Shown: one piece after another, positions 1 to 64,000 of the stretch | Layout of the letters: every line of letters begins with the position of its first letter | Position numbering within the stretch: the first letter of the stretch is position 1 | Source: a virus | Virus record (IMG/VR): IMGVR_UViG_3300025138_000025 | Span: 24,166 to 88,165 of that record | Reading direction: 5' to 3' (one strand) | Length of the DNA: 64,000 nucleotides | Position numbers and translations under genes: made by a program | The notes under the pieces: model-generated | Told to the model about the DNA's origin: nothing | Databases searched by the model: none | Seen by the model: only the letters and a program-made list of their open reading frames with translations

Positions 1-1
1 C

Positions 2-277
2 GAAGATGAGTTCATTTGCGACATCAATGATGTAAGTGAGAGACTTATTATGGCAAGTATGAAGTATGCTTACAACACAATCGACGAACCAACATACAAC
101 TATATGCTAGAGGTTATCTACGACCACTTAGTAGACACACTAAAAGAACGCATCAAAGATGCAGTAGACCAACAGCGACCACATAATATTACTAAAGGTA
201 ATTTATGGAACAGCGAAACAAAAGAGTTTGATAAGGTCAGTGACTTTATGAGACAGAGACAAACAGAATTATTTTAA
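2..277 (+). CDS. Hypothetical protein, 5' end cut by window edge
   Basis: The reading frame is open from the first bases of the window, so the gene starts further left. The internal ATG at 50 is not necessarily the start. The visible 91 residues are charged and probably helical, with no domain I recognise. The gene is followed 10 bp later by another small plus-strand gene with its own AGGAG site, which indicates one operon. Function unknown. Confidence 0.6.
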   Translation, partial: EDEFICDINDVSERLIMASMKYAYNTIDEPTYNYMLEVIYDHLVDTLKERIKDAVDQQRPHNITKGNLWNSETKEFDKVSDFMRQRQTELF

Positions 278-287
278 GGAGAGCGTA

Positions 288-512
288 ATGCCAACAAAAT
301 TCAAACAATCAGAAAAAGTGTTTAAGCGTGGAGTGAAAGCGTCTAAACTAAAAGACAAGCACTTCTATATCAAAGATGTGAACAAGGACGAACTGTTCAA
401 GTGCATTAATGAAGATAGAACAAAGCCAAAGCAAAGACAAAAGTGTCTAAATGAGTTGGCGAGACGAGGCATCCAAATTAACTGGGTAGAGCCAAGTGAG
501 GTGACGACATGA
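288..512 (+). CDS. Small basic hypothetical protein
   Basis: A 74-residue Lys/Arg-rich protein preceded by a good ribosome site (AAGGAGAG, about 7 nt before the ATG). Its TGA stop overlaps the next ATG (ATGA), which suggests translational coupling. I see no recognisable domain. The high basic content could fit nucleic-acid binding, but that is inference. Confidence 0.65.
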   Translation: MPTKFKQSEKVFKRGVKASKLKDKHFYIKDVNKDELFKCINEDRTKPKQRQKCLNELARRGIQINWVEPSEVTT

Positions 513-646
513 GATGGGGTGGAAAGACACAACACATTAGTGTAAAAAAGAAAACATCACAAGGCGATAGCCACAACAGAGTGAGTCTTAACATGAACAA
601 GAACAAAAAGCGTTCATTCAAGAAGTACAAAGGTCAGGGCAGATAA
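509..646 (+). CDS. Tiny basic protein (45 aa)
   Basis: A 45-residue ORF that starts in an ATGA overlap with the upstream gene and ends in a TAATG overlap with the downstream one. It is rich in Lys, Arg and Asn and has no domain I recognise. The tight overlap on both sides is the main support that it is real. Confidence 0.5.
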   Translation: MRWGGKTQHISVKKKTSQGDSHNRVSLNMNKNKKRSFKKYKGQGR

Positions 647-723
647 TGTTCGGATTCGAAGTATATTTTCTAATCGCAGTGCTGCTATTCATAGTGGCAC
701 TCAACTTACCAAGGTGGTGGTAA
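646..723 (+). CDS. Tiny single-span membrane protein (25 aa)
   Basis: A 25-residue ORF starting in a TAATG overlap. Residues 5-20 form one hydrophobic segment (Tyr-Phe-Leu-Ile followed by Val-Leu-Leu-Phe-Ile-Val), and the tail is Arg-Trp-Trp. It would insert in the inner membrane. Many phages carry such tiny host-takeover or lysis-related membrane peptides; no specific role can be given. Confidence 0.45.
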   Translation: MFGFEVYFLIAVLLFIVALNLPRWW

Positions 724-724
724 T

Positions 725-943
725 ATGGGTAAAGTAATACAATTTCCTACAGTAACGGAAGCAAAGAAACTTCGTGATGCACTACAAGAGTGCGAACACG
801 AAATAAAGTTGTGCCTAAATGATTTGGCAGAACTAAACGATATGGTCGTAGACCTCACAATGGAGTATGAAATCATGCTTAATAGATTGTGTGAATTAAA
901 TGGCATTAGATTGCCAGAGGAGTTAAAGTTAGAAGATGATTAA
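725..943 (+). CDS. Small coiled-coil hypothetical protein
   Basis: A 72-residue protein with an MGKVIQFP start. The Leu/Glu-rich middle is likely a short coiled coil (about residues 12-58) and the tail is acidic. The start is the first ATG after the upstream TAA. It overlaps the next gene by 8 nt. Function unknown. Confidence 0.6.
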   Translation: MGKVIQFPTVTEAKKLRDALQECEHEIKLCLNDLAELNDMVVDLTMEYEIMLNRLCELNGIRLPEELKLEDD

Positions 944-1214
944 AGGTAGTATGATGTATGACCAGCATGGTCGTAAGCGTAAAGTAAAGAAACTATACGC
1001 AAGTAAGAAAGCGACACCTAATTTCGCTAAACAAGAAACAAAAACATTTAAGAGTACGAAGGACATCCCTAGTATGCCGATTGGAGAATACAAGACACCA
1101 ACGGACAACTCTTACAAACAAGAAGTATCAAAGCAATATACGGTATCAGTTGCTTATAATAAAGGTGCATATCAAGTGATACCAAGACAAGAGGTAAAAG
1201 ACATTGGCAAATAA
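936..1214 (+). CDS. Conserved marine-phage-type hypothetical protein
   Basis: A 92-residue protein with a basic N-terminal patch (HGRKRKVKK, about residues 11-19). Its C-terminal half holds a SYKQEVSKQYTVSVAYNKG segment, a pattern I associate with small uncharacterised proteins of marine T4-like phages (recall only, not searched). It overlaps both neighbours, so it belongs to the same operon. Function unknown. Confidence 0.6.
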   Translation: MIKGSMMYDQHGRKRKVKKLYASKKATPNFAKQETKTFKSTKDIPSMPIGEYKTPTDNSYKQEVSKQYTVSVAYNKGAYQVIPRQEVKDIGK

Positions 1215-1461
1215 ATACAATAGACATTACGCAGTAGGTATGTGGGCGAATGGAAGTAAGATAACAAACATACAGTATCCAAGTGATACTAAACAAGCGT
1301 GGCAGGGAGAATGTCCTGCTAGAAACACGATACATATGTTCGTGAAGTTAGAAAATGGTACAGTTCTTCGAGATGACGAATTGATACTAGACAGAAAGAA
1401 GTGGGAAGCACTTCAGGATATGGAGAAGTTCATATCCGATATAAGTGAAGGAGTGGCGTAA
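1204..1461 (+). CDS. Hypothetical protein, TTG start likely
   Basis: The frame opens with a TTG at 1204 about 10 nt after an AGAGG site and overlaps the upstream gene by 11 nt. The alternative is the in-frame ATG at 1240, which would cut 12 residues. I prefer TTG because of the ribosome site and the overlap pattern in this region. The 85-residue protein shows no domain I recognise. Its last base is the first base of the mazG ATG. Confidence 0.55.
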   Translation: MANKYNRHYAVGMWANGSKITNIQYPSDTKQAWQGECPARNTIHMFVKLENGTVLRDDELILDRKKWEALQDMEKFISDISEGVA

Positions 1462-1895
1462 TGAGTAAGATAAACGACTATGCAAAGTTTGTAGACCAGT
1501 GCACATCCGAAACAAGTAAAGATACTACTAAAATGTGCGATAGACTAGACAAACTAATGGGAAACCACACTATGCAGAATGGAGTAATGATTGACTGTGA
1601 AATAGACATGGCAAGACTAATGACTGCACTTATAGGCATGATGGCTGAGAGTGGAGAGTTTGCTGAAGTAGTGAAGAAAAAAGTATTCCAAAACAACACA
1701 CAGTTCACAAACGACGAGATTTTTCACATGAAAAGAGAGTTAGGAGATGTGTTGTGGTATTGGGTACAGGGATGCAAAGCCCTTGGCTTTACCCCCGAAG
1801 AAGTGATGGACGAGAACATCAGAAAACTAGAGAAGCGTTATCCTAATGGCTTCGAGGTAATTAGAAGTGAAGTAAGACAGGAAGGTGACATATGA
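1461..1895 (+). CDS. mazG: MazG-like nucleotide pyrophosphohydrolase
   Basis: MazG-family enzymes hydrolyse (d)NTPs to monophosphates and pyrophosphate. The all-alpha MazG signature is visible: an ExxE pair at residues 63-66 and an ExxD pair at 93-96 (within KRELGDVLWYW), which coordinate Mg2+. The length, 144 residues, fits single-domain phage MazG. Phage MazG has been proposed to lower ppGpp or to clean or recycle nucleotides for phage replication; which substrate applies here is unknown. It sits in a chain of small genes, and its stop overlaps the next ATG (ATGA). Confidence 0.85.
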   Translation: MSKINDYAKFVDQCTSETSKDTTKMCDRLDKLMGNHTMQNGVMIDCEIDMARLMTALIGMMAESGEFAEVVKKKVFQNNTQFTNDEIFHMKRELGDVLWYWVQGCKALGFTPEEVMDENIRKLEKRYPNGFEVIRSEVRQEGDI

Positions 1896-1981
1896 TAGAT
1901 ATGATTATAAACTTCTTTGCTGTAATAGGCTTTGGAACGAGTGCTTTTGGTTTATATATACTATGGGAGAACTTTAAATAA
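1892..1981 (+). CDS. Tiny membrane protein (29 aa)
   Basis: A 29-residue ORF in ATGA overlap with mazG and TAATG overlap with the next gene. Almost all of it is hydrophobic (residues 4-25), ending in a short polar WENFK tail. It is probably a single-pass inner-membrane peptide of unknown role. Confidence 0.45.
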   Translation: MIDMIINFFAVIGFGTSAFGLYILWENFK

Positions 1982-2601
1982 TGGCAAATCATGTATATTT
2001 TAACATTACTGAGCATGAAGCTGAAGTAATGGACAAATTAGTAAAAACTGAGGAAAGAACCGTAACCACCAACTGGTCAGGAGAACCCATAGAGCCATAT
2101 ACAGTAACAGAAATCGTAGAACTAGAAGAACAACCTTTTATGCCTAACGATTGTACTGACGATACCATGTATGATTGGTATATGAATAATGTAGGAGCCA
2201 AGTGGTGTCATTTAGAAGACCACGATGACGGTACATTATCAGGTTATAGTGCTTGGAGTCCTCCAACAGAAATGTTTGAGCATTTATCAGTAGCAATTAG
2301 TAACAAATGTGGACACAGTGTGTTTACTAGAATGACTTATGAAGATGAGTTCAGAAACTTTGTAGGAGTTGCTACCTGTGAAACAGAAATGCTCGATGGA
2401 GAGTGGATAGCTGTCCTAGATTATGAAGAAATCGAAGGTGAAGACATAAATATTCGCTTCAAAGAGGAATATCCAGACATAGACATTGATGCAGAAGACT
2501 TTGACTGGCATGGAGAGTACGAAACCGAAGATGGAAGTGTATATCCTAATGAAGTGTGCGACGACTATGTGTACAACTTCTTTGATAGAGGAGAGTGGTA
2601 A
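1981..2601 (+). CDS. Api92/YubB-like (DUF1281-type) acidic protein
   Basis: A 206-residue, strongly acidic protein. The MANHVYFNI start, a Cys-Thr-Asp-Asp region, an NVGAKW segment around residue 70 and a WSPP segment around 92 match what I remember of the Api92/YubB (DUF1281) family, which has a ferredoxin-like fold and is common on phages and plasmids. Its biochemical role is unknown. The last 60 residues are exceptionally rich in Asp and Glu. The start overlaps the previous stop. Confidence 0.55.
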   Translation: MANHVYFNITEHEAEVMDKLVKTEERTVTTNWSGEPIEPYTVTEIVELEEQPFMPNDCTDDTMYDWYMNNVGAKWCHLEDHDDGTLSGYSAWSPPTEMFEHLSVAISNKCGHSVFTRMTYEDEFRNFVGVATCETEMLDGEWIAVLDYEEIEGEDINIRFKEEYPDIDIDAEDFDWHGEYETEDGSVYPNEVCDDYVYNFFDRGEW

Positions 2602-2861
2602 TGAGTCAATACGACAGTATAGTAGAGAAACAACGCCTACTACTAGAAGCAGAGGAGTGGTCAACAAAAGTTAAACTCATTCATGCACACAGTGTAGGTT
2701 CGATGTGGTATGATGACACTAACAATACCGAAAAAGTAATAGACCTAGAGTACTGGAACGGAACTGTATTGAGAGAGATTATCAGTACTGGAGAGAAGAA
2801 GTGGTTCGGAGAACAACTAGTAGGAGAGGAGTTAGTAGATGCATACCAAAGAAACAGCTAG
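2601..2861 (+). CDS. Hypothetical protein
   Basis: The ATG at 2601 overlaps the upstream TAA and follows a GGAGAG site. An in-frame GTG at 2595 would add only two residues and is less likely. The 86-residue protein is acidic, with an N-terminal helix and a Trp-rich middle. I do not recognise it. Confidence 0.55.
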   Translation: MSQYDSIVEKQRLLLEAEEWSTKVKLIHAHSVGSMWYDDTNNTEKVIDLEYWNGTVLREIISTGEKKWFGEQLVGEELVDAYQRNS

Positions 2862-2994
2862 AGAAGAACAGTTCTGGAATTGGGAAGAACAGTATGGAAC
2901 TGAAGAAGCTATTGAAGTAGCAGCAGAGGAGTGGGGAATGTCAACCCACAGAGTTAAAACACAAATCAAAAAATGGGAGGATGCATGGCATTAA
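2839..2994 (+). CDS. Small HTH-like acidic protein (51 aa)
   Basis: A 51-residue ORF overlapping both neighbours. Residues 21-48 (Glu-Ala-Ile-Glu-Val-Ala-Ala-Glu-Glu-Trp-Gly-Met-Ser followed by a basic helix) read like a helix-turn-helix of the kind in the SANT/HTH proteins nearby. It could be a small DNA-binding protein. Support is weak: pattern and tight packing only. Confidence 0.45.
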   Translation: MHTKETAREEQFWNWEEQYGTEEAIEVAAEEWGMSTHRVKTQIKKWEDAWH

Positions 2995-3317
2995 ACTACA
3001 CAGAAGAACAGGTATCTAGAATGATACAAGAATATACTGAAAGCCCTACTAGAGAAACAGTAGAGAACTTAGCACAAGAATTTAACAAGAGTGTGAAGTC
3101 GATAATAGGTAAGTTATCAAGAGAAGGTGTATACAAAAAGACAGAATATGTTACCAAAACTGGAGAGAAACCAGTAACTAAGTCCCAGCTGGTGCTTAGC
3201 ATTGCTGAGGAATTAAATGAGGATTACGAAAGTTTCAAAGGGCTAGACAAAGCTCCGAAAGAAGCTCTTAAAGTTTTACTCGAGTCAATAGAAGAAATTA
3301 AACTAGGAGAGATATGA
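2985..3317 (+). CDS. HTH/SANT-like regulator (conserved phage family)
   Basis: The start chosen is the ATG at 2985, placed 5 nt after GGGAGG; an upstream in-frame ATG at 2973 lacks a ribosome site. The 110-residue protein opens with Tyr-Thr-Glu-Glu-Gln, then a helix-turn-helix of the pattern ENLAQEFNKSVKSIIGKLSREGVY (about residues 27-50, seen directly), as in SANT/Myb-like domains. A helical C-terminal domain follows (about 65-108). I recall similar proteins in marine T4-like phages. It probably binds DNA; the target is unknown. It is one of several related HTH proteins in this window. Confidence 0.65.
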   Translation: MALNYTEEQVSRMIQEYTESPTRETVENLAQEFNKSVKSIIGKLSREGVYKKTEYVTKTGEKPVTKSQLVLSIAEELNEDYESFKGLDKAPKEALKVLLESIEEIKLGEI

Positions 3318-3520
3318 GAGTAGCAAAACTAACTAAAGATAGAAGAAATGACAAGCTTATTTCAGTGAATGGACTATATGCAGAAGCATTAGGTCTTATC
3401 GAAACCCCAACGGGGTTCCAGATGCGTTTAAAATTCGCTAATGGACATAGAGAAACAGTTGAGACTCAAAGAATCCGTATCTTACAAGATACATCAATAC
3501 TAAGAAGTCCTAACGCATAG
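3314..3520 (+). CDS. Small basic hypothetical protein
   Basis: A 68-residue protein in ATGA overlap with the HTH gene, and the last gene before the terminator at 3550. A beta-rich middle (Leu-Ile-Glu-Thr-Pro-Thr-Gly-Phe-Gln-Met-Arg-Leu) might be a small barrel. Function unknown. Confidence 0.6.
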   Translation: MRVAKLTKDRRNDKLISVNGLYAEALGLIETPTGFQMRLKFANGHRETVETQRIRILQDTSILRSPNA

Positions 3521-3549
3521 CAGCTAAAGAAAGAGATTGTGTAAATTAT

Positions 3550-3573
3550 GCCTAACTTATGTTGGGCTTTTTT
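3550..3573 (+). terminator. Intrinsic terminator of the first plus-strand operon
   Basis: GCCTAAC (3550-3556), loop TTAT, GTTGGGC (3561-3567), then six T. The 7-bp stem has one G-T wobble. It lies 30 bp after the last gene of the left operon. Confidence 0.8.
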
Positions 3574-3579
3574 ACGCCT

Positions 3580-3851
3580 TTAAAAAATTTTGGTTGGTGG
3601 AAGTTCCTTGAATTGGAGAGAAGTTTGTAGTAAGTAGTTATGTTGTTATTGGTTTGTTAGACTTGAGTAAGTCATTAAGAATGCTTTAGATTATGCTTGG
3701 TTATCTTGTATGATTTGGTTTATACAATCAATGGATAGCTTTTCTTCATAGTTAGGGACTCCATATATCCGCTTACGCTCCTATATGTCGATTCCCAGAT
3801 TGGAAGTAGCATCCATAATAGGTAGTTTGTATTGGCTTATAATCTAAATTA
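3580..3851 (-). ncRNA. Candidate structured non-coding RNA
   Basis: This stretch has no credible ORF on either strand. It lies directly downstream of a minus-strand promoter (3858-3886). On the minus strand it folds into a layered hairpin (forward 3755-3796): GGGA pairs with TCCC, CATATA with TATATG, and GC with GC closing a GTAA (GNRA) tetraloop, with symmetric GGA/GGA purine loops between. Further on are a TTGTAT/ATACAA stem and a GACTT/AAGTC stem. The 3' end is unclear; it may end near the hairpin at 3550-3567. No family recognised. Confidence 0.45.
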
Positions 3852-3857
3852 TGATTT

Positions 3858-3886
3858 ATTATATCACAGTTTTTATCATAAAGCAA
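3858..3886 (-). promoter_or_regulatory. Minus-strand sigma-70-type promoter for the candidate RNA
   Basis: Read on the minus strand: TTGCTT, 17 bp, TATAAT, with the upstream extension AAAAACAGTTC that the other promoters of this window share. The start site would be near 3851, and no start codon with a usable ORF follows. Confidence 0.6.
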
Positions 3887-3989
3887 GAACTGTTTTTCTC
3901 AGGGGTATGATTTATGGGGTTGGTATGGGTTCTATTAATGATAAAATATATTAGTATTGCAGATGGTAGTAGTGTTTCTACGAGATTGA

Positions 3990-4250
3990 CTACCTTGTTC
4001 TGCTACCTCGATTTTTCTTTTTTGGAACTGTTCTAAACTTTTTTCGAGCTTCAAGAAGTTCTGTCTCTTTTTGTAAGTCTCTAGTTCGTTTTCTTGTTGT
4101 GCTTTTATTGTGTTCATATTTAATGGCAGATGGTTTTGAGTAGTGCTGTCTTGCACGACACTCTTCCTTGATTCCTGCGTTATCACACTTGCGTCTGAAT
4201 ATTCTAATTGCCTTTTCAATGGGCATGGACTTACAATCAATACTCGGCAT
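3990..4250 (-). CDS. rpsU: Phage-encoded ribosomal protein bS21
   Basis: An 86-residue very basic protein that reads as a bS21 homologue. It has a short N-terminal strand, the helix pattern AIRIFRRKCDNAGIKEECRAR (one residue longer than quoted limits, positions about 11-31), then a HYSKPS turn and a long Lys/Arg-rich C-terminal helix. The start is the ATG ending at 4250, preceded by AGGAG on the minus strand. bS21 is a small-subunit protein that contacts the anti-Shine-Dalgarno region. Phage copies are known and are thought to replace or modify host bS21 to favour phage mRNAs. It overlaps the SANT-like gene by 14 bp and shares its promoter. Confidence 0.85.
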   Translation of the reverse strand: MPSIDCKSMPIEKAIRIFRRKCDNAGIKEECRARQHYSKPSAIKYEHNKSTTRKRTRDLQKETELLEARKKFRTVPKKKNRGSRTR

Positions 4251-4485
4251 CAGCTCTCCTATATTTAGTTCTATCACGATGCACTTTTGTCGATGCATGG
4301 GGAGGAGTTTCTTTTCTTACTCGAATATCACTCCTAGAGTTGAAAGTCCATCCTCTTTTCCTTAGATAGTATATCTGTGAGGCGATATTTGAAGGACTGC
4401 GACCCAGTTTGGATGCAATATCTTCTGTTGACATATCATTATAGTGCCTTTTCAAAAATTGTTTTTCATCAGTTGTCCATTTCAT
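4237..4485 (-). CDS. SANT/Myb-like HTH protein
   Basis: An 82-residue protein. Residues 1-47 are a SANT/Myb-like helix-turn-helix: a WTTDEKQFLKRHY first helix, then DIASKLGRSPSNIASQI and a KRGW end. The C-terminal part is basic and unstructured. The ATG lies only 6 nt after the TATAAT of its promoter, so the mRNA is probably leaderless. It is first in a two-gene minus-strand operon with bS21, divergent from the plus-strand genes at 4587. Likely a DNA-binding regulator; the target is unknown. Confidence 0.7.
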   Translation of the reverse strand: MKWTTDEKQFLKRHYNDMSTEDIASKLGRSPSNIASQIYYLRKRGWTFNSRSDIRVRKETPPHASTKVHRDRTKYRRADAEY

Positions 4486-4491
4486 AAGTAT

Positions 4492-4520
4492 ATTATATCT
4501 AATTTTTTTATTCGTGTCAA
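4492..4520 (-). promoter_or_regulatory. Minus-strand promoter, SANT-bS21 operon
   Basis: TTGACA (complement of 4515-4520), 17 bp, TATAAT (complement of 4492-4497), with AAAAATAGTTC upstream. The start codon is 6 nt after the -10 box. The -35 box lies 31 bp from that of the divergent promoter at 4552, so the two may be co-regulated. Confidence 0.85.
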
Positions 4521-4551
4521 GAACTATTTTTGGCTGGGTTATAGATTATTC

Positions 4552-4580
4552 TTGACAAGAGGTCTGAAAATTGATATAAT
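4552..4580 (+). promoter_or_regulatory. Plus-strand promoter, divergent from the bS21 operon
   Basis: TTGACA 4552-4557, 17 bp, TATAAT 4575-4580. The ATG of the next ORF is at 4587, which leaves a leader of about zero. Confidence 0.85.
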
Positions 4581-4586
4581 ATTGGA

Positions 4587-4733
4587 ATGATAGAAACAAT
4601 AGATATAAATTACATTATTATTTTAATCTGCTCTATGGGTATATCTTACACCATTGGAAAACAGTTTGGAATAGAGTCAACGATTGATTTTCTGGAGTCA
4701 GAAGGTATAATCGAGTTTGACAGCGAAAAATAA
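4587..4733 (+). CDS. Small membrane protein from a leaderless mRNA
   Basis: A 48-residue ORF. Residues 8-22 are a hydrophobic span (Asn-Tyr-Ile-Ile-Ile-Leu-Ile-Cys); the C-terminal half is acidic and would face the cytoplasm. There is no ribosome site; the ATG sits 6 nt past a perfect -10 box. Its own strong promoter argues that it is a real, probably early, gene. Function unknown. Confidence 0.6.
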   Translation: MIETIDINYIIILICSMGISYTIGKQFGIESTIDFLESEGIIEFDSEK

Positions 4734-4736
4734 TTC

Positions 4737-4765
4737 TTGACATAAAGGTTAAATTTTGATATAAT
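4737..4765 (+). promoter_or_regulatory. Promoter of the hsp20-lysis operon
   Basis: TTGACA 4737-4742, 17 bp, TATAAT 4760-4765, with AAAAATAATTC upstream. A leader of nearly 90 nt follows. Confidence 0.85.
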
Positions 4766-4771
4766 TATTTT

Positions 4772-4859
4772 GTAAGTGGAATATTTCACTTACTTTTTGG
4801 CGCTTTGACCGAGAGGCAAGGCAAAGTAATACTGAAAAGATTATTTGGAGGAAAATATT
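4772..4859 (+). promoter_or_regulatory. Structured 5' leader of hsp20
   Basis: The predicted transcript opens with a perfect 7-bp hairpin (GTAAGTG 4772-4778, CACTTAC 4787-4793) followed by five T. A second possible stem pairs CTTTG (4803-4807) with CAAAG (4822-4826). The GGAGG ribosome site is at 4847-4851. The first hairpin could be a 5' stabiliser or an early attenuator. No thermosensor pairing with the ribosome site is obvious. Confidence 0.45.
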
Positions 4860-5240
4860 ATGAGTATTGATTTAACTAAATTTTGGCTTGGATTAGATAA
4901 TGGGCTTATGCCGTCTTATACGGAGAGTTCTTATCCTAGATATAACTTAATTGAAAGTGGCAGTGGATTTCGAATAGATGTCGCTGTGCCAGGTTGGAAT
5001 AAAACGGAACTGGAGATTATCGCTGATGGCGAGGAACTCCATATCAAGGGAAACAAACAACACAAACTAGATGAGGGAGAAGTATTTCTTCATCAAGGAC
5101 TAAGTTTAAAAAGCTTTGAGAGAAGATTTATTCTTAATCCTGATTTACAAGTAACTAATGTGAATCTACAAGACGGATTATTAACGATACAACTAACTCG
5201 GACTCCAAACTCTAAAAGGAAAATATTGGAGATAAAATGA
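4860..5240 (+). CDS. Small heat-shock protein (Hsp20/alpha-crystallin)
   Basis: Small heat-shock proteins are ATP-independent holdases that bind unfolding proteins in the cytoplasm. The 126-residue protein has the alpha-crystallin domain over about residues 26-125: YNLIESGSGFRIDVAVPGW strands, an FERRF segment (86-90) and the conserved DGLLTI turn (105-110). The start chosen is the ATG at 4860, 8 nt after GGAGG; the in-frame TTG at 4845 lies upstream of the ribosome site. Hsp20 genes are a hallmark of marine T4-like phages, where a role in virion assembly or host stress is supposed. It heads an operon reaching into the lysis genes. Confidence 0.9.
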   Translation: MSIDLTKFWLGLDNGLMPSYTESSYPRYNLIESGSGFRIDVAVPGWNKTELEIIADGEELHIKGNKQHKLDEGEVFLHQGLSLKSFERRFILNPDLQVTNVNLQDGLLTIQLTRTPNSKRKILEIK

Positions 5241-5362
5241 AAGCACTAGCTTTTAAAGTTCGAGATGGAATAGACAAGTGTGATGTCGAAGCAATAGGAG
5301 AAGTAGTTATACTAACATGTATGGCTGCAATAACCTTCTTAGCAATGGCACCACTTGTTTAA
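5237..5362 (+). CDS. Small single-span membrane protein (41 aa)
   Basis: A 41-residue ORF in ATGA overlap with hsp20. Residues 22-40 form a hydrophobic helix. A hairpin (5381-5400) and then the endolysin follow. A lysis-related role is possible from the position but not shown. Confidence 0.5.
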   Translation: MKALAFKVRDGIDKCDVEAIGEVVILTCMAAITFLAMAPLV

Positions 5363-5380
5363 CAAGTTGACGAACATGAT

Positions 5381-5400
5381 GGGGAAGTGTAAGCTTCCCC
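5381..5400 (+). terminator. Strong hairpin before the endolysin (partial terminator or mRNA structure)
   Basis: GGGGAAG (5381-5387), loop TGTAAG, CTTCCCC (5394-5400), followed by AACTTTTA. The stem is a perfect 7 bp, but the T tract is broken. It may terminate partly, or delay expression of the endolysin that starts 30 nt later. Confidence 0.5.
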
Positions 5401-5429
5401 AACTTTTACGACTACTAACAGGAAAAACT

Positions 5430-5873
5430 ATGACAATATCAGAAGAAGGCAAAAGCCTTATTAAAAAATTTGAAGGATGCGAACTCACAGCATATAAATG
5501 TGCAGCAGGAGTTCCAACGATAGGATATGGACATATCAAAGGCGTAAGCATGGGTGATACCATAACACAAGAACAAGCAGACGAGATGTTTAACCACGAA
5601 ATGCACGAATACGAAACTTATGTGAACACAGCGGTAACGGTTCCACTTTCTCAAAATCAATACGACGCTATTGTGTCTTGGGTGTTCAATCTCGGTAATG
5701 GAAATCTCTTAGCTTCAACAATGTTGAAAGTCATCAACTCTGGCGACCATGCTGGAGTGCCTGCTCAAATCAAAAGGTGGAACAAAGCAGGTGGAAAGGT
5801 CTTAGACGGCTTAGTACGAAGAAGAGAAGCAGAAGCATTACTCTATCAAGGAGCAATCTGGGAACATGTCTAA
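5430..5873 (+). CDS. Endolysin (phage lysozyme, GH24 type)
   Basis: A muramidase that cleaves peptidoglycan at the end of infection. The lambdoid/T4 lysozyme signature is complete: catalytic Glu15 in KKFEG, Cys24 in the Asp/Cys position, Thr30 in GVPTIGYGH (E-8-C-5-T spacing). An RWNKAGG and a GLVRRREAE segment near the C-terminus are typical. The start chosen is the ATG at 5430 after AGGAA; the upstream in-frame codons run through the hairpin. The 147 residues are the usual length. There is no signal peptide, so a holin is expected to release it. It overlaps the next gene by 8 nt. Confidence 0.9.
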   Translation: MTISEEGKSLIKKFEGCELTAYKCAAGVPTIGYGHIKGVSMGDTITQEQADEMFNHEMHEYETYVNTAVTVPLSQNQYDAIVSWVFNLGNGNLLASTMLKVINSGDHAGVPAQIKRWNKAGGKVLDGLVRRREAEALLYQGAIWEHV

Positions 5874-6111
5874 GCAAGAGTTTTTAGAGAAGTTAAATGA
5901 TTGGTGGTTCTGGTTTAAGAACCTATTTCTATCTTATTACGAACTCACAGTGAGTTATAATTCAATATACGGCGATGCAGATGATGAAACATTCGTAGTC
6001 GCAAAGTTTTATAAGAAGCAAGATAAATATCTTCAGTTCAAAACCGAAGATGGCGATATAGTAGAAATACGAGGAGCTGAAGGGCTCAATTATAAAATTA
6101 AGGAGTTATAA
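5866..6111 (+). CDS. Conserved marine-phage-type protein in the lysis module
   Basis: An 81-residue protein with an amphipathic Trp/Phe-rich N-terminus (residues 11-25) that may lie on the membrane, then a beta-rich domain containing YGDADDETFVV and a DGDIVEIRGAEGLNY end. I recall similar small proteins next to lysis genes in marine T4-like phages, but no function is known. It overlaps the endolysin and ends on the first base of the next ATG. Confidence 0.6.
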   Translation: MSKQEFLEKLNDWWFWFKNLFLSYYELTVSYNSIYGDADDETFVVAKFYKKQDKYLQFKTEDGDIVEIRGAEGLNYKIKEL

Positions 6112-6506
6112 TGAACCAACTTTATATAGGAATTATATTAGTGTTGAGTCTAGGTAGTTACTACCTGTACCAACAAAACCAAGTGCTAACAGCAAACAAC
6201 GCAGCACTTGAAGGAGCAGTAGCAACCCAAGAGGAAGCTATCTCATCAATGCAGAATGATTTTGCATTACAAACCCAGCAGTTAGGGGACTTGCAGAAGA
6301 AGTCACAAGCTGCACAGTTAGAGATGAATAGATACTTAGACATCTTTAAACGACACAATTTAACAAAACTAGCAGCAGCAAAACCTGGTTTGCTAGAACC
6401 AAGAATAAACAAAGGAACAAAAAATGTATTTGATTCAATCGAAGAAATTAGTCGCACCATTGATAGCCTTGATGATGGCGTCGAGTTGCAGTCTAATCCC
6501 AACTAA
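6111..6506 (+). CDS. Inner-membrane spanin-like protein (Rz-like)
   Basis: A 131-residue protein with an N-terminal membrane anchor (about residues 4-21) and a long predicted coiled coil in the periplasm (about 22-90, rich in Gln, Glu and Ala). This is the plan of an i-spanin. The next gene, in another frame, overlaps its 3' end by 83 nt and encodes a lipoprotein, as in Rz/Rz1 pairs. Spanins link inner and outer membranes and fuse them in the last step of lysis of Gram-negative hosts. The assignment rests on architecture and position, not on sequence similarity. Confidence 0.65.
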   Translation: MNQLYIGIILVLSLGSYYLYQQNQVLTANNAALEGAVATQEEAISSMQNDFALQTQQLGDLQKKSQAAQLEMNRYLDIFKRHNLTKLAAAKPGLLEPRINKGTKNVFDSIEEISRTIDSLDDGVELQSNPN

Positions 6507-6816
6507 ACAGATAGAAATAACAGCAAAACCTATGGACAGGATAATAACACAACCTGTTCTACCAAGAGAGATAGACTTAAAGCTACCTTTATGGTATGTA
6601 GTTAGTGATAAAAACATTGACGAGTTTCACGAAAGATTAACAGCAGAACATGGACAAGTAGTATTTGTAGCTATGTCCATACCAGATTATGAGTTAATGT
6701 CATATAACATGCAAGAATTAAAGCGTTATATAACTGAACTCAAAGAGGTCGTAGTTTACTATGAAAAAGTAACAGACCCAAAAGCATTAAATAATGATAC
6801 AAGCACTAAAAATTAA
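6424..6816 (+). CDS. Lipoprotein, outer-membrane spanin candidate (Rz1-like)
   Basis: A 130-residue protein with a lipoprotein signal: basic N-terminus, hydrophobic stretch and a lipobox ending in Ala-Ser-Ser-Cys at residue 22. The mature part contains Pro-rich stretches (about 38-55) and a C-terminal alpha/beta domain. It is larger than a classical Rz1 (40-90 residues), so it could be another kind of phage lipoprotein. The +1 frame overlap with the Rz-like gene is the main argument for an o-spanin role. Confidence 0.6.
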   Translation: MYLIQSKKLVAPLIALMMASSCSLIPTKQIEITAKPMDRIITQPVLPREIDLKLPLWYVVSDKNIDEFHERLTAEHGQVVFVAMSIPDYELMSYNMQELKRYITELKEVVVYYEKVTDPKALNNDTSTKN

Positions 6817-7408
6817 GAACAGGGAAACAATCACACGATTAGACTTAATGGCAAGAACAGTTTACAAACAACCAGCAAGTTACAATCAAAGTCCAAAACC
6901 TAACATAACTCTAGCAAAGCTACGCTCGTCTATGACAGCCAATGATGGTAAGCATGAGTTGACAAACAATGTTGACTATGCAGGCAGGGCTGCTCCTATT
7001 GGTACTGATATGGTAAGACTTAGAAATATCTTTAGAAACATTATTTGTACCAAAACTAACACCGAGAACTGGTATTGGGACACTTATATGGCTCAAACTC
7101 CTTACTGGGGCTGGACTGGTTGGAATAACAACAAAGGGAAAGGTAAACTATTCCTTAGATTTATTCATAACTCAGGTCGTGGAGAAACTAGAATGGTGTC
7201 AAAAGGTAGATACAAGAAGATACCTGACCAACATTCAAACTACAACGCTGACTGGACATTATTAGTAGGAGAACAAGACGGAATTGATGACTGGATGGCA
7301 GATAGAAACTACAACAAAAAGCCAAGATGCGTCTTAGAGTTAGCAATTAAAAGTACCAATAAGAAAGCATGGGAAGAAGCTTGTGAATATATTAACTGCG
7401 TGGGCTAA
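6794..7408 (+). CDS. Hypothetical protein, Trp-rich
   Basis: A 204-residue protein I do not recognise. The middle (about residues 85-120) is unusually rich in Trp, Tyr and Gly. The start is uncertain: ATG at 6794 (overlaps the lipoprotein gene by 23 nt) or ATG at 6848; neither has a good ribosome site. I see no membrane segment and no catalytic motif. Confidence 0.55.
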   Translation: MIQALKIKNRETITRLDLMARTVYKQPASYNQSPKPNITLAKLRSSMTANDGKHELTNNVDYAGRAAPIGTDMVRLRNIFRNIICTKTNTENWYWDTYMAQTPYWGWTGWNNNKGKGKLFLRFIHNSGRGETRMVSKGRYKKIPDQHSNYNADWTLLVGEQDGIDDWMADRNYNKKPRCVLELAIKSTNKKAWEEACEYINCVG

Positions 7409-7565
7409 GTTTAGACAAAAAAGAAAAGTCGATAGACTAATTGTACAACACCTAGAAACTAGAGTGGAAGAATTAGAGGCGTGGGCTCATCCAAAGTGCG
7501 GAATCGAAGGCTTTGATGGATACCATGAATTAGTAGAAAGAATTAAACGCTTAGAAAGTAAGTGA
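7383..7565 (+). CDS. Small helical hypothetical protein, GTG start
   Basis: The frame opens with GTG at 7383 inside the upstream gene and ends in a GTGA overlap with the next. The 60 residues are predicted helical (QHLETRVEELEAW), with a short coiled coil. It could equally be a linker gene of the oxygenase cluster. Function unknown. Confidence 0.45.
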   Translation: MNILTAWAKFRQKRKVDRLIVQHLETRVEELEAWAHPKCGIEGFDGYHELVERIKRLESK

Positions 7566-8221
7566 AGTTAGAAGTAAGCGTACATAAAAAACACGATATA
7601 GTAGGGCATATACCTACTTTTTTATCTGATGCAGAAATAGAACAGCTGTATGAGATAAACAAAGATAGGAAGTGGCCGTACGCAGCAACAAGATGGAGTG
7701 GTTACAACTCAAAAATACGCAAATGTAAAAAGCGAAGTCGTATAGAGTTCCCATTCTATGACAGATTAAAGAAAGCAGTAGACTTATATAACGACAATAC
7801 ATATAAGTTTCATCTCTATGATGAGAGAAAGATGCATGAAATAAACATGGTTAGATATGATGAACCAGGCATGCACTTTAGAGCTCACAGAGATTATCGT
7901 CCTGGATTGAAAGAAATACATACAGGAATGACTACTAGAAAAATTAGCCTAAGTATACAACTTAGCAACAGTAAAGAATACGAAGGGGGAGACTTGGAGA
8001 TAGTTGAAAGTTATACTACTCCTGATGTCTTCATAGATAGTAACTATCCTCCTGACTTCTTAAAACAAAGAGAAACCTTTAGACACACTTTCCCTACGAT
8101 TAGGAAGAAAGGTTCTCTTACAATATTTACATCAATACATGAACATGAGTCTAAACCATTACTATCTGGGAAACGAGATATAATAGTAGGATTCTTTAGA
8201 GGTGCGGGAGCACCATATTAA
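7562..8221 (+). CDS. Fe(II)/2-oxoglutarate oxygenase, prolyl-4-hydroxylase-like
   Basis: 2OG oxygenases hydroxylate proteins, sugars or small molecules using O2 and 2-oxoglutarate. The 219-residue protein has the metal triad in a double-stranded beta-helix: His109-Arg-Asp111 (in FRAHRDYRPG), a distal His around 193-195, and Arg205 in SGKRDIIVGFF for 2OG binding. GTG start in GTGA overlap. It heads a block with an unknown protein, a GT8-like enzyme and a JmjC-type hydroxylase, which suggests joint action on one glycan or protein; the substrate is unknown. Confidence 0.8.
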   Translation: MKLEVSVHKKHDIVGHIPTFLSDAEIEQLYEINKDRKWPYAATRWSGYNSKIRKCKKRSRIEFPFYDRLKKAVDLYNDNTYKFHLYDERKMHEINMVRYDEPGMHFRAHRDYRPGLKEIHTGMTTRKISLSIQLSNSKEYEGGDLEIVESYTTPDVFIDSNYPPDFLKQRETFRHTFPTIRKKGSLTIFTSIHEHESKPLLSGKRDIIVGFFRGAGAPY

Positions 8222-8734
8222 ATGATTACACAATTAAATAGTGAACTTAAGAAGATAGCACTAGATATTCTAGATTTTCCTCTTGATATGAGGGACACAA
8301 CCTTTCCCTTTTGGCACGCAGTTCCTCTGCATAAAAAACACCCCAAGTTAGACGATTACAAATGTACTTATCCTAAGTGGTATAACCATGAAAATGAGTT
8401 CTTAGAGATACTACGACACAAAATAGACAATACATTACCAAGTGCAGTAATTGCATTAGAAGTAAAAGATAAGTTTCCAGTACAGATACCGAACAAAGGA
8501 ATAGTGCAGATATTCTCATTAAACAAAAAGCATACTTCGATAGTTATTGGAAAAGACCTTAACAACCTCATGCATTGCTTGGATATTCCTAGCTATGAGC
8601 AGTTTGACTGGGCGAAACATTATATCAGTAATAATGCCTTACATTCCGACAATGGACTATATGTGGGTAATAAATTTTTTCACTCAATTCATGCGTCAGC
8701 GGGAGCAAAGTTATTATATGTCAAATACAATTAG
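8222..8734 (+). CDS. Hypothetical protein in the oxygenase-glycosyltransferase block
   Basis: A 170-residue soluble protein. HSDNGLYV and FFHSIHASAGAKLLYVKY near the C-terminus look faintly like the end of a beta-helix fold, but there is no clear HxD. It starts one base after the upstream stop and overlaps the next gene by 17 nt, so it is translated with the block. Function unknown. Confidence 0.55.
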   Translation: MITQLNSELKKIALDILDFPLDMRDTTFPFWHAVPLHKKHPKLDDYKCTYPKWYNHENEFLEILRHKIDNTLPSAVIALEVKDKFPVQIPNKGIVQIFSLNKKHTSIVIGKDLNNLMHCLDIPSYEQFDWAKHYISNNALHSDNGLYVGNKFFHSIHASAGAKLLYVKYN

Positions 8735-9521
8735 ATTATTTATAGGTACGAGTGAAAAAGAAGATTATCTAATGGAACAGATATATCTCTACTCACTACG
8801 CAAAAACCTCGGTTCGGCATACGAATTAGAGATAACATTTTTGAGACCATCAATGTTTCCAAAATGGGATAGAAGATACTGGGGTACACCTTTTACTTGT
8901 TTTAGATATGCAGTTCCAGAACTATGCAACTTTGAGGGGAAAGCTATATACACAGATGTAGATATGATTAACTTTAGAGACATAGCACATCTATGGGAGT
9001 ATCCAATGCACGGCAAGCCTTTTGGATTTATATGGGATGCTCTACAAGACAACGGCAAGAAAGGTGCAGAGAAAGGAAAGCCTAGAGGTTGGTGGTGTGA
9101 TAGTCTGATGTTATTTGATTGCGAGAAAGCAAAGCCATACATGGACAGCATAAAGGATATGGAAGAATGGAGTGCAAAAACTAGCAAAAGTTATAAGTGG
9201 GAGTTCGGAGAGAAACTAGGTATGCCATACCAATCCAAATCACTAGAGTATATAGAATGGTTAGACTCACGATGGAATTGTTTTGATGGAGTCAACCCCT
9301 CAGAAGATGTTCCCAAAGAGGACAGACACGACTTTTGGAAGAAGCCACAGATGAGTGCAGATTATATGTGGCAGTTACATTTAACAGGTCTTAGTTACCA
9401 GCCGTGGCATCCAAGATATAATTGTTTTGCTAAGGCTACTCACTGGAGACAAGACTTAATGGAGATATGGTGGCACTATGCCGAAATAATTAGAGAGCTG
9501 GAGAACAATGGGAAGTCTTGA
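8718..9521 (+). CDS. GT8-like glycosyltransferase
   Basis: A 267-residue GT-A fold enzyme. It starts with an IRLFIGTSEKEDY strand, has a TPFTCFRYAVPEL segment around residues 57-69 and the metal-binding DxD at Asp80-Val-Asp82 (in AIYTDVDM), then a GGWW-like acceptor region and a long C-terminus. The start chosen is ATG 8718 with the family's first strand; the longer frame upstream is the shadow of the neighbouring gene. It would transfer a sugar from a nucleotide-sugar. The acceptor is unknown; host envelope glycan, virion protein or DNA base are possible. Confidence 0.7.
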   Translation: MSNTIRLFIGTSEKEDYLMEQIYLYSLRKNLGSAYELEITFLRPSMFPKWDRRYWGTPFTCFRYAVPELCNFEGKAIYTDVDMINFRDIAHLWEYPMHGKPFGFIWDALQDNGKKGAEKGKPRGWWCDSLMLFDCEKAKPYMDSIKDMEEWSAKTSKSYKWEFGEKLGMPYQSKSLEYIEWLDSRWNCFDGVNPSEDVPKEDRHDFWKKPQMSADYMWQLHLTGLSYQPWHPRYNCFAKATHWRQDLMEIWWHYAEIIRELENNGKS

Positions 9522-10245
9522 TTTAGACACATTACTGCAGCCGATAGGACTTGAACGCTTCTTGAAAGAATACAAAGGTAAGAAACATTTTGTAATCAAG
9601 TCTAAAGATAATATATTTAGTGAGCATTATAGCTGGAAGGAGTTCGATAACTACTTGAATCAGTACGAAATAGGGGCATGGGATAGGATGCCTCAGCTAC
9701 AAGTAGTAATGCCAGACGGCACTAAGTGGTGTAAGAAGAAGTCACCACACAAAAGAACAAGAGACGAATTATTAAAACTGTGGAGAGATGGAAGTAGTTT
9801 CATTATTACTATCTCCGAGTTTTTAAACAAAACAATGTGGAATCAGACTAGAGAGTTTGAAAAACACTATGGCATTGGACAGGCTAATATATACTGTTCC
9901 AATCAGAAAGATGCCAAGTGTTTTCCTATTCATGCCGACTCCACAGACAATTTTCTTTTCCATGTAAGTGGAAAGATAAGATGGTATATGTACGAGGACT
10001 TCGCCTTAGAGGACAAGCAGATGCGTCCCAAGTCCTATACTCCTAAATTACTGGAGACTATAGAGCTTGACGATGGAGACCTCTTGTATATACCTACTAG
10101 GCAGTATCATAAAGTAGATACTCTAAGCCCACGAATATCAATATCTTTTCATTTCCGTGAACCGCACAGCAGCGGACCTCATGGGGATAGAAGGCGTAAG
10201 TGGTTAGATTGGGAGCCAGGAGAAATATATGGCACAACCAAGTGA
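9508..10245 (+). CDS. JmjC/cupin-type Fe(II)/2OG hydroxylase
   Basis: A 245-residue enzyme of the cupin_4/JmjC type. Residues 140-160 (FPIHADSTDNFLFHVSGKIRW) carry His142-x-Asp144; the distal His201 is in YIPTRQYHKVDTL, followed by ISISFHF. Bacterial members such as YcfD hydroxylate ribosomal protein uL16. That makes a ribosomal or translation substrate plausible, and this phage also encodes bS21, but this is inference. It overlaps both neighbours. Confidence 0.75.
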   Translation: MGSLDLDTLLQPIGLERFLKEYKGKKHFVIKSKDNIFSEHYSWKEFDNYLNQYEIGAWDRMPQLQVVMPDGTKWCKKKSPHKRTRDELLKLWRDGSSFIITISEFLNKTMWNQTREFEKHYGIGQANIYCSNQKDAKCFPIHADSTDNFLFHVSGKIRWYMYEDFALEDKQMRPKSYTPKLLETIELDDGDLLYIPTRQYHKVDTLSPRISISFHFREPHSSGPHGDRRRKWLDWEPGEIYGTTK

Positions 10246-10606
10246 ACAGTTCCAAGGCGATATGTCGAGGAATGAGGTAGAAATAGACCTTAATAAGTTT
10301 ATGGCAATGGTTTCAGAAATTGGTGAATTAAAAGCCAAGATTATGGAGATGGAGAACGAAAAAGAGCCTGATAATCCATGGCAGAAATGGATATGGTTAT
10401 CAAACATGGTAGACGCATGGAGAATATTCCCTAGAGCATTTTTAAGTATTTATATGTATTTATTATACTATTGTACTTTTTGGTTCATGGAATTAGATGT
10501 ACCTACATTAGAGCAGTCGGGATTAATTTCGATTGTAGTAGGGGCAGGAGCTGCATGGTTTGGTCTTTACGCTGGAACAGCTAAAGATAAGATAAACTCA
10601 AAATAG
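10229..10606 (+). CDS. Two-span membrane protein, holin candidate
   Basis: A 125-residue protein with a charged N-terminal coiled coil (about 18-47) and two hydrophobic segments, about residues 67-87 and 97-116 (the second Gly/Ala-rich: VVGAGAAWFGLYAG), with a basic C-terminal tail. Two-span architecture and a small size fit a class II-like holin, and no other holin is evident near the endolysin. The position, 4 kb from the endolysin, weakens the case. An alternative is a generic inner-membrane protein. Confidence 0.5.
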   Translation: MAQPSEQFQGDMSRNEVEIDLNKFMAMVSEIGELKAKIMEMENEKEPDNPWQKWIWLSNMVDAWRIFPRAFLSIYMYLLYYCTFWFMELDVPTLEQSGLISIVVGAGAAWFGLYAGTAKDKINSK

Positions 10607-10609
10607 TTC

Positions 10610-10638
10610 TTGACATCTACTGATAATTTTAGTATAAT
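10610..10638 (+). promoter_or_regulatory. Plus-strand promoter with leaderless start
   Basis: TTGACA 10610-10615, 17 bp, TATAAT 10633-10638, with AAAATAGTTC upstream. The ATG is 8 nt after the -10 box. Confidence 0.85.
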
Positions 10639-10646
10639 ATACTCAT

Positions 10647-10760
10647 ATGAAAATTACAGAAACCAAACATAAACCAACCAAATCAGATAAACCATGCACT
10701 TACTGTGGAACTACAGAAAATGCAGATGGATTATGTGGTGTCTACAAGTGTTGGAAATAG
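10647..10760 (+). CDS. Tiny zinc-ribbon-like protein (37 aa)
   Basis: A 37-residue ORF with four cysteines: CTYC at residues 17-20, Cys30 and Cys35. This spacing would suit a small zinc site. It is basic at the N-terminus. It is first after a strong promoter with no room for a ribosome site, and the next gene begins immediately after its stop. Function unknown; small nucleic-acid or protein-binding factor is a guess. Confidence 0.55.
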   Translation: MKITETKHKPTKSDKPCTYCGTTENADGLCGVYKCWK

Positions 10761-11357
10761 ATGAATTTATTTTATTTAGATGAAGACCTTGATAGATGTG
10801 CCGAGTACCATGTCGACAAGCATATTGTTAAAATGCCTCTCGAGGCAGCACAGTTACTGTGCACAGCAATATGGGTTGATGAAGTACTAGGCTTTGTACC
10901 TCGTGCGCTTGACAAGGACGAACGAGAAGTACTAAACAGTAAGAAAGCCAAGATAAAGCATCTTCCTATGGAAGAGCGACCTCTTACACCTTATCTGCCG
11001 ATGATGTATAATCATCCATGCACGATTTGGGTTAGGTCATCTTTGGATAACTTTGAGTGGGCTCATTGTTACGCTAACGCGCTCAATGATGAGTACCACT
11101 ATCGTTATGGAAAACAGCATAAGTCTATCGTAGAAGTAGTAAACAAACTACCTGAACCAAAGAATATGCCTAGGTTAGGACAGACTCCTTTCCTTATGGC
11201 TATGCCTGATGAGTTAAAAAACGAAGATGATGTTATACAATCGTATCGAGATTACTACCACCTAGACAAAGCAACCTTTGCCGAGTGGAAGTACAGAGAT
11301 AAGCCAGTCTGGTGGAATGAAGATTACGCAGACTATGAAAAGAGAATAACAAGATGA
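10761..11357 (+). CDS. Conserved phage protein of unknown function
   Basis: A 198-residue protein beginning MNLFYLDEDLDRCAEYH, with VDKHIVKMPLEAAQLL at residues 18-33, NHPCTIWVR around 85-93 and a MPDEL...YRDYY stretch near residue 150-167. I have seen this arrangement in many phage genomes as an uncharacterised family (recall, not searched). The conserved His, Lys and Asp residues suggest an enzyme. The start is immediately after the upstream stop. The reaction is unknown. Confidence 0.6.
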   Translation: MNLFYLDEDLDRCAEYHVDKHIVKMPLEAAQLLCTAIWVDEVLGFVPRALDKDEREVLNSKKAKIKHLPMEERPLTPYLPMMYNHPCTIWVRSSLDNFEWAHCYANALNDEYHYRYGKQHKSIVEVVNKLPEPKNMPRLGQTPFLMAMPDELKNEDDVIQSYRDYYHLDKATFAEWKYRDKPVWWNEDYADYEKRITR

Positions 11358-11542
11358 TAAAAGTAAAAGTGGGCAAAGGTGCCTTAATGTTTAAAGAAGG
11401 AACATCAGACGAAGAAATCAATAAGAAGTTATTAGAGTACGCGCAGTTTCAAGTATTAAAACGACCAATAGTGGTCAGAAAGAGCAATGGGGATGAATAC
11501 CAGATGCTAAATGGAGTAAGATTAAATGGCAAGAAGCACTAA
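11354..11542 (+). CDS. Small hypothetical protein
   Basis: A 62-residue basic protein in ATGA overlap with the upstream gene; it overlaps the next gene by 17 nt. It has a beta-start, a short helix and a beta C-terminus. Not recognised. Confidence 0.5.
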   Translation: MIKVKVGKGALMFKEGTSDEEINKKLLEYAQFQVLKRPIVVRKSNGDEYQMLNGVRLNGKKH

Positions 11543-11768
11543 AACAAACTTTTTAGACCAACTAATAGGAGTAAAAGAACCAACAGTGGAAACAATGGAA
11601 CATAGTCAAGTACTAAAACAAAACTTAGAAGCACAGATGTCAGGTGTCGAGAACGATATTGTCAATCTAAAGGCTCAACTTGCTAAGAAGAAAGAATATC
11701 TAGCTAAGTTAGAGGGCGGACTTGAAGTAATAGACGAACTCACAAAGCATGACAGTACACATAGTTGA
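11526..11768 (+). CDS. Coiled-coil hypothetical protein
   Basis: An 80-residue protein, almost entirely helical. Residues 27-75 show heptad-like Leu/Ile/Val spacing with alternating charges, so a coiled coil is likely. It overlaps both neighbours. Function unknown. Confidence 0.5.
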   Translation: MARSTKTNFLDQLIGVKEPTVETMEHSQVLKQNLEAQMSGVENDIVNLKAQLAKKKEYLAKLEGGLEVIDELTKHDSTHS

Positions 11769-12384
11769 TAACTTCTATCCAAACCCAGACGAGGTTAGAG
11801 AAAAAGCACTAAAACTTTTTTACTATCCTGGAAGGCGAGGAAAGAAGATGGCATTTCCTGGAGATAGGACTTTGTCTAGTTACTCTAGTGAGAACCGACT
11901 ATTCTTAAAGAACAGATTAGAGAAAACTATAGGGAAGCAGATAACTTACTTTCCTCACAAAAACTCCAATGGAGCGTTTACTCTTGGGATAAAGAAAGAG
12001 AACGAGTTTCTTAACTGGATTCACCATGACTGTTCAGGATATTTAGAGAGAACAACAGAAAGTGTAGATGGTCAGGCATGGGCGTGTGTAATTTATTTAC
12101 AACCGACAGCCGACATTACTACAGGCACAGCACTCTTTAGAAGTAAGGTAACAGGTTCAATAGAGAAGTCAGAAGATTTAAAAATAGACAGAAATGCTGG
12201 GTTCAAAGGTGAGTGGAAAAGCAACAGTAAAGACTGGGAGTTGCATACTTATGTTGGGAATGTATATAACAGATGCGTTATTTATCCTGCAAAGTATTGG
12301 CATGCTCCTTTCAATGCTTCTTTTGGCAAAGACAAACAAACAGGAAGATTAGTACAAGTAGGATTTTTTACAACGGAGAAGTAA
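11749..12384 (+). CDS. DUF6445-like putative 2OG oxygenase
   Basis: A 211-residue protein. The opening VHIVDNFYPNPDEVRE is the hallmark of the DUF6445 group, which is related to 2OG oxygenases. A FPGDRT segment (36-41), HHD at 92-94 and a WHAPFNA segment near residue 184 provide plausible iron ligands. It would be a hydroxylase of unknown substrate. It is the fifth gene after the promoter at 10610, followed directly by the DUF3310 gene. Confidence 0.6.
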   Translation: MTVHIVDNFYPNPDEVREKALKLFYYPGRRGKKMAFPGDRTLSSYSSENRLFLKNRLEKTIGKQITYFPHKNSNGAFTLGIKKENEFLNWIHHDCSGYLERTTESVDGQAWACVIYLQPTADITTGTALFRSKVTGSIEKSEDLKIDRNAGFKGEWKSNSKDWELHTYVGNVYNRCVIYPAKYWHAPFNASFGKDKQTGRLVQVGFFTTEK

Positions 12385-12693
12385 ATGACAGAATATAATA
12401 ACGACAAGTTTAATGAAAGAGTAGCATTAAACATGCTAAAGAATCACATACTAAATACTTATGATAGTCACTACAGTATGAATAAAATCCAGTCAACCGA
12501 GTTCATCTTCGATGCTGGTCATGGCGAAGGCTTCTGCCTAGGCAACATTATAAAGTATGCCCAACGCTATGGAAAGAAAGATGGAAGAAACGAGCAGGAC
12601 TTATTAAAGATTCTGCATTATGCAATCATATTACTAGGGGTAGAGAATGAGAATAAAGAAGCACGAGAACTTAGCGGAAGCGAATATAAGTAA
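12385..12693 (+). CDS. DUF3310-like protein
   Basis: A 102-residue protein. Residues 45-85 (FCLGNIIKYAQRYGKKDG, then a DLLKILHYAIILL helix) match the DUF3310 pattern: a Gly-Asn-x-x-Lys-Tyr helix, a basic turn and a Leu/Lys-rich helix. DUF3310 is common in phages; it is sometimes labelled nucleotide kinase, without proof known to me. The start is directly after the preceding stop. Confidence 0.7.
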   Translation: MTEYNNDKFNERVALNMLKNHILNTYDSHYSMNKIQSTEFIFDAGHGEGFCLGNIIKYAQRYGKKDGRNEQDLLKILHYAIILLGVENENKEARELSGSEYK

Positions 12694-13300
12694 AGTAATA
12701 GAATTACTAGAAGGCGAGAAGCCTATAACTAAAAAAGAAGCGTGTGGCATGTTAAACATTGCCTACAACACTACAAGATTAAACAAAATCATAGTCGAAC
12801 ATAACGAGACTATGAGATTCCGTGCTTTAAGAAAGGCACAGAACAAAGGAAAAGGTGCAGACCCACAAGAGATAAAGAGTACAGTTCAGATGTATGTAGA
12901 CGGATTTAATGTATCTGATATAGCTAAGTCGCTTTATCGCTCACCTGCATTTATTAAAGGAATTATAGAAAGACTAGGAGTGCCTCAGAAACTCTCCATG
13001 ACTGACTACGACGGAAGAAGAAACGCAATCTTGCCAGACCAATGTATGGCAGATGAGTTTGAAATCGGAGAAAAAGTTTGGTGTATTCATCAGAATTACC
13101 CAGCTACTATCCAAAGAGAAATACAGCCTGAAGGAGAAGAAGAAAGAGGTTATAAATTATACTTAGTCTATACCATAGAGTGTACTGACCAAAGTTTATT
13201 AAGTAAAACTTTCTTTCCTCACATAACTTCTGCAGGTAAGTATTACCCACTACCAGCCTACTCGATTGGTAGTTTAAAACATTTACAACAATATTTGTAA
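12647..13300 (+). CDS. HTH-domain phage regulator
   Basis: A 217-residue protein. The N-terminal KKHENLAEANISKVIELL helix is followed by a winged-helix-like segment TKKEACGMLNIAYNTTRLNK (about 28-47). A second HTH covers about 84-110 (VSDIAKSLYRSPAFIKGIIER), with a beta-rich C-terminal domain after that. I recall close relatives in marine T4-like phages annotated only as hypothetical. Two DNA-binding segments make a transcription factor or recombination accessory plausible. It overlaps the DUF3310 gene by 47 nt. Confidence 0.65.
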   Translation: MRIKKHENLAEANISKVIELLEGEKPITKKEACGMLNIAYNTTRLNKIIVEHNETMRFRALRKAQNKGKGADPQEIKSTVQMYVDGFNVSDIAKSLYRSPAFIKGIIERLGVPQKLSMTDYDGRRNAILPDQCMADEFEIGEKVWCIHQNYPATIQREIQPEGEEERGYKLYLVYTIECTDQSLLSKTFFPHITSAGKYYPLPAYSIGSLKHLQQYL

Positions 13301-13332
13301 AGAACTCAATAAAATGAGCATAAGGAAAAGAT

Positions 13333-13581
13333 ATGGATTATTTAATAGCCTTTTGGCTGTCTGCTTGGTTCATAGTAATATGGAAGCTGGTTCTACCTGC
13401 TTTTAGAGTTGCTGTGCTAACAGATAAAGACAATCCTGTCCTTAGGCATAAGAAAATCGTTACCATGGGAGTGTCATTAATGGCATTACCATTAACACCG
13501 TTATTAATGTTTGCGGCATTTGATGTAGGAAAACATAGAGAGAGGTTCATTAGGAACTTTGTTATAGGATTATTAGGATGA
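13333..13581 (+). CDS. Two-span membrane protein
   Basis: An 82-residue protein with hydrophobic segments at about residues 3-23 and 43-65, separated by a charged loop (TDKDNPVLRHKK), and a basic C-terminus. A second possible holin-like architecture, but no context ties it to lysis. It is preceded by AAGGAAAAG. Confidence 0.5.
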   Translation: MDYLIAFWLSAWFIVIWKLVLPAFRVAVLTDKDNPVLRHKKIVTMGVSLMALPLTPLLMFAAFDVGKHRERFIRNFVIGLLG

Positions 13582-13787
13582 GCAATTATAGAGATAGATT
13601 AGTTAATGCACTTGTAAAAGTTTACGAAGGTTGCATTGAAGCACACAAAATGAATATAGAAGTGCTGTTAGGTTCGCATGTCGGACTAGCAGAACATGGA
13701 GATATCATTCAGACGTTAGACTTAGAAGTTGAAAAACTAGCTGGATTGGAAGACAAGTTGTCTTCTCTAAAGAGGAACTTTAAGTGA
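13578..13787 (+). CDS. Small helical hypothetical protein
   Basis: A 69-residue helical protein in ATGA overlap with the membrane protein gene. Leu-rich heptads in residues 40-66 suggest a coiled coil. Function unknown. Confidence 0.5.
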   Translation: MSNYRDRLVNALVKVYEGCIEAHKMNIEVLLGSHVGLAEHGDIIQTLDLEVEKLAGLEDKLSSLKRNFK

Positions 13788-13951
13788 CACACAACAGAAT
13801 TGATTGTGCAATTAAATTAAAAGCCTTACTTGATAAGTTGGATGGGTTGAATGACTTGTCCCCTAAAGAAAGAGAACACGCAATAGATGATTGCAAAGCA
13901 TTAGCAAGGGAGCTTAGTTATGAGTCAGAATTTATTTCTGGAATCTGCTAA
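13784..13951 (+). CDS. Small helical protein, GTG start (55 aa)
   Basis: A 55-residue ORF opening with GTG in a GTGA overlap. It has two helices with a DLSPKERE turn at about residues 24-31. Its 3' end overlaps the next gene by 32 nt. The overlaps support it; no function can be assigned. Confidence 0.4.
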   Translation: MTHNRIDCAIKLKALLDKLDGLNDLSPKEREHAIDDCKALARELSYESEFISGIC

Positions 13952-14276
13952 GTGCAAGATAGGGGTTATAAGAAACCCCTTTGAGAGAGCAGTAACAGAA
14001 TATCAAAACAGTCTAAATTATGTAGGCTTTGATGTTTGGTTGAACGCTAATGTAATGCAAAGTCAGAAAGAAATATATAAGGATTGTAATATCTTAATAC
14101 GACTAGAAGATTGGAAACATGAACTAGAGGAATTAGACTTACATCCGAAAGATACATCAGTTTTAGAGAACTTGTTTGTAGCACCTATGTGGAAGCAGTG
14201 GTATACATTAAGGACTCGTAGTAGTGTGGCAACACTATATAAAGACGATATTATCACATTCGGATATACCTTATAA
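13920..14276 (+). CDS. Short sulfotransferase-like protein lacking the N-terminal PAPS loop
   Basis: A 118-residue protein. VIRNPFERAVTEY (about 16-28) resembles the 3'-phosphate-binding segment of membrane-type sulfotransferases, and the end (LYKDDIITFGY) matches the typical C-terminus, also seen in the full-length homologue at 30238. The N-terminal 5'-phosphosulfate loop is absent, so it is either a remnant, or a protein working without PAPS. Start ATG 13920 after AGGGAG. Confidence 0.55.
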   Translation: MSQNLFLESAKCKIGVIRNPFERAVTEYQNSLNYVGFDVWLNANVMQSQKEIYKDCNILIRLEDWKHELEELDLHPKDTSVLENLFVAPMWKQWYTLRTRSSVATLYKDDIITFGYTL

Positions 14277-14286
14277 AATTTAGTTC

Positions 14287-14315
14287 TTGACTAATGCTTA
14301 AACTTTTAGTATAAT
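14287..14315 (+). promoter_or_regulatory. Plus-strand promoter
   Basis: TTGACT 14287-14292, 17 bp, TATAAT 14310-14315, with a TTTAGTTC extension. A 24-nt leader with AAGGAA precedes the ATG at 14340. Confidence 0.85.
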
Positions 14316-14339
14316 ATATTTATATTAAGGAAATAAGCA

Positions 14340-14807
14340 ATGAGCGACAGGTTTTACACACAAATGCTAGATGCCACAGGTTGGTGTCCGGGGTACCGTA
14401 ACACCTTTACTCTTGCCGAATACAAACAAAAATACAAAACAAGGAAAAGAAAAATGGCTTGGACAGACGAACTAAAAGCTCAGGCAGTAGAGATGTATAC
14501 TGCAGAGGAACCTACTCCTGAAACAAGTATGGAAATCGTTAAAATGATAGCTGATGACATAGACGAGAGTCCGAATGGAGTCAGAATGATATTAACAAAA
14601 GCTGGAGTTTATGTAAAGAAAACTCCTGCGACTGGAACTAAATCAGGTTCAACTGGTGGTACTAGAGTATCTGTAGCAGGTGCACAGGAAACTCTTACTA
14701 ATGCTATTAGTGATGCAGGAAAAGAACCAGATGCAGCAATTATCAGTAAGCTTACTGGTAAGGCAGCTCAGTATTTCGCACAGTTAATTAACGAACTGAA
14801 CGACTAA
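14340..14807 (+). CDS. SANT/HTH-like DNA-binding protein
   Basis: A 155-residue protein. Residues 1-38 are a basic leader (MSDRFYTQMLDATGWCPGY...), then MAWTDELKAQAVEMY opens a HTH domain (about 39-90) with a DESPNGVRMILTKAGVYVKK recognition region, a Gly/Thr linker and a helical C-terminal domain. The in-frame ATG at 14454 also has a ribosome site (AAGGAA), so two products are possible. I recall similar N-terminal sequences in marine T4-like phages. Probable regulator; it has its own promoter and terminator. Confidence 0.65.
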   Translation: MSDRFYTQMLDATGWCPGYRNTFTLAEYKQKYKTRKRKMAWTDELKAQAVEMYTAEEPTPETSMEIVKMIADDIDESPNGVRMILTKAGVYVKKTPATGTKSGSTGGTRVSVAGAQETLTNAISDAGKEPDAAIISKLTGKAAQYFAQLINELND

Positions 14808-14825
14808 CTTTACCCCTTGAAGCAA

Positions 14826-14857
14826 CTCAGTCTGTTCGCAGGCTGGGTCTTCTTTTA
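14826..14857 (+). terminator. Hairpin with TTCG loop, likely terminator
   Basis: CTCAGTCTG (14826-14834), loop TTCG, CAGGCTGGG (14839-14847), a 9-bp stem with G-T pairs, followed by TCTTCTTTTA. It isolates the single-gene unit at 14340. The T tract is imperfect. Confidence 0.65.
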
Positions 14858-14931
14858 TCTTATAGAATCACCTTGCAAGACGATACCATAGTTGGGACGC
14901 TAAAGGACTTTAACAACCCACAAGGAAACGC

Positions 14932-15204
14932 ATGAAGAAAGATGACTTTATAAAGAATGTAACTAATGCAGGCGATGCCATCATTACTTACCGTAGTCAA
15001 AATAGTCGCAGAATGAAATATAATGTCTGCACAATGGACTTCGATAATAAGCATATCCAGACTAAGAGGAATAGAGCTAAACCCAATGACGACCAAGTAT
15101 TATTATTTTGTTGGGATTGTGATAGCTACAGACTTCTTGTTCCAGAGAATGTAACTTCTATAGTACCTTTAGCAGCGATACTGAAGAATGATAGAACTAC
15201 ATAA
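14932..15204 (+). CDS. Hypothetical protein
   Basis: A 90-residue protein preceded by CAAGGAAAC. A beta-rich plan with AIITYRSQNSRRMKYNV and LLFCWDCDSYR suggests a small WYL- or OB-like fold, but this is speculative. It overlaps the PC4-like gene by 17 nt and is probably co-expressed with it. Confidence 0.5.
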   Translation: MKKDDFIKNVTNAGDAIITYRSQNSRRMKYNVCTMDFDNKHIQTKRNRAKPNDDQVLLFCWDCDSYRLLVPENVTSIVPLAAILKNDRTT

Positions 15205-15490
15205 TGCACCACCAGTATACGAGAAACTAATACATTACAATGAAGAAAAACACGAGAGAGTTTACCTTACTGTAAATAGTTTTCGGAATATTGAGTACTT
15301 ACACATCAGGAAGTATTACCTAGACTTTGATGAAGAATGGAAGCCAACAAAGGACGGCATTGCTATACCAATAGACTTTAATAATAGCAAGGCATTATTT
15401 GAGGGATTAGTTGAGATTCTATCTATCTCGGAAGTCAAAACCGTTCTTGAAACTCATTTCAAAGATGTATTAGATAAGATTTACCTATAG
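15188..15490 (+). CDS. PC4-like ssDNA-binding transcription cofactor
   Basis: A 100-residue protein. The strands VYLTVNSFRNIEYLHIRKYYLDFDEEWKPTKDGIAI (in two pieces around residues 25-60) followed by a helix (KALFEGLVEIL) match the PC4 (Sub1) fold, in which a PTxxGI turn is typical. PC4-like proteins bind melted DNA as dimers and are known in several phages, where they act in transcription or recombination. Assignment by pattern only. Confidence 0.6.
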   Translation: MIELHNAPPVYEKLIHYNEEKHERVYLTVNSFRNIEYLHIRKYYLDFDEEWKPTKDGIAIPIDFNNSKALFEGLVEILSISEVKTVLETHFKDVLDKIYL

Positions 15491-15506
15491 CCCACAAAAA
15501 TAATAC

Positions 15507-15535
15507 TTGACATAAGCTCACAATTTCTGTATAAT
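15507..15535 (+). promoter_or_regulatory. Promoter of the ligase N-half and metabolic cassette
   Basis: TTGACA 15507-15512, 17 bp, TATAAT 15530-15535. The ATG at 15542 is 6 nt past the -10 box, so the ligase half is probably translated from a leaderless mRNA. Confidence 0.85.
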
Positions 15536-15541
15536 ATATGT

Positions 15542-16483
15542 ATGAATAAGACAGAATACCTAGAATATTGTAATCAAAAGTATGCCGAAGGCAATCCTGT
15601 ATTGCCAGACGAGGTTTATGATAGGCTTGTGGAGAATACTGCTTTAGAAAGTAAAGTAGGCTATATCGAAGTAGGCGAACAAAGATTCCAACACCCCTTC
15701 CCAATGTATTCATTACAGAAAGTCTTCGTAGGCGAAGATGAAGAACCAAAATGGGATATCAACCAATCACACATTATGACTGCCAAGCTGGACGGTGCTG
15801 CTGTGTCTATAACTTATGTAGACGGCGTACTAACACAGGCACTTTCTCGTGGGGATGGTAAAGAGGGGCTAGATATTACTGAGAAAGTTAGATGTATAGT
15901 ACCAAATCGAATAGGATTGGATGGAGTAAGGCAGATTACTGGAGAAGTAGTTGCCCCTAAGACCATCCCTAACGCTAGAAATTATGCTAGTGGTGCATTG
16001 AATCTAAAAGATGTAAACGAATTCAAGTCCCGAGACTTAACCTTCATAGCTTATGGCGTACAGCCACAGCCAACCGATAGTTGGACTGAAGATATGTTAG
16101 TTATTTCTAACGAGGGACTTAACACAGTCACACAAAGTGATTATCGAGAATTTCCTCAGGACGGTAAAGTTGTAAGAGTCGACTCTAATATATATTTTGA
16201 AACATTAGGCTACACATCACACCATCCAAGAGGAGCTTTCGCGTTAAAAACCAGACAGGCAGGAGTAGTTACTCGATTGTTAGATGTTGAATGGAATGTC
16301 GGCAAATCAGGTGCTGTTTCACCAGTAGGTATACTTGAGCCTTGTGTCATCGGAGAAGCAACCGTATCTAGAGCAACATTGCATAACATTGCATATATAG
16401 ACGCTTTGGGATTAGAGATAGGTTGTAAGGTAGAAGTGATTAGAAGTGGAGAAATAATCCCAAGAATAGTAAAAAGAGTATGA
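15542..16483 (+). CDS. ligA: NAD+-dependent DNA ligase, N-terminal half (adenylation and OB domains)
   Basis: A 313-residue protein equal to the first half of LigA. Domain Ia is present (LPDEVYDRLV at 21-30 and HPFPMYSLQKVF at 51-62). The adenylation motif KLDG has the catalytic Lys82; RGDGKEGLDIT (103-113), GEV (134-136) and ARNYASG (145-151) follow. The OB domain holds VSRATLHN and GCKVEVIRSGEIIPRI, where the protein stops. The zinc finger, HhH and BRCT parts lie in a separate gene at 21052. Split ligases are known in T5-type phages; here the halves are 4.6 kb apart. The stop overlaps the first cassette gene (ATGA). Confidence 0.9.
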   Translation: MNKTEYLEYCNQKYAEGNPVLPDEVYDRLVENTALESKVGYIEVGEQRFQHPFPMYSLQKVFVGEDEEPKWDINQSHIMTAKLDGAAVSITYVDGVLTQALSRGDGKEGLDITEKVRCIVPNRIGLDGVRQITGEVVAPKTIPNARNYASGALNLKDVNEFKSRDLTFIAYGVQPQPTDSWTEDMLVISNEGLNTVTQSDYREFPQDGKVVRVDSNIYFETLGYTSHHPRGAFALKTRQAGVVTRLLDVEWNVGKSGAVSPVGILEPCVIGEATVSRATLHNIAYIDALGLEIGCKVEVIRSGEIIPRIVKRV

Positions 16484-16956
16484 TTTGTGAAATCAAACAT
16501 TATCAGCAGTTAACTGTTGATGAACTCTATCGCGTAATCCAGTTAAGAATTGAAGGATTCATTGTGCAAAACAAAGTATGCTATCAAGACTTAGAGGATA
16601 AATACGACAAGCATCAATATTATATGATGTGGTATGAGAATGGTGTAATGATTGGAGTCAATGCTCTATGCTATAAAAAGAAGTTTAGAGGAGATAATGG
16701 AGAGATTTATAAATATCCCGCGTTTCGTAGACAGGCATGGATGCCTCAATACAAAGGCGGTTGTACTACTAGGGATTTGATTGAAGGAAAGAAGTTCTGT
16801 ATGAAAACATGGGGAAGCCCACGCATGATGTTAGAGATAACTTATGAGGGCGGAAAGCAACCTTTTTTAGATTTTGGATTTAAAGAAGTAGGCACTACAA
16901 TAGATAGTGCAAGTAGAAAAAATTGGATATTTGTATATGAGCCCGATACTTATTAA
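16480..16956 (+). CDS. ElaA-like GNAT acyltransferase (copy A)
   Basis: A 158-residue protein. QLTVDELYRVIQLRIEGFIV (residues 9-28) followed by CYQDLED is the ElaA-type GNAT N-terminus; a YPAFRRQAWM segment and an acetyl-CoA-region-like stretch follow, less well conserved. GNAT enzymes transfer an acyl group from acyl-CoA to an amine. A paralogue sits at 31533, also close to a QueC-like gene. The substrate is unknown. Start overlaps the ligase stop. Confidence 0.65.
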   Translation: MICEIKHYQQLTVDELYRVIQLRIEGFIVQNKVCYQDLEDKYDKHQYYMMWYENGVMIGVNALCYKKKFRGDNGEIYKYPAFRRQAWMPQYKGGCTTRDLIEGKKFCMKTWGSPRMMLEITYEGGKQPFLDFGFKEVGTTIDSASRKNWIFVYEPDTY

Positions 16957-17707
16957 CATAGATGTCTCAGGCATCTGCAACGAAACATGTAACTACTGCC
17001 CTCGTAGTAGTGGTTATGAGAATGTAAAAGAGTACATGGGTTTGCGAGATTTCGGAAAATTCATAGCTAGTTGCCACAGTTACAAAGGAACTATTTGTTT
17101 CACAGGTAGAGGAGAGAACTCCTTACACCCAGACTTCGGAGCATTAGCAAGGATGCTTCATCACGAGACTAGAACTTATAGAACAAGAATCTTAACTAAT
17201 GGATATAAGTTAGAACAAAAGATGCAATACTTTGACTTGTTTGATTCACTTATAATTAATAGTTATAAGTCAGAAGAACAGATGGAAGAACGCAAAAAGA
17301 TTATGCCTAGAGCAACACATAGATACTGGGACCAAAATATGAAGCCCGAAGATTGGGGAGAGACTCCAATTCAAGTAGCAAACAGAAGTGATATTTATAA
17401 TCGTATTGCTACAGATAGGTCAGCTATCAATGAAGTATGTATTCTACCTTTAACTAAAGGATGGATTCATTGGGATGGTAGTATACAGATGTGTTGTAAT
17501 GATTGGACAGACACAAATATATTTGGGAATATTAAAGAGGATAACTTCTTTGATGTTTGGAAGAACAATCCTAAACTACAAGAACTAAAACAACAATTAG
17601 CAAAAGGTAATCGTGCAGCAAATCCAATCTGTACAACATGCAATAGACTACCTTCAAATAGAGATAAGAATAAAATAAAATGGTTGAAGAAATTAAAAGT
17701 AATGTAG
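16937..17707 (+). CDS. Radical SAM/SPASM enzyme (cassette A)
   Basis: A 256-residue radical SAM enzyme. CxxxCxxC is at residues 14-21 (CNETCNYC) for the SAM-bound 4Fe-4S cluster, TGRGENSLHPDF is the GGE-like segment, and a SPASM-type C-terminal cysteine set (MCCNDW around residue 180 and ICTTC around 235) binds extra clusters. SPASM enzymes modify peptides, sugars or alcohols by radical chemistry. The start chosen is ATG 16937 just before the first strand; a GTG at 16907 would add 10 residues. A homologue is at 48858, again next to glycan genes. Confidence 0.8.
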   Translation: MSPILINIDVSGICNETCNYCPRSSGYENVKEYMGLRDFGKFIASCHSYKGTICFTGRGENSLHPDFGALARMLHHETRTYRTRILTNGYKLEQKMQYFDLFDSLIINSYKSEEQMEERKKIMPRATHRYWDQNMKPEDWGETPIQVANRSDIYNRIATDRSAINEVCILPLTKGWIHWDGSIQMCCNDWTDTNIFGNIKEDNFFDVWKNNPKLQELKQQLAKGNRAANPICTTCNRLPSNRDKNKIKWLKKLKVM

Positions 17708-18357
17708 ACTCCGTAGTAAACCTTAGTGGTGGACTAGAGTGTGCTGCTGCTTTATGGTATGCAGTTGAGAAAGGTTACAATCCAGTTGCGCTTCATCTAT
17801 ATAATAAACAAGGTTGGGGAGATGTTGCTGATGCTCAGCTTGCAGCTGCTCATAAACAAGCAAACCTTATGAAAGTAAGACTTCTAGTAGACGAGGCAAA
17901 TATGCCACAGAATCATAGAATACATAACTACCCAGTCTTACAGCATCAATCAGCTATATCTACTTTGATAGTAGGTAATCCAAAAGTTAGCTGGAAAGCA
18001 ATCATATGGGGAGCAAATGCAGATGACTCATGGCAACAAAGATTACAACTTAAGTTTCCATTTAGGTCATTAGCTTGTGGGTGGAGTCAGACGCTAGACC
18101 CACACGGACTAAAACCTCATCATGTGCTAAAGCTACCTACTAATGTATTTCCTTTCGAGTGGATGCAGAAGTCGGAGATTGTAGCCATGCTAATTCAGGC
18201 AAAGCCTGAGTTGTTAGATATGATTTGGTCATGCACTGGAAAGATAGTAGATAATAAACCTTGTGGAGTTTGTACAAAATGTATAGAACTTAGCTACGCC
18301 CGAAAGGTTGCGTGGAAGTCAGTCTACAAAAGACAAGAAGGAAATTTTAGAACATGA
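17680..18357 (+). CDS. QueC-like PP-loop protein with altered ATP loop (copy A)
   Basis: A 225-residue protein of the QueC/ExsB type. The PP-loop reads SGGLEC (residues 16-21) where active N-type ATP pyrophosphatases have SGGxDS. The C-terminal zinc site is intact: Cys185, Cys195, Cys198 and Cys201, followed by a basic helix. QueC makes preQ0 from 7-carboxy-7-deazaguanine, but no FolE, QueD or QueE is in the window. The paralogue at 30857 has the same Asp-to-Glu change, so the change looks selected. Possible role: amide- or nitrile-type bond formation on a different acid. Overlaps both neighbours. Confidence 0.7.
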   Translation: MVEEIKSNVDSVVNLSGGLECAAALWYAVEKGYNPVALHLYNKQGWGDVADAQLAAAHKQANLMKVRLLVDEANMPQNHRIHNYPVLQHQSAISTLIVGNPKVSWKAIIWGANADDSWQQRLQLKFPFRSLACGWSQTLDPHGLKPHHVLKLPTNVFPFEWMQKSEIVAMLIQAKPELLDMIWSCTGKIVDNKPCGVCTKCIELSYARKVAWKSVYKRQEGNFRT

Positions 18358-18734
18358 GCGGTGGAGTATACAACAAAACCTATTTCGAGAATCATCCTTG
18401 GGAAAAGGATAAAGAAGGAGTGCTCTATGGAGTTATCCTTGTAAACAAGGCAACATGGGAAAGAGAAACAATAAAGGTCGGCATCGCAAAAGGGCGAACA
18501 TTCAAAGACGTAGTAAAAAGAGGGCGTGGCTTTACGAACTACGACATCAGAATACAGAGAATATGGAGCGGGACGATATACGACTGCTGGAGATGGGAGC
18601 AGAAGCTACACGAGAAATATGAATTGGACAGACATAAAACAGAGCATCACTTTGGCGGACATACCGAGTGCTTTGCCATGGACTCAAAAATACTGGAGGA
18701 CTTCCCCAAGAAGCATGAAATATTTAGGGATTAG
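18354..18734 (+). CDS. GIY-YIG-like nuclease
   Basis: A 126-residue protein. LYGVILVNKATW (about 24-35), IKVGIAKGRTFKDV (about 40-53) and a WRWEQKLHEKYEL helix with Glu (about 80-92) match the GIY-YIG plan: two strand motifs, then the helix with the catalytic acidic residue. Members of this superfamily are often homing endonucleases in phages. It lies inside the cassette that separates the ligase halves. ATGA overlap with the QueC-like gene; overlaps the next by 20 nt. Confidence 0.6.
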   Translation: MSGGVYNKTYFENHPWEKDKEGVLYGVILVNKATWERETIKVGIAKGRTFKDVVKRGRGFTNYDIRIQRIWSGTIYDCWRWEQKLHEKYELDRHKTEHHFGGHTECFAMDSKILEDFPKKHEIFRD

Positions 18735-20043
18735 TGAAGGCTTTCACGATGCCGGAGTGGCATTAGTAAACAATAATCAGATACTGTTTGCAAGTCATGC
18801 CGAGAGGTATACTAGAGTTAAGAATGATAGATTTGTGCCTCATGCGTTAAAATATCCTCACGATGTCAGCGTATTCTATGAAGATACTAACCTAAAGAAT
18901 TTAAGAAGATTAAAGAATGGACAACGAGCAACTCTAAATGGGCATAGTTATGATAAGTATGTAGGACACCATGAGAGTCATATGGCAGCAGGATATTATA
19001 CTGCCCCTTTTAAAGATGATGTAGTATGCGTTGTAATAGATGCAATCGGTGAGTATGATACAGCAAGTATTTGGAAAGATGGTGAGAAGGTATGGAGCAA
19101 AACATATCCAGACTCACTAGGATTATTCTATAGTGCTATCACGAAACGCATAGGATTAAAACCAAACGAAGATGAATACATAACAATGGGTATGGCAGCG
19201 TATGGAACGCCTTGTGTAGATATGGGAGACATAATGCACACAAATCTGCACAAAGGAATACCATTAAAGAAATGGTTTTGGAATACACCTGAAGACATAG
19301 CCGCTTCAGCACAGTTGTTTATCGAAAGCGAGATACTAGATATCATGCGTAAGGCTAGAGAGTACGGAAGTAAATTAGTTTATGGAGGTGGAGTAGCATT
19401 AAACTGCGTGGCAAATTCAAAAGTAAGACCATTGTTTGATGATATGTGGATATTTCCAAGCCCAGGAGATGCTGGGAGTTCGCTAGGAGCAGTCTTAGCG
19501 TATACAAAGCAAAGAATAGAATATAAAGATTGCTTTCATGGATATAATATAGAAAGAGAATTAAATCCAATAAAAGTAGTTGAAGAATTAATAAATAATA
19601 AAGTAGCAGGAGTAGCAAATGGAAAAGCAGAATTTGGGCCTCGTGCACTTGGTAATAGGAGTCTGCTTGGTGATGTGCGTTACGACATTAAAGATACAGT
19701 TAATGCCATTAAACGCAGACAGAAGTTTCGCCCTTTCGCACCAGCGATTTTGGAGGAGTTTGTAGATGAATACTTTGAAGGATACACTAATGAGTATATG
19801 CAGTTTACTTCTCAGGCTAAGCATGATTTTAACTCGATCACCCACGTCGATGGAAGTGCCAGAGTCCAAGTCGTTAGAGCTAACTCTAAGTCAGCATTAC
19901 GACCTATTTTAGAAGAATACTATGAAGTTACCAAAGTGCCGATGTTGTTAAATACAAGTTTAAATATAAAAGGACAGCCCATGGTTAATACTTGGGATGA
20001 GGCATTAGATTTTCAACACAAGTATGGAGTAAAAGTATTTTGA
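18715..20043 (+). CDS. NodU/TobZ-type O-carbamoyltransferase
   Basis: A 442-residue enzyme. The N-terminal actin-like part starts YLGISEGFHDAGVAL (3-17), and the metal-binding HHESH is at 85-89. YGGGVALNC (about 221-229) and the C-terminal hallmark AEFGPRALGNRSLLGD (about 302-317) are present. The family makes carbamoyl-AMP from carbamoyl phosphate and ATP and passes the carbamoyl group to a hydroxyl, usually on a sugar or antibiotic. The start chosen is ATG 18715, matching the family's first strand. Such enzymes occur in other large phages; here the neighbours suggest a glycan or small-molecule acceptor. Confidence 0.85.
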   Translation: MKYLGISEGFHDAGVALVNNNQILFASHAERYTRVKNDRFVPHALKYPHDVSVFYEDTNLKNLRRLKNGQRATLNGHSYDKYVGHHESHMAAGYYTAPFKDDVVCVVIDAIGEYDTASIWKDGEKVWSKTYPDSLGLFYSAITKRIGLKPNEDEYITMGMAAYGTPCVDMGDIMHTNLHKGIPLKKWFWNTPEDIAASAQLFIESEILDIMRKAREYGSKLVYGGGVALNCVANSKVRPLFDDMWIFPSPGDAGSSLGAVLAYTKQRIEYKDCFHGYNIERELNPIKVVEELINNKVAGVANGKAEFGPRALGNRSLLGDVRYDIKDTVNAIKRRQKFRPFAPAILEEFVDEYFEGYTNEYMQFTSQAKHDFNSITHVDGSARVQVVRANSKSALRPILEEYYEVTKVPMLLNTSLNIKGQPMVNTWDEALDFQHKYGVKVF

Positions 20044-20879
20044 TTTATTGGAATGGATGTAGCTTTGTGCAAGGTATGGAAGTCGCTAAGATTAGAGACC
20101 AGTTTGTATCATTAGTTTCTAATGAATTTAATCAGAACTGGATTAGACATTCTAAAGTTGGCGGAAGTAATGATAGAATACTTAGATGTATTATAGATGA
20201 CTTCTGTAATCACAGTAAAGGTATATTGGGTAAGGCATACAATTCTAGTAATAGAGATACTGATATTTTAGAGTATGATACTGATGGGAATAAAGCAGAT
20301 TTGGTTATTATACTTTGGTCTGGAATAAACAGAATGGAATACCTAAATCCTAATACTAAAACTTGGAGACAATCGGCTTGGATTAGACATCGTATGGCTC
20401 CTAGATACCCCTACAAACTATCAGCCGATTCACACATACACTACCACCCAGACATGACAAGAAGTATGCATAGCGGACTAGAAGGATATGCTAAGGATGT
20501 TCGTTTTGGAACGTACAACCTATTACAAAGTTTAAATTATATGATTTCAGTAAAGTACATATTAGAATCAAAAGGAATACCTTACTTGTTCTATAACTTA
20601 AGTGATGGGCAGATAAACCCAGTCAAAAAGTCAATAGACGATAAAAGATTTGAAGGCGCAAATATTACTTGGCATAATCATCAACTAAATTGGGCACAGT
20701 ATTGTAAAGAGTTACCTCACCTAGAAGGAGAGGGCTTTTATGATATGTGCAAAAGAAACGATGTGCCATTTGGACCAAAAGACCATCCCTTAGAGGAAGG
20801 AAATAGGTTAATGGCAAACAGAATTATAAAGGATATATATGATAAAAAATTCGATAAAGTCTTTAGTAAAGAAAATTAA
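20040..20879 (+). CDS. SGNH/GDSL-like hydrolase or acyltransferase
   Basis: A 279-residue protein. YWNGCSFVQG at 3-12 carries the Gly-x-Ser nucleophile of block I; ILWSGINR (about 91-98) is block III-like and KDHPLEEGNRLMANRI near 248-263 has the block V Asp-x-His pair (here Asp-His-Pro). The family includes esterases and acyl-group transferases for carbohydrates. TTG start in TTGA overlap with the carbamoyltransferase, so tightly coupled. Confidence 0.65.
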   Translation: MIYWNGCSFVQGMEVAKIRDQFVSLVSNEFNQNWIRHSKVGGSNDRILRCIIDDFCNHSKGILGKAYNSSNRDTDILEYDTDGNKADLVIILWSGINRMEYLNPNTKTWRQSAWIRHRMAPRYPYKLSADSHIHYHPDMTRSMHSGLEGYAKDVRFGTYNLLQSLNYMISVKYILESKGIPYLFYNLSDGQINPVKKSIDDKRFEGANITWHNHQLNWAQYCKELPHLEGEGFYDMCKRNDVPFGPKDHPLEEGNRLMANRIIKDIYDKKFDKVFSKEN

Positions 20880-20946
20880 AGCACTATGGTTTCAACTTAG
20901 AAATCGAAACAAGTACATAGAAGATACTCACATCTATGAGGACTAA
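20839..20946 (+). CDS. Tiny basic amphipathic protein (35 aa)
   Basis: A 35-residue ORF with an AAGGA site 6 nt before the ATG. An amphipathic basic helix (residues 5-24: Ser-Leu-Val-Lys-Lys-Ile-Lys-Ala-Leu-Trp) ends in an acidic tail. Overlaps the SGNH gene by 41 nt. Last gene of the cassette; function unknown. Confidence 0.45.
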   Translation: MIKNSIKSLVKKIKALWFQLRNRNKYIEDTHIYED

Positions 20947-20993
20947 TAATTACTCTGATGTGAAGTTTGGGTGTACCAAACAAAAAATAGTTC

Positions 20994-21022
20994 TTGACAG
21001 ATGCCCAAACTTTTTGTATAAT
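20994..21022 (+). promoter_or_regulatory. Promoter of the ligase C-half operon
   Basis: TTGACA 20994-20999, 17 bp, TATAAT 21017-21022, with AAAAAATAGTTC upstream. A leader of about 25 nt with AGAAAGGAAA precedes the GTG at 21052. Confidence 0.85.
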
Positions 21023-21051
21023 ATATTATATATTTAGAAAGGAAACCGTAA

Positions 21052-21807
21052 GTGAAACAAATTATACCACCAACTAACTGTCCTTGTTGTGACTCTACAT
21101 TAGAGTTCATTAACGACCAGTTATTTTGCAAGAACACTCAGTGTTCTGCACAGTGGGATAAAAAAGTAGTTAACTTCGCTTCCACACTAAAGATAAAAGG
21201 GCTTGGACCTGCAGCAATTACAAAGCTGAATATCCAAGACTACGCTGAATTATATGAATTAACTGTAGAAGATTTGCAGTCAAGACTAGGTTCAGTTAGA
21301 TTAGGAGAGAAACTCTTTATAGAGATTCAGAACTCAGAATCGTTGCCGTTGGTTAAGATACTACCATCGTTTTCGATTCCGCTTATCGGTCGTACAGCTT
21401 CTCAAAAATTATGCAATAGTATATCTCATATTGAAGATATCAGCGAGAAAACATGTAGCGAAGCGGGACTCGGTCCGAAAGCAACTGCTAATCTAATTAA
21501 CTGGTTAGAAACTGAATATTACCCCAATGACTACAACAACAGCCTACCTTTCAACTGGAATAATAAAATAGTAGAAAAGACAAAGGTTTCAGGTGTTGTT
21601 TGTATTAGTGGTAGACTAAAAAGTTATAAAACTAAAGCTCATGCAGAGCAAGTGCTTAGTCAATATGGATTTGTCGTAAAATCAAGTCTGACAAAAGACG
21701 TGACCCATTTGGTAAATGAGTCTGGAGTCGAGTCAGCAAAAACACAGACAGCTCGTGAACGAGGTGTCGTAATTATAACCAACCTAAAACATTTATTAGA
21801 GGATTAA
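21052..21807 (+). CDS. ligA: NAD+-dependent DNA ligase, C-terminal half (Zn finger, HhH, BRCT)
   Basis: A 251-residue protein equal to the second half of LigA. A four-Cys zinc finger (Cys10, Cys13, Cys26, Cys31) is followed by HhH repeats (LKIKGLGPAAITKL at about 46-59 and further copies to about 160) and a BRCT domain (about 187-251, GVVCISGRLKSYKTKAHAE and ERGVVIITNLKHLL). These parts bind DNA; the catalytic part is encoded at 15542. The two products must assemble for efficient sealing. GTG start with a good ribosome site and its own promoter. Confidence 0.9.
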   Translation: MKQIIPPTNCPCCDSTLEFINDQLFCKNTQCSAQWDKKVVNFASTLKIKGLGPAAITKLNIQDYAELYELTVEDLQSRLGSVRLGEKLFIEIQNSESLPLVKILPSFSIPLIGRTASQKLCNSISHIEDISEKTCSEAGLGPKATANLINWLETEYYPNDYNNSLPFNWNNKIVEKTKVSGVVCISGRLKSYKTKAHAEQVLSQYGFVVKSSLTKDVTHLVNESGVESAKTQTARERGVVIITNLKHLLED

Positions 21808-21811
21808 TCAA

Positions 21812-22528
21812 ATGGCATTACCAAAATGGACAGACGAAAGAACATCAGAATTGACTTCTTTTGTCGGTGACGAAAGCCCTGTATCACAGGCAACTGTAGC
21901 AACTGCTGCAGAACAACTAGAAACTTCAGTAAGAAGTGTATCTAGTAAACTAAGAAAAATGGGTTTTGATGTAGAACTAGCTTCAGCATCAGCAACTAAA
22001 TCTTTCTCAGATGAGCAAGAAGCTACTTTAAGTAACTTTGTAACAGATAACTCTGGTTCATACACATATGCAGATATCGCTGCAAACTTTGAAGGCGGAC
22101 ACTTTAGTGCAAAGTCTATTCAAGGAAAAATTCTTTCTATGCAGTTAACAGAACATGTTAAACCTGCTCCTAAAGTTGAGACTGTTAAGTCTTACAACGA
22201 GGAAGAAGAAAGCCAATTCGTTTCAATGGTAAACGACGGAGCTTTCATTGAAGATATAGCTGAAGGACTTGGTAGAAGTGTAAACTCTATCAGAGGAAAA
22301 GCTTTATCACTTCTTAGAGCTGGGGAAATCAACGCGATTCCTAAGCAAAAAGAAACTAAAGGTTCAAGCAAAGCTGATCCTTTAGCAGACCTAGACATCG
22401 ATGGTATGACTGTCGACTCTATTGCTGATACAATCGGCAAAACAGTAAGAGGCGTGAAAACAATGCTTACTAGAAGAGGTCTACAATGTGCTGATTACAA
22501 TGGCGCAGCTAAAAAAGAAATAGGTTAA
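21812..22528 (+). CDS. Multi-copy SANT/HTH repeat protein
   Basis: A 238-residue protein built from three or four related HTH units: WTDERTSELTSFV...VRSVSSKLRKMGF (about 6-50), FSDEQEATLSNFV...AKSIQGKILSM (about 69-112), YNEEEESQFVSMV...SVNSIRGKALSL (about 130-170) and a last unit MTVDSIADTIGKTVRGVKTMLTRRGL (about 202-227). The units are seen directly in the sequence. Likely sequence-specific DNA binding along several half-sites; could be a regulator or a nucleoid-type protein. Located between ligase and helicase genes; a terminator follows. Confidence 0.7.
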   Translation: MALPKWTDERTSELTSFVGDESPVSQATVATAAEQLETSVRSVSSKLRKMGFDVELASASATKSFSDEQEATLSNFVTDNSGSYTYADIAANFEGGHFSAKSIQGKILSMQLTEHVKPAPKVETVKSYNEEEESQFVSMVNDGAFIEDIAEGLGRSVNSIRGKALSLLRAGEINAIPKQKETKGSSKADPLADLDIDGMTVDSIADTIGKTVRGVKTMLTRRGLQCADYNGAAKKEIG

Positions 22529-22547
22529 TCTAACCTTTTCACCTTCG

Positions 22548-22575
22548 CGAGAGGCTCTACGGAGCCTTTCGTATC
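22548..22575 (+). terminator. Strong hairpin terminator
   Basis: CGAGAGGCTC (22548-22557), loop TACG, GAGCCTTTCG (22562-22571): a 10-bp stem with one G-T pair. The T tract is weak (TATCTTAT). Separates the SANT-repeat gene from the helicase. Confidence 0.7.
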
Positions 22576-22608
22576 TTATAACCACTAAATTGTCTTGGGA
22601 GATTCAAT

Positions 22609-23976
22609 TTGACACTAGAAAGTGCATTACTGAAGCAAATCTTGTCGCTTGGCGATTTTGATACTTGGAACGGTTTAAAACAACATTATTTTCCTGAAGG
22701 AGAATACCGCAAAATATGGGGTATTGTTGATAAACATGTAGCAAAGTATAAAAATCTACCAACATTCGAAGAACTAAAACTAGAAGTTCGTTCTTCTGAA
22801 TTACAAGAGAAAATATACGCTATCGAAACTGTTGAGACAGATGTCGATGCAGACCTATTGCTAGATTATCTCAAGAATCAATTTACCCAATCAGAAATAC
22901 TAGGCTCAATCGAGTCGTATGTAGAAAACCAAATCGCAATATCAGACGCTAGAGAGAACATTGATTTACTTCAAGAGATAGTTGTGTCTGTAGAAGATAA
23001 AGTAGATACTCAAGATGCAAATGAGAGTATGGAAACGATTGAGTTGTTTGATGATGACGAGGCTTATAAGAAACGAATTACTTTAGGATTGAATCAAGAC
23101 TTCGACCTAGAGTACTCATTCAAATCAGACGAGCTTGTATTACTTGGTGCTAAGTCAGGTGGTGGTAAGTCTCTCGTTTGTTGTAATGTTGCTAGTACAG
23201 TACGAAAACAAGGTCGTAGTGCTTTATACTTTACAATAGAAATGAGTAGTAAAGATATTCTACAAAGAATAGTAGCAATCGAAACCGAAGTAGATGCTAA
23301 TAGATTGATACATCAGAATCTAGAACCACATGAATGGAACAAAGTAGGAGAATGGTGGGCAGGCAGATTTGTAGATGGAGAAGAAGTATTATCTAAGTAT
23401 GATAACTTAGAAAAAGCTAACTTCAAAGAGTTCCATAAAGAATTAGTCAGAAATAAAATTGACTACAGTAAACCACAAATAGAAATTTATTACGACCCAG
23501 CTCTCACCACAGCAAAAATTGCTAGTGTTGTGAGACAGAATTTAGCTAAGTTACATAATCCAGGTGTTATTATTATAGATTACTTAAACCAAGTAAAAAG
23601 AACTAACAATGTAAAAGCAGGTCAGTATGACTGGACAGAACAGATAGAGATATCTAAATATTTTAAACAGTTGGCACAGGAGTATGACACAACTACTGTT
23701 ACAGCGATTCAAACGAAAGCAGATGGTTCTGCTAAATTTTCAACCAATGTCGATAATGCTGTAGATGCCTTCTATAGTATTGACCATTTTGACCAGTCGG
23801 ATGCAATGAAGTTCTCTTGTAAGAAAAGAAGAAACGCAAGAGTTGTAGGCTTCACGAGTGAGATGAATTGGAGTACACTAAAGGTTGGACCTCACACTGC
23901 GTTAGACCCAGACGAGAAAGCTGAGATAAAAGAAACTATGGGAACAGGAGAAAAGGTAGATGATGTACCTTGGTAA
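22609..23976 (+). CDS. Replicative DNA helicase, DnaB/gp41 type
   Basis: A 455-residue hexameric helicase. The N-terminal helical domain is about 1-140. The RecA-like motor has Walker A GAKSGGGKS (180-188), a TIEMSS segment (motif H1a), a Walker B VIIIDYLNQV around residue 320 and a TAIQTKAD sensor. It unwinds DNA ahead of the polymerase and works with the primase at 26319. Start TTG 22609, 8 nt after GGGAG; no alternative ATG fits. The acidic tail ends DDVPW. Confidence 0.85.
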   Translation: MTLESALLKQILSLGDFDTWNGLKQHYFPEGEYRKIWGIVDKHVAKYKNLPTFEELKLEVRSSELQEKIYAIETVETDVDADLLLDYLKNQFTQSEILGSIESYVENQIAISDARENIDLLQEIVVSVEDKVDTQDANESMETIELFDDDEAYKKRITLGLNQDFDLEYSFKSDELVLLGAKSGGGKSLVCCNVASTVRKQGRSALYFTIEMSSKDILQRIVAIETEVDANRLIHQNLEPHEWNKVGEWWAGRFVDGEEVLSKYDNLEKANFKEFHKELVRNKIDYSKPQIEIYYDPALTTAKIASVVRQNLAKLHNPGVIIIDYLNQVKRTNNVKAGQYDWTEQIEISKYFKQLAQEYDTTTVTAIQTKADGSAKFSTNVDNAVDAFYSIDHFDQSDAMKFSCKKRRNARVVGFTSEMNWSTLKVGPHTALDPDEKAEIKETMGTGEKVDDVPW

Positions 23977-23979
23977 CAG

Positions 23980-24138
23980 ATGATATTATATACAGAAGAA
24001 CAACTAATGATTGCATACACTCGACATTTAAGAGAAGTGCAAAAACTACAACATGTCCCAATGCCTACATATGAAGAATTTAGATTAATCTATGAAGATG
24101 AATGGACACAAAGATACAAGGAGATGAACGATGGCTAA
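23980..24138 (+). CDS. Small hypothetical protein (52 aa)
   Basis: A 52-residue charged, helical ORF placed three bases after the helicase stop and overlapping the next gene by 8 nt. A YEEFRLIYEDEW pattern suggests an amphipathic helix. Function unknown; a helicase or primase accessory is a guess from position. Confidence 0.5.
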   Translation: MILYTEEQLMIAYTRHLREVQKLQHVPMPTYEEFRLIYEDEWTQRYKEMNDG

Positions 24139-25768
24139 AAAAGATGCAACACTAATAATGAAAGAAGTAAAAGCTGGAGGCACTTTCAGAGCCTTACAAG
24201 AAGCAAAAAAGCGGATAGATAGAAAACAATGTGCATTATTATTCTGTCAAAACAGTATAGATATTAAGAATCAAGAGATAGCAGCAGCAATAAAAGTAGG
24301 CATACCAAAACAAGATATTATAGATGTTACAGAGTTAAACAGTTGGAAAACTAAAGACTTTCTAAATGAAAATAGTTGGAGAGGAAAACTTTTTATATGT
24401 AATAAAAATCAAGTTTACTACCAACCACTCATGGCTTTAGCACCAAGTATTTTTCCTAATGCTCTTAGAATACTAGATGAGTATGATGTGGAAAATACCG
24501 GTCATACAGATGGATTACTAGAAGCTATAGAAAATATAAAACAAGGTAAAAGTACTAAATATTCTCAAATAGACCAAGGTCTGCTAAATATAATTGGTGA
24601 GCACGATGAAGATAATCTATGGTTAGTAAGTGCTACACATTCGGCTGGGCTTATTTCTAACTGGTCTTTTAAAGTTATAGAACTAGACCCCTGGCACGCT
24701 AACTATAAAGGTATGAAAGATCATAAAGAAGTAGAAGTAGCAAACCCAACAATGAGTACTTTACTAGAAAATGCAGAGCTCACAGGAGCAATAAGAGATT
24801 ATGTATTAAAAGCTACAACAAAATATAAACTACTAATAAATACAACAAAAAGAGTAAATAGTGGTGAATCAGAGATAGTAACTCATGCCAGGATAGCTGC
24901 TGCTTGTAGAGCATTAGGAAAGATAGCAATAGAAGTAAACGGCAGCAACCCATATGACTCAGCAAAATGGGATGAAGCAGAAATAGTAATAGGAGGAGCA
25001 GTTTTTGATAGAACTTTTGAAGCAAGAGAAGTATACACACAAATCACTGCATATAGTAGTACTGGATGGTATGGCTCAATAGAGCAACAAGAAAGGCTTT
25101 GCGGTGTAAAAGATGACCCAGATTATCAAACTGTACTTATACTTTCAGAGGATGACATAAAGAAAAGAAAAGAAGTATTAAGAGTAAAAGAATTAATTAC
25201 TCCTGAACTTATGGAAATGACTTGGGAAGAAAGAAAAGATAAGCTTCCTGACTTTGTGATGAATCCTTACCCAGGAAATAAAAATAATGGTGGAAAATTA
25301 ACTCGTAAAAATAATAATAATTATGAAGCATTAGTTAATTTAAAGGTACTACCCAATGGCAAACCTGACTTGAGTGAATTTAGACAAAAAGCAACAATAT
25401 TATCAGAGTTTAGATTAGATGATGGCAAACCTGACGGCACTGGATTAAGTATGAGAGATATGCACGGTTATGGAAATAAATGCTCTATAGATATTGCAAC
25501 ATCAAAAAGAAGTGCAGGGGAAGTAAAACTTCGTTTAGAAGCGAATAAAAAGAATAATTTGGGATTAGCAGAGGGAACAAGAATCTCAAACTATAATAAG
25601 TTTATTCTAGGAACAAGAGAGGAGAGGCTAAGAAGAGTAGAAGAGCTGCCTAAGGAGTTATTTCTAGATGCTCAATTTGATAAAGAATATCAATGGTACA
25701 CAGTTTATACAAAGAAAAATACAACAGGAACAAGACAATATATAAAAGAGGAAAATTATGGCGGATGA
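24131..25768 (+). CDS. Degenerate SF2 helicase-like protein
   Basis: A 545-residue protein. A DEAD-box-like set is present: motif I is replaced by a KAGGTFRAL segment (14-21) without GKT, motif II is LDEYD (115-119), motif III is SATH (167-170). IVIGGAVFDRTFEAREV and QQERLCG in the second half are in the places of motifs V and VI, faintly like Z1-type proteins. Without Walker A it may bind but not hydrolyse ATP normally, or use a variant loop. The C-terminal 180 residues are unique and polar. It sits between the helicase and the ParB-like gene, so a replication or anti-defence role is possible. Confidence 0.55.
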   Translation: MAKKDATLIMKEVKAGGTFRALQEAKKRIDRKQCALLFCQNSIDIKNQEIAAAIKVGIPKQDIIDVTELNSWKTKDFLNENSWRGKLFICNKNQVYYQPLMALAPSIFPNALRILDEYDVENTGHTDGLLEAIENIKQGKSTKYSQIDQGLLNIIGEHDEDNLWLVSATHSAGLISNWSFKVIELDPWHANYKGMKDHKEVEVANPTMSTLLENAELTGAIRDYVLKATTKYKLLINTTKRVNSGESEIVTHARIAAACRALGKIAIEVNGSNPYDSAKWDEAEIVIGGAVFDRTFEAREVYTQITAYSSTGWYGSIEQQERLCGVKDDPDYQTVLILSEDDIKKRKEVLRVKELITPELMEMTWEERKDKLPDFVMNPYPGNKNNGGKLTRKNNNNYEALVNLKVLPNGKPDLSEFRQKATILSEFRLDDGKPDGTGLSMRDMHGYGNKCSIDIATSKRSAGEVKLRLEANKKNNLGLAEGTRISNYNKFILGTREERLRRVEELPKELFLDAQFDKEYQWYTVYTKKNTTGTRQYIKEENYGG

Positions 25769-26255
25769 TAGAGTAAGTAGAGAAACTGCTGAGATTATAC
25801 CTCTCCCACCACACACATGGTATGTAAAAACCGTTGGCTGGATGCTAGAACAAGCAAAAGTAAAAGAGAATATAGAAAATGTTCCACCCAACGAACCATT
25901 AACAAACAGTCTGAGGCAGCATGGAATCAAATCTCCCATTCTATGCATGCCCAACTGGTACCCCATTGCCGGCTCTCAAAGAATGAGAGCCGCGGTGGAC
26001 TTACCTGAGATACACAACCAAGAAATAAGAGTCTGCCGCTTCGATCAGGAGTGGTGGCTTTTATATTATCTATGGGGAGATACAGATTTTAGAGACAAAT
26101 CCATAGCAGTCTGGTTCCAGATGGCAGAACTAGTATGGAAGTCTAGATACTATGAACATGAGGTTGACCCAAGTGGTATGGACATGAGAGAGTTCGAGCG
26201 CATTGGAGATAAACTAAAATGGAAACATAACAAAGACGACGATAAGTGGAAATAA
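25758..26255 (+). CDS. ParB/Srx-fold N-terminal-domain protein
   Basis: A 165-residue protein. LTNSLRQHGIKSPILCMPN (about 48-66) followed by PIAGSQRMRAA (about 69-79) is the ParB box I/II pattern: the Gly-x-x-Arg motif that binds CTP or ATP in ParB-like folds. The HTH and dimer domains of true ParB are missing. Phage ParB-like proteins include nucleases and regulators; the exact role is open. Overlaps the helicase-like gene by 11 nt. Confidence 0.65.
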   Translation: MADDRVSRETAEIIPLPPHTWYVKTVGWMLEQAKVKENIENVPPNEPLTNSLRQHGIKSPILCMPNWYPIAGSQRMRAAVDLPEIHNQEIRVCRFDQEWWLLYYLWGDTDFRDKSIAVWFQMAELVWKSRYYEHEVDPSGMDMREFERIGDKLKWKHNKDDDKWK

Positions 26256-26279
26256 TAAGTCACATACCAAAAATAATTC

Positions 26280-26308
26280 TTGACACGGGGTTAAAAAATT
26301 GGTATAAT
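26280..26308 (+). promoter_or_regulatory. Promoter of the primase-polymerase operon
   Basis: TTGACA 26280-26285, 17 bp, TATAAT 26303-26308, with CAAAAATAATTC upstream. The primase ATG lies 10 nt downstream, leaving a leader of only a few bases and no ribosome site. Confidence 0.85.
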
Positions 26309-26318
26309 ATATATAATT

Positions 26319-27167
26319 ATGACAGCAGAAGAACTATTACAAGAGAAAGGATTAGCGTATCAGCTTAGCGGTAAAGACGCTAAAGTTTGTTGTCTAAACC
26401 CAGAACATGATGACTCAAATCCGTCAATGAGAATTGATAGAATTACTGGAGTCTTCAACTGTTTTTCCTGTGGTTTTAAAGGTAATTTGTTTACGTACTT
26501 TGGAGCACCTTCTAGCCCTTTAGAAGTGAGGCTCCATCGTATTCGTGAAGCAATAACGAAAGTCAAGTCTCAAACAGTAGGTATTCAATTACCTAAGGAG
26601 AGAATAAGATGGTCAGGTGGACCGCTCAGAAATATCTCAGAGGATACTCTAAAGATATGGGATGCGTTTACTTGGAACACTCCTAAGTTTGAAGGCAGAA
26701 TTGTCTTTCCAATCAGAAACATCACAGGAAAAACTGTTGCCTTAATCGGAAGATTAATCAGTGAAGCAGGTATGGGACAATCGAAGTACTATATCTATCC
26801 TGGCGGGGCGGAAATGCCCTTTTGCCCTGCTAAGGTAAAACCAATACAAAACAGAGTAATTCTAGTTGAAGGCATATTTGATGCCCTTAACTTATGGGAC
26901 AAAGGTCTTAAGAATACTGTCTGTTGTTTTGGTACGCAACAAATAAATTGGGTAAAACTATCCTTACTAAAAATGCAAGGCGTACAAGGAGTAGACATCA
27001 TGTTTGATGGAGACGAAGCAGGTAGCAGAGCTGCAGAAGCAGCCAAAGGTCTAGCTGAGAAACTTGATATGTCAGCAAGGATAGTAACTTTACCACCTAA
27101 CACAGATCCTGGTAACTTAAATCGTGACCAGATAGAAAGACTTAAAAAGAAATTGTATGGCGAATAA
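26319..27167 (+). CDS. DNA primase (zinc-binding and TOPRIM domains)
   Basis: A 283-residue primase that lays down RNA primers for replication. The N-terminal zinc ribbon has CC at 24-25, His30 and CFSC at 48-51. The TOPRIM part shows VILVEGIFDAL (about 186-196) with the catalytic Glu, and DIMFDGDEAG (about 227-236) with the metal-binding Asp pair. It is shorter than cellular DnaG, with no separate helicase-binding domain. It heads the polymerase operon. Confidence 0.85.
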   Translation: MTAEELLQEKGLAYQLSGKDAKVCCLNPEHDDSNPSMRIDRITGVFNCFSCGFKGNLFTYFGAPSSPLEVRLHRIREAITKVKSQTVGIQLPKERIRWSGGPLRNISEDTLKIWDAFTWNTPKFEGRIVFPIRNITGKTVALIGRLISEAGMGQSKYYIYPGGAEMPFCPAKVKPIQNRVILVEGIFDALNLWDKGLKNTVCCFGTQQINWVKLSLLKMQGVQGVDIMFDGDEAGSRAAEAAKGLAEKLDMSARIVTLPPNTDPGNLNRDQIERLKKKLYGE

Positions 27168-27996
27168 CTACAAAAATTGTGCTACTAACCGCTCCACAAA
27201 TGACTTGTGGACTGAGTATGACTATACTTTTTGTGAAGAACAAGAGTGGGATATAGAGTTCTGCTCAGATACATTAGGAAGAACGCCAGTATCAATTAGA
27301 AAGGCTAAACAGAAGTATAATCTAACTTTCCATAAACCTTCCCTATGGGAGAAAGGTGGTAAGAGATGGCATCCTTTAGCTAAAGAAATATTATTTGAGT
27401 ATAAGAGAAAACATATAGAAGATAAAACTCCTATACTACAAGATGAATGGTTCGAGATACAAAAGAGATTAGAAGAAGTAGAAGGTTTCTACAGAAACTA
27501 TAAGCAATGCGATATGCAGACTGAAGCTAAACGAATGGTTAACCATCGTCAGACTGACTATGAGAGAGCTACTATTCATATAGATTGGATAGTAACAAAA
27601 GAACCTACAGATGCCAAAGACACTATAGAAGTAGAGTGTCCTGTAGGTCATAAGTTCACACATCATTTTTATGCGTGGACAGACAAAGACATAGGCTGTC
27701 CAGCCTGTGCAAGAAAGGAAAATACAACATTGTACTTTCTAGATTTTGGCGAATTTGTAAAGATAGGAATAACAGTTAAGACCCCTGAGAAAAGATTTCA
27801 AGGCATACCTTTCGAGACAATACAAACAATGAATAATATAAGTTGGGGACACGCCCACTATATAGAACAACAAATTATTAAAAACAACAAAGAGTTTGCA
27901 ACAGAACCTGAATTACTAGTAGGCAATGGCTCAACAGAGTGTTTCACTACTGATGCAAAACAATCAATTTTAGAGGAATTAAAACAATGGCAATAG
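27157..27996 (+). CDS. GIY-YIG nuclease with treble-clef finger (homing-type)
   Basis: A 279-residue protein. N-terminal HTH-like part (residues 28-50, FCSDTLGRTPVSIRKAKQKY), a helical linker, a CPVGHKF...GCPAC zinc finger (about 167-188, as in DUF723/homing nucleases) and a C-terminal T5orf172-type GIY-YIG module starting TLYFLDFGEFVKIGIT (about 194-209) with the helix HYIEQQI carrying the acidic residue. It lies between primase and polymerase, a typical site for intron-free homing endonucleases. It overlaps both neighbours. Confidence 0.7.
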   Translation: MANNYKNCATNRSTNDLWTEYDYTFCEEQEWDIEFCSDTLGRTPVSIRKAKQKYNLTFHKPSLWEKGGKRWHPLAKEILFEYKRKHIEDKTPILQDEWFEIQKRLEEVEGFYRNYKQCDMQTEAKRMVNHRQTDYERATIHIDWIVTKEPTDAKDTIEVECPVGHKFTHHFYAWTDKDIGCPACARKENTTLYFLDFGEFVKIGITVKTPEKRFQGIPFETIQTMNNISWGHAHYIEQQIIKNNKEFATEPELLVGNGSTECFTTDAKQSILEELKQWQ

Positions 27997-30248
27997 CAAT
28001 AATAGAAACAAAGATGTCTTCTACCAACTGGGATAGATACTTTGATTTTGAGGTAGACCGATATGCTCTATGCTCAAATTCTAGTGTCAAAAAAGTCTTG
28101 AAAAAAGATGTAGATATAGAAATAGATATCGATGCGTATGATTGGCTCATTCTTGTAGGTTCAGAAGCCTTCAAAATGTATACAAAAAAGACATCGGTAA
28201 CAGAGTTCAATGGAAAAGTTTGCGATTCTAAGTTTTTAGGTTTAATTAATCCCGCAATGATTAAGTTCAAACCAGAAGCAAAGACAGAATTCGAGCGTGC
28301 AGTCGATAGTATATCGAAATACGTAAGCGGAGAACTTAAACAAGAGAGACTCGGTGAAGATAAGTGTTATGGAATCACAGAAACAAGTGACCTAATAGTT
28401 TATCTTAATAAAGCACTAGCAGATAAGAAAGATTATGTCGCACTAGATAGTGAGACTTCTGCTTTATATTGTAGAGATGGCTATATGCTAGGATTCTCTA
28501 TGTCTTATGAAGCTGACCATGGAGTTTATGTTGACTGCGAGGCAATTGACGAAGAAGCTGAAGCTCTTATGCAAAAGATATTTGATACTAAAAGAATAGT
28601 ATTTCATAATAGTAAGTTCGATTTACAATGGTTTGAGTATCATTTCAACTTTAAATTTCCAAAATTTGAAGACACAATGTTAATGCACTATATGTTTGAC
28701 GAACAACCAGGAAAGCATGGACTTAAACAGTTAGCAATCAAACACACACCATATGGAGATTACGAACAAGAGTTAGACCAGTGGAGAGAAAGTTATTGTA
28801 AGACTCATGGAATACTCAAAGGAGATTTCAGTTATGACTTGATACCATTTGAAGTAATGAAAACATACGCAGCGATGGATGCAGTAGTTACTTTATTATT
28901 GTTTGAGAAGTTTGAAGCTCCTCTTAGAAGTAATGACAAACTGTATTGGGTGTATAAGAATCTACTCATCGAAGGAGTAAGGTTCCTTAAAGATGCAGAG
29001 TCTAACGGTGTACCTTTCGATAGAACTAGACTAGAGTTTGGACAAAAGAGAATGAATGAAGATATCGAGAAGGCAGTTGCAGAACTATACAAGTTTCCAG
29101 AAATAAAAGCTTACGAGAAAGCTAAAGGCTCAGACTTCAATCCTAACTCTACATTACAGCTTAGAGAGTTACTATTTGACTATTTAAATCTGACCCCAAC
29201 GGGGAAGAAAACAGGCACAGGAGCTCACAGCACAGACGCGGAAGTTCTCGGACAACTCGCAGAGGAACATGAAGTACCTAAACATATTCTTGAAATAAGA
29301 CAGAAAGTTAAGATTAAATCTACCTATCTTGATAAAATTATACCTAACCTTGATAGAGATTCAAGGCTTCGTACAAACTTTAACCTACACGGAACTACGA
29401 GCGGAAGGCTATCATCTAGTGGTAAACTAAATATGCAACAACTTCCAAGAGACAATCCGACTGTAAAAGGTTGTATCAAAGCTAAAGCAGGATATAAGAT
29501 AGTTGCAATGGATTTAACAACAGCAGAAGTATATTGTGCTGCGATACTTGCAAAGGATAGAGGACTACAGAATGTATTTAAGTCAGGTGGTAATTTCCAC
29601 AGTACGATTGCTAAACAAGTATTCAGACTACCAGGAGAGGTAGAAGAAGTTGCAGAGTTCTATCCTGCCAAAAGACAACAGGCAAAAGCCGTTACCTTTG
29701 GTATTATGTATGGAGCAGGCCCGAAAAAGATTAGTGAACAGGTCACGAAGGATAGTGGAGAATACTTTTCACCACTTCAAGCGAAAGAAGTTATTGATGA
29801 TTACTTCGAGGCATTTCCTAAACTCAAAGAGTGGTTAGACAATACTAAAGATTTTATTCAAGCCAATGGCTATGTCTACTCTCATTTTGGAAGAAAGAGA
29901 AGATTACCGAATGTCTTTAGTAAAGATAAAGGTATTGCGTCACACGAAGTTCGTAGTGGTGTAAATGCTCTCGTTCAATCTGTGTCTAGTGATATTAATT
30001 TACTAGGTGCTATTGATATGCAAAAGCATATTGTTGAGACAGGCATGGACGCCAAGATATTTGCACTTGTTCACGATTCAGTTCTAGCAGAAGTACGAGA
30101 AGATTTAGTAGAAGATTATAGTATCAAATTGAGACTATGTATTCAGAAAGATAGAGGCTTAATGATTCAAGGCTCACCAGTTGGATGTGACTTTGATGTC
30201 GCTGATGATTACAGTTTAGGTAAGTTCGGGAAGTTATATGGTATTTAG
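27987..30248 (+). CDS. DNA polymerase, family A, with 3'-5' exonuclease
   Basis: A 753-residue replicative polymerase. Exonuclease: Asp154-Ser-Glu156 (exo I) and HNSKFD around 208 (exo II). Polymerase: motif A MDLTTAEV with Asp509 and Glu514; motif B RQQAKAVTFGIMYG with Phe571, equivalent to E. coli Phe762; motif C VHDSV with Asp697, where the usual HDE is HDS. There is no 5'-nuclease domain; a separate flap endonuclease is at 44441. Phe at the 762 position has been linked to lytic phages with fast, accurate polymerases. Downstream gene overlaps by 11 nt. Confidence 0.9.
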   Translation: MAIAIIETKMSSTNWDRYFDFEVDRYALCSNSSVKKVLKKDVDIEIDIDAYDWLILVGSEAFKMYTKKTSVTEFNGKVCDSKFLGLINPAMIKFKPEAKTEFERAVDSISKYVSGELKQERLGEDKCYGITETSDLIVYLNKALADKKDYVALDSETSALYCRDGYMLGFSMSYEADHGVYVDCEAIDEEAEALMQKIFDTKRIVFHNSKFDLQWFEYHFNFKFPKFEDTMLMHYMFDEQPGKHGLKQLAIKHTPYGDYEQELDQWRESYCKTHGILKGDFSYDLIPFEVMKTYAAMDAVVTLLLFEKFEAPLRSNDKLYWVYKNLLIEGVRFLKDAESNGVPFDRTRLEFGQKRMNEDIEKAVAELYKFPEIKAYEKAKGSDFNPNSTLQLRELLFDYLNLTPTGKKTGTGAHSTDAEVLGQLAEEHEVPKHILEIRQKVKIKSTYLDKIIPNLDRDSRLRTNFNLHGTTSGRLSSSGKLNMQQLPRDNPTVKGCIKAKAGYKIVAMDLTTAEVYCAAILAKDRGLQNVFKSGGNFHSTIAKQVFRLPGEVEEVAEFYPAKRQQAKAVTFGIMYGAGPKKISEQVTKDSGEYFSPLQAKEVIDDYFEAFPKLKEWLDNTKDFIQANGYVYSHFGRKRRLPNVFSKDKGIASHEVRSGVNALVQSVSSDINLLGAIDMQKHIVETGMDAKIFALVHDSVLAEVREDLVEDYSIKLRLCIQKDRGLMIQGSPVGCDFDVADDYSLGKFGKLYGI

Positions 30249-30888
30249 AGAGTTAAACTTATGTTTTATTCATATCCCAAAGTGCGGAGGTTCAAGCATA
30301 ACTATGCAGTACCACAGAAAGCATGAAGGAGGTATTCATAATACTGTAGGTAAGACTTGGAGACCAGGACTAGAAGTAGAAATGTACAGACCTATTGGAA
30401 GAGAAGGACAGATACAAAAGTTACACAATATGCATGCTGATGCAGACCAATACTATCCTGTGTTCAGAGAATATGATATGATTACACAGGTAAGATATCC
30501 ACTAGATAGATTCGCTAGTGCATGGAAGCATCTAGCAAGTGTAGACTTAGTAGATACTCCTTTTGATAAGTGGGTACCTCGTGCAATTGAAAATTTATAT
30601 GAAGGTCATTGGGCAAGGTCATTAGACTATCCAGAACAATACATTCAACACTTAAGTGTTATCAATCCAGGATTTGATGCAAGTATATTATTTAAACATC
30701 AGTATACTTTCCTTAGACCTGAAGTTGAAGTACACAAATTAGAGGCAGGAACAATTTGGGAAAGATTAAATTTAAAACCCCTGCTACACAATAACAGTCT
30801 ACCAAAATATGAGGCAAAGTGGACTAGGCATAATGAAATGCTAGTAGGAGATTACTATGAAAGAGACTTTATTGAATTCGGATATTGA
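30238..30888 (+). CDS. Sulfotransferase (Sulfotransfer_2-like)
   Basis: A 216-residue enzyme that would move sulfate from PAPS to a hydroxyl, usually on a sugar. FIHIPKCGGSS (10-20) is the 5'-phosphosulfate-binding loop and VRYPLDRFASAW (about 84-95) the 3'-phosphate-binding motif; the end, YYERDFIEFGY, is typical. PAPS would come from the host. It heads the second metabolic region and overlaps the QueC-like gene by 32 nt. The acceptor is unknown. Confidence 0.8.
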   Translation: MVFRELNLCFIHIPKCGGSSITMQYHRKHEGGIHNTVGKTWRPGLEVEMYRPIGREGQIQKLHNMHADADQYYPVFREYDMITQVRYPLDRFASAWKHLASVDLVDTPFDKWVPRAIENLYEGHWARSLDYPEQYIQHLSVINPGFDASILFKHQYTFLRPEVEVHKLEAGTIWERLNLKPLLHNNSLPKYEAKWTRHNEMLVGDYYERDFIEFGY

Positions 30889-31555
30889 TAGTATAGTAGC
30901 CTGTGGTGGTGGTATTGAGACAGCAGCCGCTGTTGCCTGGGCAGTAGATAAAGGATATAAACCTTTTCTATTTACTGAAGTTGTAGATAGAGATAATCCT
31001 GCTATAAAAGGAATGACAAGAGCCTGTGAAGATATAGCAGAGTATTTTAATTTACCATTCAAGGCAGCTTATAATGATATGCCTATGGAAAATGCAAGTA
31101 TACCACCTACTGACTTCTCATTTGCACAAGCAATAAAACTAATTCTAGGCAATCCTAATATTAGATTTAAGTATATTATCAATGGTGGAAATGCAGAAGA
31201 TAGTATGCAACAAAGAGTACAGATACGATACCTACAGAGAATAATTACTAGTAGGTGGGGCAATCAATATGACATGCACGGAATGAAATGGAAGGCATTT
31301 TTAAATGTGCCTATAATGTTATTTCCATTTGAGTACTTACAAAAGTCAGAGATTATAGGAATAATGATGAACAAACATCCAGAACTTGTAAAGAAAGTCT
31401 GGACTTGTGTATCTCCTATTAAAAAAGAAAACAATTACAAACAATGCGGACAATGTGGCAAGTGTACTGAATGGAGTTCAGCACTTAGAGTAGCAAAGCA
31501 AGCTAAATTAAAGATACAAGAGGGACTAGATTATGAGTATAATATGCGTCAGTAA
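30857..31555 (+). CDS. QueC-like PP-loop protein with altered ATP loop (copy B)
   Basis: A 232-residue paralogue of the protein at 17680. The PP-loop reads GGGIET (17-22), so both the first Ser and the Asp of SGGxDS are changed; the Glu matches copy A. A four-Cys zinc site near the end (WTC...QCGQCGKC) is kept. Both copies share the LNGG/GANAEDS-like middle and the FPFE(W/Y)(M/L)QKSEI segment. ATP pyrophosphatase activity may be modified. It lies directly before the ElaA-like gene, which it overlaps by 23 nt. Start ATG 30857, 7 nt after AGGAG. Confidence 0.7.
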   Translation: MKETLLNSDIDSIVACGGGIETAAAVAWAVDKGYKPFLFTEVVDRDNPAIKGMTRACEDIAEYFNLPFKAAYNDMPMENASIPPTDFSFAQAIKLILGNPNIRFKYIINGGNAEDSMQQRVQIRYLQRIITSRWGNQYDMHGMKWKAFLNVPIMLFPFEYLQKSEIIGIMMNKHPELVKKVWTCVSPIKKENNYKQCGQCGKCTEWSSALRVAKQAKLKIQEGLDYEYNMRQ

Positions 31556-32060
31556 AGAGTGGCACGAGTTAACAATAGAAGAATTATACAGAATTATACA
31601 GTTACGAATTGATGGATTCATAGTACAAAATAAAACCTGTTATCAAGACTTAGAAGCACACTATGACCAGAATGGTTGGTACACTATGTACTATGATACA
31701 AGTTTAGGTATGCATCCTCAGTCTATGGTAGGGCAGACACAGTTTTGTACTAATAAAAGTTTTACAGGTAGTGATGGTACAGTATACACCTATCCTGCAT
31801 GGCGCAGACAGACTTGGTTGCCAGGTTATAGAGATTGGAGAGTAGAGCAACCACAAACTGTTGCAGCTGCAATGAAGTATACAGGAAAGCCTTACATGAT
31901 GGCAGAAGTTATGAGCGAAGGATATATACAGCACATGATAGATAAGTGTGGGTATAGATGTGTTACAGATGAGCCTTACTTAGATGATGCAGGTAGACCT
32001 AACTGGGTATGTGTAAATGATACTATAGACTTCCAAGAAAGGTATGGTGTAAAGATATGA
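31533..32060 (+). CDS. ElaA-like GNAT acyltransferase (copy B)
   Basis: A 175-residue paralogue of the protein at 16480. ELTIEELYRIIQLRIDGFIV (12-31) and TCYQDLE match copy A nearly residue for residue; YPAWRRQTWLPGY corresponds to YPAFRRQAWMPQY. The middle has a 15-20-residue insertion. The likely reaction is acyl transfer from acyl-CoA to an amine. The repeated neighbourhood with a QueC-like gene suggests that the two enzymes act in one pathway. Confidence 0.65.
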   Translation: MSIICVSKEWHELTIEELYRIIQLRIDGFIVQNKTCYQDLEAHYDQNGWYTMYYDTSLGMHPQSMVGQTQFCTNKSFTGSDGTVYTYPAWRRQTWLPGYRDWRVEQPQTVAAAMKYTGKPYMMAEVMSEGYIQHMIDKCGYRCVTDEPYLDDAGRPNWVCVNDTIDFQERYGVKI

Positions 32061-32527
32061 GAGCCCCAGTGTTCCCTTTCGAGTTTGATGTAGATAGAGA
32101 GTGGCTATTAGAAAAAGCATTACAAGAGCCTAGAAGACAGTTCTATCACCATGGAAAGAAAGAAGAAAGAATAGAAGGCTACAAGTATGCTATAATAGAC
32201 TATCCTGAACTACAAGAACTAGTAGGCAGATTCGCATTGGCTATAAAAGGCAGATGGAATATGAAGTTTGTGTACATTGCCCCTAACACTACTATAGGTT
32301 GGCATAAAGATTGGGGAACAAAGTGTGCGTTTAATTGGGTTATAAATGGTAATAACGCAGCAATAAAATATAGAGATAGACCATACGCTTATAGCTCAGC
32401 TATAATAAACACACAAGAAGAACATATGGTCAAGAATAATGACCGAGAACGAATACTATTTAAGATAGCTTTATTCGATAAGAGTTACGAGGAAACATGC
32501 AAACAATTCAGTTCCCAATTTTTGTAA
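32057..32527 (+). CDS. Asp/Asn beta-hydroxylase-like Fe(II)/2OG enzyme
   Basis: A 156-residue jelly-roll protein. VYIAPNTTIGWHKDWGTKC (about 72-90) includes His83-Lys-Asp85; the distal His123 is in NTQEEHMV, and Arg132 in RERILFKIAL binds 2OG. This order resembles the aspartyl/asparaginyl beta-hydroxylase family, which also has members in antibiotic pathways. ATGA overlap with the ElaA-like gene. Confidence 0.65.
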   Translation: MRAPVFPFEFDVDREWLLEKALQEPRRQFYHHGKKEERIEGYKYAIIDYPELQELVGRFALAIKGRWNMKFVYIAPNTTIGWHKDWGTKCAFNWVINGNNAAIKYRDRPYAYSSAIINTQEEHMVKNNDRERILFKIALFDKSYEETCKQFSSQFL

Positions 32528-32970
32528 TACATAGTGATAATGTAGAAGAACTGGATGGCATACTATGGTTAGATGACCAAGTACTAGACGATAAAAACAT
32601 GGAAGGCGATAGTCTAGGTATGAGAAGAATACAGTCGCCAATGAAAAGTATATATCCTTTGAGATATATGATAGAAGATGAGATTAGTTATTTAAAGCAC
32701 AGAGGGAATACCTTTATAGATAGTACAGGAAAAATTATTATAAAGGAAAAGAATAGAAATGCTAGACTAATATATCATAAGATTGTAAAAACAGATTTAA
32801 AAGACGTAGCCGCTGTAGTATGGCTAGAGGGAGTTCCTTTTCCTTTCATAGAAAAGAGACCACCCCCAGCAGAATATACATGGGCAGGAGTGCTACATTT
32901 ATCAGGTTTCCCATGGAAAGTTTGGGAATACTGTGAAGAAAAGAAAAAAGATACATGGAGAAAAGTATGA
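32497..32970 (+). CDS. Conserved hypothetical protein
   Basis: A 157-residue protein with MQTIQFPIFVIHSDNVEEL at the start and a RLIYHKIVKTDLKDVAAVVWL strand region (about 91-112). Probably soluble alpha/beta. It overlaps the hydroxylase gene by 31 nt and the next tiny gene by 4. I do not recognise it. Confidence 0.55.
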   Translation: MQTIQFPIFVIHSDNVEELDGILWLDDQVLDDKNMEGDSLGMRRIQSPMKSIYPLRYMIEDEISYLKHRGNTFIDSTGKIIIKEKNRNARLIYHKIVKTDLKDVAAVVWLEGVPFPFIEKRPPPAEYTWAGVLHLSGFPWKVWEYCEEKKKDTWRKV

Positions 32971-33068
32971 TTAGTTTAATATTATGGACTTGCTTGGTAA
33001 CAGCATGGCTATGCTATGGTGGACAAGTAATATATAACTATATAAAGCATAACAGTGAGCTAATGTAA
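32967..33068 (+). CDS. Tiny membrane protein (33 aa)
   Basis: A 33-residue ORF in ATGA overlap with the upstream gene. Residues 2-24 are hydrophobic. Its final TAA overlaps the next ATG by one base. Function unknown. Confidence 0.45.
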   Translation: MISLILWTCLVTAWLCYGGQVIYNYIKHNSELM

Positions 33069-33484
33069 TGAGCAATTGGCATGGTGGAAAAGGTTCAAAG
33101 AGACGCAAGTCCAATGAACAAGCTTATCGAGATAATTACGATAAGATTTTTAATAAAGGAGTAGAGATGGGAAACGAAGACGCGCAACAGTTAATGATTG
33201 CATTAGAGACATGTATATGTTATGTCGCGTATACAAGCTTAAATAGTGGTGGGCAAAAGGAAAGAGAAATGACATGTTGCCCTAGGTTTATACCTAGTGG
33301 TAATGGATTATCTTTTAATCAGAAAGCTTCACAAATGGATAAGTGTTTAGCCTATGATATAGAGTTTCAGAGATGGGATGATATAGACTTAGAAACTATA
33401 ACAGACTGGCATGTAATACAAGAAGATGACTTTGAAGAGCAGTGCAATGAACTATATGGCGACAATATGCCAGACGTAGAATGA
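33068..33484 (+). CDS. Conserved phage protein of unknown function
   Basis: A 138-residue protein starting MSNWHGGKGSKRRKSN, a basic opening known from small marine-phage proteins, then YDKIFNKGVE and a Cys-rich middle (CICY at about 49-52, MTCCPRF at about 68-74), then an acidic tail. The two halves may be an old fusion. The Cys pairs could bind a metal. Function unknown; it directly precedes the cytochrome gene. Confidence 0.55.
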   Translation: MSNWHGGKGSKRRKSNEQAYRDNYDKIFNKGVEMGNEDAQQLMIALETCICYVAYTSLNSGGQKEREMTCCPRFIPSGNGLSFNQKASQMDKCLAYDIEFQRWDDIDLETITDWHVIQEDDFEEQCNELYGDNMPDVE

Positions 33485-33927
33485 GAGAGTTAGGAATGGT
33501 GGTAATGGGATGCGTATTTTTCGTAGTCTTTTTCAATGCTGTCATATATCCTGAGATAGAGTACAAAGGTTTCTCTAATAGTAGTTCTTGTACAGGTAAA
33601 TGCTATGAAGAATATGTAGCACTTAACGGCACATCAGTAGAGATTGAACAAAAGAAAAAGGCTTTAGCAGCAACAGACCCATTTAGTGATATTAGAAGTC
33701 TATGGTCGGGCTGTGTAGCTTGTCATGGAGCTAATGGTGAAGGTGGAGTCGGGCCTATGTTGGCTGGACAAACAGCAGACTATATTAGTGGTAGACTTAT
33801 ATCATATAAGAATGGAGAACAAGTAGGGCCAATGAGTGCACTTATGTGGGGACAAGCAGCCAAGCTATCTCAGAAAGAAATAGATACAATAGGTGAATTT
33901 ATTGTAGCAGGGCTTCCAAGTGAGTAA
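33481..33927 (+). CDS. Membrane-anchored monohaem c-type cytochrome
   Basis: A 148-residue protein. An N-terminal hydrophobic anchor (about 5-23) is followed by a linker and one class I cytochrome c domain. The haem-binding CVACH is at residues 78-82, GVGPMLAGQ at 89-97, and GPMSALM at 116-122 with a candidate distal Met ligand; the end (LSQKEIDTIGEFI) is the typical last helix. It would face the periplasm, matured by host Ccm proteins, and could carry electrons from the respiratory chain. A CTGKC pair at 37-41 lies before the domain. ATGA overlap with the previous gene. Confidence 0.8.
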   Translation: MRELGMVVMGCVFFVVFFNAVIYPEIEYKGFSNSSSCTGKCYEEYVALNGTSVEIEQKKKALAATDPFSDIRSLWSGCVACHGANGEGGVGPMLAGQTADYISGRLISYKNGEQVGPMSALMWGQAAKLSQKEIDTIGEFIVAGLPSE

Positions 33928-34099
33928 GTGGTGGAGAATCTGGGCAAAGAGCTTAGGAGAGAAAGTAGGTGAAACAGACAAGCAAGCCAATACTATTGCA
34001 GGAATTAGAACAGTATGGTGGTTTACCCACATGCTAACTTGTATTGCAATCATTCTTAATGCTATTGCTAACCATGGTTGGGGTCTGTTAGGTGTATAA
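33920..34099 (+). CDS. Small membrane protein, GTG start (59 aa)
   Basis: A 59-residue ORF opening with GTG inside the cytochrome stop region. A basic amphipathic N-terminus is followed by a hydrophobic segment (about 35-50). It could be a partner of the cytochrome, judged only by position. It overlaps the next gene by 8 nt. Confidence 0.5.
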   Translation: MSKWWRIWAKSLGEKVGETDKQANTIAGIRTVWWFTHMLTCIAIILNAIANHGWGLLGV

Positions 34100-34598
34100 A
34101 ATAATAAGAAACTATCTTTCAGCAGATGAATGTGACGATTACATAGCAATGACTAGAGTACTTGACCCCAATCCTTCACTAGAAGTTGGATTAAAGACTA
34201 CTAAGAAATCACATCATCATGTAAATAGAACTTATTGGACACTACGAAGTATGACTAAACATTTCAGGCCACTGAAAGCACAAGCAGAAAAATATTGGGA
34301 CTTACCTTCTGGCTCATTAAAGTTTACACATGCCCCTAAAAACTATGCACATATTATGTGTTATGACGCACCAGGGCAAGGATTAGAGTGGCATGCAGAA
34401 CCTAACATTTCTACTGTGTCTGTTTCTATAAATTTATCAAATCCTTGGGAGTACGAAGGAGCAGACTTTGAATTAAGAAAAGCTCCTAGCTTAGAGTTAT
34501 TTAGAGGGGACGCAATATTTTATTCTAGTACTATGGTACATAGAGTTGCTGACCTAGTGAGTGGCAGAAAGTTAAGTTTTGTTATGTGGTTAAAATGA
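34092..34598 (+). CDS. Fe(II)/2OG oxygenase, prolyl-4-hydroxylase-like
   Basis: A 168-residue beta-helix enzyme. YDAPGQGLEWHAEPN (about 91-105) has His101-Ala-Glu103, the acidic ligand being Glu rather than Asp, then YEGADFEL, a distal His150 (MVHRV) and Arg159 (SGRKLSFV). HxE occurs in some active members of the superfamily but can also mark altered chemistry. GTG start overlapping the upstream gene. Directly followed by another oxygenase. Confidence 0.7.
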   Translation: MYKIIRNYLSADECDDYIAMTRVLDPNPSLEVGLKTTKKSHHHVNRTYWTLRSMTKHFRPLKAQAEKYWDLPSGSLKFTHAPKNYAHIMCYDAPGQGLEWHAEPNISTVSVSINLSNPWEYEGADFELRKAPSLELFRGDAIFYSSTMVHRVADLVSGRKLSFVMWLK

Positions 34599-35113
34599 TT
34601 ACATATACTGACTGGGTTACTCCCGAAGAAGTAAAAGAAATAGAGCAAACTGTATTAGTAAAAGAACAATATGTACTTAGTCTACCTACTCCTTGGGAGA
34701 ATGGTTTTAAAGGACTGACTAATAAGTTTGCAGCGTACAATTGGTTAGATGACTTTGAGTTTTTAATACCTAAATTACAAGAAATATTAGAAACTCCTCA
34801 TGTAGTACAGTGCTGGGCTAATGTGTTGAGACAAGGAGAAGGAGTACCAAAACATCATCATGCTGTAGGGAAGAACGCAAACTTTAAATGCGGAAATTTA
34901 TTTATATCAGGAGAACAAAGCGTAGGAACTACATACGATTGGATAGGTAATGTTCCTAATACTCCTGGTGAGTTACATTGGTTTGGCTGTCATTTGCTAC
35001 ATGAAGTGAGTCCAAATACGAGCAAAAAAGAAAGAATTAGTTTGGCATTTGATTGCCATGCAATACAAAAAGATATGAGTGTATTCGATAGAGGAGAATA
35101 TAGAACAGTATGA
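34595..35113 (+). CDS. Putative Fe(II)/2OG oxygenase (TIGR02466-like)
   Basis: A 172-residue protein. CWANVLRQGEGVPKHHH (73-89) holds the first His set, PGELHWFG is a beta-turn region, LLHEVSPN has His136, and KKERISLAFDCH has Arg147. The order WANV...H...H.V.P...ERISLAF is that of the 2OG oxygenase group TIGR02466, as I recall it. Start ATG 34595 in ATGA overlap; the upstream GTG is less likely. The substrate is unknown. Confidence 0.6.
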   Translation: MITYTDWVTPEEVKEIEQTVLVKEQYVLSLPTPWENGFKGLTNKFAAYNWLDDFEFLIPKLQEILETPHVVQCWANVLRQGEGVPKHHHAVGKNANFKCGNLFISGEQSVGTTYDWIGNVPNTPGELHWFGCHLLHEVSPNTSKKERISLAFDCHAIQKDMSVFDRGEYRTV

Positions 35114-35250
35114 ATATAGATAGACACGACTTAAGAGCAGCCTTAGTCACTGCAATAATATTAATGAGTACATATTTTTGGGCTATCCATGCGGATGCTC
35201 AGGTTTGTGATTACTCAGTACATGGACATTATATATGTGCGGATTCGTAA
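35110..35250 (+). CDS. Small exported or membrane protein (46 aa)
   Basis: A 46-residue ORF in ATGA overlap. Hydrophobic residues 10-26 are followed by AHADAQVC, which resembles a signal peptidase I site (Ala-x-Ala), leaving a 16-18-residue peptide with two Cys. It might be a secreted peptide or a one-span protein. It overlaps asnB by 16 nt. Confidence 0.45.
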   Translation: MNIDRHDLRAALVTAIILMSTYFWAIHADAQVCDYSVHGHYICADS

Positions 35251-36740
35251 TAACACAAAATAAAAATATGGTAGTAACCATGTTAGAAAGACAAGGCTTT
35301 CGCGGACCTGACCTAATGCATTTTTGGGCAGATGAGAAAGTATCTATGGGACACGCTCTCCTAGATATTAGTGGAGAAAGACAAAAACAACCATATAAGA
35401 CTAGAAAAGGAGAGATTATTGTATTCAATGGGGAGATGTATGACACGACAAAACCTAATGATACAGCTTTTTTAGCAAATGGTTACGATATGTATGGATT
35501 AAAGTTTTTACAGTATACAAATTGGCATGGCGCAATAGGGATATATAGTCCTAAAACTACGCAACTAACTTTGATTAGAGACCAGTTTGGAGCAAAGCCA
35601 TTGTGGTTTTACAAGAAAGGCAAAGCTTTTGCTGCTTCAACAAGTCTAAGAAGTTTTATAAATAAAGAAAGAGATAAAGAAAATGATAAATCATATATAT
35701 TTAATCCTCTATGGTCTGGTAATGTGACTCCTTATAAACATATAACTAAACTTGCTCCTGGACAGTATGTAACACATAACTTTACTTCAGGAGAGACTCG
35801 TACAGCTAACCTATGGAGGGATTACCAAATAATGTCGATGAAGTTAGATAAAAAAGAATTTAGAGAGAGAACAGTAAACTCTATAAGAAATATTGCTAAA
35901 AATAAACAAAAGACAGGTATATTTCTTAGTGGTGGATTAGATAGTACATTTGCACTATCTTGTATAAAAGATATGGGACTAGATCTAACGGCTTACATTT
36001 GTAAATATGATGACACTAGAGCCCAGTATAGTAATCATAATGGGTTTAGAAACGAAACAGACATGGCTATCCAAACTTGTAAAGAGTGGAATGTTCCTTA
36101 TAAAGTAGTAACATTACGACAAGCCGAAATGGGACATTTAAGTAGGATGTGGATGGCAAAAACACACTTCACTTGGGTTGATAGAAATAGACAAGCACCC
36201 CGATATAAATTATGTGAGGCTGCAAGTAAAGATGGTTGTAAGGTTATAATCACAGGAGATAGCGCAGATGAATTGTATACAGGATATATACATCACTCTA
36301 AAAGATTTGAGCCAGACTGGGATAAGGAAACCGTAAAGAGATGTAGAGAAATGAAATGGTTTCCAGACCAAGTATTTTCTAAAACAGACAGCTTTAACAA
36401 TGGCTTATTCTTTGATTTATTAGCAACTTCTGAGCAAAACATATTAACCACAGACCAAACTTGTGGAATGTTTGGAATGGAATCCAGACCAGTATTTTTA
36501 TCTCAAAATTATGTACAGTATATATTTAGAATTTCAGGAAAAGAAAAGTTTAAACAACATCCTAATTGGGACAAAGGAACTTATAAATATCTACTAAGAG
36601 AAGTAATGGGAGATATGTTACCAAAACATGTAAGAGAAAGAGAGAAAAAAGTAGGTTGGTCTAGTCCTTGGAATAATAATGTTGAGTTAATACAAAAAAG
36701 ATGGAGAAAAGAAGACCTAGAGTTTTTAGACGCATTATGA
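35235..36740 (+). CDS. Glutamine-dependent asparagine synthetase-like enzyme
   Basis: A 501-residue AsnB-family enzyme. The class II glutaminase domain has nucleophile Cys2 (after Met removal), RGPD (about 23-26) and FNGEMYD (about 63-69). The synthetase domain has an intact PP-loop SGGLDS (232-237) and ITGDSADEL (about 338-346). The family makes asparagine from aspartate, or amidates acids in natural-product and glycan pathways. In phage gene clusters with glycosyltransferases the second role is often assumed. Start ATG 35235. Confidence 0.85.
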   Translation: MCGFVITQNKNMVVTMLERQGFRGPDLMHFWADEKVSMGHALLDISGERQKQPYKTRKGEIIVFNGEMYDTTKPNDTAFLANGYDMYGLKFLQYTNWHGAIGIYSPKTTQLTLIRDQFGAKPLWFYKKGKAFAASTSLRSFINKERDKENDKSYIFNPLWSGNVTPYKHITKLAPGQYVTHNFTSGETRTANLWRDYQIMSMKLDKKEFRERTVNSIRNIAKNKQKTGIFLSGGLDSTFALSCIKDMGLDLTAYICKYDDTRAQYSNHNGFRNETDMAIQTCKEWNVPYKVVTLRQAEMGHLSRMWMAKTHFTWVDRNRQAPRYKLCEAASKDGCKVIITGDSADELYTGYIHHSKRFEPDWDKETVKRCREMKWFPDQVFSKTDSFNNGLFFDLLATSEQNILTTDQTCGMFGMESRPVFLSQNYVQYIFRISGKEKFKQHPNWDKGTYKYLLREVMGDMLPKHVREREKKVGWSSPWNNNVELIQKRWRKEDLEFLDAL

Positions 36741-36874
36741 TACAATTACAAAAATGGATAGGACACTTAATAAACACATTCTTTGCATGGTCTTTTAAAA
36801 GAACAGCAGATAGACAAAATAGAAACCTCTATGATAAAAGTAAAGTAAAATATACAGATGGCGATAACACATGA
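36737..36874 (+). CDS. Small basic amphipathic protein (45 aa)
   Basis: A 45-residue ORF with ATGA overlaps on both sides. The N-terminal half is a hydrophobic/aromatic helix (residues 4-20), the second half is charged (KRTADRQNRNLYDKSK). It shows a faint likeness to the 35-residue protein at 20839 (aromatic helix followed by an RxRN segment), also next to a metabolic cassette. Function unknown. Confidence 0.45.
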   Translation: MIQLQKWIGHLINTFFAWSFKRTADRQNRNLYDKSKVKYTDGDNT

Positions 36875-37296
36875 TAGGTTTTAAAAAAGATATTGTAGGT
36901 TTTACATGTGGAGCTTTTGATTTATTACATGCAGGGCATATAGTTATGTTAAAGGAAGCTAGGGATAATTGTGATTATTTAATAGTAGGATTACAAACTG
37001 ACCCAAGCATAGACAGGCAAGACAAGAATCAACCTGTGCAGTCTGTATACGAAAGGTATATACAACTTAGAGCAGTTAAGTATATTGATGAAATTATACC
37101 TTACGATACAGAACAGAGTTTACGCGATTTGATAGAAGCTACAAAAATAAATATTAGATTTGTAGGAGAAGATTATAAAAACAAAGGTTTTACAGGGGAC
37201 GATTTGGCAGAAGAGATTTACTATACGAGTAGACAACATTCTTTCTCTAGTACTACGTTAAGAAACAAGATATATGAAAGCAGTTATAAAAAATAG
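36871..37296 (+). CDS. Cytidylyltransferase (TagD/RfaE-C-like)
   Basis: A 141-residue nucleotidyltransferase. GAFDLLHAGH (14-23) contains the HxGH nucleotide-binding motif; VGLQTDP and a C-terminal SSTTLRNKI (about 128-136, in place of RTEGISTT) complete the family pattern. It would activate a phospho-alcohol or phospho-sugar, for example glycerol-3-phosphate to CDP-glycerol, or a heptose. This fits glycan assembly with the many transferases here. Overlaps the UvsW-like gene by 23 nt. Confidence 0.75.
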   Translation: MIGFKKDIVGFTCGAFDLLHAGHIVMLKEARDNCDYLIVGLQTDPSIDRQDKNQPVQSVYERYIQLRAVKYIDEIIPYDTEQSLRDLIEATKINIRFVGEDYKNKGFTGDDLAEEIYYTSRQHSFSSTTLRNKIYESSYKK

Positions 37297-38554
37297 AATA
37301 CAAATAATGGGTACACCTGATGTGTTCAATAAAATAGAAAAGGAGTTGACTTATACTTTACCTCCTCGTATGCCACAAGATCCACCTATGGTGCTTAAAA
37401 CAATTAGATACATAAGGAAGGGGTTAATCTCTATTCCTGTCGGAAGACTAGATTTAATACCAGATGATTACGAAGTTTTCGATAAGCGTGTTAGTGTGCC
37501 GGCTGACTTTCCTAAGTTTAAGTTTGACTTACGACCAAGCCAAAAAGCGGTTTATGACGAAGTAGATGACTGCGCTATAATTAACGCTTGGGTAAGTTGG
37601 GGTAAGACATTTACAGGTCTTGCTATAGCAGAAAAGCTTGGGCAGAAAACACTTGTTGTTACTCATACAACTACATTAAGAGCGCAGTGGGAAAAAGAAG
37701 TAAAAAAAGTATTTGGAATTGACGCAGGAGTAATTGGTGGTGGAAAGTTTGATGTAGAGCCTCCTATAGTAATTGGGAATATACAGTCATTATACAGACG
37801 AGTAGACGACATAAAAGACATATTCGGAACAGTTATATTAGATGAAATGCATCATGTATCAAGTCCAACCTTTACGCGTATAGTAGACGAAATGCCTGCT
37901 AGATTTAAGGTGGGACTAACAGGAACACTAGAGCGAAAAGATGGAAGACATGTAGTGTTTAGAGATTACTTTGGAAATAATGTATTTAAACCACCAAAAG
38001 AAAATTATTTGATACCTAAAATAGATATTTATAAGACAGATATAAGATTTATAGATGGCTCGTTTACGCCTTGGGCGGAACGAATTAACGACCTTACTCA
38101 CAACGAAGAATATGTCCATAGTGTGAGTATGATAGCGGCAAAGTATGCTGCAGAAGGACATAAAGTACTGGTTGTCTCTGATAGAGTACATTTTCTAAAA
38201 AGATGTGCTAATTTAGTAGGAGATAAGGCAGTATCAATAACAGGCGATATGAATTTTGAAGAAAGAGAAGAAGCTATGCAAGAAGTAAGAACAAGTAAAA
38301 ATATTTTATTTGGAACACAATCTATATTTTCAGAAGGTATATCATTAAATGAATTAAGTTGTTTAGTACTAGGTACACCAGTTAATAATGAACCATTACT
38401 TACACAGCTTATAGGTAGAGTAGTCCGAAAACTAGATGGCAAAAGACAACCAGTTATCGTAGACATAAACTTAAAAGGAAAAACAGCATCTCGTCAAGCA
38501 AACGCTAGGATGGGATATTATATTAGAGAAGGTTATGAGGTAACCGTATTATGA
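37274..38554 (+). CDS. uvsW: SF2 helicase, UvsW/XPB-like
   Basis: A 426-residue ATP-dependent helicase for branched DNA in repair and recombination-driven replication. LRPSQKAVYDEV (Q-motif area, 86-97), motif I WVSWGKTFTGL (106-116), motif II DEMHH (about 195), motif III LTGTLERKDG, and the second RecA domain ending in QLIGRVVRK (motif VI) are all visible. Motif I has SWGKT where GxGKT is usual; the Lys-Thr pair is kept. An N-terminal 80-residue domain resembles the UvsW/UvrB-like DNA-recognition part. Confidence 0.85.
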   Translation: MKAVIKNRIQIMGTPDVFNKIEKELTYTLPPRMPQDPPMVLKTIRYIRKGLISIPVGRLDLIPDDYEVFDKRVSVPADFPKFKFDLRPSQKAVYDEVDDCAIINAWVSWGKTFTGLAIAEKLGQKTLVVTHTTTLRAQWEKEVKKVFGIDAGVIGGGKFDVEPPIVIGNIQSLYRRVDDIKDIFGTVILDEMHHVSSPTFTRIVDEMPARFKVGLTGTLERKDGRHVVFRDYFGNNVFKPPKENYLIPKIDIYKTDIRFIDGSFTPWAERINDLTHNEEYVHSVSMIAAKYAAEGHKVLVVSDRVHFLKRCANLVGDKAVSITGDMNFEEREEAMQEVRTSKNILFGTQSIFSEGISLNELSCLVLGTPVNNEPLLTQLIGRVVRKLDGKRQPVIVDINLKGKTASRQANARMGYYIREGYEVTVL

Positions 38555-39456
38555 CAGAAGAAACAAAAGAAATCCAATTAAATTTGGAAGAGATGAGAAA
38601 GATGAAAATCTTTGTAGCTACTCCAATGTATGGTGGTCAATGCTATGGACTATATACTAAATCATTAATGGACACTACAAGTATGTTTATGCATTATGGA
38701 ATTGAAATGCAGATTTATTATTTATTTAATGAATCGTTAGTAACTAGAGCAAGAAATTATTGTGTTGCTAACTTTTTAAAATCTGAGTCAACTCACATGT
38801 TATTTATAGATAGTGATGTTGCATGGCAAGCCAAAGACTTAATGTATATGACTCACTTAGTTGCAGAAGATCCTGAGAAATATAGAGTTATGACAGCACT
38901 ATATCCTAAGAAAACTATAGCTTGGGAGAAAGTATTAAAAGCTGCTCAGTCAGGAACATTTGACGATAATCCAGTAGCACTAGAAAAAGTAGCGGGAGAC
39001 ATGGTTTTTAATCCAGACCATGGAGCATACCCAGATGGTAGAGCACCTATATATGAGCCAGTAAAAGTTAAAGAAGCAGGTACTGGATTTATGATGATAC
39101 ATAGAAGTGTATTTGAAGAATATGCAGAAGCACATCCCGAGTTAGAGTATACTCCTGACCATTTAAGAGAAGGAGAGTTTAAACTAGGAGAAAAAATTCA
39201 TGCTTATTTTGACTGTATAATCAATGAAGAAAACAGATATCTAAGTGAAGATTACATGTTTTGTGAAAATCTGAGAAAGCAGAATATAGATATATGGACA
39301 TTGCCAATGGTTGAACTTATGCATTGTGGTAGTTACATCTACCAAGGCAAACTAGTAGATATGGCATTGAATGACGTTCATGCAACAATGTCTCCAGAAG
39401 ATATTGGAAAAATTCGATCTAGTCGTCCGTATGAAGATGACAAAAATAGTTCTTGA
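38551..39456 (+). CDS. GT-A glycosyltransferase
   Basis: A 301-residue protein. After a 17-residue charged leader, MKIFVATPMYGGQ starts the GT-A fold; DSDV at 87-90 (MLFIDSDVAW) is the metal-binding DxD, EAGTGFMMIHRSVFEEY the acceptor region (about 174-191) and SEDYMFCENLRK a further motif with acidic residues. I recall close relatives in marine T4-like phages. It is probably used on glycans of the host or virion. ATGA overlap with uvsW. Confidence 0.75.
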   Translation: MTEETKEIQLNLEEMRKMKIFVATPMYGGQCYGLYTKSLMDTTSMFMHYGIEMQIYYLFNESLVTRARNYCVANFLKSESTHMLFIDSDVAWQAKDLMYMTHLVAEDPEKYRVMTALYPKKTIAWEKVLKAAQSGTFDDNPVALEKVAGDMVFNPDHGAYPDGRAPIYEPVKVKEAGTGFMMIHRSVFEEYAEAHPELEYTPDHLREGEFKLGEKIHAYFDCIINEENRYLSEDYMFCENLRKQNIDIWTLPMVELMHCGSYIYQGKLVDMALNDVHATMSPEDIGKIRSSRPYEDDKNSS

Positions 39457-39481
39457 CAACATCTATAAAATTTGATATAAT
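39453..39481 (+). promoter_or_regulatory. Plus-strand promoter of the recombination operon
   Basis: TTGACA 39453-39458, 17 bp, TATAAT 39476-39481, with AAAAATAGTTC upstream. The -35 box lies inside the glycosyltransferase stop region. An ATG directly on the -10 box (39482) is unlikely to be used; the start at 39533 has a ribosome site. Confidence 0.85.
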
Positions 39482-39532
39482 ATGTTATTATTTAATTGGA
39501 ATGAGATTTTAAAAGTAAGCAAAGGAAATGTA

Positions 39533-39868
39533 ATGGACACCATAACAATCCTACGAATTATTACTTTCAAACTTACACCCAAAAATTACAACGACCGAGT
39601 GTTTAAATTTTATGAACACTACTATGGCGGTCAGTCGTTTCTCTTGAATCCTGAGAAATTGATGAACGCCGGTCGCAGCTACTCAGACAAAGAAGTAGTG
39701 GAATATGCAGGAGTCGCATCGTTCCGCAATTACTTTGAGTATCAGCAAACCAAAGACTCCACACTTGACCTTCTGATGTTACCAATATCAGAAGATATTA
39801 TTACTAAAAACAGACTGCTTGACATAAAAAACGGCAGGATTCATTTTATGTTCGAGGAGACACAATAG
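39533..39868 (+). CDS. Hypothetical protein before the ssDNA-binding candidate
   Basis: A 111-residue protein. The start ATG 39533 follows AAAGGAAA; the longer frame from 39482 would begin upstream of the likely transcription start. Two helices and a Tyr/Phe-rich middle; no recognised domain. It is first in an operon of replication and repair genes, so a related role is possible. Confidence 0.5.
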   Translation: MDTITILRIITFKLTPKNYNDRVFKFYEHYYGGQSFLLNPEKLMNAGRSYSDKEVVEYAGVASFRNYFEYQQTKDSTLDLLMLPISEDIITKNRLLDIKNGRIHFMFEETQ

Positions 39869-39878
39869 GAGAATTATT

Positions 39879-40508
39879 ATGGCAATAGGCTTTAATGTAA
39901 CCAAGGGCTCAGCCCAAAAAGATAAAATATCAACTTATAACTACGCGGATAAGGAAGACCACAAGGTAAGACTAGTGGGCGACTTACTCCCTAGATATGT
40001 CTACTGGATTAAAGGAGAGAACAACAAAAACATCCCTATGGAATGTTTGTCATTTGACAGAAACTCTGAAACCTTTAATAACATCGAACACGACCACGTA
40101 AGAGACTTTTACCCAGACTTAAAGTGTGGATGGTCTTATGCGGTCCAATGTATCGACTACTCAGACAATTCAGTTAAAGTGTTGAATCTTAAAAGAAAAT
40201 TGTTTGACCAAATTATTGTAGCTATGGAAGACTTAGGTGATCCAACATGCCCAACAACTGGTTATGACATTCATTTTAAAAGAAAGAAAACTGGACCTCA
40301 GGTATTCAACGTCGAGTATCAGTTAGCTGTCTTAAAATGTAAAAATAGAGAACTCTCAGAAGAAGAGCAACTAATGATTAAAGACCTAAAATCTATGGAT
40401 GACGTACTTCCTAGACCTACAGCTGATGCACAGTTGGAGTTACTAAGAAGAATTAACAACCAAGATGGCGGGGCTGAAACAGTAGACTCAGAGTTTGACG
40501 TATCATGA
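39879..40508 (+). CDS. Probable ssDNA-binding protein
   Basis: A 209-residue protein. The N-terminal part is basic and beta-rich (HKVRLVGDLLPRYVYWIKG, about 27-45). GDPTCPTTGYDIHFKRKKTGPQVFNVEYQ (in pieces, about 119-147) carries basic and aromatic residues as in OB-fold DNA binders, and the last 15 residues are acidic (AETVDSEFDVS), as in SSB or gp32 tails that bind partners. It occupies the slot of a gp32-type gene next to nuclease and helicase genes. Sequence family not confirmed. Confidence 0.55.
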   Translation: MAIGFNVTKGSAQKDKISTYNYADKEDHKVRLVGDLLPRYVYWIKGENNKNIPMECLSFDRNSETFNNIEHDHVRDFYPDLKCGWSYAVQCIDYSDNSVKVLNLKRKLFDQIIVAMEDLGDPTCPTTGYDIHFKRKKTGPQVFNVEYQLAVLKCKNRELSEEEQLMIKDLKSMDDVLPRPTADAQLELLRRINNQDGGAETVDSEFDVS

Positions 40509-41011
40509 TTGGAGTAGGAAACATATTTCCTGACTTTCACATGATTGGAGTGGATGAAAGCAATAGCTTTTTAGATTTAGATGTATTAGCACCCAGTACT
40601 TGGACTGTTATGTATTTTTATCCAAAAGACTTTACTTTTATCTGCCCTACCGAGATAGCAGGAATGGACATGTTAGTGTCTGAAGCAGATGTTGTTGGCG
40701 TTAGCGGTGACAACGAGTTCTGTAAGTTAATGTGGAAAGAGTCAAACGACTTAATTAGAAACATTAACCATATCCTAGCAGCAGACTGTGGCTTGAAATT
40801 AGCTTCTAAACTAGGAATAGTAGATAAAGCTAATGGAGTATGCTACAGAGCTACTTATATCATTGACCCAGAGGGGGTTATCCAACATGTATCAGTTAAC
40901 GCACTAGATACAGGCAGAAATGCCAATGAAGTACTAAGAACACTGCAAGGCTTAAAAGCTGGTGGACTTACAGGTTGTGAATGGCAACCAGGAGAAGACT
41001 TCGTAGCGTGA
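40505..41011 (+). CDS. 2-Cys peroxiredoxin (AhpC/Prx1-type)
   Basis: A 168-residue peroxidase for H2O2 and organic peroxides. The peroxidatic Cys47 is in FYPKDFTFICPTE; the resolving Cys158 is in GGLTGCEWQPGE. Both are in the usual places, so the enzyme should be a typical 2-Cys type needing a thioredoxin- or glutaredoxin-like donor. A glutaredoxin is encoded at 43791. It may protect infected cells from oxidative stress. ATGA overlap with the ssDNA-binding candidate. Confidence 0.9.
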   Translation: MIGVGNIFPDFHMIGVDESNSFLDLDVLAPSTWTVMYFYPKDFTFICPTEIAGMDMLVSEADVVGVSGDNEFCKLMWKESNDLIRNINHILAADCGLKLASKLGIVDKANGVCYRATYIIDPEGVIQHVSVNALDTGRNANEVLRTLQGLKAGGLTGCEWQPGEDFVA

Positions 41012-41958
41012 TATTATTTACCGCCGATTGGCATATTAAACTTGGGCAGAAGAATGTACCATTAAGTTGGGCATGTTCTCGTTATGAGATGTTCTTTGAG
41101 CAAATCCAAGATGTTATTGCGGATAATAATTGTGACTTACACATCATTGGTGGGGACTTGTTTGATCGAGTCCCTAGCATGGATGAGTTAACTCTGTACT
41201 TTGATTTTATAAAGCAGGTTACTATAAGAACAATTATTTATGACGGAAATCATGAAGCAACAAGAAAAAATAAAACTTTCTTTAGTAATTTAAAGAAGGT
41301 TACAAGTAGTATCAATCCTCTAGTAGAAGTGATTGACTCTACATATTACGAAGATAACTGGGCAATATTACCTTACGCAGACTTACATAGAAAAGATGCA
41401 ATAGAAAACATTGATGCAGATATCTTATATACTCATGTTCGTGGAGAGATACCACCTCATGTAGTACCAGAAGTAGATTTAGAAAGATTTGATAAATTTA
41501 AAGTTGTGTTTGCTGGAGATTTACATGCTCACGAGAATACTCAAAGAAATATTGTATACCCAGGCAGCCCAATGACAACATCATTTCATAGAAACCAAGT
41601 CCGAACGGGGTACTTGTTAATAGACGGATTAGAATGGAAGTGGGGAGGTTTTGACTTACCACAACTTATTCGTACTAATGTAACAAATCCTGACGACATG
41701 GTTGCTACAGACTTTCACCATACTATATATGAGTTGGAAGGAGATGTACAAGATTTAGCAAAGGTTAAGAATACAGAACTACTAGATAAGAAAGTAGTAA
41801 AACGAGAAATGGAAGCAACTCTTAAATTAAGTCAAGATATGACAATTTCAGAAGAGTTGATAATGTATCTAAGTGAAATCTTAAGTCTGGACGAAACAAA
41901 AATACCAAACATTATAGGAGTGTTTAATGATTATTCTAAAGAAGCTGAAGTGGGATAA
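41008..41958 (+). CDS. sbcD: SbcD/Mre11/gp47-like nuclease subunit
   Basis: A 316-residue metallophosphoesterase nuclease. TADWHI (5-10), GGDLFD (about 47-52), DGNHE (about 82-86), and later His residues (THVRGE, AGDLHAHE) form the two-metal site. It works with the SbcC-like ATPase downstream to trim DNA ends for recombination. The start chosen is GTG 41008 (GTGA overlap), since the first strand follows at once; an ATG at 40981 would add nine residues inside the peroxiredoxin gene. Confidence 0.85.
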   Translation: MILFTADWHIKLGQKNVPLSWACSRYEMFFEQIQDVIADNNCDLHIIGGDLFDRVPSMDELTLYFDFIKQVTIRTIIYDGNHEATRKNKTFFSNLKKVTSSINPLVEVIDSTYYEDNWAILPYADLHRKDAIENIDADILYTHVRGEIPPHVVPEVDLERFDKFKVVFAGDLHAHENTQRNIVYPGSPMTTSFHRNQVRTGYLLIDGLEWKWGGFDLPQLIRTNVTNPDDMVATDFHHTIYELEGDVQDLAKVKNTELLDKKVVKREMEATLKLSQDMTISEELIMYLSEILSLDETKIPNIIGVFNDYSKEAEVG

Positions 41959-43732
41959 TTGCTTTTCTTATGGAGAAGATAATGAGTTAGACTTAGACAG
42001 GTCGACTCTTACACAGCTAGTAGGAACAAACGGAGTTGGGAAATCCTCTATCCCCTTAATTTTAGAGGAAGTATTATTTAATAAAAACAGTAAAAATGTT
42101 AAGAAGGCAGATATCGCAAACCGTTATATCAATAATGGTTATAATATCTCTCTATCTTTTACAGTGGATGATGATGAGTACTGTATTAGCGTATTAAGAC
42201 GCGCAGCACTTAAGTGTAAACTTACAAAAAATGGAGAAGATATAAGTTCGCACACAGCGTCGAATACATACAAGACGCTTGGGGAAGTATTGGGTATAGA
42301 TTTTAAGACCTTTTCTCAATTAGTTTACCAAAACACCAATGCATCATTACAATTTTTAACTGCGACTGATACTAATAGGAAGAAGTTCCTAATTGACTTA
42401 TTGAAATTAGACGAGTATGTCTCGTTCTTTGAGATTTTTAAAGAAGCTGTAAGAGTAAAAGCAAACGAAATCACAGGAACCAATGCGAAACTTGCAACAA
42501 TTCAGAAATGGTTATCAGATAATATTCTCGAGGATAGTGAGATACTCGATAAATTAGTTTTACCAAAAATTAATGAAGAAGATGAAGAGTCTTTACGTTC
42601 TTTACAGTTACAATTTGAAAATATCTCCGAAAAGAATAAAAAAATAAATCTCAATGAAATGCTCAAACAGCAGGTAAAAAACATACCACTAGAGCAGTAC
42701 AAAGAAGATATAGAATCACATCCTGAGCTACAAGATACTTCTCAGATAGAACAAGACATGGGCAGAATTAATCATAATCTTGCACACCACGAGGGACTAT
42801 TGAGTGAGTACGAAAGTCAGACAGGTAAATGTCCTACATGCGGTCAGGACATAGAAGTAGACTTCACAGAAGAAAAACTAGAACTTCATAGGGAAGGGAT
42901 AAAGACGGCAAAGTTAAACTACTTAGAAAAGAAAGCAGATTTAGGTGAGATACAGCATGGAAATAAAATACATAGGGCAGCAACCAAAGGAATCGAAGAC
43001 TGGGAACAAACCTACAGGTCTATTGACCATGAGCTCCCGACAAGAGCAGTGGACGAAGAAGCCGTCGCAGAACAGATTAAAGAGCTTCGTAAAAAGATTA
43101 CCGATAGTAGGTCGAATCTTCAAGAGGTTATAGATGAAAACACGAGAAGAGAAAGGCACAACACCAGAATTAGCATTATACTGGAACAAACTGACGGATT
43201 TCAAGAACAGCTTGATGCAAGTCAATCTAGTCTTGAGAGTTCAGAAAGCAAATTGGCGATTCTTGAAACACTCAAAAAAGCATTTAGTACGAACGGACTA
43301 CTAGCTTATAAAATAGAATCTCTAGTAAAAGAACTAGAAGTTCTAACAAACGACTACCTCGCAGAGTTTAGTGATGGTAGATTTAGTATTAACTTTGTAG
43401 TGGAGAATGATAAATTAAATGTGGAAGTCTCAGATAACGGCAATATTATTGACATTCTTGCTCTTTCTAGCGGCGAGTTAGCTAGAGTTAATATAGCAAC
43501 CTTAGTAGCAATACGAAAACTAATGGCTTCTATAAGTCGTAGTCAAATCAATGTGCTATTTTTAGATGAGGTAAACCAAGCCTTAGATGAAGTTGGTAAA
43601 GAGAAGGTAGTGGAAGTATTACTTAAAGAAGAAAACCTCAATACATATATGGTATCGCATGGTTGGACTCACCCACTATTACAAAAGATAGAGATAACTA
43701 AAGAAGATAACATTAGTTACTTAGAAGGATAA
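41927..43732 (+). CDS. sbcC: SbcC/Rad50/gp46-like ATPase
   Basis: A 601-residue SMC-like ATPase. Walker A GTNGVGKSS (33-41), long coiled coils with a zinc hook CPTC at 302-305 (CPTCGQ), the ABC signature LSSGELARV near 515, and Walker B VLFLDEVNQALDE near 543. Shorter than cellular SbcC but like T4 gp46. Together with the SbcD-like protein it tethers and processes DNA ends, and may help degrade host DNA. Overlaps sbcD by 32 nt. Confidence 0.9.
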   Translation: MIILKKLKWDNCFSYGEDNELDLDRSTLTQLVGTNGVGKSSIPLILEEVLFNKNSKNVKKADIANRYINNGYNISLSFTVDDDEYCISVLRRAALKCKLTKNGEDISSHTASNTYKTLGEVLGIDFKTFSQLVYQNTNASLQFLTATDTNRKKFLIDLLKLDEYVSFFEIFKEAVRVKANEITGTNAKLATIQKWLSDNILEDSEILDKLVLPKINEEDEESLRSLQLQFENISEKNKKINLNEMLKQQVKNIPLEQYKEDIESHPELQDTSQIEQDMGRINHNLAHHEGLLSEYESQTGKCPTCGQDIEVDFTEEKLELHREGIKTAKLNYLEKKADLGEIQHGNKIHRAATKGIEDWEQTYRSIDHELPTRAVDEEAVAEQIKELRKKITDSRSNLQEVIDENTRRERHNTRISIILEQTDGFQEQLDASQSSLESSESKLAILETLKKAFSTNGLLAYKIESLVKELEVLTNDYLAEFSDGRFSINFVVENDKLNVEVSDNGNIIDILALSSGELARVNIATLVAIRKLMASISRSQINVLFLDEVNQALDEVGKEKVVEVLLKEENLNTYMVSHGWTHPLLQKIEITKEDNISYLEG

Positions 43733-43740
43733 TATATATC

Positions 43741-43769
43741 TTGACAAGAAACTTAAAATTTGTTATAAT
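43741..43769 (+). promoter_or_regulatory. Promoter of the glutaredoxin-nrdAB operon
   Basis: TTGACA 43741-43746, 17 bp, TATAAT 43764-43769. The leader is about 14-15 nt with AAGGAAC before the ATG at 43791. The upstream extension is AATATATATC, the weakest match of the set. Confidence 0.85.
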
Positions 43770-43790
43770 ATATTTATAAAAAGGAACAAC

Positions 43791-44021
43791 ATGCAAGTAG
43801 TAATATACAGTATACCGAATTGTACATATTGTGTACAAGCAAAAAATTTAGCAGAAGCTCATCCTAAGGTGGATGAGACTATATACAAGATGATGGGAGA
43901 TGGTTTTAAACCAACAGAAGTTAGGGAACTATTCCCTAGTGCAAGAACATTCCCACAGATTATAGTGGATGGAGAAAAGATAGGCGGATTTACAGAACTC
44001 AAGGCCTTATTGGATGGTTAA
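43791..44021 (+). CDS. Glutaredoxin
   Basis: A 76-residue dithiol glutaredoxin: CTYC at 11-14, the cis-Pro TFPQI around 62-66 and GGF near 70. It can reduce ribonucleotide reductase, encoded in the same operon, and perhaps the phage peroxiredoxin. Overlaps the resolvase gene by 8 nt. Confidence 0.9.
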   Translation: MQVVIYSIPNCTYCVQAKNLAEAHPKVDETIYKMMGDGFKPTEVRELFPSARTFPQIIVDGEKIGGFTELKALLDG

Positions 44022-44502
44022 TTCAAGAAGAAAAGGTCATGACGCTGAGATACGCGTATCAGAAATGCTTAATAGAATTACTGGCGAGGTGTTTGTACAG
44101 ACACCTGGTTCAGGTTCTGGCAAGATAAAAGGTGATTTAATGGTAGCTCACAAACATAATCTCTTTACAATAGAGGTTAAGTTTTATCGTGATATGGCAT
44201 TTAATCACAAAATATTTACTCAAAAGAGTAATACCTTTGTGGGTTGGTGGTCTAAGTTGTGCAGACAGGCAACTGAAATGGGACAAGAACCTCTACTTAT
44301 ATTTAAGGAGAACCACTCACAGTGGTACGTGGCAACGACAAGAAAGCCATGTTACAAAAAACATATGTACATAAACTGGTTGGGGTGCTATGTCACCTTC
44401 GCTGAACAATTTTTAGAAACACAGGAGTTAAAGTTTACAAATGGCGATAAAATTTACGAGCCATGGAGAGTCGATCCCGAATGGGAACTTACTAATAGTT
44501 GA
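44014..44502 (+). CDS. Hjc-like Holliday-junction resolvase / PD-(D/E)XK nuclease
   Basis: A 162-residue nuclease. Glu12 in a GHDAEIRV helix, PGSGSGKIKGDLMV with Asp41, and FTIEVKFY with Glu54-x-Lys56 make the PD-(D/E)XK site in the order seen in Hjc-type resolvases. It would cut four-way junctions before packaging, alongside SbcCD and UvsW. A type of VRR- or endonuclease I-like enzyme is the alternative. Overlaps the flap endonuclease gene by 62 nt. Confidence 0.7.
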   Translation: MVNSRRKGHDAEIRVSEMLNRITGEVFVQTPGSGSGKIKGDLMVAHKHNLFTIEVKFYRDMAFNHKIFTQKSNTFVGWWSKLCRQATEMGQEPLLIFKENHSQWYVATTRKPCYKKHMYINWLGCYVTFAEQFLETQELKFTNGDKIYEPWRVDPEWELTNS

Positions 44503-45298
44503 TGGACTCAACTTGGCGTTCAGATGGAAACATCAGGGCAAGAATGACTTTGAGCATGATTATGTTAGAACAGTACAATCATTAGCAAAGTCTTATGACT
44601 GCGGAGAAATCGTAGTCTTAGGGGATGGCGGTAGTAACTACCGTAAAGAAATATATCCCGAATACAAAGCAAACAGAAAAGAGAGATATGCAGAACAGAC
44701 TGAGAAAGAGGAACGCGAGTTCCAAGAGTTCTTAGCCGAGTTTCAAGTTACTATGAATACTTTAAAGTATAAGGGACATCTTACGCTAAAATATGCAGGC
44801 GTAGAGGCTGATGATATAGCCGCTCTTATCTGTCAGAACAGAGAGAATCTAGGTATACAAAATATCTGGATGATTTCATCAGATAGAGACTGGGATTTAC
44901 TTATTGACGGAAACATAAGTAGATTCTCAACAGTCACTAGAAAAGAAACAACACTTCATAATTGGGACGAGCATTATGATTTTGACCCAGAGTACTTCTT
45001 AACATATAAGTGCTTGACAGGGGATAAAGGAGATAACGTTCCAGGAGTTGATGGTATCGGTCCAAAGAGAGCGACACAGATTATTCAACAATATGGAGAT
45101 ATTTTTGATATTATGGCGAGTTTGCCAATCGAAGGAAAGTATAAATTCATACAGAACTTAAATGAGTTCGGAAGTGAAGGACTTGAGGTTGGTATTAAAC
45201 TCATGGATTTAACATACGACGTAGATGGAGCAGTGCTCGGTCACGCCAAAGAGATTATAGGATTAGTAGAAAATTATGTCAGTGAAAATAGACTTTAG
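44441..45298 (+). CDS. 5'-3' exonuclease / flap endonuclease (RNase H type)
   Basis: A 285-residue FEN-type nuclease that removes RNA primers and flaps. LLIVDGLNLAFRW (about 17-29) carries the first Asp; VLGDGGSNYRKEIYPEYKANR (pieces, about 59-79), VEADDIAAL (about 126-134), SSDRDW (about 150-155) and TGDKGDNVPGVDGIGPKRA (about 194-212, with the H3TH motif) follow. It complements the polymerase, which lacks this domain. The start, ATG 44441, lies within the resolvase gene; the reading frame supports it. Confidence 0.85.
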   Translation: MAIKFTSHGESIPNGNLLIVDGLNLAFRWKHQGKNDFEHDYVRTVQSLAKSYDCGEIVVLGDGGSNYRKEIYPEYKANRKERYAEQTEKEEREFQEFLAEFQVTMNTLKYKGHLTLKYAGVEADDIAALICQNRENLGIQNIWMISSDRDWDLLIDGNISRFSTVTRKETTLHNWDEHYDFDPEYFLTYKCLTGDKGDNVPGVDGIGPKRATQIIQQYGDIFDIMASLPIEGKYKFIQNLNEFGSEGLEVGIKLMDLTYDVDGAVLGHAKEIIGLVENYVSENRL

Positions 45299-47051
45299 TA
45301 AAGATAGTCTTTTAGATGAATTTGCATTAGCAACTCTAAAAGATAGATATATGGTAGGTGATGAGACTTCACCCCAAGAAGCTTTTGCGCGTGCCGCAAT
45401 GGCTTTCGCAGATGATGAGGCTCATGCACAAAGACTATATGACTATGTAAGTAAACTATGGTTTATGTTTGCTACGCCAGTATTATCAAATGGAGGCACT
45501 AGAAGGGGATTACCTATTAGTTGCTTCTTAAATTATGTAGACGACAGTAGAGAGGGAATAACAGACCACTTCACAGAAAATGCTTTCTTATCTTCTTTTG
45601 GAGGAGGTATCGGAGGCAGCTGGAGTGATGTTCGTGCGTCTGGCTCAAAAACTTCAAAAGGAAGTGAGAGTACAGGGGTAGTACCTTTTATGAAGGTAGT
45701 GGACGCAGAGATGCTCGCTTTCTCACAGGGAGTAACTAGACGGGGAAGTTACGCAAGTTATCTACATATGAGTCACCCCGAGATTGAGGAATTTTTAGAT
45801 GTACGGAAGCCAACTGGTGGCGATATTAACCGTAAGTGTACTAATATCCATCATGCTGTTGTTGTACCAGATGCTTTTATGGAGCTTATTCACTCCGCTT
45901 CAAAGTATCCTGATTTTGACGACAGCTGGGATCTTACAGATCCTCATTCCCTTGAAGTAAAGAAAACTGTATCTGCGAGAGCGTTATGGGTTAAAATACT
46001 TCAGAATAGAATGGAAACTGGAGAGCCTTACTTAATGTTTGAAGATGCGGTAAACAAAGATTTGCCCGACTTTCAGAAGAAGAAAGGAATGAAAGTACAT
46101 CACAGTAATCTGTGTTCGGAAATAACACTCGCTACAAACGAAGAACGAACAGCCGTTTGTTGCCTGTCTAGTGTCAATCTAGAGTATTATAATGAGTGGA
46201 AAGAAGTACCTGCATTTATACCTGACTTAGTCAGAATGTTAGATAACGTACTTGAATACTTTATTCACAATGCTCCTGACCAACTAGAGAAAGCTAAGTT
46301 TAGTGCTCAGCGGGAGAGGAGTATTGGACTTGGTGCTATGGGCTTTCATGCGTATTTGCAGAAGAATGGAATACCATTTGACAACCCAATGGCAACAGGC
46401 GCTAATTCTGAGATGTTCCAATATATCAAAACACAAGCGGAAAACACAACTAGACAACTAGCTGTTGAGAGAGGAGCCTGCCCAGACGATGATACTTGTT
46501 CTGTAAGGAACGCTCATCTATTGGCAATCGCTCCTAACGCTTCGTCTAGTATTATATGTGGGAACACAAGTCCAAGTATTGAACCATATAGAGCAAATGC
46601 CTATACTCAAAAGACAAAGTCTGGTAGTAACTTAGTAAAGAATAAATTTTTAGACAAGTTGCTAATGAGTAAAATAGGACATAGTGATGTATACGATAGC
46701 ACTTGGAAAAGTATTGTTGCAAACAGAGGTAGTGTACAACATCTTGACATACTCGACGAGTGGGAAAAAGATGTATTTAAAACAGCCGTAGAAATCAATC
46801 AAGCATGGATTGTAGAACACGCTTCAGTGAGACAGGAATATATCTGTCAGTCACAAAGCGTAAACCTATTTTTCCCACCTGATGTAAACAAAGGCGATTT
46901 ACATAATGTCCATATGTTAGCATGGGCGAAAAATTTAAAAACATTGTATTACTTGAGAAGTGAAGCTATCAGCAGAGCTGATAATGTTTCTAATCAAGCT
47001 AAACGAGAAATAATATTTGAACAGTCAGACTGTTTAAGTTGCGAGGGATAA
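45276..47051 (+). CDS. nrdA: Ribonucleotide reductase, class I alpha subunit
   Basis: A 591-residue NrdA that reduces NDPs to dNDPs. PISCFLNYVDDS has the first redox Cys, NLCSEI the catalytic Cys-Glu pair, CCLSSVNLEYY the second redox Cys, LYYLRSE the radical-path Tyr pair, and CLSC in the last residues the reducible tail pair. The N-terminal ATP-cone of E. coli NrdA is missing, so dATP inhibition is probably absent, as in many phage enzymes. It is encoded directly before nrdB. Confidence 0.9.
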   Translation: MSVKIDFSKDSLLDEFALATLKDRYMVGDETSPQEAFARAAMAFADDEAHAQRLYDYVSKLWFMFATPVLSNGGTRRGLPISCFLNYVDDSREGITDHFTENAFLSSFGGGIGGSWSDVRASGSKTSKGSESTGVVPFMKVVDAEMLAFSQGVTRRGSYASYLHMSHPEIEEFLDVRKPTGGDINRKCTNIHHAVVVPDAFMELIHSASKYPDFDDSWDLTDPHSLEVKKTVSARALWVKILQNRMETGEPYLMFEDAVNKDLPDFQKKKGMKVHHSNLCSEITLATNEERTAVCCLSSVNLEYYNEWKEVPAFIPDLVRMLDNVLEYFIHNAPDQLEKAKFSAQRERSIGLGAMGFHAYLQKNGIPFDNPMATGANSEMFQYIKTQAENTTRQLAVERGACPDDDTCSVRNAHLLAIAPNASSSIICGNTSPSIEPYRANAYTQKTKSGSNLVKNKFLDKLLMSKIGHSDVYDSTWKSIVANRGSVQHLDILDEWEKDVFKTAVEINQAWIVEHASVRQEYICQSQSVNLFFPPDVNKGDLHNVHMLAWAKNLKTLYYLRSEAISRADNVSNQAKREIIFEQSDCLSCEG

Positions 47052-48011
47052 ATGAGTTTATTAAAAGAAAGAGAATACTATAAACCTTTTCAATATCCTT
47101 GGGCATTTGAGAACTATAAAAAACAACAACAAATGCATTGGTTACCTGAAGAAGTACCATTACAAGACGATATAAAGGATTATAAAGAAAAATTAAGTGA
47201 AGGCGAAAGGACATTGCTAGACAATATCTTTAAGTTTTTCACACAGGCAGATGTAGATGTATGTGGAGGCTATGCCCACCACTACTTACCTACATTTAAA
47301 CAACCAGAAGTAAGAATGATGCTTGTCAGTTACGCTGCTATGGAAGCAGTGCATCAAGAAGCATATTCTTTACTATTAGAAACTTTAGGTAAGTCAGAAG
47401 ACATGTACCAAGAGTTTTTTGATATTGGTGCTATGATGGAGAAACATGAATATCTACAAGATTTCAGCATGGAAACTCCATATGACATGGCAAAAACAAT
47501 GGCGGTATATAGCGCATTTACAGAAGGAGTACAGTTATTTAGTAGCTTTGCGATTCTTCTTAACTATCCAAGACATAACTTAATGAAAGGAATGGGACAA
47601 ATTGTTACATGGAGTATTCGTGATGAATCCTTGCATGTTGAAGGTTTGTCAAAACTATTCAGAACATTCATTGCAGAAAATCCTGAGTTGTGGAACGATA
47701 AGTTAAAATACGAAATATACTGTGCTGCAGAAAAGACAGTAGAGTTAGAAGATAACTTTATTGATATTTGTTTTGATAAAGCAGATATACCAGATTTGAC
47801 AGCAAAAGAAGTCAAGGAATATATTAGATATATTGCAGACAGAAGGTTACTGGGAATAGGTATGAAGAAGATTTTTCATAGTACTGAAAACCCCTTGCCT
47901 TGGATTGACATGCAAGTCAACGCAGTTGAGCATACCAACTTTTTTGAAAACCGTTCTACTGAGTATGCTAAAGCTAGTACACAAGGCAATTGGCAGGATG
48001 TATTCAAATGA
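47052..48011 (+). CDS. nrdB: Ribonucleotide reductase, class I beta subunit
   Basis: A 319-residue NrdB with the diiron site: ADVDVCGGY (Asp about 71), EAVHQEAY (Glu, His and the radical Tyr in the E-x-x-H-x-x-x-Y spacing, about 99-106), TEGVQ (about 158) and RDESLH (about 191-196). The presence of the Tyr argues for a tyrosyl-radical subclass rather than the Tyr-less ones. It starts right after nrdA. Confidence 0.9.
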   Translation: MSLLKEREYYKPFQYPWAFENYKKQQQMHWLPEEVPLQDDIKDYKEKLSEGERTLLDNIFKFFTQADVDVCGGYAHHYLPTFKQPEVRMMLVSYAAMEAVHQEAYSLLLETLGKSEDMYQEFFDIGAMMEKHEYLQDFSMETPYDMAKTMAVYSAFTEGVQLFSSFAILLNYPRHNLMKGMGQIVTWSIRDESLHVEGLSKLFRTFIAENPELWNDKLKYEIYCAAEKTVELEDNFIDICFDKADIPDLTAKEVKEYIRYIADRRLLGIGMKKIFHSTENPLPWIDMQVNAVEHTNFFENRSTEYAKASTQGNWQDVFK

Positions 48012-48214
48012 GTTCAGAATTACCAACACAAACAATTACAATAGATGAAACAACACATGACGTATCGTCATTATCTAAAGACCAACAAAGTATAGTTAAT
48101 GCGATAAACAAATGTGATGTTGACCTAGAGGACTTAAAACACAAGATGGCTATAACACAGACTGCTCGACAGGCTTATGTTAACGATCTTGGCGACCAGT
48201 TAAAGGAAGAGTAA
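48008..48214 (+). CDS. DUF6447-like small protein
   Basis: A 68-residue protein in ATGA overlap with nrdB (start ATG 48008). TITIDETTHDVSSLS, then a helix with HKMAITQTARQAYVNDL, matches the DUF6447 pattern I remember from marine phages. Function unknown. Ends on the first base of the next gene. Confidence 0.6.
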   Translation: MSSELPTQTITIDETTHDVSSLSKDQQSIVNAINKCDVDLEDLKHKMAITQTARQAYVNDLGDQLKEE

Positions 48215-48858
48215 TGAAAATATTCGTAGGCTATGAATCAGCATATCCTGAAATGTTTGAAGTGTGTAAGGCATCAATCTTACGATTTAATCCTACACAC
48301 GAAGTTATACCTTTAATTACTTCGGAATTAGAGGAACAAGGAATCTACTATAGAAAAGAAAAAGGAAATACCGAATTTGCTTTTACTAGATTTCTTGTAC
48401 CTCAACTTTCCAACTACATGGGATATTCTCTATTCTGTGATGGTGACTTTCTATGGAGATGTGACCCACAAGAGATAACTCATTTTAAGAAAGATAATGA
48501 AGAAGTTATGTGCGTACAACATGCAGACTTAATGTTTGACCAATACACTAAGATGCATGATAAATTAAACAAACCTTATGAGAAAAAATATTGGTCATCT
48601 TTAATGTACTTTAATAATAAAGAGTGTACAATGCTAAATGAGTGGTATGTGAACAATGCTGCCGCTAAACATTTACATGGGTTTACTTGGGCTAGTAACT
48701 TAGGTTCTTTACCTGCTGCTTATAATGCTCTAGTAAATTATTACGATTTTGGTGAAAGAGCCAAAGGAGTACATTTTACAGACGGTGGACCATGGATGGG
48801 TATTTACGACCATGACGAATACTGTAAAGAATGGACAGACATATATAATTCATTATAA
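48214..48858 (+). CDS. GT8-like glycosyltransferase
   Basis: A 214-residue GT-A enzyme. MKIFVGYESAYPEMFEV begins the nucleotide-binding fold; TRFLVPQLSNYMGYSLFCDGDFLW (pieces, about 58-81) has the DGD metal motif at about 76-78. An SSLMYFNN acceptor-side motif follows. Head of a cassette with a SPASM enzyme, a short SDR and a sialyltransferase-like protein. Confidence 0.75.
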   Translation: MKIFVGYESAYPEMFEVCKASILRFNPTHEVIPLITSELEEQGIYYRKEKGNTEFAFTRFLVPQLSNYMGYSLFCDGDFLWRCDPQEITHFKKDNEEVMCVQHADLMFDQYTKMHDKLNKPYEKKYWSSLMYFNNKECTMLNEWYVNNAAAKHLHGFTWASNLGSLPAAYNALVNYYDFGERAKGVHFTDGGPWMGIYDHDEYCKEWTDIYNSL

Positions 48859-49775
48859 TGAGAAACATACCTGTAACAGCAGTAGACCAGTATGATTTTT
48901 TAGCACACAGGCGTGAGCAAGAAAAGTTACATTGGGAAAAGAAAAGCGCACTAACAGAGTTAGACTCAATTCTTACTGTTGAAATAAATACTACAGAGTT
49001 ATGTAATAGAACTTGTGTCTTTTGTCCGAGACACGACCCCAAAGTATTTCCAAATAGAAACTTGCATCTTACCACAAAAGGAGCCGAAACAATCGGTCTC
49101 GAACTAGGTAAGGCAGGTTTTAGTGGAAAAATATCATTGAGTGGATTCGGAGAGAATTTACTTAATCCAAATTTCAGAGAGATAGTTCATATCTTTCGAC
49201 ACACAGTTCCATTAGCAACTTTAGAGTGTAATACTAATGGAGATAAATTAACCCAAACATACGCACAAGAACTATTTGAATATAGTGGATTAGACTTGAT
49301 TTACATAAATCTTTATGATGGTGTAGAACAAATGACTCACTTTGATAAAGTTATGAAGAACATACCTGAAGAAAAGTACAAATATCGTATGCATTGGGGT
49401 GACTTTAAAGACCATGGCTTAATACTTAACAACCGTAGCGGGGTCATCGATTGGGTAGGTATAGAAGAATCTAGTATAACTTCTTTAAAAGGAAAGCCAT
49501 GTCACTATCCTTTCTACAAAATGTTCGTAGATTGGAATGGAGATGTTCTATTTTGTAGTAACGACTGGGGTAGGGAACATGTTGTGGGAAATTTGCTGCA
49601 AGATACATTACACAATGTATGGTTCGGTAAACCTATGACAAAAATTCGTAAAAAATTAATGAGAGGAGACAGGTCACAAAGCCCTTGTAATAAGTGTAGT
49701 GTAGACGGTTCTCTGTTTGGAAAAGAATCTTTCAATCTAGTAAAGGAGTACTATGAAAATCGCAGTAACAGGTAG
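48858..49775 (+). CDS. Radical SAM/SPASM enzyme (glycan cassette)
   Basis: A 305-residue enzyme, homologous in plan to the one at 16937. CNRTCVFC at 49-56 binds the SAM cluster; SLSGFGENLLNPNF (about 95-108) is the GGE-like motif; a SPASM set follows (GKPCHYPF about 213-220, LFCSNDWG about 230-237, and SPCNKC near the C-terminus). A 40-residue N-terminal extension is extra. It may epimerise, dehydrate or oxidise a sugar, or modify a peptide. Starts directly at the end of the GT8-like gene. Confidence 0.8.
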   Translation: MRNIPVTAVDQYDFLAHRREQEKLHWEKKSALTELDSILTVEINTTELCNRTCVFCPRHDPKVFPNRNLHLTTKGAETIGLELGKAGFSGKISLSGFGENLLNPNFREIVHIFRHTVPLATLECNTNGDKLTQTYAQELFEYSGLDLIYINLYDGVEQMTHFDKVMKNIPEEKYKYRMHWGDFKDHGLILNNRSGVIDWVGIEESSITSLKGKPCHYPFYKMFVDWNGDVLFCSNDWGREHVVGNLLQDTLHNVWFGKPMTKIRKKLMRGDRSQSPCNKCSVDGSLFGKESFNLVKEYYENRSNR

Positions 49776-50256
49776 CAGTAAATTAGCAAATTATATACAA
49801 GGTAATAAAATAAGAGTAGAGTTTGGGGCAGATTGGTCACAATATGATGTATTCGTAAACAATGCTCATGTAGAGTGGGAACAATGCAGACTTCTCGAAG
49901 AAGTGTATGAGGTATGGAAAGATGATGAAACTAAAACAATAGTTAATATTTCGTCAAGAGCCCATCAACCTAATATATCTAAAGGATATAAGTACGCTGC
50001 ACAAAAGGCCGCTCTAAATCATATGGCAACTAACTTAAATTATAACAGTAATGCCAAGTGTAGAATTGCTACAATCAATTTTGGGTTATTAGAGTCTTCA
50101 ATGCATTCAAGTATCTCATACGAGAGAGCAGGTGAGTGGGTAGATTGGGTGATAAAAAACCCAGACATTACTGAAATAACAATTGAAAATCCTGGAAATT
50201 ATATCCAAATTCAGAATGAAAAAGAAATCGCTAGAAGTTTGGGATTGAAGTCATAA
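49753..50256 (+). CDS. Short SDR-like dehydrogenase/epimerase
   Basis: A 167-residue protein, short for the SDR family (about 250). AVTGSS (4-9) is a degenerate nucleotide loop, VNNA (35-38) the NNAG-like strand, NISSRA (65-70) the Ser position, and Tyr81-AAQ-Lys85 the catalytic YxxxK. The middle helices are reduced. Plausible role: reduction or epimerisation of a sugar precursor with NAD(P)H. Between the SPASM and GT29-like genes, overlapping the first by 23 nt. Confidence 0.65.
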   Translation: MKIAVTGSSKLANYIQGNKIRVEFGADWSQYDVFVNNAHVEWEQCRLLEEVYEVWKDDETKTIVNISSRAHQPNISKGYKYAAQKAALNHMATNLNYNSNAKCRIATINFGLLESSMHSSISYERAGEWVDWVIKNPDITEITIENPGNYIQIQNEKEIARSLGLKS

Positions 50257-50885
50257 TGGGACGAGTAATATTAGTAGGAAATTCAGTAGAATTACTTCAA
50301 CACGAGTACGGCTCATATATTGACAGTTTTGACACAATTGTTAGATTTGGAAAAGGCATACCTACAAATGAGAATTTCGTCTCGATAGGTAAAAAAACTG
50401 ATATGTGGATTACAGGTTTCTTAAGACAGAAGTACTGGAAACACTTTAAAGACGCAAAAGTTTTATTTAACCGATGTCGAATACATATGGACAAAGAACC
50501 TATCACTCCTAAGGTAGAAGGATTAGAGTTTACGAATATGTTTAGTGATGAAGAGATACTAGAAATATTTGATTTGGTAGGAGCTATCAATGGTAAAGCA
50601 GATGGAGGCAATCGTCCTTCAGCAGGTTTCCTAGGTATAATGTATTTCTTGAATAAGTGTGAGTATGATAGTTTGGAAATTATAGGATTTGATTTCTTTG
50701 CTAAAAAGTTACCATTCTCCACAGGGGCAGACTATCCTGCTAGTTGGCATTTACCAGTTAATAGTATTTCAAAGACTCCTCATAATCCTAATGAGAGACA
50801 AATAGTAAAAGAACTATCCGATAGAGGTAGATTAAATTGGAAGATTCTCTCCAACTTAGAAGAAGAATATTTAGATTTTTCCTAG
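50256..50885 (+). CDS. GT29-like sialyltransferase homologue
   Basis: A 209-residue protein. VILVGNSVELL (4-14), IDSFDTIVRFG (22-32) and FVSIGKKTDMW (41-51) together follow the sialyl motif L pattern; RPSAGFLGIMYFL (121-133) follows motif S; PHNPNERQIVKEL has the His-x4-Glu of motif VS. Bacterial and phage GT29-like genes are rare but known in marine genomes. It would transfer sialic acid or a related acidic sugar from a CMP-sugar. Its 3' end overlaps the convergent minus-strand gene by 15 bp. Confidence 0.7.
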   Translation: MGRVILVGNSVELLQHEYGSYIDSFDTIVRFGKGIPTNENFVSIGKKTDMWITGFLRQKYWKHFKDAKVLFNRCRIHMDKEPITPKVEGLEFTNMFSDEEILEIFDLVGAINGKADGGNRPSAGFLGIMYFLNKCEYDSLEIIGFDFFAKKLPFSTGADYPASWHLPVNSISKTPHNPNERQIVKELSDRGRLNWKILSNLEEEYLDFS

Positions 50886-51821
50886 TCTAAATCCTACTTT
50901 CACCAAAGACCCAGCTACGCGTTTCTGCTTAGCTGATTTCAATAATAATTTTTCATTGTTCCTAGCATTTCTTAAGTTAATAGGTATGCTTGGAATCAAA
51001 TTAGTATACATATCCCAAGGTAGGGAGAGCTGTACACAAGTAGGTAACAGTAAGTAGTCTTTGATTAACCACTTATGTTGTATGTTTATTGTAAAAGATT
51101 TTCTTAACATTACATTATAGTTTACACTATCTAAAGGCCCAATGGCTTCTTTCTCTACTAGAATATCGTTTTTACCATTCATGTATAATGGTACAAATTT
51201 ATGTTGATAAGTTAGTAGCTTTCCGACGAAACATTCAGTACCTGCTTGATATAGCAGTCTGTCTATCTTTGGCATGTTAGGAGATTGAGCTGCTAGTGCA
51301 TCAGTCTCAGTTGGACAGAATAGTTCTTCCAATGGGAAAGTCTTTAACATGTTATAATTAAATATCATAAACTCTGGGTCAATGTTTTCCATTTTAGTTG
51401 GTGCAATAGGTATTTGTAAAATTCTGTAGAAGTCCTTGAATCTTGGATGTTTTCTAAAAACTCTTTTATGTGATAAGAAAGAAACAGAGCCACTAAAGAA
51501 ATCTTCATTAGGGAAGTTGTTTGCCCATTTACCATTTATTATATTATTACCACCTAGCCATACTATTCTTTTATGTAGTCCACCTTTATCTTTCCAATGG
51601 TCTAATAGATGTAGCATGCATTTTGCTAAGTCTGACTGTCTCCAAAAGGACTCATATATCTTTACGTTAGGAAAGTTATCCAGTATCCATTCTATAGGTG
51701 CTTCTGCCCAGTCTTTATTATTTACGTAAAGATGTATTCTTACTTCTTCTTTATCAGGCAGGAGTGAAGCTAAAGTAAACATACTCCATACTTTTTTATA
51801 GGGGTGTACTATTTCAATCAT
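50871..51821 (-). CDS. Hypothetical protein, last gene of the minus-strand operon
   Basis: A 316-residue protein. VIHLYVNNKDW-like strands near residue 30, VWLGGNNII (about 87-95) and a long C-terminal region suggest an alpha/beta enzyme, maybe a glycosyltransferase-like fold, but the metal motif is missing. It is the last gene of the structural module and overlaps the upstream gene by 8 bp. Function unknown. Confidence 0.55.
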   Translation of the reverse strand: MIEIVHPYKKVWSMFTLASLLPDKEEVRIHLYVNNKDWAEAPIEWILDNFPNVKIYESFWRQSDLAKCMLHLLDHWKDKGGLHKRIVWLGGNNIINGKWANNFPNEDFFSGSVSFLSHKRVFRKHPRFKDFYRILQIPIAPTKMENIDPEFMIFNYNMLKTFPLEELFCPTETDALAAQSPNMPKIDRLLYQAGTECFVGKLLTYQHKFVPLYMNGKNDILVEKEAIGPLDSVNYNVMLRKSFTINIQHKWLIKDYLLLPTCVQLSLPWDMYTNLIPSIPINLRNARNNEKLLLKSAKQKRVAGSLVKVGFRLGKI

Positions 51822-52725
51822 GTTTTTTTATCTTTTTAAATTCCCAAAAGTTGTTAATATACGCTTGGAGTCTTTCTTCTGCATCTTCGTCAAAATCAAA
51901 TATAATTCCAGAGTTTTTTGCTGAAAATATCTTACGAAGTGCAAGGTATGAGTCTCTATTTGATATCGTATCGTAAAAGCTCTCATAGGTTAGTAAATTT
52001 TTCTCTCTCGCTACTTTAGGAAAGCTAACAAGAGAAAGTTTCTTTCTGAGAAGGATTGCAATTAATCCCATCTCACTATTAGGTGCGGTAGCTACTTCAC
52101 TACTATTAAGTAGTAATTCATACCCACCTTCTTTTTTATTTAGTACATTAGCAGCACCAAATCTTCTTTTTAAATCTGCGATGTAGATAGGAGCGGTAAT
52201 TGGATGAGGTTTAATTTTATATCCTTCATTTACTAATTTACCTACTCTATTATAATCAATCACTGTTCCTTTACATAATAAGTTACTTCCTGGTGGAAAG
52301 ATAACTTTATCGTGAAACTCTGTGTTCCATTGTAAAGTATACTTGTTCTGTAAATTATTTTTTATCTTATCGATTCTTTCTTCATCTATTTTTATGTCTG
52401 AATTAGTAATCGATTTAAATAATTTAGTATTTATCTTTACAGAGTTAACTCTACAATATATTCCTTTACCTAAAAAATCTGTATACAACCATTTTCTAAT
52501 ACTGTGTAATTCATTAGTGTTAAACCATAAATCATATTCCCAGTCTATACCTTCATTAGTTTTTAGCTCTAATTTTCTTTTAAGGTTGGCTAAACCATCA
52601 AGGTCATCTTTAGGTCTAAAAGAAGAACCTGACTTCATAAAATGAGTTGCGACATCGCCCAGAGACTCATTTATTGTCATCGCTGTTAGCGGCTTCTTTT
52701 TAGGACGCTTTCTTGTTCTCTGCAT
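51814..52725 (-). CDS. Putative GT-B-like or capsule-type protein
   Basis: A 303-residue protein with a very basic start. The second half shows a pattern of GT-B or KpsC-type enzymes: YKIKPHPIT (Lys-Pro-His-Pro, about 168-176), a Leu-rich strand and NSEMGLIAILLRKKLSLVSFP (about 215-235), where such enzymes have Ser-x-x-x-Glu-Ala. It might be a surface-glycan enzyme or a structural chaperone. Weak evidence. Confidence 0.5.
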   Translation of the reverse strand: MQRTRKRPKKKPLTAMTINESLGDVATHFMKSGSSFRPKDDLDGLANLKRKLELKTNEGIDWEYDLWFNTNELHSIRKWLYTDFLGKGIYCRVNSVKINTKLFKSITNSDIKIDEERIDKIKNNLQNKYTLQWNTEFHDKVIFPPGSNLLCKGTVIDYNRVGKLVNEGYKIKPHPITAPIYIADLKRRFGAANVLNKKEGGYELLLNSSEVATAPNSEMGLIAILLRKKLSLVSFPKVAREKNLLTYESFYDTISNRDSYLALRKIFSAKNSGIIFDFDEDAEERLQAYINNFWEFKKIKKHD

Positions 52726-52867
52726 TTTTTGCCTCGAAAAGTTGTTTTTCCATATTCTTCATTCGTTCTTCCATTTCTCCAATGCTGTCAAATATTGCTA
52801 ACATCATTGATTCCAGTTTTTTATTGAGATAGTCTGGTGTAATCTCGTCGTTCGTTGGTTTTATCAT
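52700..52867 (-). CDS. Small coiled-coil protein (55 aa)
   Basis: A 55-residue ORF directly after the Thr-rich fibre gene and overlapping the next gene by 26 bp. Residues 14-50 form a heptad-like helix (MLAIFDSIGEMEERMKNMEKQL). It could be an assembly factor for a fibre, but that is inferred from position only. Confidence 0.55.
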   Translation of the reverse strand: MIKPTNDEITPDYLNKKLESMMLAIFDSIGEMEERMKNMEKQLFEAKNAENKKAS

Positions 52868-52870
52868 TTT

Positions 52871-55800
52871 TTAAGAATCGCTCCATTCTGAGCCATCCCA
52901 ATAAGACAATCCAAAGTCTGCAAGACTCGCAACTTCGGTATCAAATATTGTACCTGCTTGGGAGGCGGTTATTCTTTCAAATACTGTTGTTGTTGTATCG
53001 AAAGTAGTTGTTGTTAAGTGGTCAGTTGTTCTGTTTGTTTCTGTTGCTTTTGTAGTTTCAATAGTAGTTGTTGTAGTTCTACCTGTGGCAAAGATTGTTG
53101 TTTTTGTTGTTTCAAAAGTAGTACTTGTTCCAAATGTTGTTGTTCTAGCTGTTGCTGTATCTTTGGAAGTATCAAATGTACTTGTTGTAGTCCTACTTGA
53201 ACCAGTTGTTCTACTAGATGCGGTACCTCTATCTGTAGTGAAGGTACTTGTTGTTGTTCTACTTGATGCTGTCGCTCTTGTTGTAACTGTTCCTTGTGTA
53301 GTTGCAAAAGTAGTAGTAGTAGCTCTACTCGACGCTGTACTTCTAGTTGTATTAAATGTTGTAGTTGTAGAATGAGACGTTCCAGTTGCTCTAGAAGAAG
53401 CTCTTGAAGTAATATAAGCAGTCTCATAAGCTGTTGACTGAGTAGTATTAGTGCTTCTACTTGTATTTGTAGACTGAGCAGTATTAGTACTTCTAGCTGT
53501 GTTAGTAGCCTGAGTAGTGTTTGTACTTCTGCTTGTGTTTGTACCTTGAGTAGTAGTATATGAACTAATAGTAGCGAATGTTGTATTATCTATATAAGCA
53601 GTTGCAGTTATAAACGTAGTTGAAGTATTAGTTGTTTGTGATGTATTAGTACTTCTAGCTGTGTTAGTAGCCTGAACAGTATTTGTACTTCTACTTGTAC
53701 CAAATGATGTATTATTTGTAAAGGCTGTATTATTAGTAAACCCAGTACTTCTACTTGTATTAGTAGCTTGACTTGTGTTTGTACTTTTACTTGTAGAAAA
53801 TGATGTATTATTTGTAAAGGCTGTATTATTAGTAAACCCAGTACTTCTACTTGTATTAGTAGCTTGAGTAGTATTTGTACTTCTGCTTGTGCCAAATGCT
53901 GTGTTATCAATATACGCTGTAGAGGTATTTGTGTTTCTAGCAGTATTCGTTGCTTGAGTAGTAGTATAAGATGTTATAGTTGCAAATGATGTGTTATCGA
54001 TATACGCTGTAGCTGTATTGGTGTTTCTAGCTGTATTCGTGTTTCTAGCTGTGTTTGTATTCCTTGAAGTTCCAAATGCTGTGTTATCTATGTAAGCCGT
54101 AATTCTAGAAGTGTTAGTGTTTCTTGAAGTTCCAAATGCTGTATTATCTATGTAAGCTGTAATTCTGCTAGTGTTAGTGTTTCTTGATGTGTTTGTTGCT
54201 TGACTAGTGTTATATGCAGTACTTCTACTCGTGTTTGTATTTCTAGCTGTATTTGTAGCAAAAGCAGTGGAGTTTGTAAATCCAGTAGAGTTTGTAAATG
54301 CAGTGTTTCTAGATGTATTCGTGTTTCTAGCAGTGTTTGTACTTCTAGATGTCGATCTATCATCTGTAGCAAAGTCAGTTCCGTTTTCTGGGTCAAAATT
54401 AAGATTTACAAAGGTTGTTATGTAAGTTGTTATATTTGTAAATCCAGTTGAGTTTGTAAACCCAGTACTTCTACTTGTGTTTGTATTTCTAGCTGTGTTA
54501 GTGTTTCTAGATGTATTATTTGTAAATCCAGTAGCGTTTGTAAATCCTGTCGATCTAGTTGTACCAAATGAAGTATTATTTGTAAATCCAGTTGAGTTTG
54601 TAAACCCAGTACTTCTACTTGTATTAGTCGCCTGTGTAGTATCGTACGCTGTACTATTAGTAAACGCAGTACTTCTACTTGTATTAGTCGCCTGTGTAGT
54701 ATCGTATGCAGTAGAGTTTGTAAATCCAGTACTATCGATATACGCTGTAGATGTGTTCGTGTTTCTACTTGTATTAGTAGCTTGAGTAGTATTTGTACTT
54801 CTGCTTGTTCCAAATGCTGTATTATCTATATACGCTGTAGAGGTATTTGTGTTTCTAGCAGTATTGGTAGCCTGTGTAGTAGTATAAGATGTTATAGTAG
54901 CAAATGTAGTATTGTCTATATAAGCAGTATCTCTAGCAGTGTTAGTGCTTCTACTTGTATTAGTCGACTGTGTAGTATCGTATGTTGTTATAGTAGCAAA
55001 TGTAGTATTGTCTATATAAGCAGTATCTCTAGCAGTGTTTGTACTTCTAGATGTTGCTGTACTTTGTGTAGTAGTATAAGCTGTTATAGTTGCAAATGAT
55101 GTGTTATCAATGTAAGCTGTAGAAGTTGCAAATGTAGTTGAGGTATTAGTTGTTTGCGTTGTATTTGTGCTTCTACTTGTATTTGTAGCCTGTGTAGTAT
55201 TTGTACTTACTGTTGTTCCAAATGCTGTATTATTTATAAAGGCAGTAATAGTAGCAAATGTAGTATTGTCTATATAAGCAGTACTTGTAGCAAAAGTAGT
55301 AACATCTACATAAGCTGTTGTTGTTGCAAAAGATGTGTTTCTGCTAGTACCTATTGTTGTATCGAACGCTGTTATATATGCAGTTATAGTATTAAATGCG
55401 GTAGTCGTAGCTTTACTTGTATTAAATGTTGTAGTCGTAGTATAAGCTGTCGTTGTTGACTGAGTCGTATTAAATGTTGTTGTTGTAGTAAATGCTGTAG
55501 TTGTAGTATACGCAGTAGTAGTACCTTGTGTAGTTGTAAAGGCAGTCGTTGTAGTATAAGCTGTTGTTGTAGTAAATGCTGTAGTTGTACTGGTCGTTGT
55601 AGCAAATGTAGTAGTTGTATCAAATGTCGTTGTTCTACTTGTGTCTGTTGTTCTGCTAGTGTCGAAAGTTGTACTTCTGCTTGTATCAAAAGTTGTTGTA
55701 GTATTATAATCAGTATCAAAAGTAGTAGTCGTATTGAATACTGTATTCTGCACTCCTGATATAGTACTAGTAGTTGTAGCAGTTTGTCTTGTAGTTGCAT

Positions 55801-55939
55801 GCGTAGCAGTAAATGGCCCTGCTAAAGAACCATTATCATTTACGTAAACTTCGTTGACACGACGAATGGTTCCGCTATCATTGATAGCGATAAATCTAAC
55901 CGTCCGTAATGTACCAGAATCGTTTACGAATATTGCCAT
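52871..55939 (-). CDS. Thr-rich repetitive virion protein (fibre), 1022 aa
   Basis: The N-terminal 50 residues contain three VNDSG/INDSG/VNDNG repeats, which occur at the base of marine-phage fibres. About 900 residues follow made almost only of T, S, N, A, R, Q, F, Y, D and I, in units of mostly six residues (for example TNTSRS, TNTARN, TAYIDN, TGFTNS). Thr/Ser stand at alternate positions, which fits one face of a beta-solenoid or a triple beta-helix. The last 40 residues (ASLADFGLSYWDGSEW) form an end domain. Most likely an extended tail fibre. There is no enzymatic motif. Confidence 0.75.
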   Translation of the reverse strand: MAIFVNDSGTLRTVRFIAINDSGTIRRVNEVYVNDNGSLAGPFTATHATTRQTATTTSTISGVQNTVFNTTTTFDTDYNTTTTFDTSRSTTFDTSRTTDTSRTTTFDTTTTFATTTSTTTAFTTTTAYTTTTAFTTTQGTTTAYTTTTAFTTTTTFNTTQSTTTAYTTTTTFNTSKATTTAFNTITAYITAFDTTIGTSRNTSFATTTAYVDVTTFATSTAYIDNTTFATITAFINNTAFGTTVSTNTTQATNTSRSTNTTQTTNTSTTFATSTAYIDNTSFATITAYTTTQSTATSRSTNTARDTAYIDNTTFATITTYDTTQSTNTSRSTNTARDTAYIDNTTFATITSYTTTQATNTARNTNTSTAYIDNTAFGTSRSTNTTQATNTSRNTNTSTAYIDSTGFTNSTAYDTTQATNTSRSTAFTNSTAYDTTQATNTSRSTGFTNSTGFTNNTSFGTTRSTGFTNATGFTNNTSRNTNTARNTNTSRSTGFTNSTGFTNITTYITTFVNLNFDPENGTDFATDDRSTSRSTNTARNTNTSRNTAFTNSTGFTNSTAFATNTARNTNTSRSTAYNTSQATNTSRNTNTSRITAYIDNTAFGTSRNTNTSRITAYIDNTAFGTSRNTNTARNTNTARNTNTATAYIDNTSFATITSYTTTQATNTARNTNTSTAYIDNTAFGTSRSTNTTQATNTSRSTGFTNNTAFTNNTSFSTSKSTNTSQATNTSRSTGFTNNTAFTNNTSFGTSRSTNTVQATNTARSTNTSQTTNTSTTFITATAYIDNTTFATISSYTTTQGTNTSRSTNTTQATNTARSTNTAQSTNTSRSTNTTQSTAYETAYITSRASSRATGTSHSTTTTFNTTRSTASSRATTTTFATTQGTVTTRATASSRTTTSTFTTDRGTASSRTTGSSRTTTSTFDTSKDTATARTTTFGTSTTFETTKTTIFATGRTTTTTIETTKATETNRTTDHLTTTTFDTTTTVFERITASQAGTIFDTEVASLADFGLSYWDGSEWSDS
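53020..55780 (-). repeat. Short-period coding repeats of the Thr-rich fibre
   Basis: The coding DNA is built from related 12-24-bp units (mostly 18 bp), such as the complement of TCTACTTGTATTAGTAGC and relatives, repeated dozens of times. They are imperfect, always in frame, and give long shadow ORFs on the other strand. The units are likely to expand and contract by slippage or recombination. Confidence 0.75.
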
Positions 55940-55942
55940 GTC

Positions 55943-56167
55943 TTAACTCGAGTATACGAAAAAGATGTGACCGCTAGCCGTACTTCCTACTCCGGTTGGA
56001 GCAGTGGTAGTAATTGTGTGTGGTAGTCGAGCTGAGGGCACTGTGCCTGATGTAATCTTGGCTGCTGCTATACCTGCACCTGAGAAGTTTGCACTGGAAT
56101 CCACGGCTTGCACACCGTCAATCTTTATCCCTGCATCTTCAATATTAAAATCTAATTTTTGTCCCAT
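55943..56167 (-). CDS. Small virion protein with fibre-like motif
   Basis: A 74-residue protein. GAGIAAAKITSGTVPSARL (about 30-48) resembles one unit of the tail-fibre repeat in the next gene upstream. It lies between two fibre genes and so is likely to be a fibre joint or a split end of the large fibre. Confidence 0.6.
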   Translation of the reverse strand: MGQKLDFNIEDAGIKIDGVQAVDSSANFSGAGIAAAKITSGTVPSARLPHTITTTAPTGVGSTASGHIFFVYSS

Positions 56168-56168
56168 T

Positions 56169-59100
56169 TTATACCTCTATTGTTGTTCTTATAAATTTAT
56201 AAGCCATTGTGTCACCGCTTGCTGGTGTCACTCTTAATCTTACAGAGCCACTACTTATATCTGCATCAAATGTTGCTTGTGCACCATTGTCAAATATAGA
56301 AGCGTACTGCGTTAAATAAACTGTTGTTCCGTCATGGAAAAGTGTTATTTCTAGTGATTGATAATCACTGTCTGTTGAATTTGTAATCTGTACTAAATAC
56401 TTAGCAGTTCTAAATACTGAAGCTGTAAAATTATCTAATGTAATAGTTGCTGTAGAACTTGAAGTTCCTGTGCCTGTATGAAAACCAGCTACTCCGTTTA
56501 TAGAAAGTTTTTGTGATGGAAAACTGTCTCCAACACCTAGACTACCTGTTGTATTTACTGAGGAAGCATTTATATTACTAAATATAACATTTCCTGTCAT
56601 GCTTTTACCACTAAGGGCTGCACTTGATAATTGTGTAGTTGTTACAGAGTTATTTGCAATCTCACTTGAACCAACAGCGTTTGCTGCTATTTTAGCTGCT
56701 GTTACAGCATTAGCATTTATTTTTGCAGTTGTTACTTGTAAAGCTCCTAGATGTATTGTATCTATTGAGCCAGTCTTTAATTCTGCGCTGTCTACTGCAT
56801 TGGCTGCTATCTCTGCTGAGCCTACTGCATCCGTAGCTATTAAGTCTGCAGTAATTAATCCTGATGATATCATACCTACATTGTTAATTGCATTGTCTGC
56901 CATCTTAGCTGCTGTTACTTGATCATCTCCGATATGTATTGTATCAATACTACCAGTTACTAATTCTGCTGAATCTACGGAGTTAGCCGCTAATTCTGAA
57001 GAGCCTACTGCACCTGCTGCTATATGTCTTGCTACTATTGAATCTGTTGCAATCTTTGTACCGTCTATGACGTTAGCTGCAAAGTCTGCTGTTTGGTCAA
57101 TAGCACCTGATGCTATCTTTCCTGCTACAACGGCTCCGGCTGCTAACTGATCTGAAGTTACCTGTCCGTCATCTATATGCTGAGTAAGAATAGCATTGTT
57201 TGCTATCTTAGAGCCTATGACTATACCACCACCTAATTCATCGGTTGTAATACTTCCGTTAACAATGTGGATTGCAGAAACAGAGTTAGATGCTAGTTCT
57301 GTAGCTGTTACAGCGTTTGTTTGTATCTTAGCTGTTGCTACAGAGTTACCTGCTAATTGTGCAGTGTTAACCTGTGCGTCATCAATATGTTTTGTTAAGA
57401 TACTATTCTGAGCAATCTTCGTACCATCCACAGCGTTATCTGCTATGTTGGATGTTGCTATTGTGTTGGCTGCTATTTTTGCGCTTGTTACTTGTAAGTT
57501 CCCTATGTGTGCAGTATCGATACTGCCATCTACGTAATGTTCTGAATTTATAGAGTCATCAGCAATTTTTGTTCCGTTTATTGCGTCAGCTGCAATGTCT
57601 GCACCAACTATAGTACCGTTTGCAATCTTTGCTGAAGTAACTGAATTGTCTGCTATTGCAGAAGCTGTTCCTGTTAAGTTACCTGTTACGTTTCCTTCTA
57701 AATCTGCTACTAGCGTACCTTTTGCATATCCTGTTCCTGAAGTATTTACAGTTGTAGTTGGTTGTACTTGTAAGTCTTTAAATATCTGCCATTTACCAGA
57801 ATCATCTGCGTTTCTGAATATACCTGAATATTTGTCTGTACCACCAGTATCGTATAATCCATAGAAACCTATATCAACTGCATCTGAACTTCCGTTGCCA
57901 GTTGCCATTGAGATAAGAGAGTCTCCAGTTGTAATTGTTGTAGCTGAAGCTGCGAATGAAGTTCCTGATACTGTCACGTTTCCTGAGAAAGTAACATTAC
58001 CTGACATTGTCTGTCCACTTAATGCGTCTGATTTAAGTTCTGCTACCGATACAGCGTTTGCTGCTATCTGTGTAGCTGCTACTGCATTTCCAGCTATTTC
58101 TACTGCGGAGACTGAATTTACTGCAAGTTTTGCATTTGTTACTTGGTCGTCTGCAATATGTATTGTGTCTATTGAGCCTGATACTAGTTCTGCAGTATCT
58201 ACTGTGTTAGCTGCTAAGTGTCTTGATAAAATTTGGTTAGTAGCAATTTTTGCTGAAGTAACATTGTTATCTGCTATCTTTGCTGTTGTTACATTAGCAT
58301 TTAATATTTTTGCTGTTATAACTGAATCAGAAGCTAGGTGTATGGCGTCTATTGAGCCACTAACTATTTCTGCTGTATCTACAGAGTTTGCAGCAAGTTG
58401 ATCTGCTGTAATCTGTGCATCGTCTATATGTCTTGTTAAAATACTATTAGATGCTATCTTACTACCATCTACTGCATTGTCTGCTATATTACCAGTAGCA
58501 ATAGTATTTGCAGCTATCTGGTCTGTTGTTATTTGGTTATCGTCTATGTGTCTTGTTAAAATACTATTAGAAGCAATCTTTGTACTATCTACTGCGTTGT
58601 CTGCTATCTTACCTGTTGCTATAGTATTATCTGCTATATCTCCTGATACAATAGTACCATCTGCGATATGGTCTGAAGCAATTACTCCAGAAGGTAGCTT
58701 AGCTGCTGTAATAGCATTATCTGCTATTTTACCAGTTGTTACATTACTATTAGCTATTTTAGCTGTAGTTACTTGTGAAGCTCCTATATGTATAGTATCT
58801 ATACTACCTGTTATTAGTTCTGCACTATCTACAGAGTTAGCGGCTAGTAAGTCTGCTGTTACAGTTCCACTTGGGATGTGTGTAGCTGTTACTGAATTGT
58901 TTGCTATTTCTGAACTGCCTACTGAATTTAGTGCAATTTTTGCACTTGTTACTGAGTTAGCGGCTAATTTAGCTGCTGTTACTTGTAAAGCCCCTAGATG
59001 TATTGTATCTATTGAACCAGTTTTTAATTCTGATGAATCTACTGCATTTGCTGATATTTCTGCGTTTGCTATAGCGTTAGCAGCTACGTGTCTTGCTACT

Positions 59101-59480
59101 ATTGAATCTGTTGCTATCTCGCCTGATGTTACATTATTTGCAGCTATCTTACTTGTTATTACTTGAGACGCACCTATATGAGAAGAGTCTATACTTCCAT
59201 CTATTAGCTGAAGACTATCAACTGAGTTAGTTGCTAGTGCTGCTGTGTCTATTGAATTGTCTGCAACTCCTGTTACCGCAGATTGTTGTAAATTAATCGC
59301 TGCAATAGCATTAGTTGATATTTCACTAGTTCCTACTGCGTTTGCGGCTATTTCACTTGCACCTACTGCGTTAGCTGCTATTTCACTTGCTGTAATTGAA
59401 TTACTTACTATTTCAGTAGTACCTACTGCATTCGCCTCAAGTGAGGAGACTAATGCATTACTTTTTCCTATGAGTGACAT
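56169..59480 (-). CDS. Long tail fibre with IADNAV-type repeats, 1103 aa
   Basis: Most of the protein is a 10-12-residue repeat of the form [I/L]-A-[A/D]-N-[A/S]-V-x(3)-[K/E]-I, interleaved with GSIDTIHIG-type turns, known from marine tail fibres. A non-repetitive domain (about residues 490-640) holds GNVTFSGNVTVSGTS and a beta-rich insert. The last 130 residues form a separate tip (TGSLGVGDSF..., TAKYLVQITNSTDSDYQSL...), probably the receptor-binding end. Transcribed from right to left with the other virion genes. Confidence 0.8.
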   Translation of the reverse strand: MSLIGKSNALVSSLEANAVGTTEIVSNSITASEIAANAVGASEIAANAVGTSEISTNAIAAINLQQSAVTGVADNSIDTAALATNSVDSLQLIDGSIDSSHIGASQVITSKIAANNVTSGEIATDSIVARHVAANAIANAEISANAVDSSELKTGSIDTIHLGALQVTAAKLAANSVTSAKIALNSVGSSEIANNSVTATHIPSGTVTADLLAANSVDSAELITGSIDTIHIGASQVTTAKIANSNVTTGKIADNAITAAKLPSGVIASDHIADGTIVSGDIADNTIATGKIADNAVDSTKIASNSILTRHIDDNQITTDQIAANTIATGNIADNAVDGSKIASNSILTRHIDDAQITADQLAANSVDTAEIVSGSIDAIHLASDSVITAKILNANVTTAKIADNNVTSAKIATNQILSRHLAANTVDTAELVSGSIDTIHIADDQVTNAKLAVNSVSAVEIAGNAVAATQIAANAVSVAELKSDALSGQTMSGNVTFSGNVTVSGTSFAASATTITTGDSLISMATGNGSSDAVDIGFYGLYDTGGTDKYSGIFRNADDSGKWQIFKDLQVQPTTTVNTSGTGYAKGTLVADLEGNVTGNLTGTASAIADNSVTSAKIANGTIVGADIAADAINGTKIADDSINSEHYVDGSIDTAHIGNLQVTSAKIAANTIATSNIADNAVDGTKIAQNSILTKHIDDAQVNTAQLAGNSVATAKIQTNAVTATELASNSVSAIHIVNGSITTDELGGGIVIGSKIANNAILTQHIDDGQVTSDQLAAGAVVAGKIASGAIDQTADFAANVIDGTKIATDSIVARHIAAGAVGSSELAANSVDSAELVTGSIDTIHIGDDQVTAAKMADNAINNVGMISSGLITADLIATDAVGSAEIAANAVDSAELKTGSIDTIHLGALQVTTAKINANAVTAAKIAANAVGSSEIANNSVTTTQLSSAALSGKSMTGNVIFSNINASSVNTTGSLGVGDSFPSQKLSINGVAGFHTGTGTSSSTATITLDNFTASVFRTAKYLVQITNSTDSDYQSLEITLFHDGTTVYLTQYASIFDNGAQATFDADISSGSVRLRVTPASGDTMAYKFIRTTIEV
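56600..59440 (-). repeat. Tail-fibre coding repeats
   Basis: In-frame repeats of about 30-36 bp encode the IADNAV/GSIDTIHI units. They are imperfect at DNA level, with several larger duplications (for example the NSILTRHIDD unit occurs repeatedly). Confidence 0.75.
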
Positions 59481-59481
59481 A

Positions 59482-59814
59482 TTATGTTTGCTCCAAATAT
59501 GAGAGTACGCAGTCGATTGAATTTGCTACATTACTCTGTACCTTGATTATATCCCCAGCTTCTAAAACAACTTTTGCATCTCCACCTATAACTACTTGTG
59601 TAGAGTTACTTGGTATTGGAGTGTTGTGCATTAAAGCTACGTGAGTACTTGAACTTGCGTCAAAAAACTCTACTGTTGCTTCAATTTGTCCACCACTTTG
59701 ATTACAAATGTAACACCCAATAATTGTAGATGTTGTACTATTTGGGCAAGTATAGACACTCGTTAACGAGGTTCCTACACTAGCTTGTGATGCTGATTTA
59801 AATGCTGATGCCAT
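59482..59814 (-). CDS. Virion protein, beta-sandwich-like
   Basis: A 110-residue beta-rich protein (SLTSVYTCPNSTTSTIIGCYICNQ, in pieces, then TVEFFDASSSTHVALMHNTPIP and a GGDAKVVLEAGDIIKVQS segment). The pattern is typical of small phage head-decoration or tail proteins with an Ig-like sandwich. It lies in the structural operon, 1 bp upstream of the long fibre gene. Confidence 0.6.
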   Translation of the reverse strand: MASAFKSASQASVGTSLTSVYTCPNSTTSTIIGCYICNQSGGQIEATVEFFDASSSTHVALMHNTPIPSNSTQVVIGGDAKVVLEAGDIIKVQSNVANSIDCVLSYLEQT

Positions 59815-59818
59815 AATC

Positions 59819-60019
59819 TTATCCTAATGCTATGCTCAGTGCTAATGCTTCTCCTTCAGATATTCCTGCGGAAGTCATAGTAACAATTGCTCCTGAGCTG
59901 TTCTTTGTGTAAATTGTTTTGTCAGAAACATTCATAGCAAGTTCATGCGTTTGCAAGTCACTTGGTTGAGGTACACTACCTGCTGTTTCTGATCTTTTAA
60001 TTTTAATTACATGGGACAT
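59819..60019 (-). CDS. Small virion protein with IKIKRS start
   Basis: A 66-residue protein beginning MSHVIKIKRSETAGSVPQPSDL; the same IKIKRS start occurs in the fibre gene at 60023. ELAMNVSDKTIYTKNSSGAIVTM is the common anchor segment at the N-terminus of marine tail fibres. This suggests a small fibre-base protein. Confidence 0.65.
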   Translation of the reverse strand: MSHVIKIKRSETAGSVPQPSDLQTHELAMNVSDKTIYTKNSSGAIVTMTSAGISEGEALALSIALG

Positions 60020-60022
60020 TTC

Positions 60023-61579
60023 TTAGAATGTTCCTCCGTCTAGTGTATTTGACCATGCTACTGTTCCGTTTGCTCCTACTTGAAGCATTTGACCTACTGA
60101 ATTAGTAGAGTCATAAGTACCAATATTTAATGTTGTAAATTGATTACCACCATTTGCTCCGAAAATCATTTGACCTTCAGCAATAGCGTTGTCTAAACCT
60201 TTAATTTGTAAAGTATCTGATACTATTTCTATTGAAGTATTATCTACATTAACTGAAAGAGTATTACCTGATTTAGCAAGTCCTCCCCCTGCTGTTACTT
60301 GACCAGCTCCTGAGAACTGTGTAAAAGCTAATGCGTCTGTACCAAGAGTTGCTGAGCCAGTAACGTTTGAAAGAACGAAACCTGCGTCTGCGTTGGTAGA
60401 ACCTTCTTCTACGAAAGTAAATAATCCACCTGTTACATCAGCACTTGAATCTGCGTCTAACGCTCTTGTTAGTACAGCTGCTGCTGAACCACTACCTACT
60501 GTGCTTACAAAGTAAACACCATTTTGTGTGGCTGTTGACTGATTTTTAACAAGTACTCTATCGTTAAGAATTAAAGCTTGTCCATCTACTGTTATAGCTC
60601 CGTTTGAGCCATAGGTTAGAGTTGCCCCTACACCACCAGTACCATTATTATATGTTCCTGAAATAGCAGCTTCTGTTGCTACTCTACAAGACTCTTTAAT
60701 ATCTAATGCTTGTTTTACGCTGTCTACGTATGCTTTTGTTGTGGCGTCTGTTGATTGAGTAGGAGTTCCAATATTGGTAACTCTATTTCCTCCGATATCA
60801 ACTGTTTGTGAGCCTGCAACTGTGAATCCACCATCAAAGTCTACTGATGGGGTAAATGTTGTAGTACCAGCAACTGTTACGGTATCGCTACTTGCGTTAC
60901 CAATGTTTACTGCTCCATTAAGAGTTGTGCTACCTGTAACAACAACGTTGCCACTTGCACTTACGTCTGTACCACTTATAGTACCTGCGGCTACTACATT
61001 ACCTGAGCTCGCATTTACTGTGAATTTGTTAGTAGCAATTGCTAAGTTGCCAGTCATGTTTAAGCCCGCGAGCGAACTTAATCCTGTAACTGATAGAGCA
61101 CTGCCTACTGTTGTTGATTCACTTCCGTTAGTAGTAACAAATTTTAGATATGAGGTTCCGCCTTGATTTATATCTAATGCTGCTGCATTGTTGTCTAGTA
61201 GTGTGAGTGAATTTGCTTGACCGCTTAAGTCTATAGTTCCACCATGAGTAATAACTAAATTAGCTGTTGGAGCTATTGTTAGATTACCAGAGGCTGTACT
61301 AATAGTATCACTAGAACCTGTAATTACAATATTACCAGATTTTAATTGATTGACTTTACTATTACCGTCAACTAATACTGCTGAACTTGCTGTTAGCGTA
61401 CCTGCTGAGTGGTCTAGCATATTGACGAATAAATCTCCGCCTATTGTTGTTACCGCCGAGGTGCTTGGATGCCCTACAAATAGTTTCTTTGAATTTGATG
61501 AATATGCTAATTCACCAGCACCGAGGGAAGAGGGAGCGGCGGAACTCGCACTTCTTTTGATTTTAATGGTTTGTGCCAT
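60023..61579 (-). CDS. Tail fibre/structural protein, 518 aa
   Basis: MAQTIKIKRS plus GELAYSSNSKKLFVG (about 22-36) is the conserved fibre-attachment part. Many short beta repeats (GNLTIAPTANL, GNVVVTGSTTL) follow. The QALDIKESCRVATEA segment (about 289-303) and VDGQALILNDRVLVKNQS are typical of long marine phage fibres. C-terminal GTVAWSNTLDGGTF. Likely a side or short tail fibre. Confidence 0.75.
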   Translation of the reverse strand: MAQTIKIKRSASSAAPSSLGAGELAYSSNSKKLFVGHPSTSAVTTIGGDLFVNMLDHSAGTLTASSAVLVDGNSKVNQLKSGNIVITGSSDTISTASGNLTIAPTANLVITHGGTIDLSGQANSLTLLDNNAAALDINQGGTSYLKFVTTNGSESTTVGSALSVTGLSSLAGLNMTGNLAIATNKFTVNASSGNVVAAGTISGTDVSASGNVVVTGSTTLNGAVNIGNASSDTVTVAGTTTFTPSVDFDGGFTVAGSQTVDIGGNRVTNIGTPTQSTDATTKAYVDSVKQALDIKESCRVATEAAISGTYNNGTGGVGATLTYGSNGAITVDGQALILNDRVLVKNQSTATQNGVYFVSTVGSGSAAAVLTRALDADSSADVTGGLFTFVEEGSTNADAGFVLSNVTGSATLGTDALAFTQFSGAGQVTAGGGLAKSGNTLSVNVDNTSIEIVSDTLQIKGLDNAIAEGQMIFGANGGNQFTTLNIGTYDSTNSVGQMLQVGANGTVAWSNTLDGGTF

Positions 61580-61598
61580 GTTTCTGTCCTAAATGAGC

Positions 61599-61979
61599 TT
61601 AAAAAGCCCCTGCGTCTATAGTGTCTGAGTCTGTTGAGTCGTTGCCTATCATTATAGGAACAAAACTAAATACGCCCGTAGACGTTTCTCTATAGATCTT
61701 TAACTGATTGTCATCAGTGTCATAAAATAAATCTCCTTCTGCTAGATTGGTTGTACTAGAGGCTGGAGAAGATGTTTGTACGAAAAATTGGTTAGCTAAG
61801 TAGTTAAGAGCTCCTTCAACAGTGGATTGACTAGAAAGTGTCCCTACCGGATTGTCGAATGTGAGTGAGCTTGCATCTGTTGCACTGGCGGCTACAGCGC
61901 TAGAAACCGTTAATGTAGTGGTTTGTGCTGTTGCGCTTAAACTTGTAGTTTGAGGAGTAATCGTGACTGTAAGTGCCAT
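61599..61979 (-). CDS. Virion protein of unknown role
   Basis: A 126-residue Ser/Thr-rich beta protein. EGALNYLANQFF and LAEGDLFYDTDDNQLKIYRE (about 79-98) are the kind of segment found near fibre attachment sites. It overlaps the upstream gene by one base. Confidence 0.6.
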   Translation of the reverse strand: MALTVTITPQTTSLSATAQTTTLTVSSAVAASATDASSLTFDNPVGTLSSQSTVEGALNYLANQFFVQTSSPASSTTNLAEGDLFYDTDDNQLKIYRETSTGVFSFVPIMIGNDSTDSDTIDAGAF

Positions 61980-62317
61980 TATCTTGTAACTTCTGCTGTA
62001 ACTCTTGCTACGCCTTGGATGAGTCTGGTAATACTGTTTGCACTAGTATTAAATAATTCTAAATCATAATAGTATTTTCCTGACGCTACATTCCGTGTTG
62101 TTGCATATCCTAAACTCATAGTTAGTTTACCTTGTGCGGCATTAGTAACTGTGCAAGTAAAGGTTGCTGAAAGAGTACTGGATGTTGGCGTAGGTCTTAG
62201 TTGTGCAGACGCAGAATGACTACCTAGATTAACTGGGTCGCCGTTTTGTGCTACTACTAATTCTATGGAAAAGTCAGACCCCTGGTCTATAACTATATCA
62301 TAATTTCCTGCTGCCAT
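61979..62317 (-). CDS. BppU-N-like structural protein
   Basis: A 112-residue protein. YDIVIDQGSDFSIELVV (5-21) followed by GDPVNLG and SAQLRP, and later YYYDLELF, is the pattern of baseplate/upper-fibre N-terminal domains, as I recall them. First gene after the minus-strand promoter at 62339, with an AGGAG ribosome site. Confidence 0.65.
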   Translation of the reverse strand: MAAGNYDIVIDQGSDFSIELVVAQNGDPVNLGSHSASAQLRPTPTSSTLSATFTCTVTNAAQGKLTMSLGYATTRNVASGKYYYDLELFNTSANSITRLIQGVARVTAEVTR

Positions 62318-62338
62318 AATTGTACTCCTATAAATAGA

Positions 62339-62367
62339 ATTATATCAAAAATATGGGGTGTTGTCAA
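62339..62367 (-). promoter_or_regulatory. Minus-strand promoter of the fibre operon
   Basis: On the minus strand: TTGACA (complement of 62362-62367), 17 bp, TATAAT (complement of 62339-62344), with AAAAATAGTTC upstream. A leader of about 14 nt carries AGGAG before the ATG at 62317. It is the only such promoter found in the structural module. Confidence 0.85.
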
Positions 62368-62410
62368 GAACTATTTTTAAGAGGTATTGCTAGTAGCTAA
62401 ATTAAAGGTC

Positions 62411-62851
62411 TTAGCTATGTCTATCTCCATACAATGTTTGAGCAAATTTATCTTTTAACGCTAGTAGCTTGTCTTCTTCTAACATGATAGTTTTTGCCCA
62501 GTTGAGCATTATAGCCTGAGTTACGTTTTGATAGGGAGTAATAAATCCTGATAGTTCACCTCCTGCTTTGGCTCTCCAAGGTAAGTAAACCTTTAAATAT
62601 TCTTCGTGGGTTTGGTCAGCTTGTCCATCAACTAAATGACTGGCATTTGCACTGGTAGTATCTGTTCCTGTAATTTTTAATCTAACCATCTTTACCATGT
62701 CATTTTCTCTTATTCGTGGCATTTCTTGATTATTCACAAAGTTTTGAGTTTCATGATTAGAGTACTCCCATACAAGATTCATTTGTACATTGAGTGTAGT
62801 AGTTACTGCAGCCCCTTCACTATCTGTTCCTGTTTTAATTATATAGTCCAT
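62411..62851 (-). CDS. Hypothetical structural-module protein
   Basis: A 146-residue protein. MDYIIKTGTDSEGAAVTTTLNV opens with beta strands and a helical C-terminal half follows (NVTQAIMLNWAKTIMLEEDKL, about 108-128). Start ATG overlaps the stop of the upstream gene (TAATG). Not recognised. Confidence 0.55.
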   Translation of the reverse strand: MDYIIKTGTDSEGAAVTTTLNVQMNLVWEYSNHETQNFVNNQEMPRIRENDMVKMVRLKITGTDTTSANASHLVDGQADQTHEEYLKVYLPWRAKAGGELSGFITPYQNVTQAIMLNWAKTIMLEEDKLLALKDKFAQTLYGDRHS

Positions 62852-64000
62852 TATACTTTGCTATCTCCTAACGCTACGTTATGTGCGACATATCCTTTAT
62901 TATTTCCACCACGTACCACATAAGTATCATCATCTTCTACATCCATATTATGGGTAATACAAGATTGTGTTACTTTAGGTATCGCAAATATTTCTTCTCT
63001 AGTTCCATCTTCACAGATTAAAAAGTCCCCAACTGCTAAATCTTCTACTTTTACAAATTTAAATACATCATCTTTAAATGTTAACATTGGATGTTCATTA
63101 GTAACTTTTAAATTATAATTAATCCAATAATAGTTTGTATGTGCATGGGCCTCTGTTACTTCAGTAACATTTGAAGTTCCAAAACTTCCACTGCCTATTT
63201 CTGGAGTTGTCCAAGTTTTCCAAGCATTTTCATCTAGTGATAGACTTGAATGTCTGAATGATTTTACATCTTCTCCAGCAGTTACATCTTCGATTGCTTT
63301 CGTAGTTCCGTCAGCCATAACTACAGGAGTTCCTTGTACGAAACAACCGCCGCCTCCTCCGCCACCACCTCCGCTTCCAGAGGTGCCTCCTGTTATTACT
63401 TGATAACCTTGTGAACTTTCACCAATAGAAACTGATGTACTAGTAGTAGTTAAATTGGTTCCTGCAGAAGTTAATTCTACATTAATATAGCTTCCATTTG
63501 CAATATTTGCTGCAGAAGTTCCAAATGATCCACCATCAATTTTAAATCTTGCAGAAGTTGTATTACTTATACTTACACTTTTTGTTCCTGCAAAACCACC
63601 AACTACTTGAGTATTAGAATAAAAAGCTGTACTTAATGCTACACCTGTTTGGTTAGCAAAACTAAATACTGGGTCTGTTGTTCCAAATTTGATAAATCTT
63701 GCTTCGGCTGAACCTAATGTTTCTGCTCCATCTCCCTGCGCTCTTACAAACATTGATACATTACCTGAGCCTGTAAAAGTAAATGCAATCGGCATATTAG
63801 ATGTTTGTGCACTAGAGAATAGTCTACCTTCTGATAAGTTACCTGCTGTATATTGGTCAATTCTTGGAGTTTCATAAATTAATGTTCCTTCACTTGATGT
63901 TGAACTTCCGGTTCTTGCTTGTATACTAATAGTTTTAACATGGTTTGTTCCACCAGTCAATCTTACAAATCCTTGATAGAATCCTGGACCACTACCTACA
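62851..64000 (-). CDS. Structural protein with C-terminal Hint (intein-like) domain, 5' end outside window
   Basis: The frame is open to the right edge, so the N-terminus is missing; the internal TTG at 63960 is not a real start. About 210 visible residues are beta-rich, then a run of eight Gly, then a Hint domain from the Cys at 63345: CFVQGTPVVMADGT (block A), VTNEHPML with T-x-x-H (block B), a DLAVGDFL segment and the C-terminal YVAHN. Only VALGDSKV follows, and +1 is Val rather than Cys/Ser/Thr, so autocleavage rather than splicing is expected. A Gly-rich linker and a Hint end are known in bacterial intein-like proteins. Confidence 0.8.
   Translation of the reverse strand, partial: VGSGPGFYQGFVRLTGGTNHVKTISIQARTGSSTSSEGTLIYETPRIDQYTAGNLSEGRLFSSAQTSNMPIAFTFTGSGNVSMFVRAQGDGAETLGSAEARFIKFGTTDPVFSFANQTGVALSTAFYSNTQVVGGFAGTKSVSISNTTSARFKIDGGSFGTSAANIANGSYINVELTSAGTNLTTTSTSVSIGESSQGYQVITGGTSGSGGGGGGGGGCFVQGTPVVMADGTTKAIEDVTAGEDVKSFRHSSLSLDENAWKTWTTPEIGSGSFGTSNVTEVTEAHAHTNYYWINYNLKVTNEHPMLTFKDDVFKFVKVEDLAVGDFLICEDGTREEIFAIPKVTQSCITHNMDVEDDDTYVVRGGNNKGYVAHNVALGDSKV

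Follow-up and report, generated by a model that had tools for sequence, protein, structure and literature searches.

The locus poses two questions: whether a promoter that points into a stretch without genes, beside the gene of a phage ribosomal protein, drives synthesis of a functional RNA, and what such an RNA might do. We call the whole 64-kb stretch of viral DNA that was analysed the window. Its longest ORF-free gap lies within 3521-3989, where the last plus-strand gene ends at 3520 and the minus-strand bS21 gene at 3990. The first-pass annotation had taken the region for non-coding, which is probably right: the sole ORF in this interval, one of 40 aa that overlaps the promoter, does not look like a real gene. 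No conserved ORF was seen by eye among the homologues, in which indels did not come in threes and short chance ORFs exist. The features described below are collected in Table 1.

Table 1. Features of the RNA locus in window coordinates
Feature	Position	Strand	Basis
Intrinsic terminator of convergent plus-strand genes, bounding the RNA region	3550-3575	+	
3' tail motif 2, AACUUNNNCCAAYYCAAAAUUUUUU	3582-3605	-	Conserved among homologues
3' tail motif 1, AAYUACUAMAAA	3624-3635	-	Spacing among homologues
Small 3' hairpin GACUUACUCAAGUC	3660-3673	-	Predicted by single-sequence fold
Structured RNA core: stacked helices forming a rod, internal loops purine-rich	3720-3834	-	Model R1, pair counts
Helix P2, 3' strand	3723-3736	-	Pairs with 3811-3824
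Helix P3, 3' strand	3744-3747	-	Pairs with 3803-3806
Helix P4, 3' strand UCCC	3755-3758	-	Pairs with 3793-3796
Apical hairpin: CAUAUA/UAUAUG stem, GGA/GGA purine loop, GC-GUAA-GC tip	3762-3787	-	
Helix P4, 5' strand GGGA	3793-3796	-	Pairs with 3755-3758
Helix P3, 5' strand	3803-3806	-	Pairs with 3744-3747
Helix P2, 5' strand	3811-3824	-	Pairs with 3723-3736
Conserved unpaired 5' joiner CAAYACAAA	3826-3834	-	Near-invariant columns in alignment A1
RNA promoter: phage box AAAAACAGTTC, -35 TTGCTT, 17-bp spacer, -10 TATAAT	3858-3897	-	
Proximal conserved promoter element CATACCCCT	3901-3909	-	Comparison of 70 promoters
Distal conserved promoter element, A+T tract AATATATTTT	3942-3951	-	Comparison of 70 promoters
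Gene of ribosomal protein bS21, upstream of the RNA	3990-4250	-	Pfam PF01165, 6e-12; synteny
bS21 operon, first gene: HTH protein carrying a domain like sigma-70 region 4	4237-4485	-	Pfam PF08281

Promoter and genomic neighbourhood

The minus-strand promoter that had been proposed is present, with TTGCTT (3886-3881) and TATAAT (3863-3858) separated by 17 bp and preceded by a shared phage box, AAAAANANTTCTTG. The box occurs seven times in the window (0.05 expected), each time before a promoter-like -35/-10 pair, and the 40-nt long promoter pattern occurs once (0 expected). The -35 of the RNA promoter is unlike the TTGACA of the other six box promoters; among relatives it reads TTGCAT, TTGCTT, TTGATT and similar, TTGACA-type matches having been left out of the RNA-promoter set and taken as other promoters. 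A phage-wide promoter of near perfect consensus, AAAAATARTTCTTGACA-17-TATAAT, lies at 4518, 4726, 20983, 26269, 39442 and 62365. The HTH protein, which matches PF08281 with 2.8e-6 (above the Pfam cut-off), may recognise the box.

Conservation extends further upstream, up to about 3951. Of 70 non-redundant RNA promoters, 51 have a proximal element, CATACCCC, that precedes the box by exactly 12 nt; an A+T tract is found upstream in all 70 when one mismatch is allowed, its distance from the box being 54 nt in 40 promoters and 53-57 nt in most of the rest. The window has a single copy of the proximal element, which is a possible activator site, and the two elements mark the RNA promoter as a special and probably activated one. 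An imperfect inverted repeat, ACAGTT/AACTGT, also spans the promoter (3858-3893, minus strand) and is kept via compensating changes (ACACTT/AAGTGT) in some relatives, not in all.

The location downstream of bS21 on the same strand was confirmed, and the order HTH protein, bS21, RNA, convergent small protein, D5-like protein is constant wherever the flanks suffice, with Hsp20 and endolysin further out in nearly all loci. The loci were gathered via bS21 or the promoter, which bears on this synteny, and the shared neighbourhood may reflect simple lineage inheritance. The gene downstream of the RNA is convergent in loci with enough flank, so that a regulated gene on the same strand is missing there, which speaks against a riboswitch or leader RNA. 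In three loci (L037, L038, L040) bS21 lies some 350 nt further from the RNA, and in L070 more than 1 kb. Because the RNA retains its own promoter in all four, it looks like a unit of its own, separable from bS21. The RNA might also be a 3'-UTR element of the bS21 mRNA, acting in stability, processing or bS21 feedback, with the promoter being secondary. Its place behind bS21 on the same strand, with no terminator found between the two, would fit; however, the distance to bS21 differs between lineages (L037 type, L070), and few parts of the locus are as conserved as the dedicated promoter with its fixed upstream elements. We regard a 3'-UTR role as improbable.

As for other features, a cluster of four tRNA genes lies near the RNA locus in a related phage (L076:7260-7566). 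Elsewhere in the window, two ORFs of great length (1022 and 1103 aa; 52871-59480, minus strand) are highly repetitive and fibre-like by appearance. By eye, an ORF at 62851-63960 (minus strand) contains a Hint/intein-like stretch, CFVQGTPVVMADGTTKAIEDV, and plus-strand ORFs at 18526-20043 and 35235-36740 resemble carbamoyltransferase and asparagine synthase.

Distribution, fold and covariation

Uncultured phages from sea and soil carry homologues of the RNA, which were detected in IMG/VR at about 100 loci. The bS21 protein search yielded 50 viral loci and the promoter pattern at least 80 IMG/VR stretches; the pattern had no match in 84,980 prokaryote species genomes, and no relatives of this bS21 were found in prokaryote species genomes. 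In comparisons with distant loci, the best-aligned part of the minus strand of the window was the promoter block together with the first part of the RNA, rather than bS21. A covariance model built from 31 sequences, the window among them, matched 35 of 51 and 67 of 73 sources (E 1e-27 to 1e-9), some of which are the same contig and 31 of which match by construction, as training sequences. The window core, itself a training sequence, scored 95.4 bits (E 2.3e-18) against model R1. Most bS21 loci without a model match either end soon after bS21 or belong to a diverged clade II. One RNA copy is present in the virus record containing the window. Similarity searches against named phages gave only chance matches in or near the promoter, and the named phages with related bS21 or Hsp20 are distant ones. 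The phage bS21 sequence is gammaproteobacteria-like, which we take as no more than a hint at the host.

The hairpin originally recognised at 3755-3796 is present as described (GGGA/UCCC, CAUAUA/UAUAUG, GGA/GGA, GC-GUAA-GC), but it forms only the tip of the longer rod, to which a closing helix and a conserved 3' tail are added. The closing helix, P1, is short and lies at the 5' end; coevolution of its strands is modest (5/300 permutations, 10 sequences). P2 has 13 pairs, 10 of them with compensatory changes, and is 96.5% paired in 47 sequences. Compensatory changes were found in every pair of P3 (4/4), P4 (4/4) and the apical stem (6/6). The GC/GC tip occurs in all sequences that have letters at its columns, the apical tip reading GC-GNAA/GAA-GC across homologues. 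Conservation of the unpaired columns (0.786) is no lower than that of the paired ones (0.733), and of the columns conserved at >= 90%, 22 are unpaired and 10 paired. The small 3' hairpin is replaced at its position by another short hairpin in many homologues. For CAAYACAAA, a pairing with UUGURU was rejected, since the CG/UA covariation fits ACYAC/GURU better. The RNA is probably 190-280 nt long and would start near 3851 on the minus strand.

The structure was drawn from the RNAalifold consensus of such sequences and then refined by eye, which somewhat favours any percentage of paired cells. In the MAFFT alignment of 31 sequences, 89.5% of cells were paired (74.1% when shuffled), 24 of 29 pairs had changes on both sides, and the covariation score was 0.454, as against 0.205 (sd 0.011) in shuffled and at most 0.107 in slid controls. 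For 47 distinct sequences aligned by the model, an alignment that leans towards the structure, 94.7% of cells held standard pairs, compensatory changes (265 cells) affected 24/29 pairs, and the score was 0.582 (0.209 shuffled; slid, at most 0.091). Clade II has little sequence similarity to the first clade, gives weak matches or none to the first model and was gathered with its own bS21; in 19 of its sequences, RNAalifold alone gave the same type of rod with compensatory changes in 16 of 25 pairs. A third type (L070, L075, L092) has a similar fold. Safer evidence than the percentage paired comes from the slid controls and from the second, independent clade. Covariation among homologues, the check suggested along with the first-pass annotation, was strongly positive in both alignments and in the second clade. 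The excess of G-U over A-C cells (71:17) points to the minus strand as the RNA; this asymmetry and the promoter support the strand originally favoured.

It could be argued that there is no functional RNA at all, but a chance hairpin or a DNA palindrome, as the single-sequence fold of 293 nt of the minus strand reaches a z of only -2.4 (3/200 shuffles; plus strand, -1.0). This is moderately above chance and alone unconvincing, and the comparative evidence is decisive: compensatory changes in two clades with controls, as well as the G-U asymmetry, refute such a reading unless the alignments are wrong, and we give it hardly any credence. Judging from these comparisons, a structured RNA almost certainly exists on the minus strand of 3574-3960, and it is clearly under selection itself, its fold kept by compensating mutations.

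The 3' tail

Of 56 sequences, 41 have the starts of the two tail motifs 30 nt apart, and several of the remaining distances seem to be mis-anchored; the motifs end in AAAAUUUUUU. The tail is C-rich and G-poor (36 C and 7 G in 140 nt), and neither the terminator search nor the alignments revealed an intrinsic terminator on the minus strand; from both observations, Rho-type termination can be inferred. A plus-strand sigma-70 promoter in the tail block was rejected, as no -10 is conserved at suitable spacing.

Given its fixed spacing, the tail could equally well be taken for an element of the DNA or of the RNA, and the block at 3582-3635 (minus strand) could be an origin or operator. Promoter and RNA might then prime or control replication at this A+T-rich 3' element, in the manner of ColE1 RNA II or of phage origins using a transcript. 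The tail element occurs once in the window, next to a AAAATTTTTT tract that is accompanied by a repeat signal at -20/-30, its 30-nt spacing is fixed among relatives, and the gap is the longest without ORFs; on the other hand, the repeat signal is weak, the locus has no GC-skew switch and no replication initiator was recognised adjacent to it. On account of the tail element we give this role some weight, though we consider it unlikely.

The unpaired A/C-rich segments, that is CAAYACAAA and the tail motifs, could alternatively pair with host or phage mRNAs. Their conservation in unpaired form would agree with this, and most characterised phage sRNAs do pair with targets (PMC12197685). However, apart from a few scattered places, the locus itself is the only part of the window that contains complements of these segments, and conservation resides mostly in the long rod, unlike in short seed-type sRNAs. 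Base pairing thus seems quite unlikely and, like the 3'-UTR and 6S-like (see below) readings, less likely than a role at an origin.

Proposed role and comparison with known RNAs

We tentatively favour a separately transcribed, trans-acting, protein-binding phage RNA, a reading in which our confidence stays somewhat below even. It is suggested by conserved loops on freely varying stems and by the lack of a gene downstream on the strand of the RNA. RNAs that are recognised by a protein typically have this design, in which the stems are free to vary and enclose conserved purine loops and a GNRA-type tip. According to this model, the RNA would be transcribed on its own from the dedicated promoter with its two fixed upstream elements, its conserved loops would be read by a protein partner, and as part of a ribonucleoprotein it would serve in trans as scaffold or decoy while the cell is taken over. 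By neighbourhood alone, the phage bS21 or the ribosome would be the candidate partner. A more specific version, in which the rod is a bS21-binding scaffold and the resulting phage-specific ribonucleoprotein reprogrammes or tags host ribosomes for phage translation, is decidedly doubtful. Incorporation of phage bS21 into E. coli ribosomes has been reported, according to PMC9723584, which cites earlier work.

No known family had come to mind initially, and none emerged: at the Rfam 15 gathering threshold the window had no match and 15 divergent loci had tRNAs only, while scans at relaxed E-values gave chance hits or none (the near-hits mir-1179, Ysr49 and STnc100 were dismissed as chance, far below gathering). 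In the literature collection that was searched, no publication describing the RNA was found. With no Rfam family, named phage or paper found for it, the RNA is a new family of structured phage ncRNA. Few phage ncRNAs have been described, 21 by one 2021 count (PMC8545117); the present one is backed by strong covariation and about 100 metagenomic loci of sea and soil phages, and on every contig of sufficient length it lies next to the gene of a phage ribosomal protein. The RNA, its promoter and its consensus are now defined and testable, which makes the role of phage bS21 more approachable.

Among known systems, the phi29-type pRNA is likewise a phage-encoded structured RNA with its own promoter, but it has a three-way junction and serves the packaging motor, whereas ours is an unbranched rod beside bS21 with no Rfam match. 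6S RNA is also rod-like and a transcription unit of its own. A 6S-like decoy mimicking an open promoter to RNA polymerase would be useful for phage takeover and might be seen in the long rod with central internal loops; yet the middle of the rod is a series of small loops without a single large central bubble, and no match to the 6S covariance model of Rfam was obtained in the region even at E 5. We hold such a decoy to be very improbable. To our knowledge, no such covarying rod is present in PreS, VpdS, OOP or the phiKZ ncRNAs. These share with our RNA that they are phage-encoded non-coding transcripts (PMC12197685, PMC8545117), PreS and VpdS differing as short, Hfq-dependent pairing RNAs. 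OLE RNA of Bacillota, which is bound by bS21 (PMC12054373), is a structured bacterial ncRNA functionally tied to that protein, and serves here as a precedent only. OLE is much longer (about 600 nt), and its bS21 site mimics the Shine-Dalgarno/anti-Shine-Dalgarno pairing (PMC12054373). An OLE-type site (CCUCC/GGAGG) was rejected for the phage RNA, which also lacks an Rfam match, as neither CCTCC nor GGAGG occurs in the first 160 nt of any of 70 sequences. Finally, GOLLD and ROOL are, like the present RNA, structured RNAs that came from comparative genomics of environmental sequence (PMC12286853); they are much larger and multimeric, whereas the phage RNA consists of a simple rod, about 120 nt long, and its flanks.
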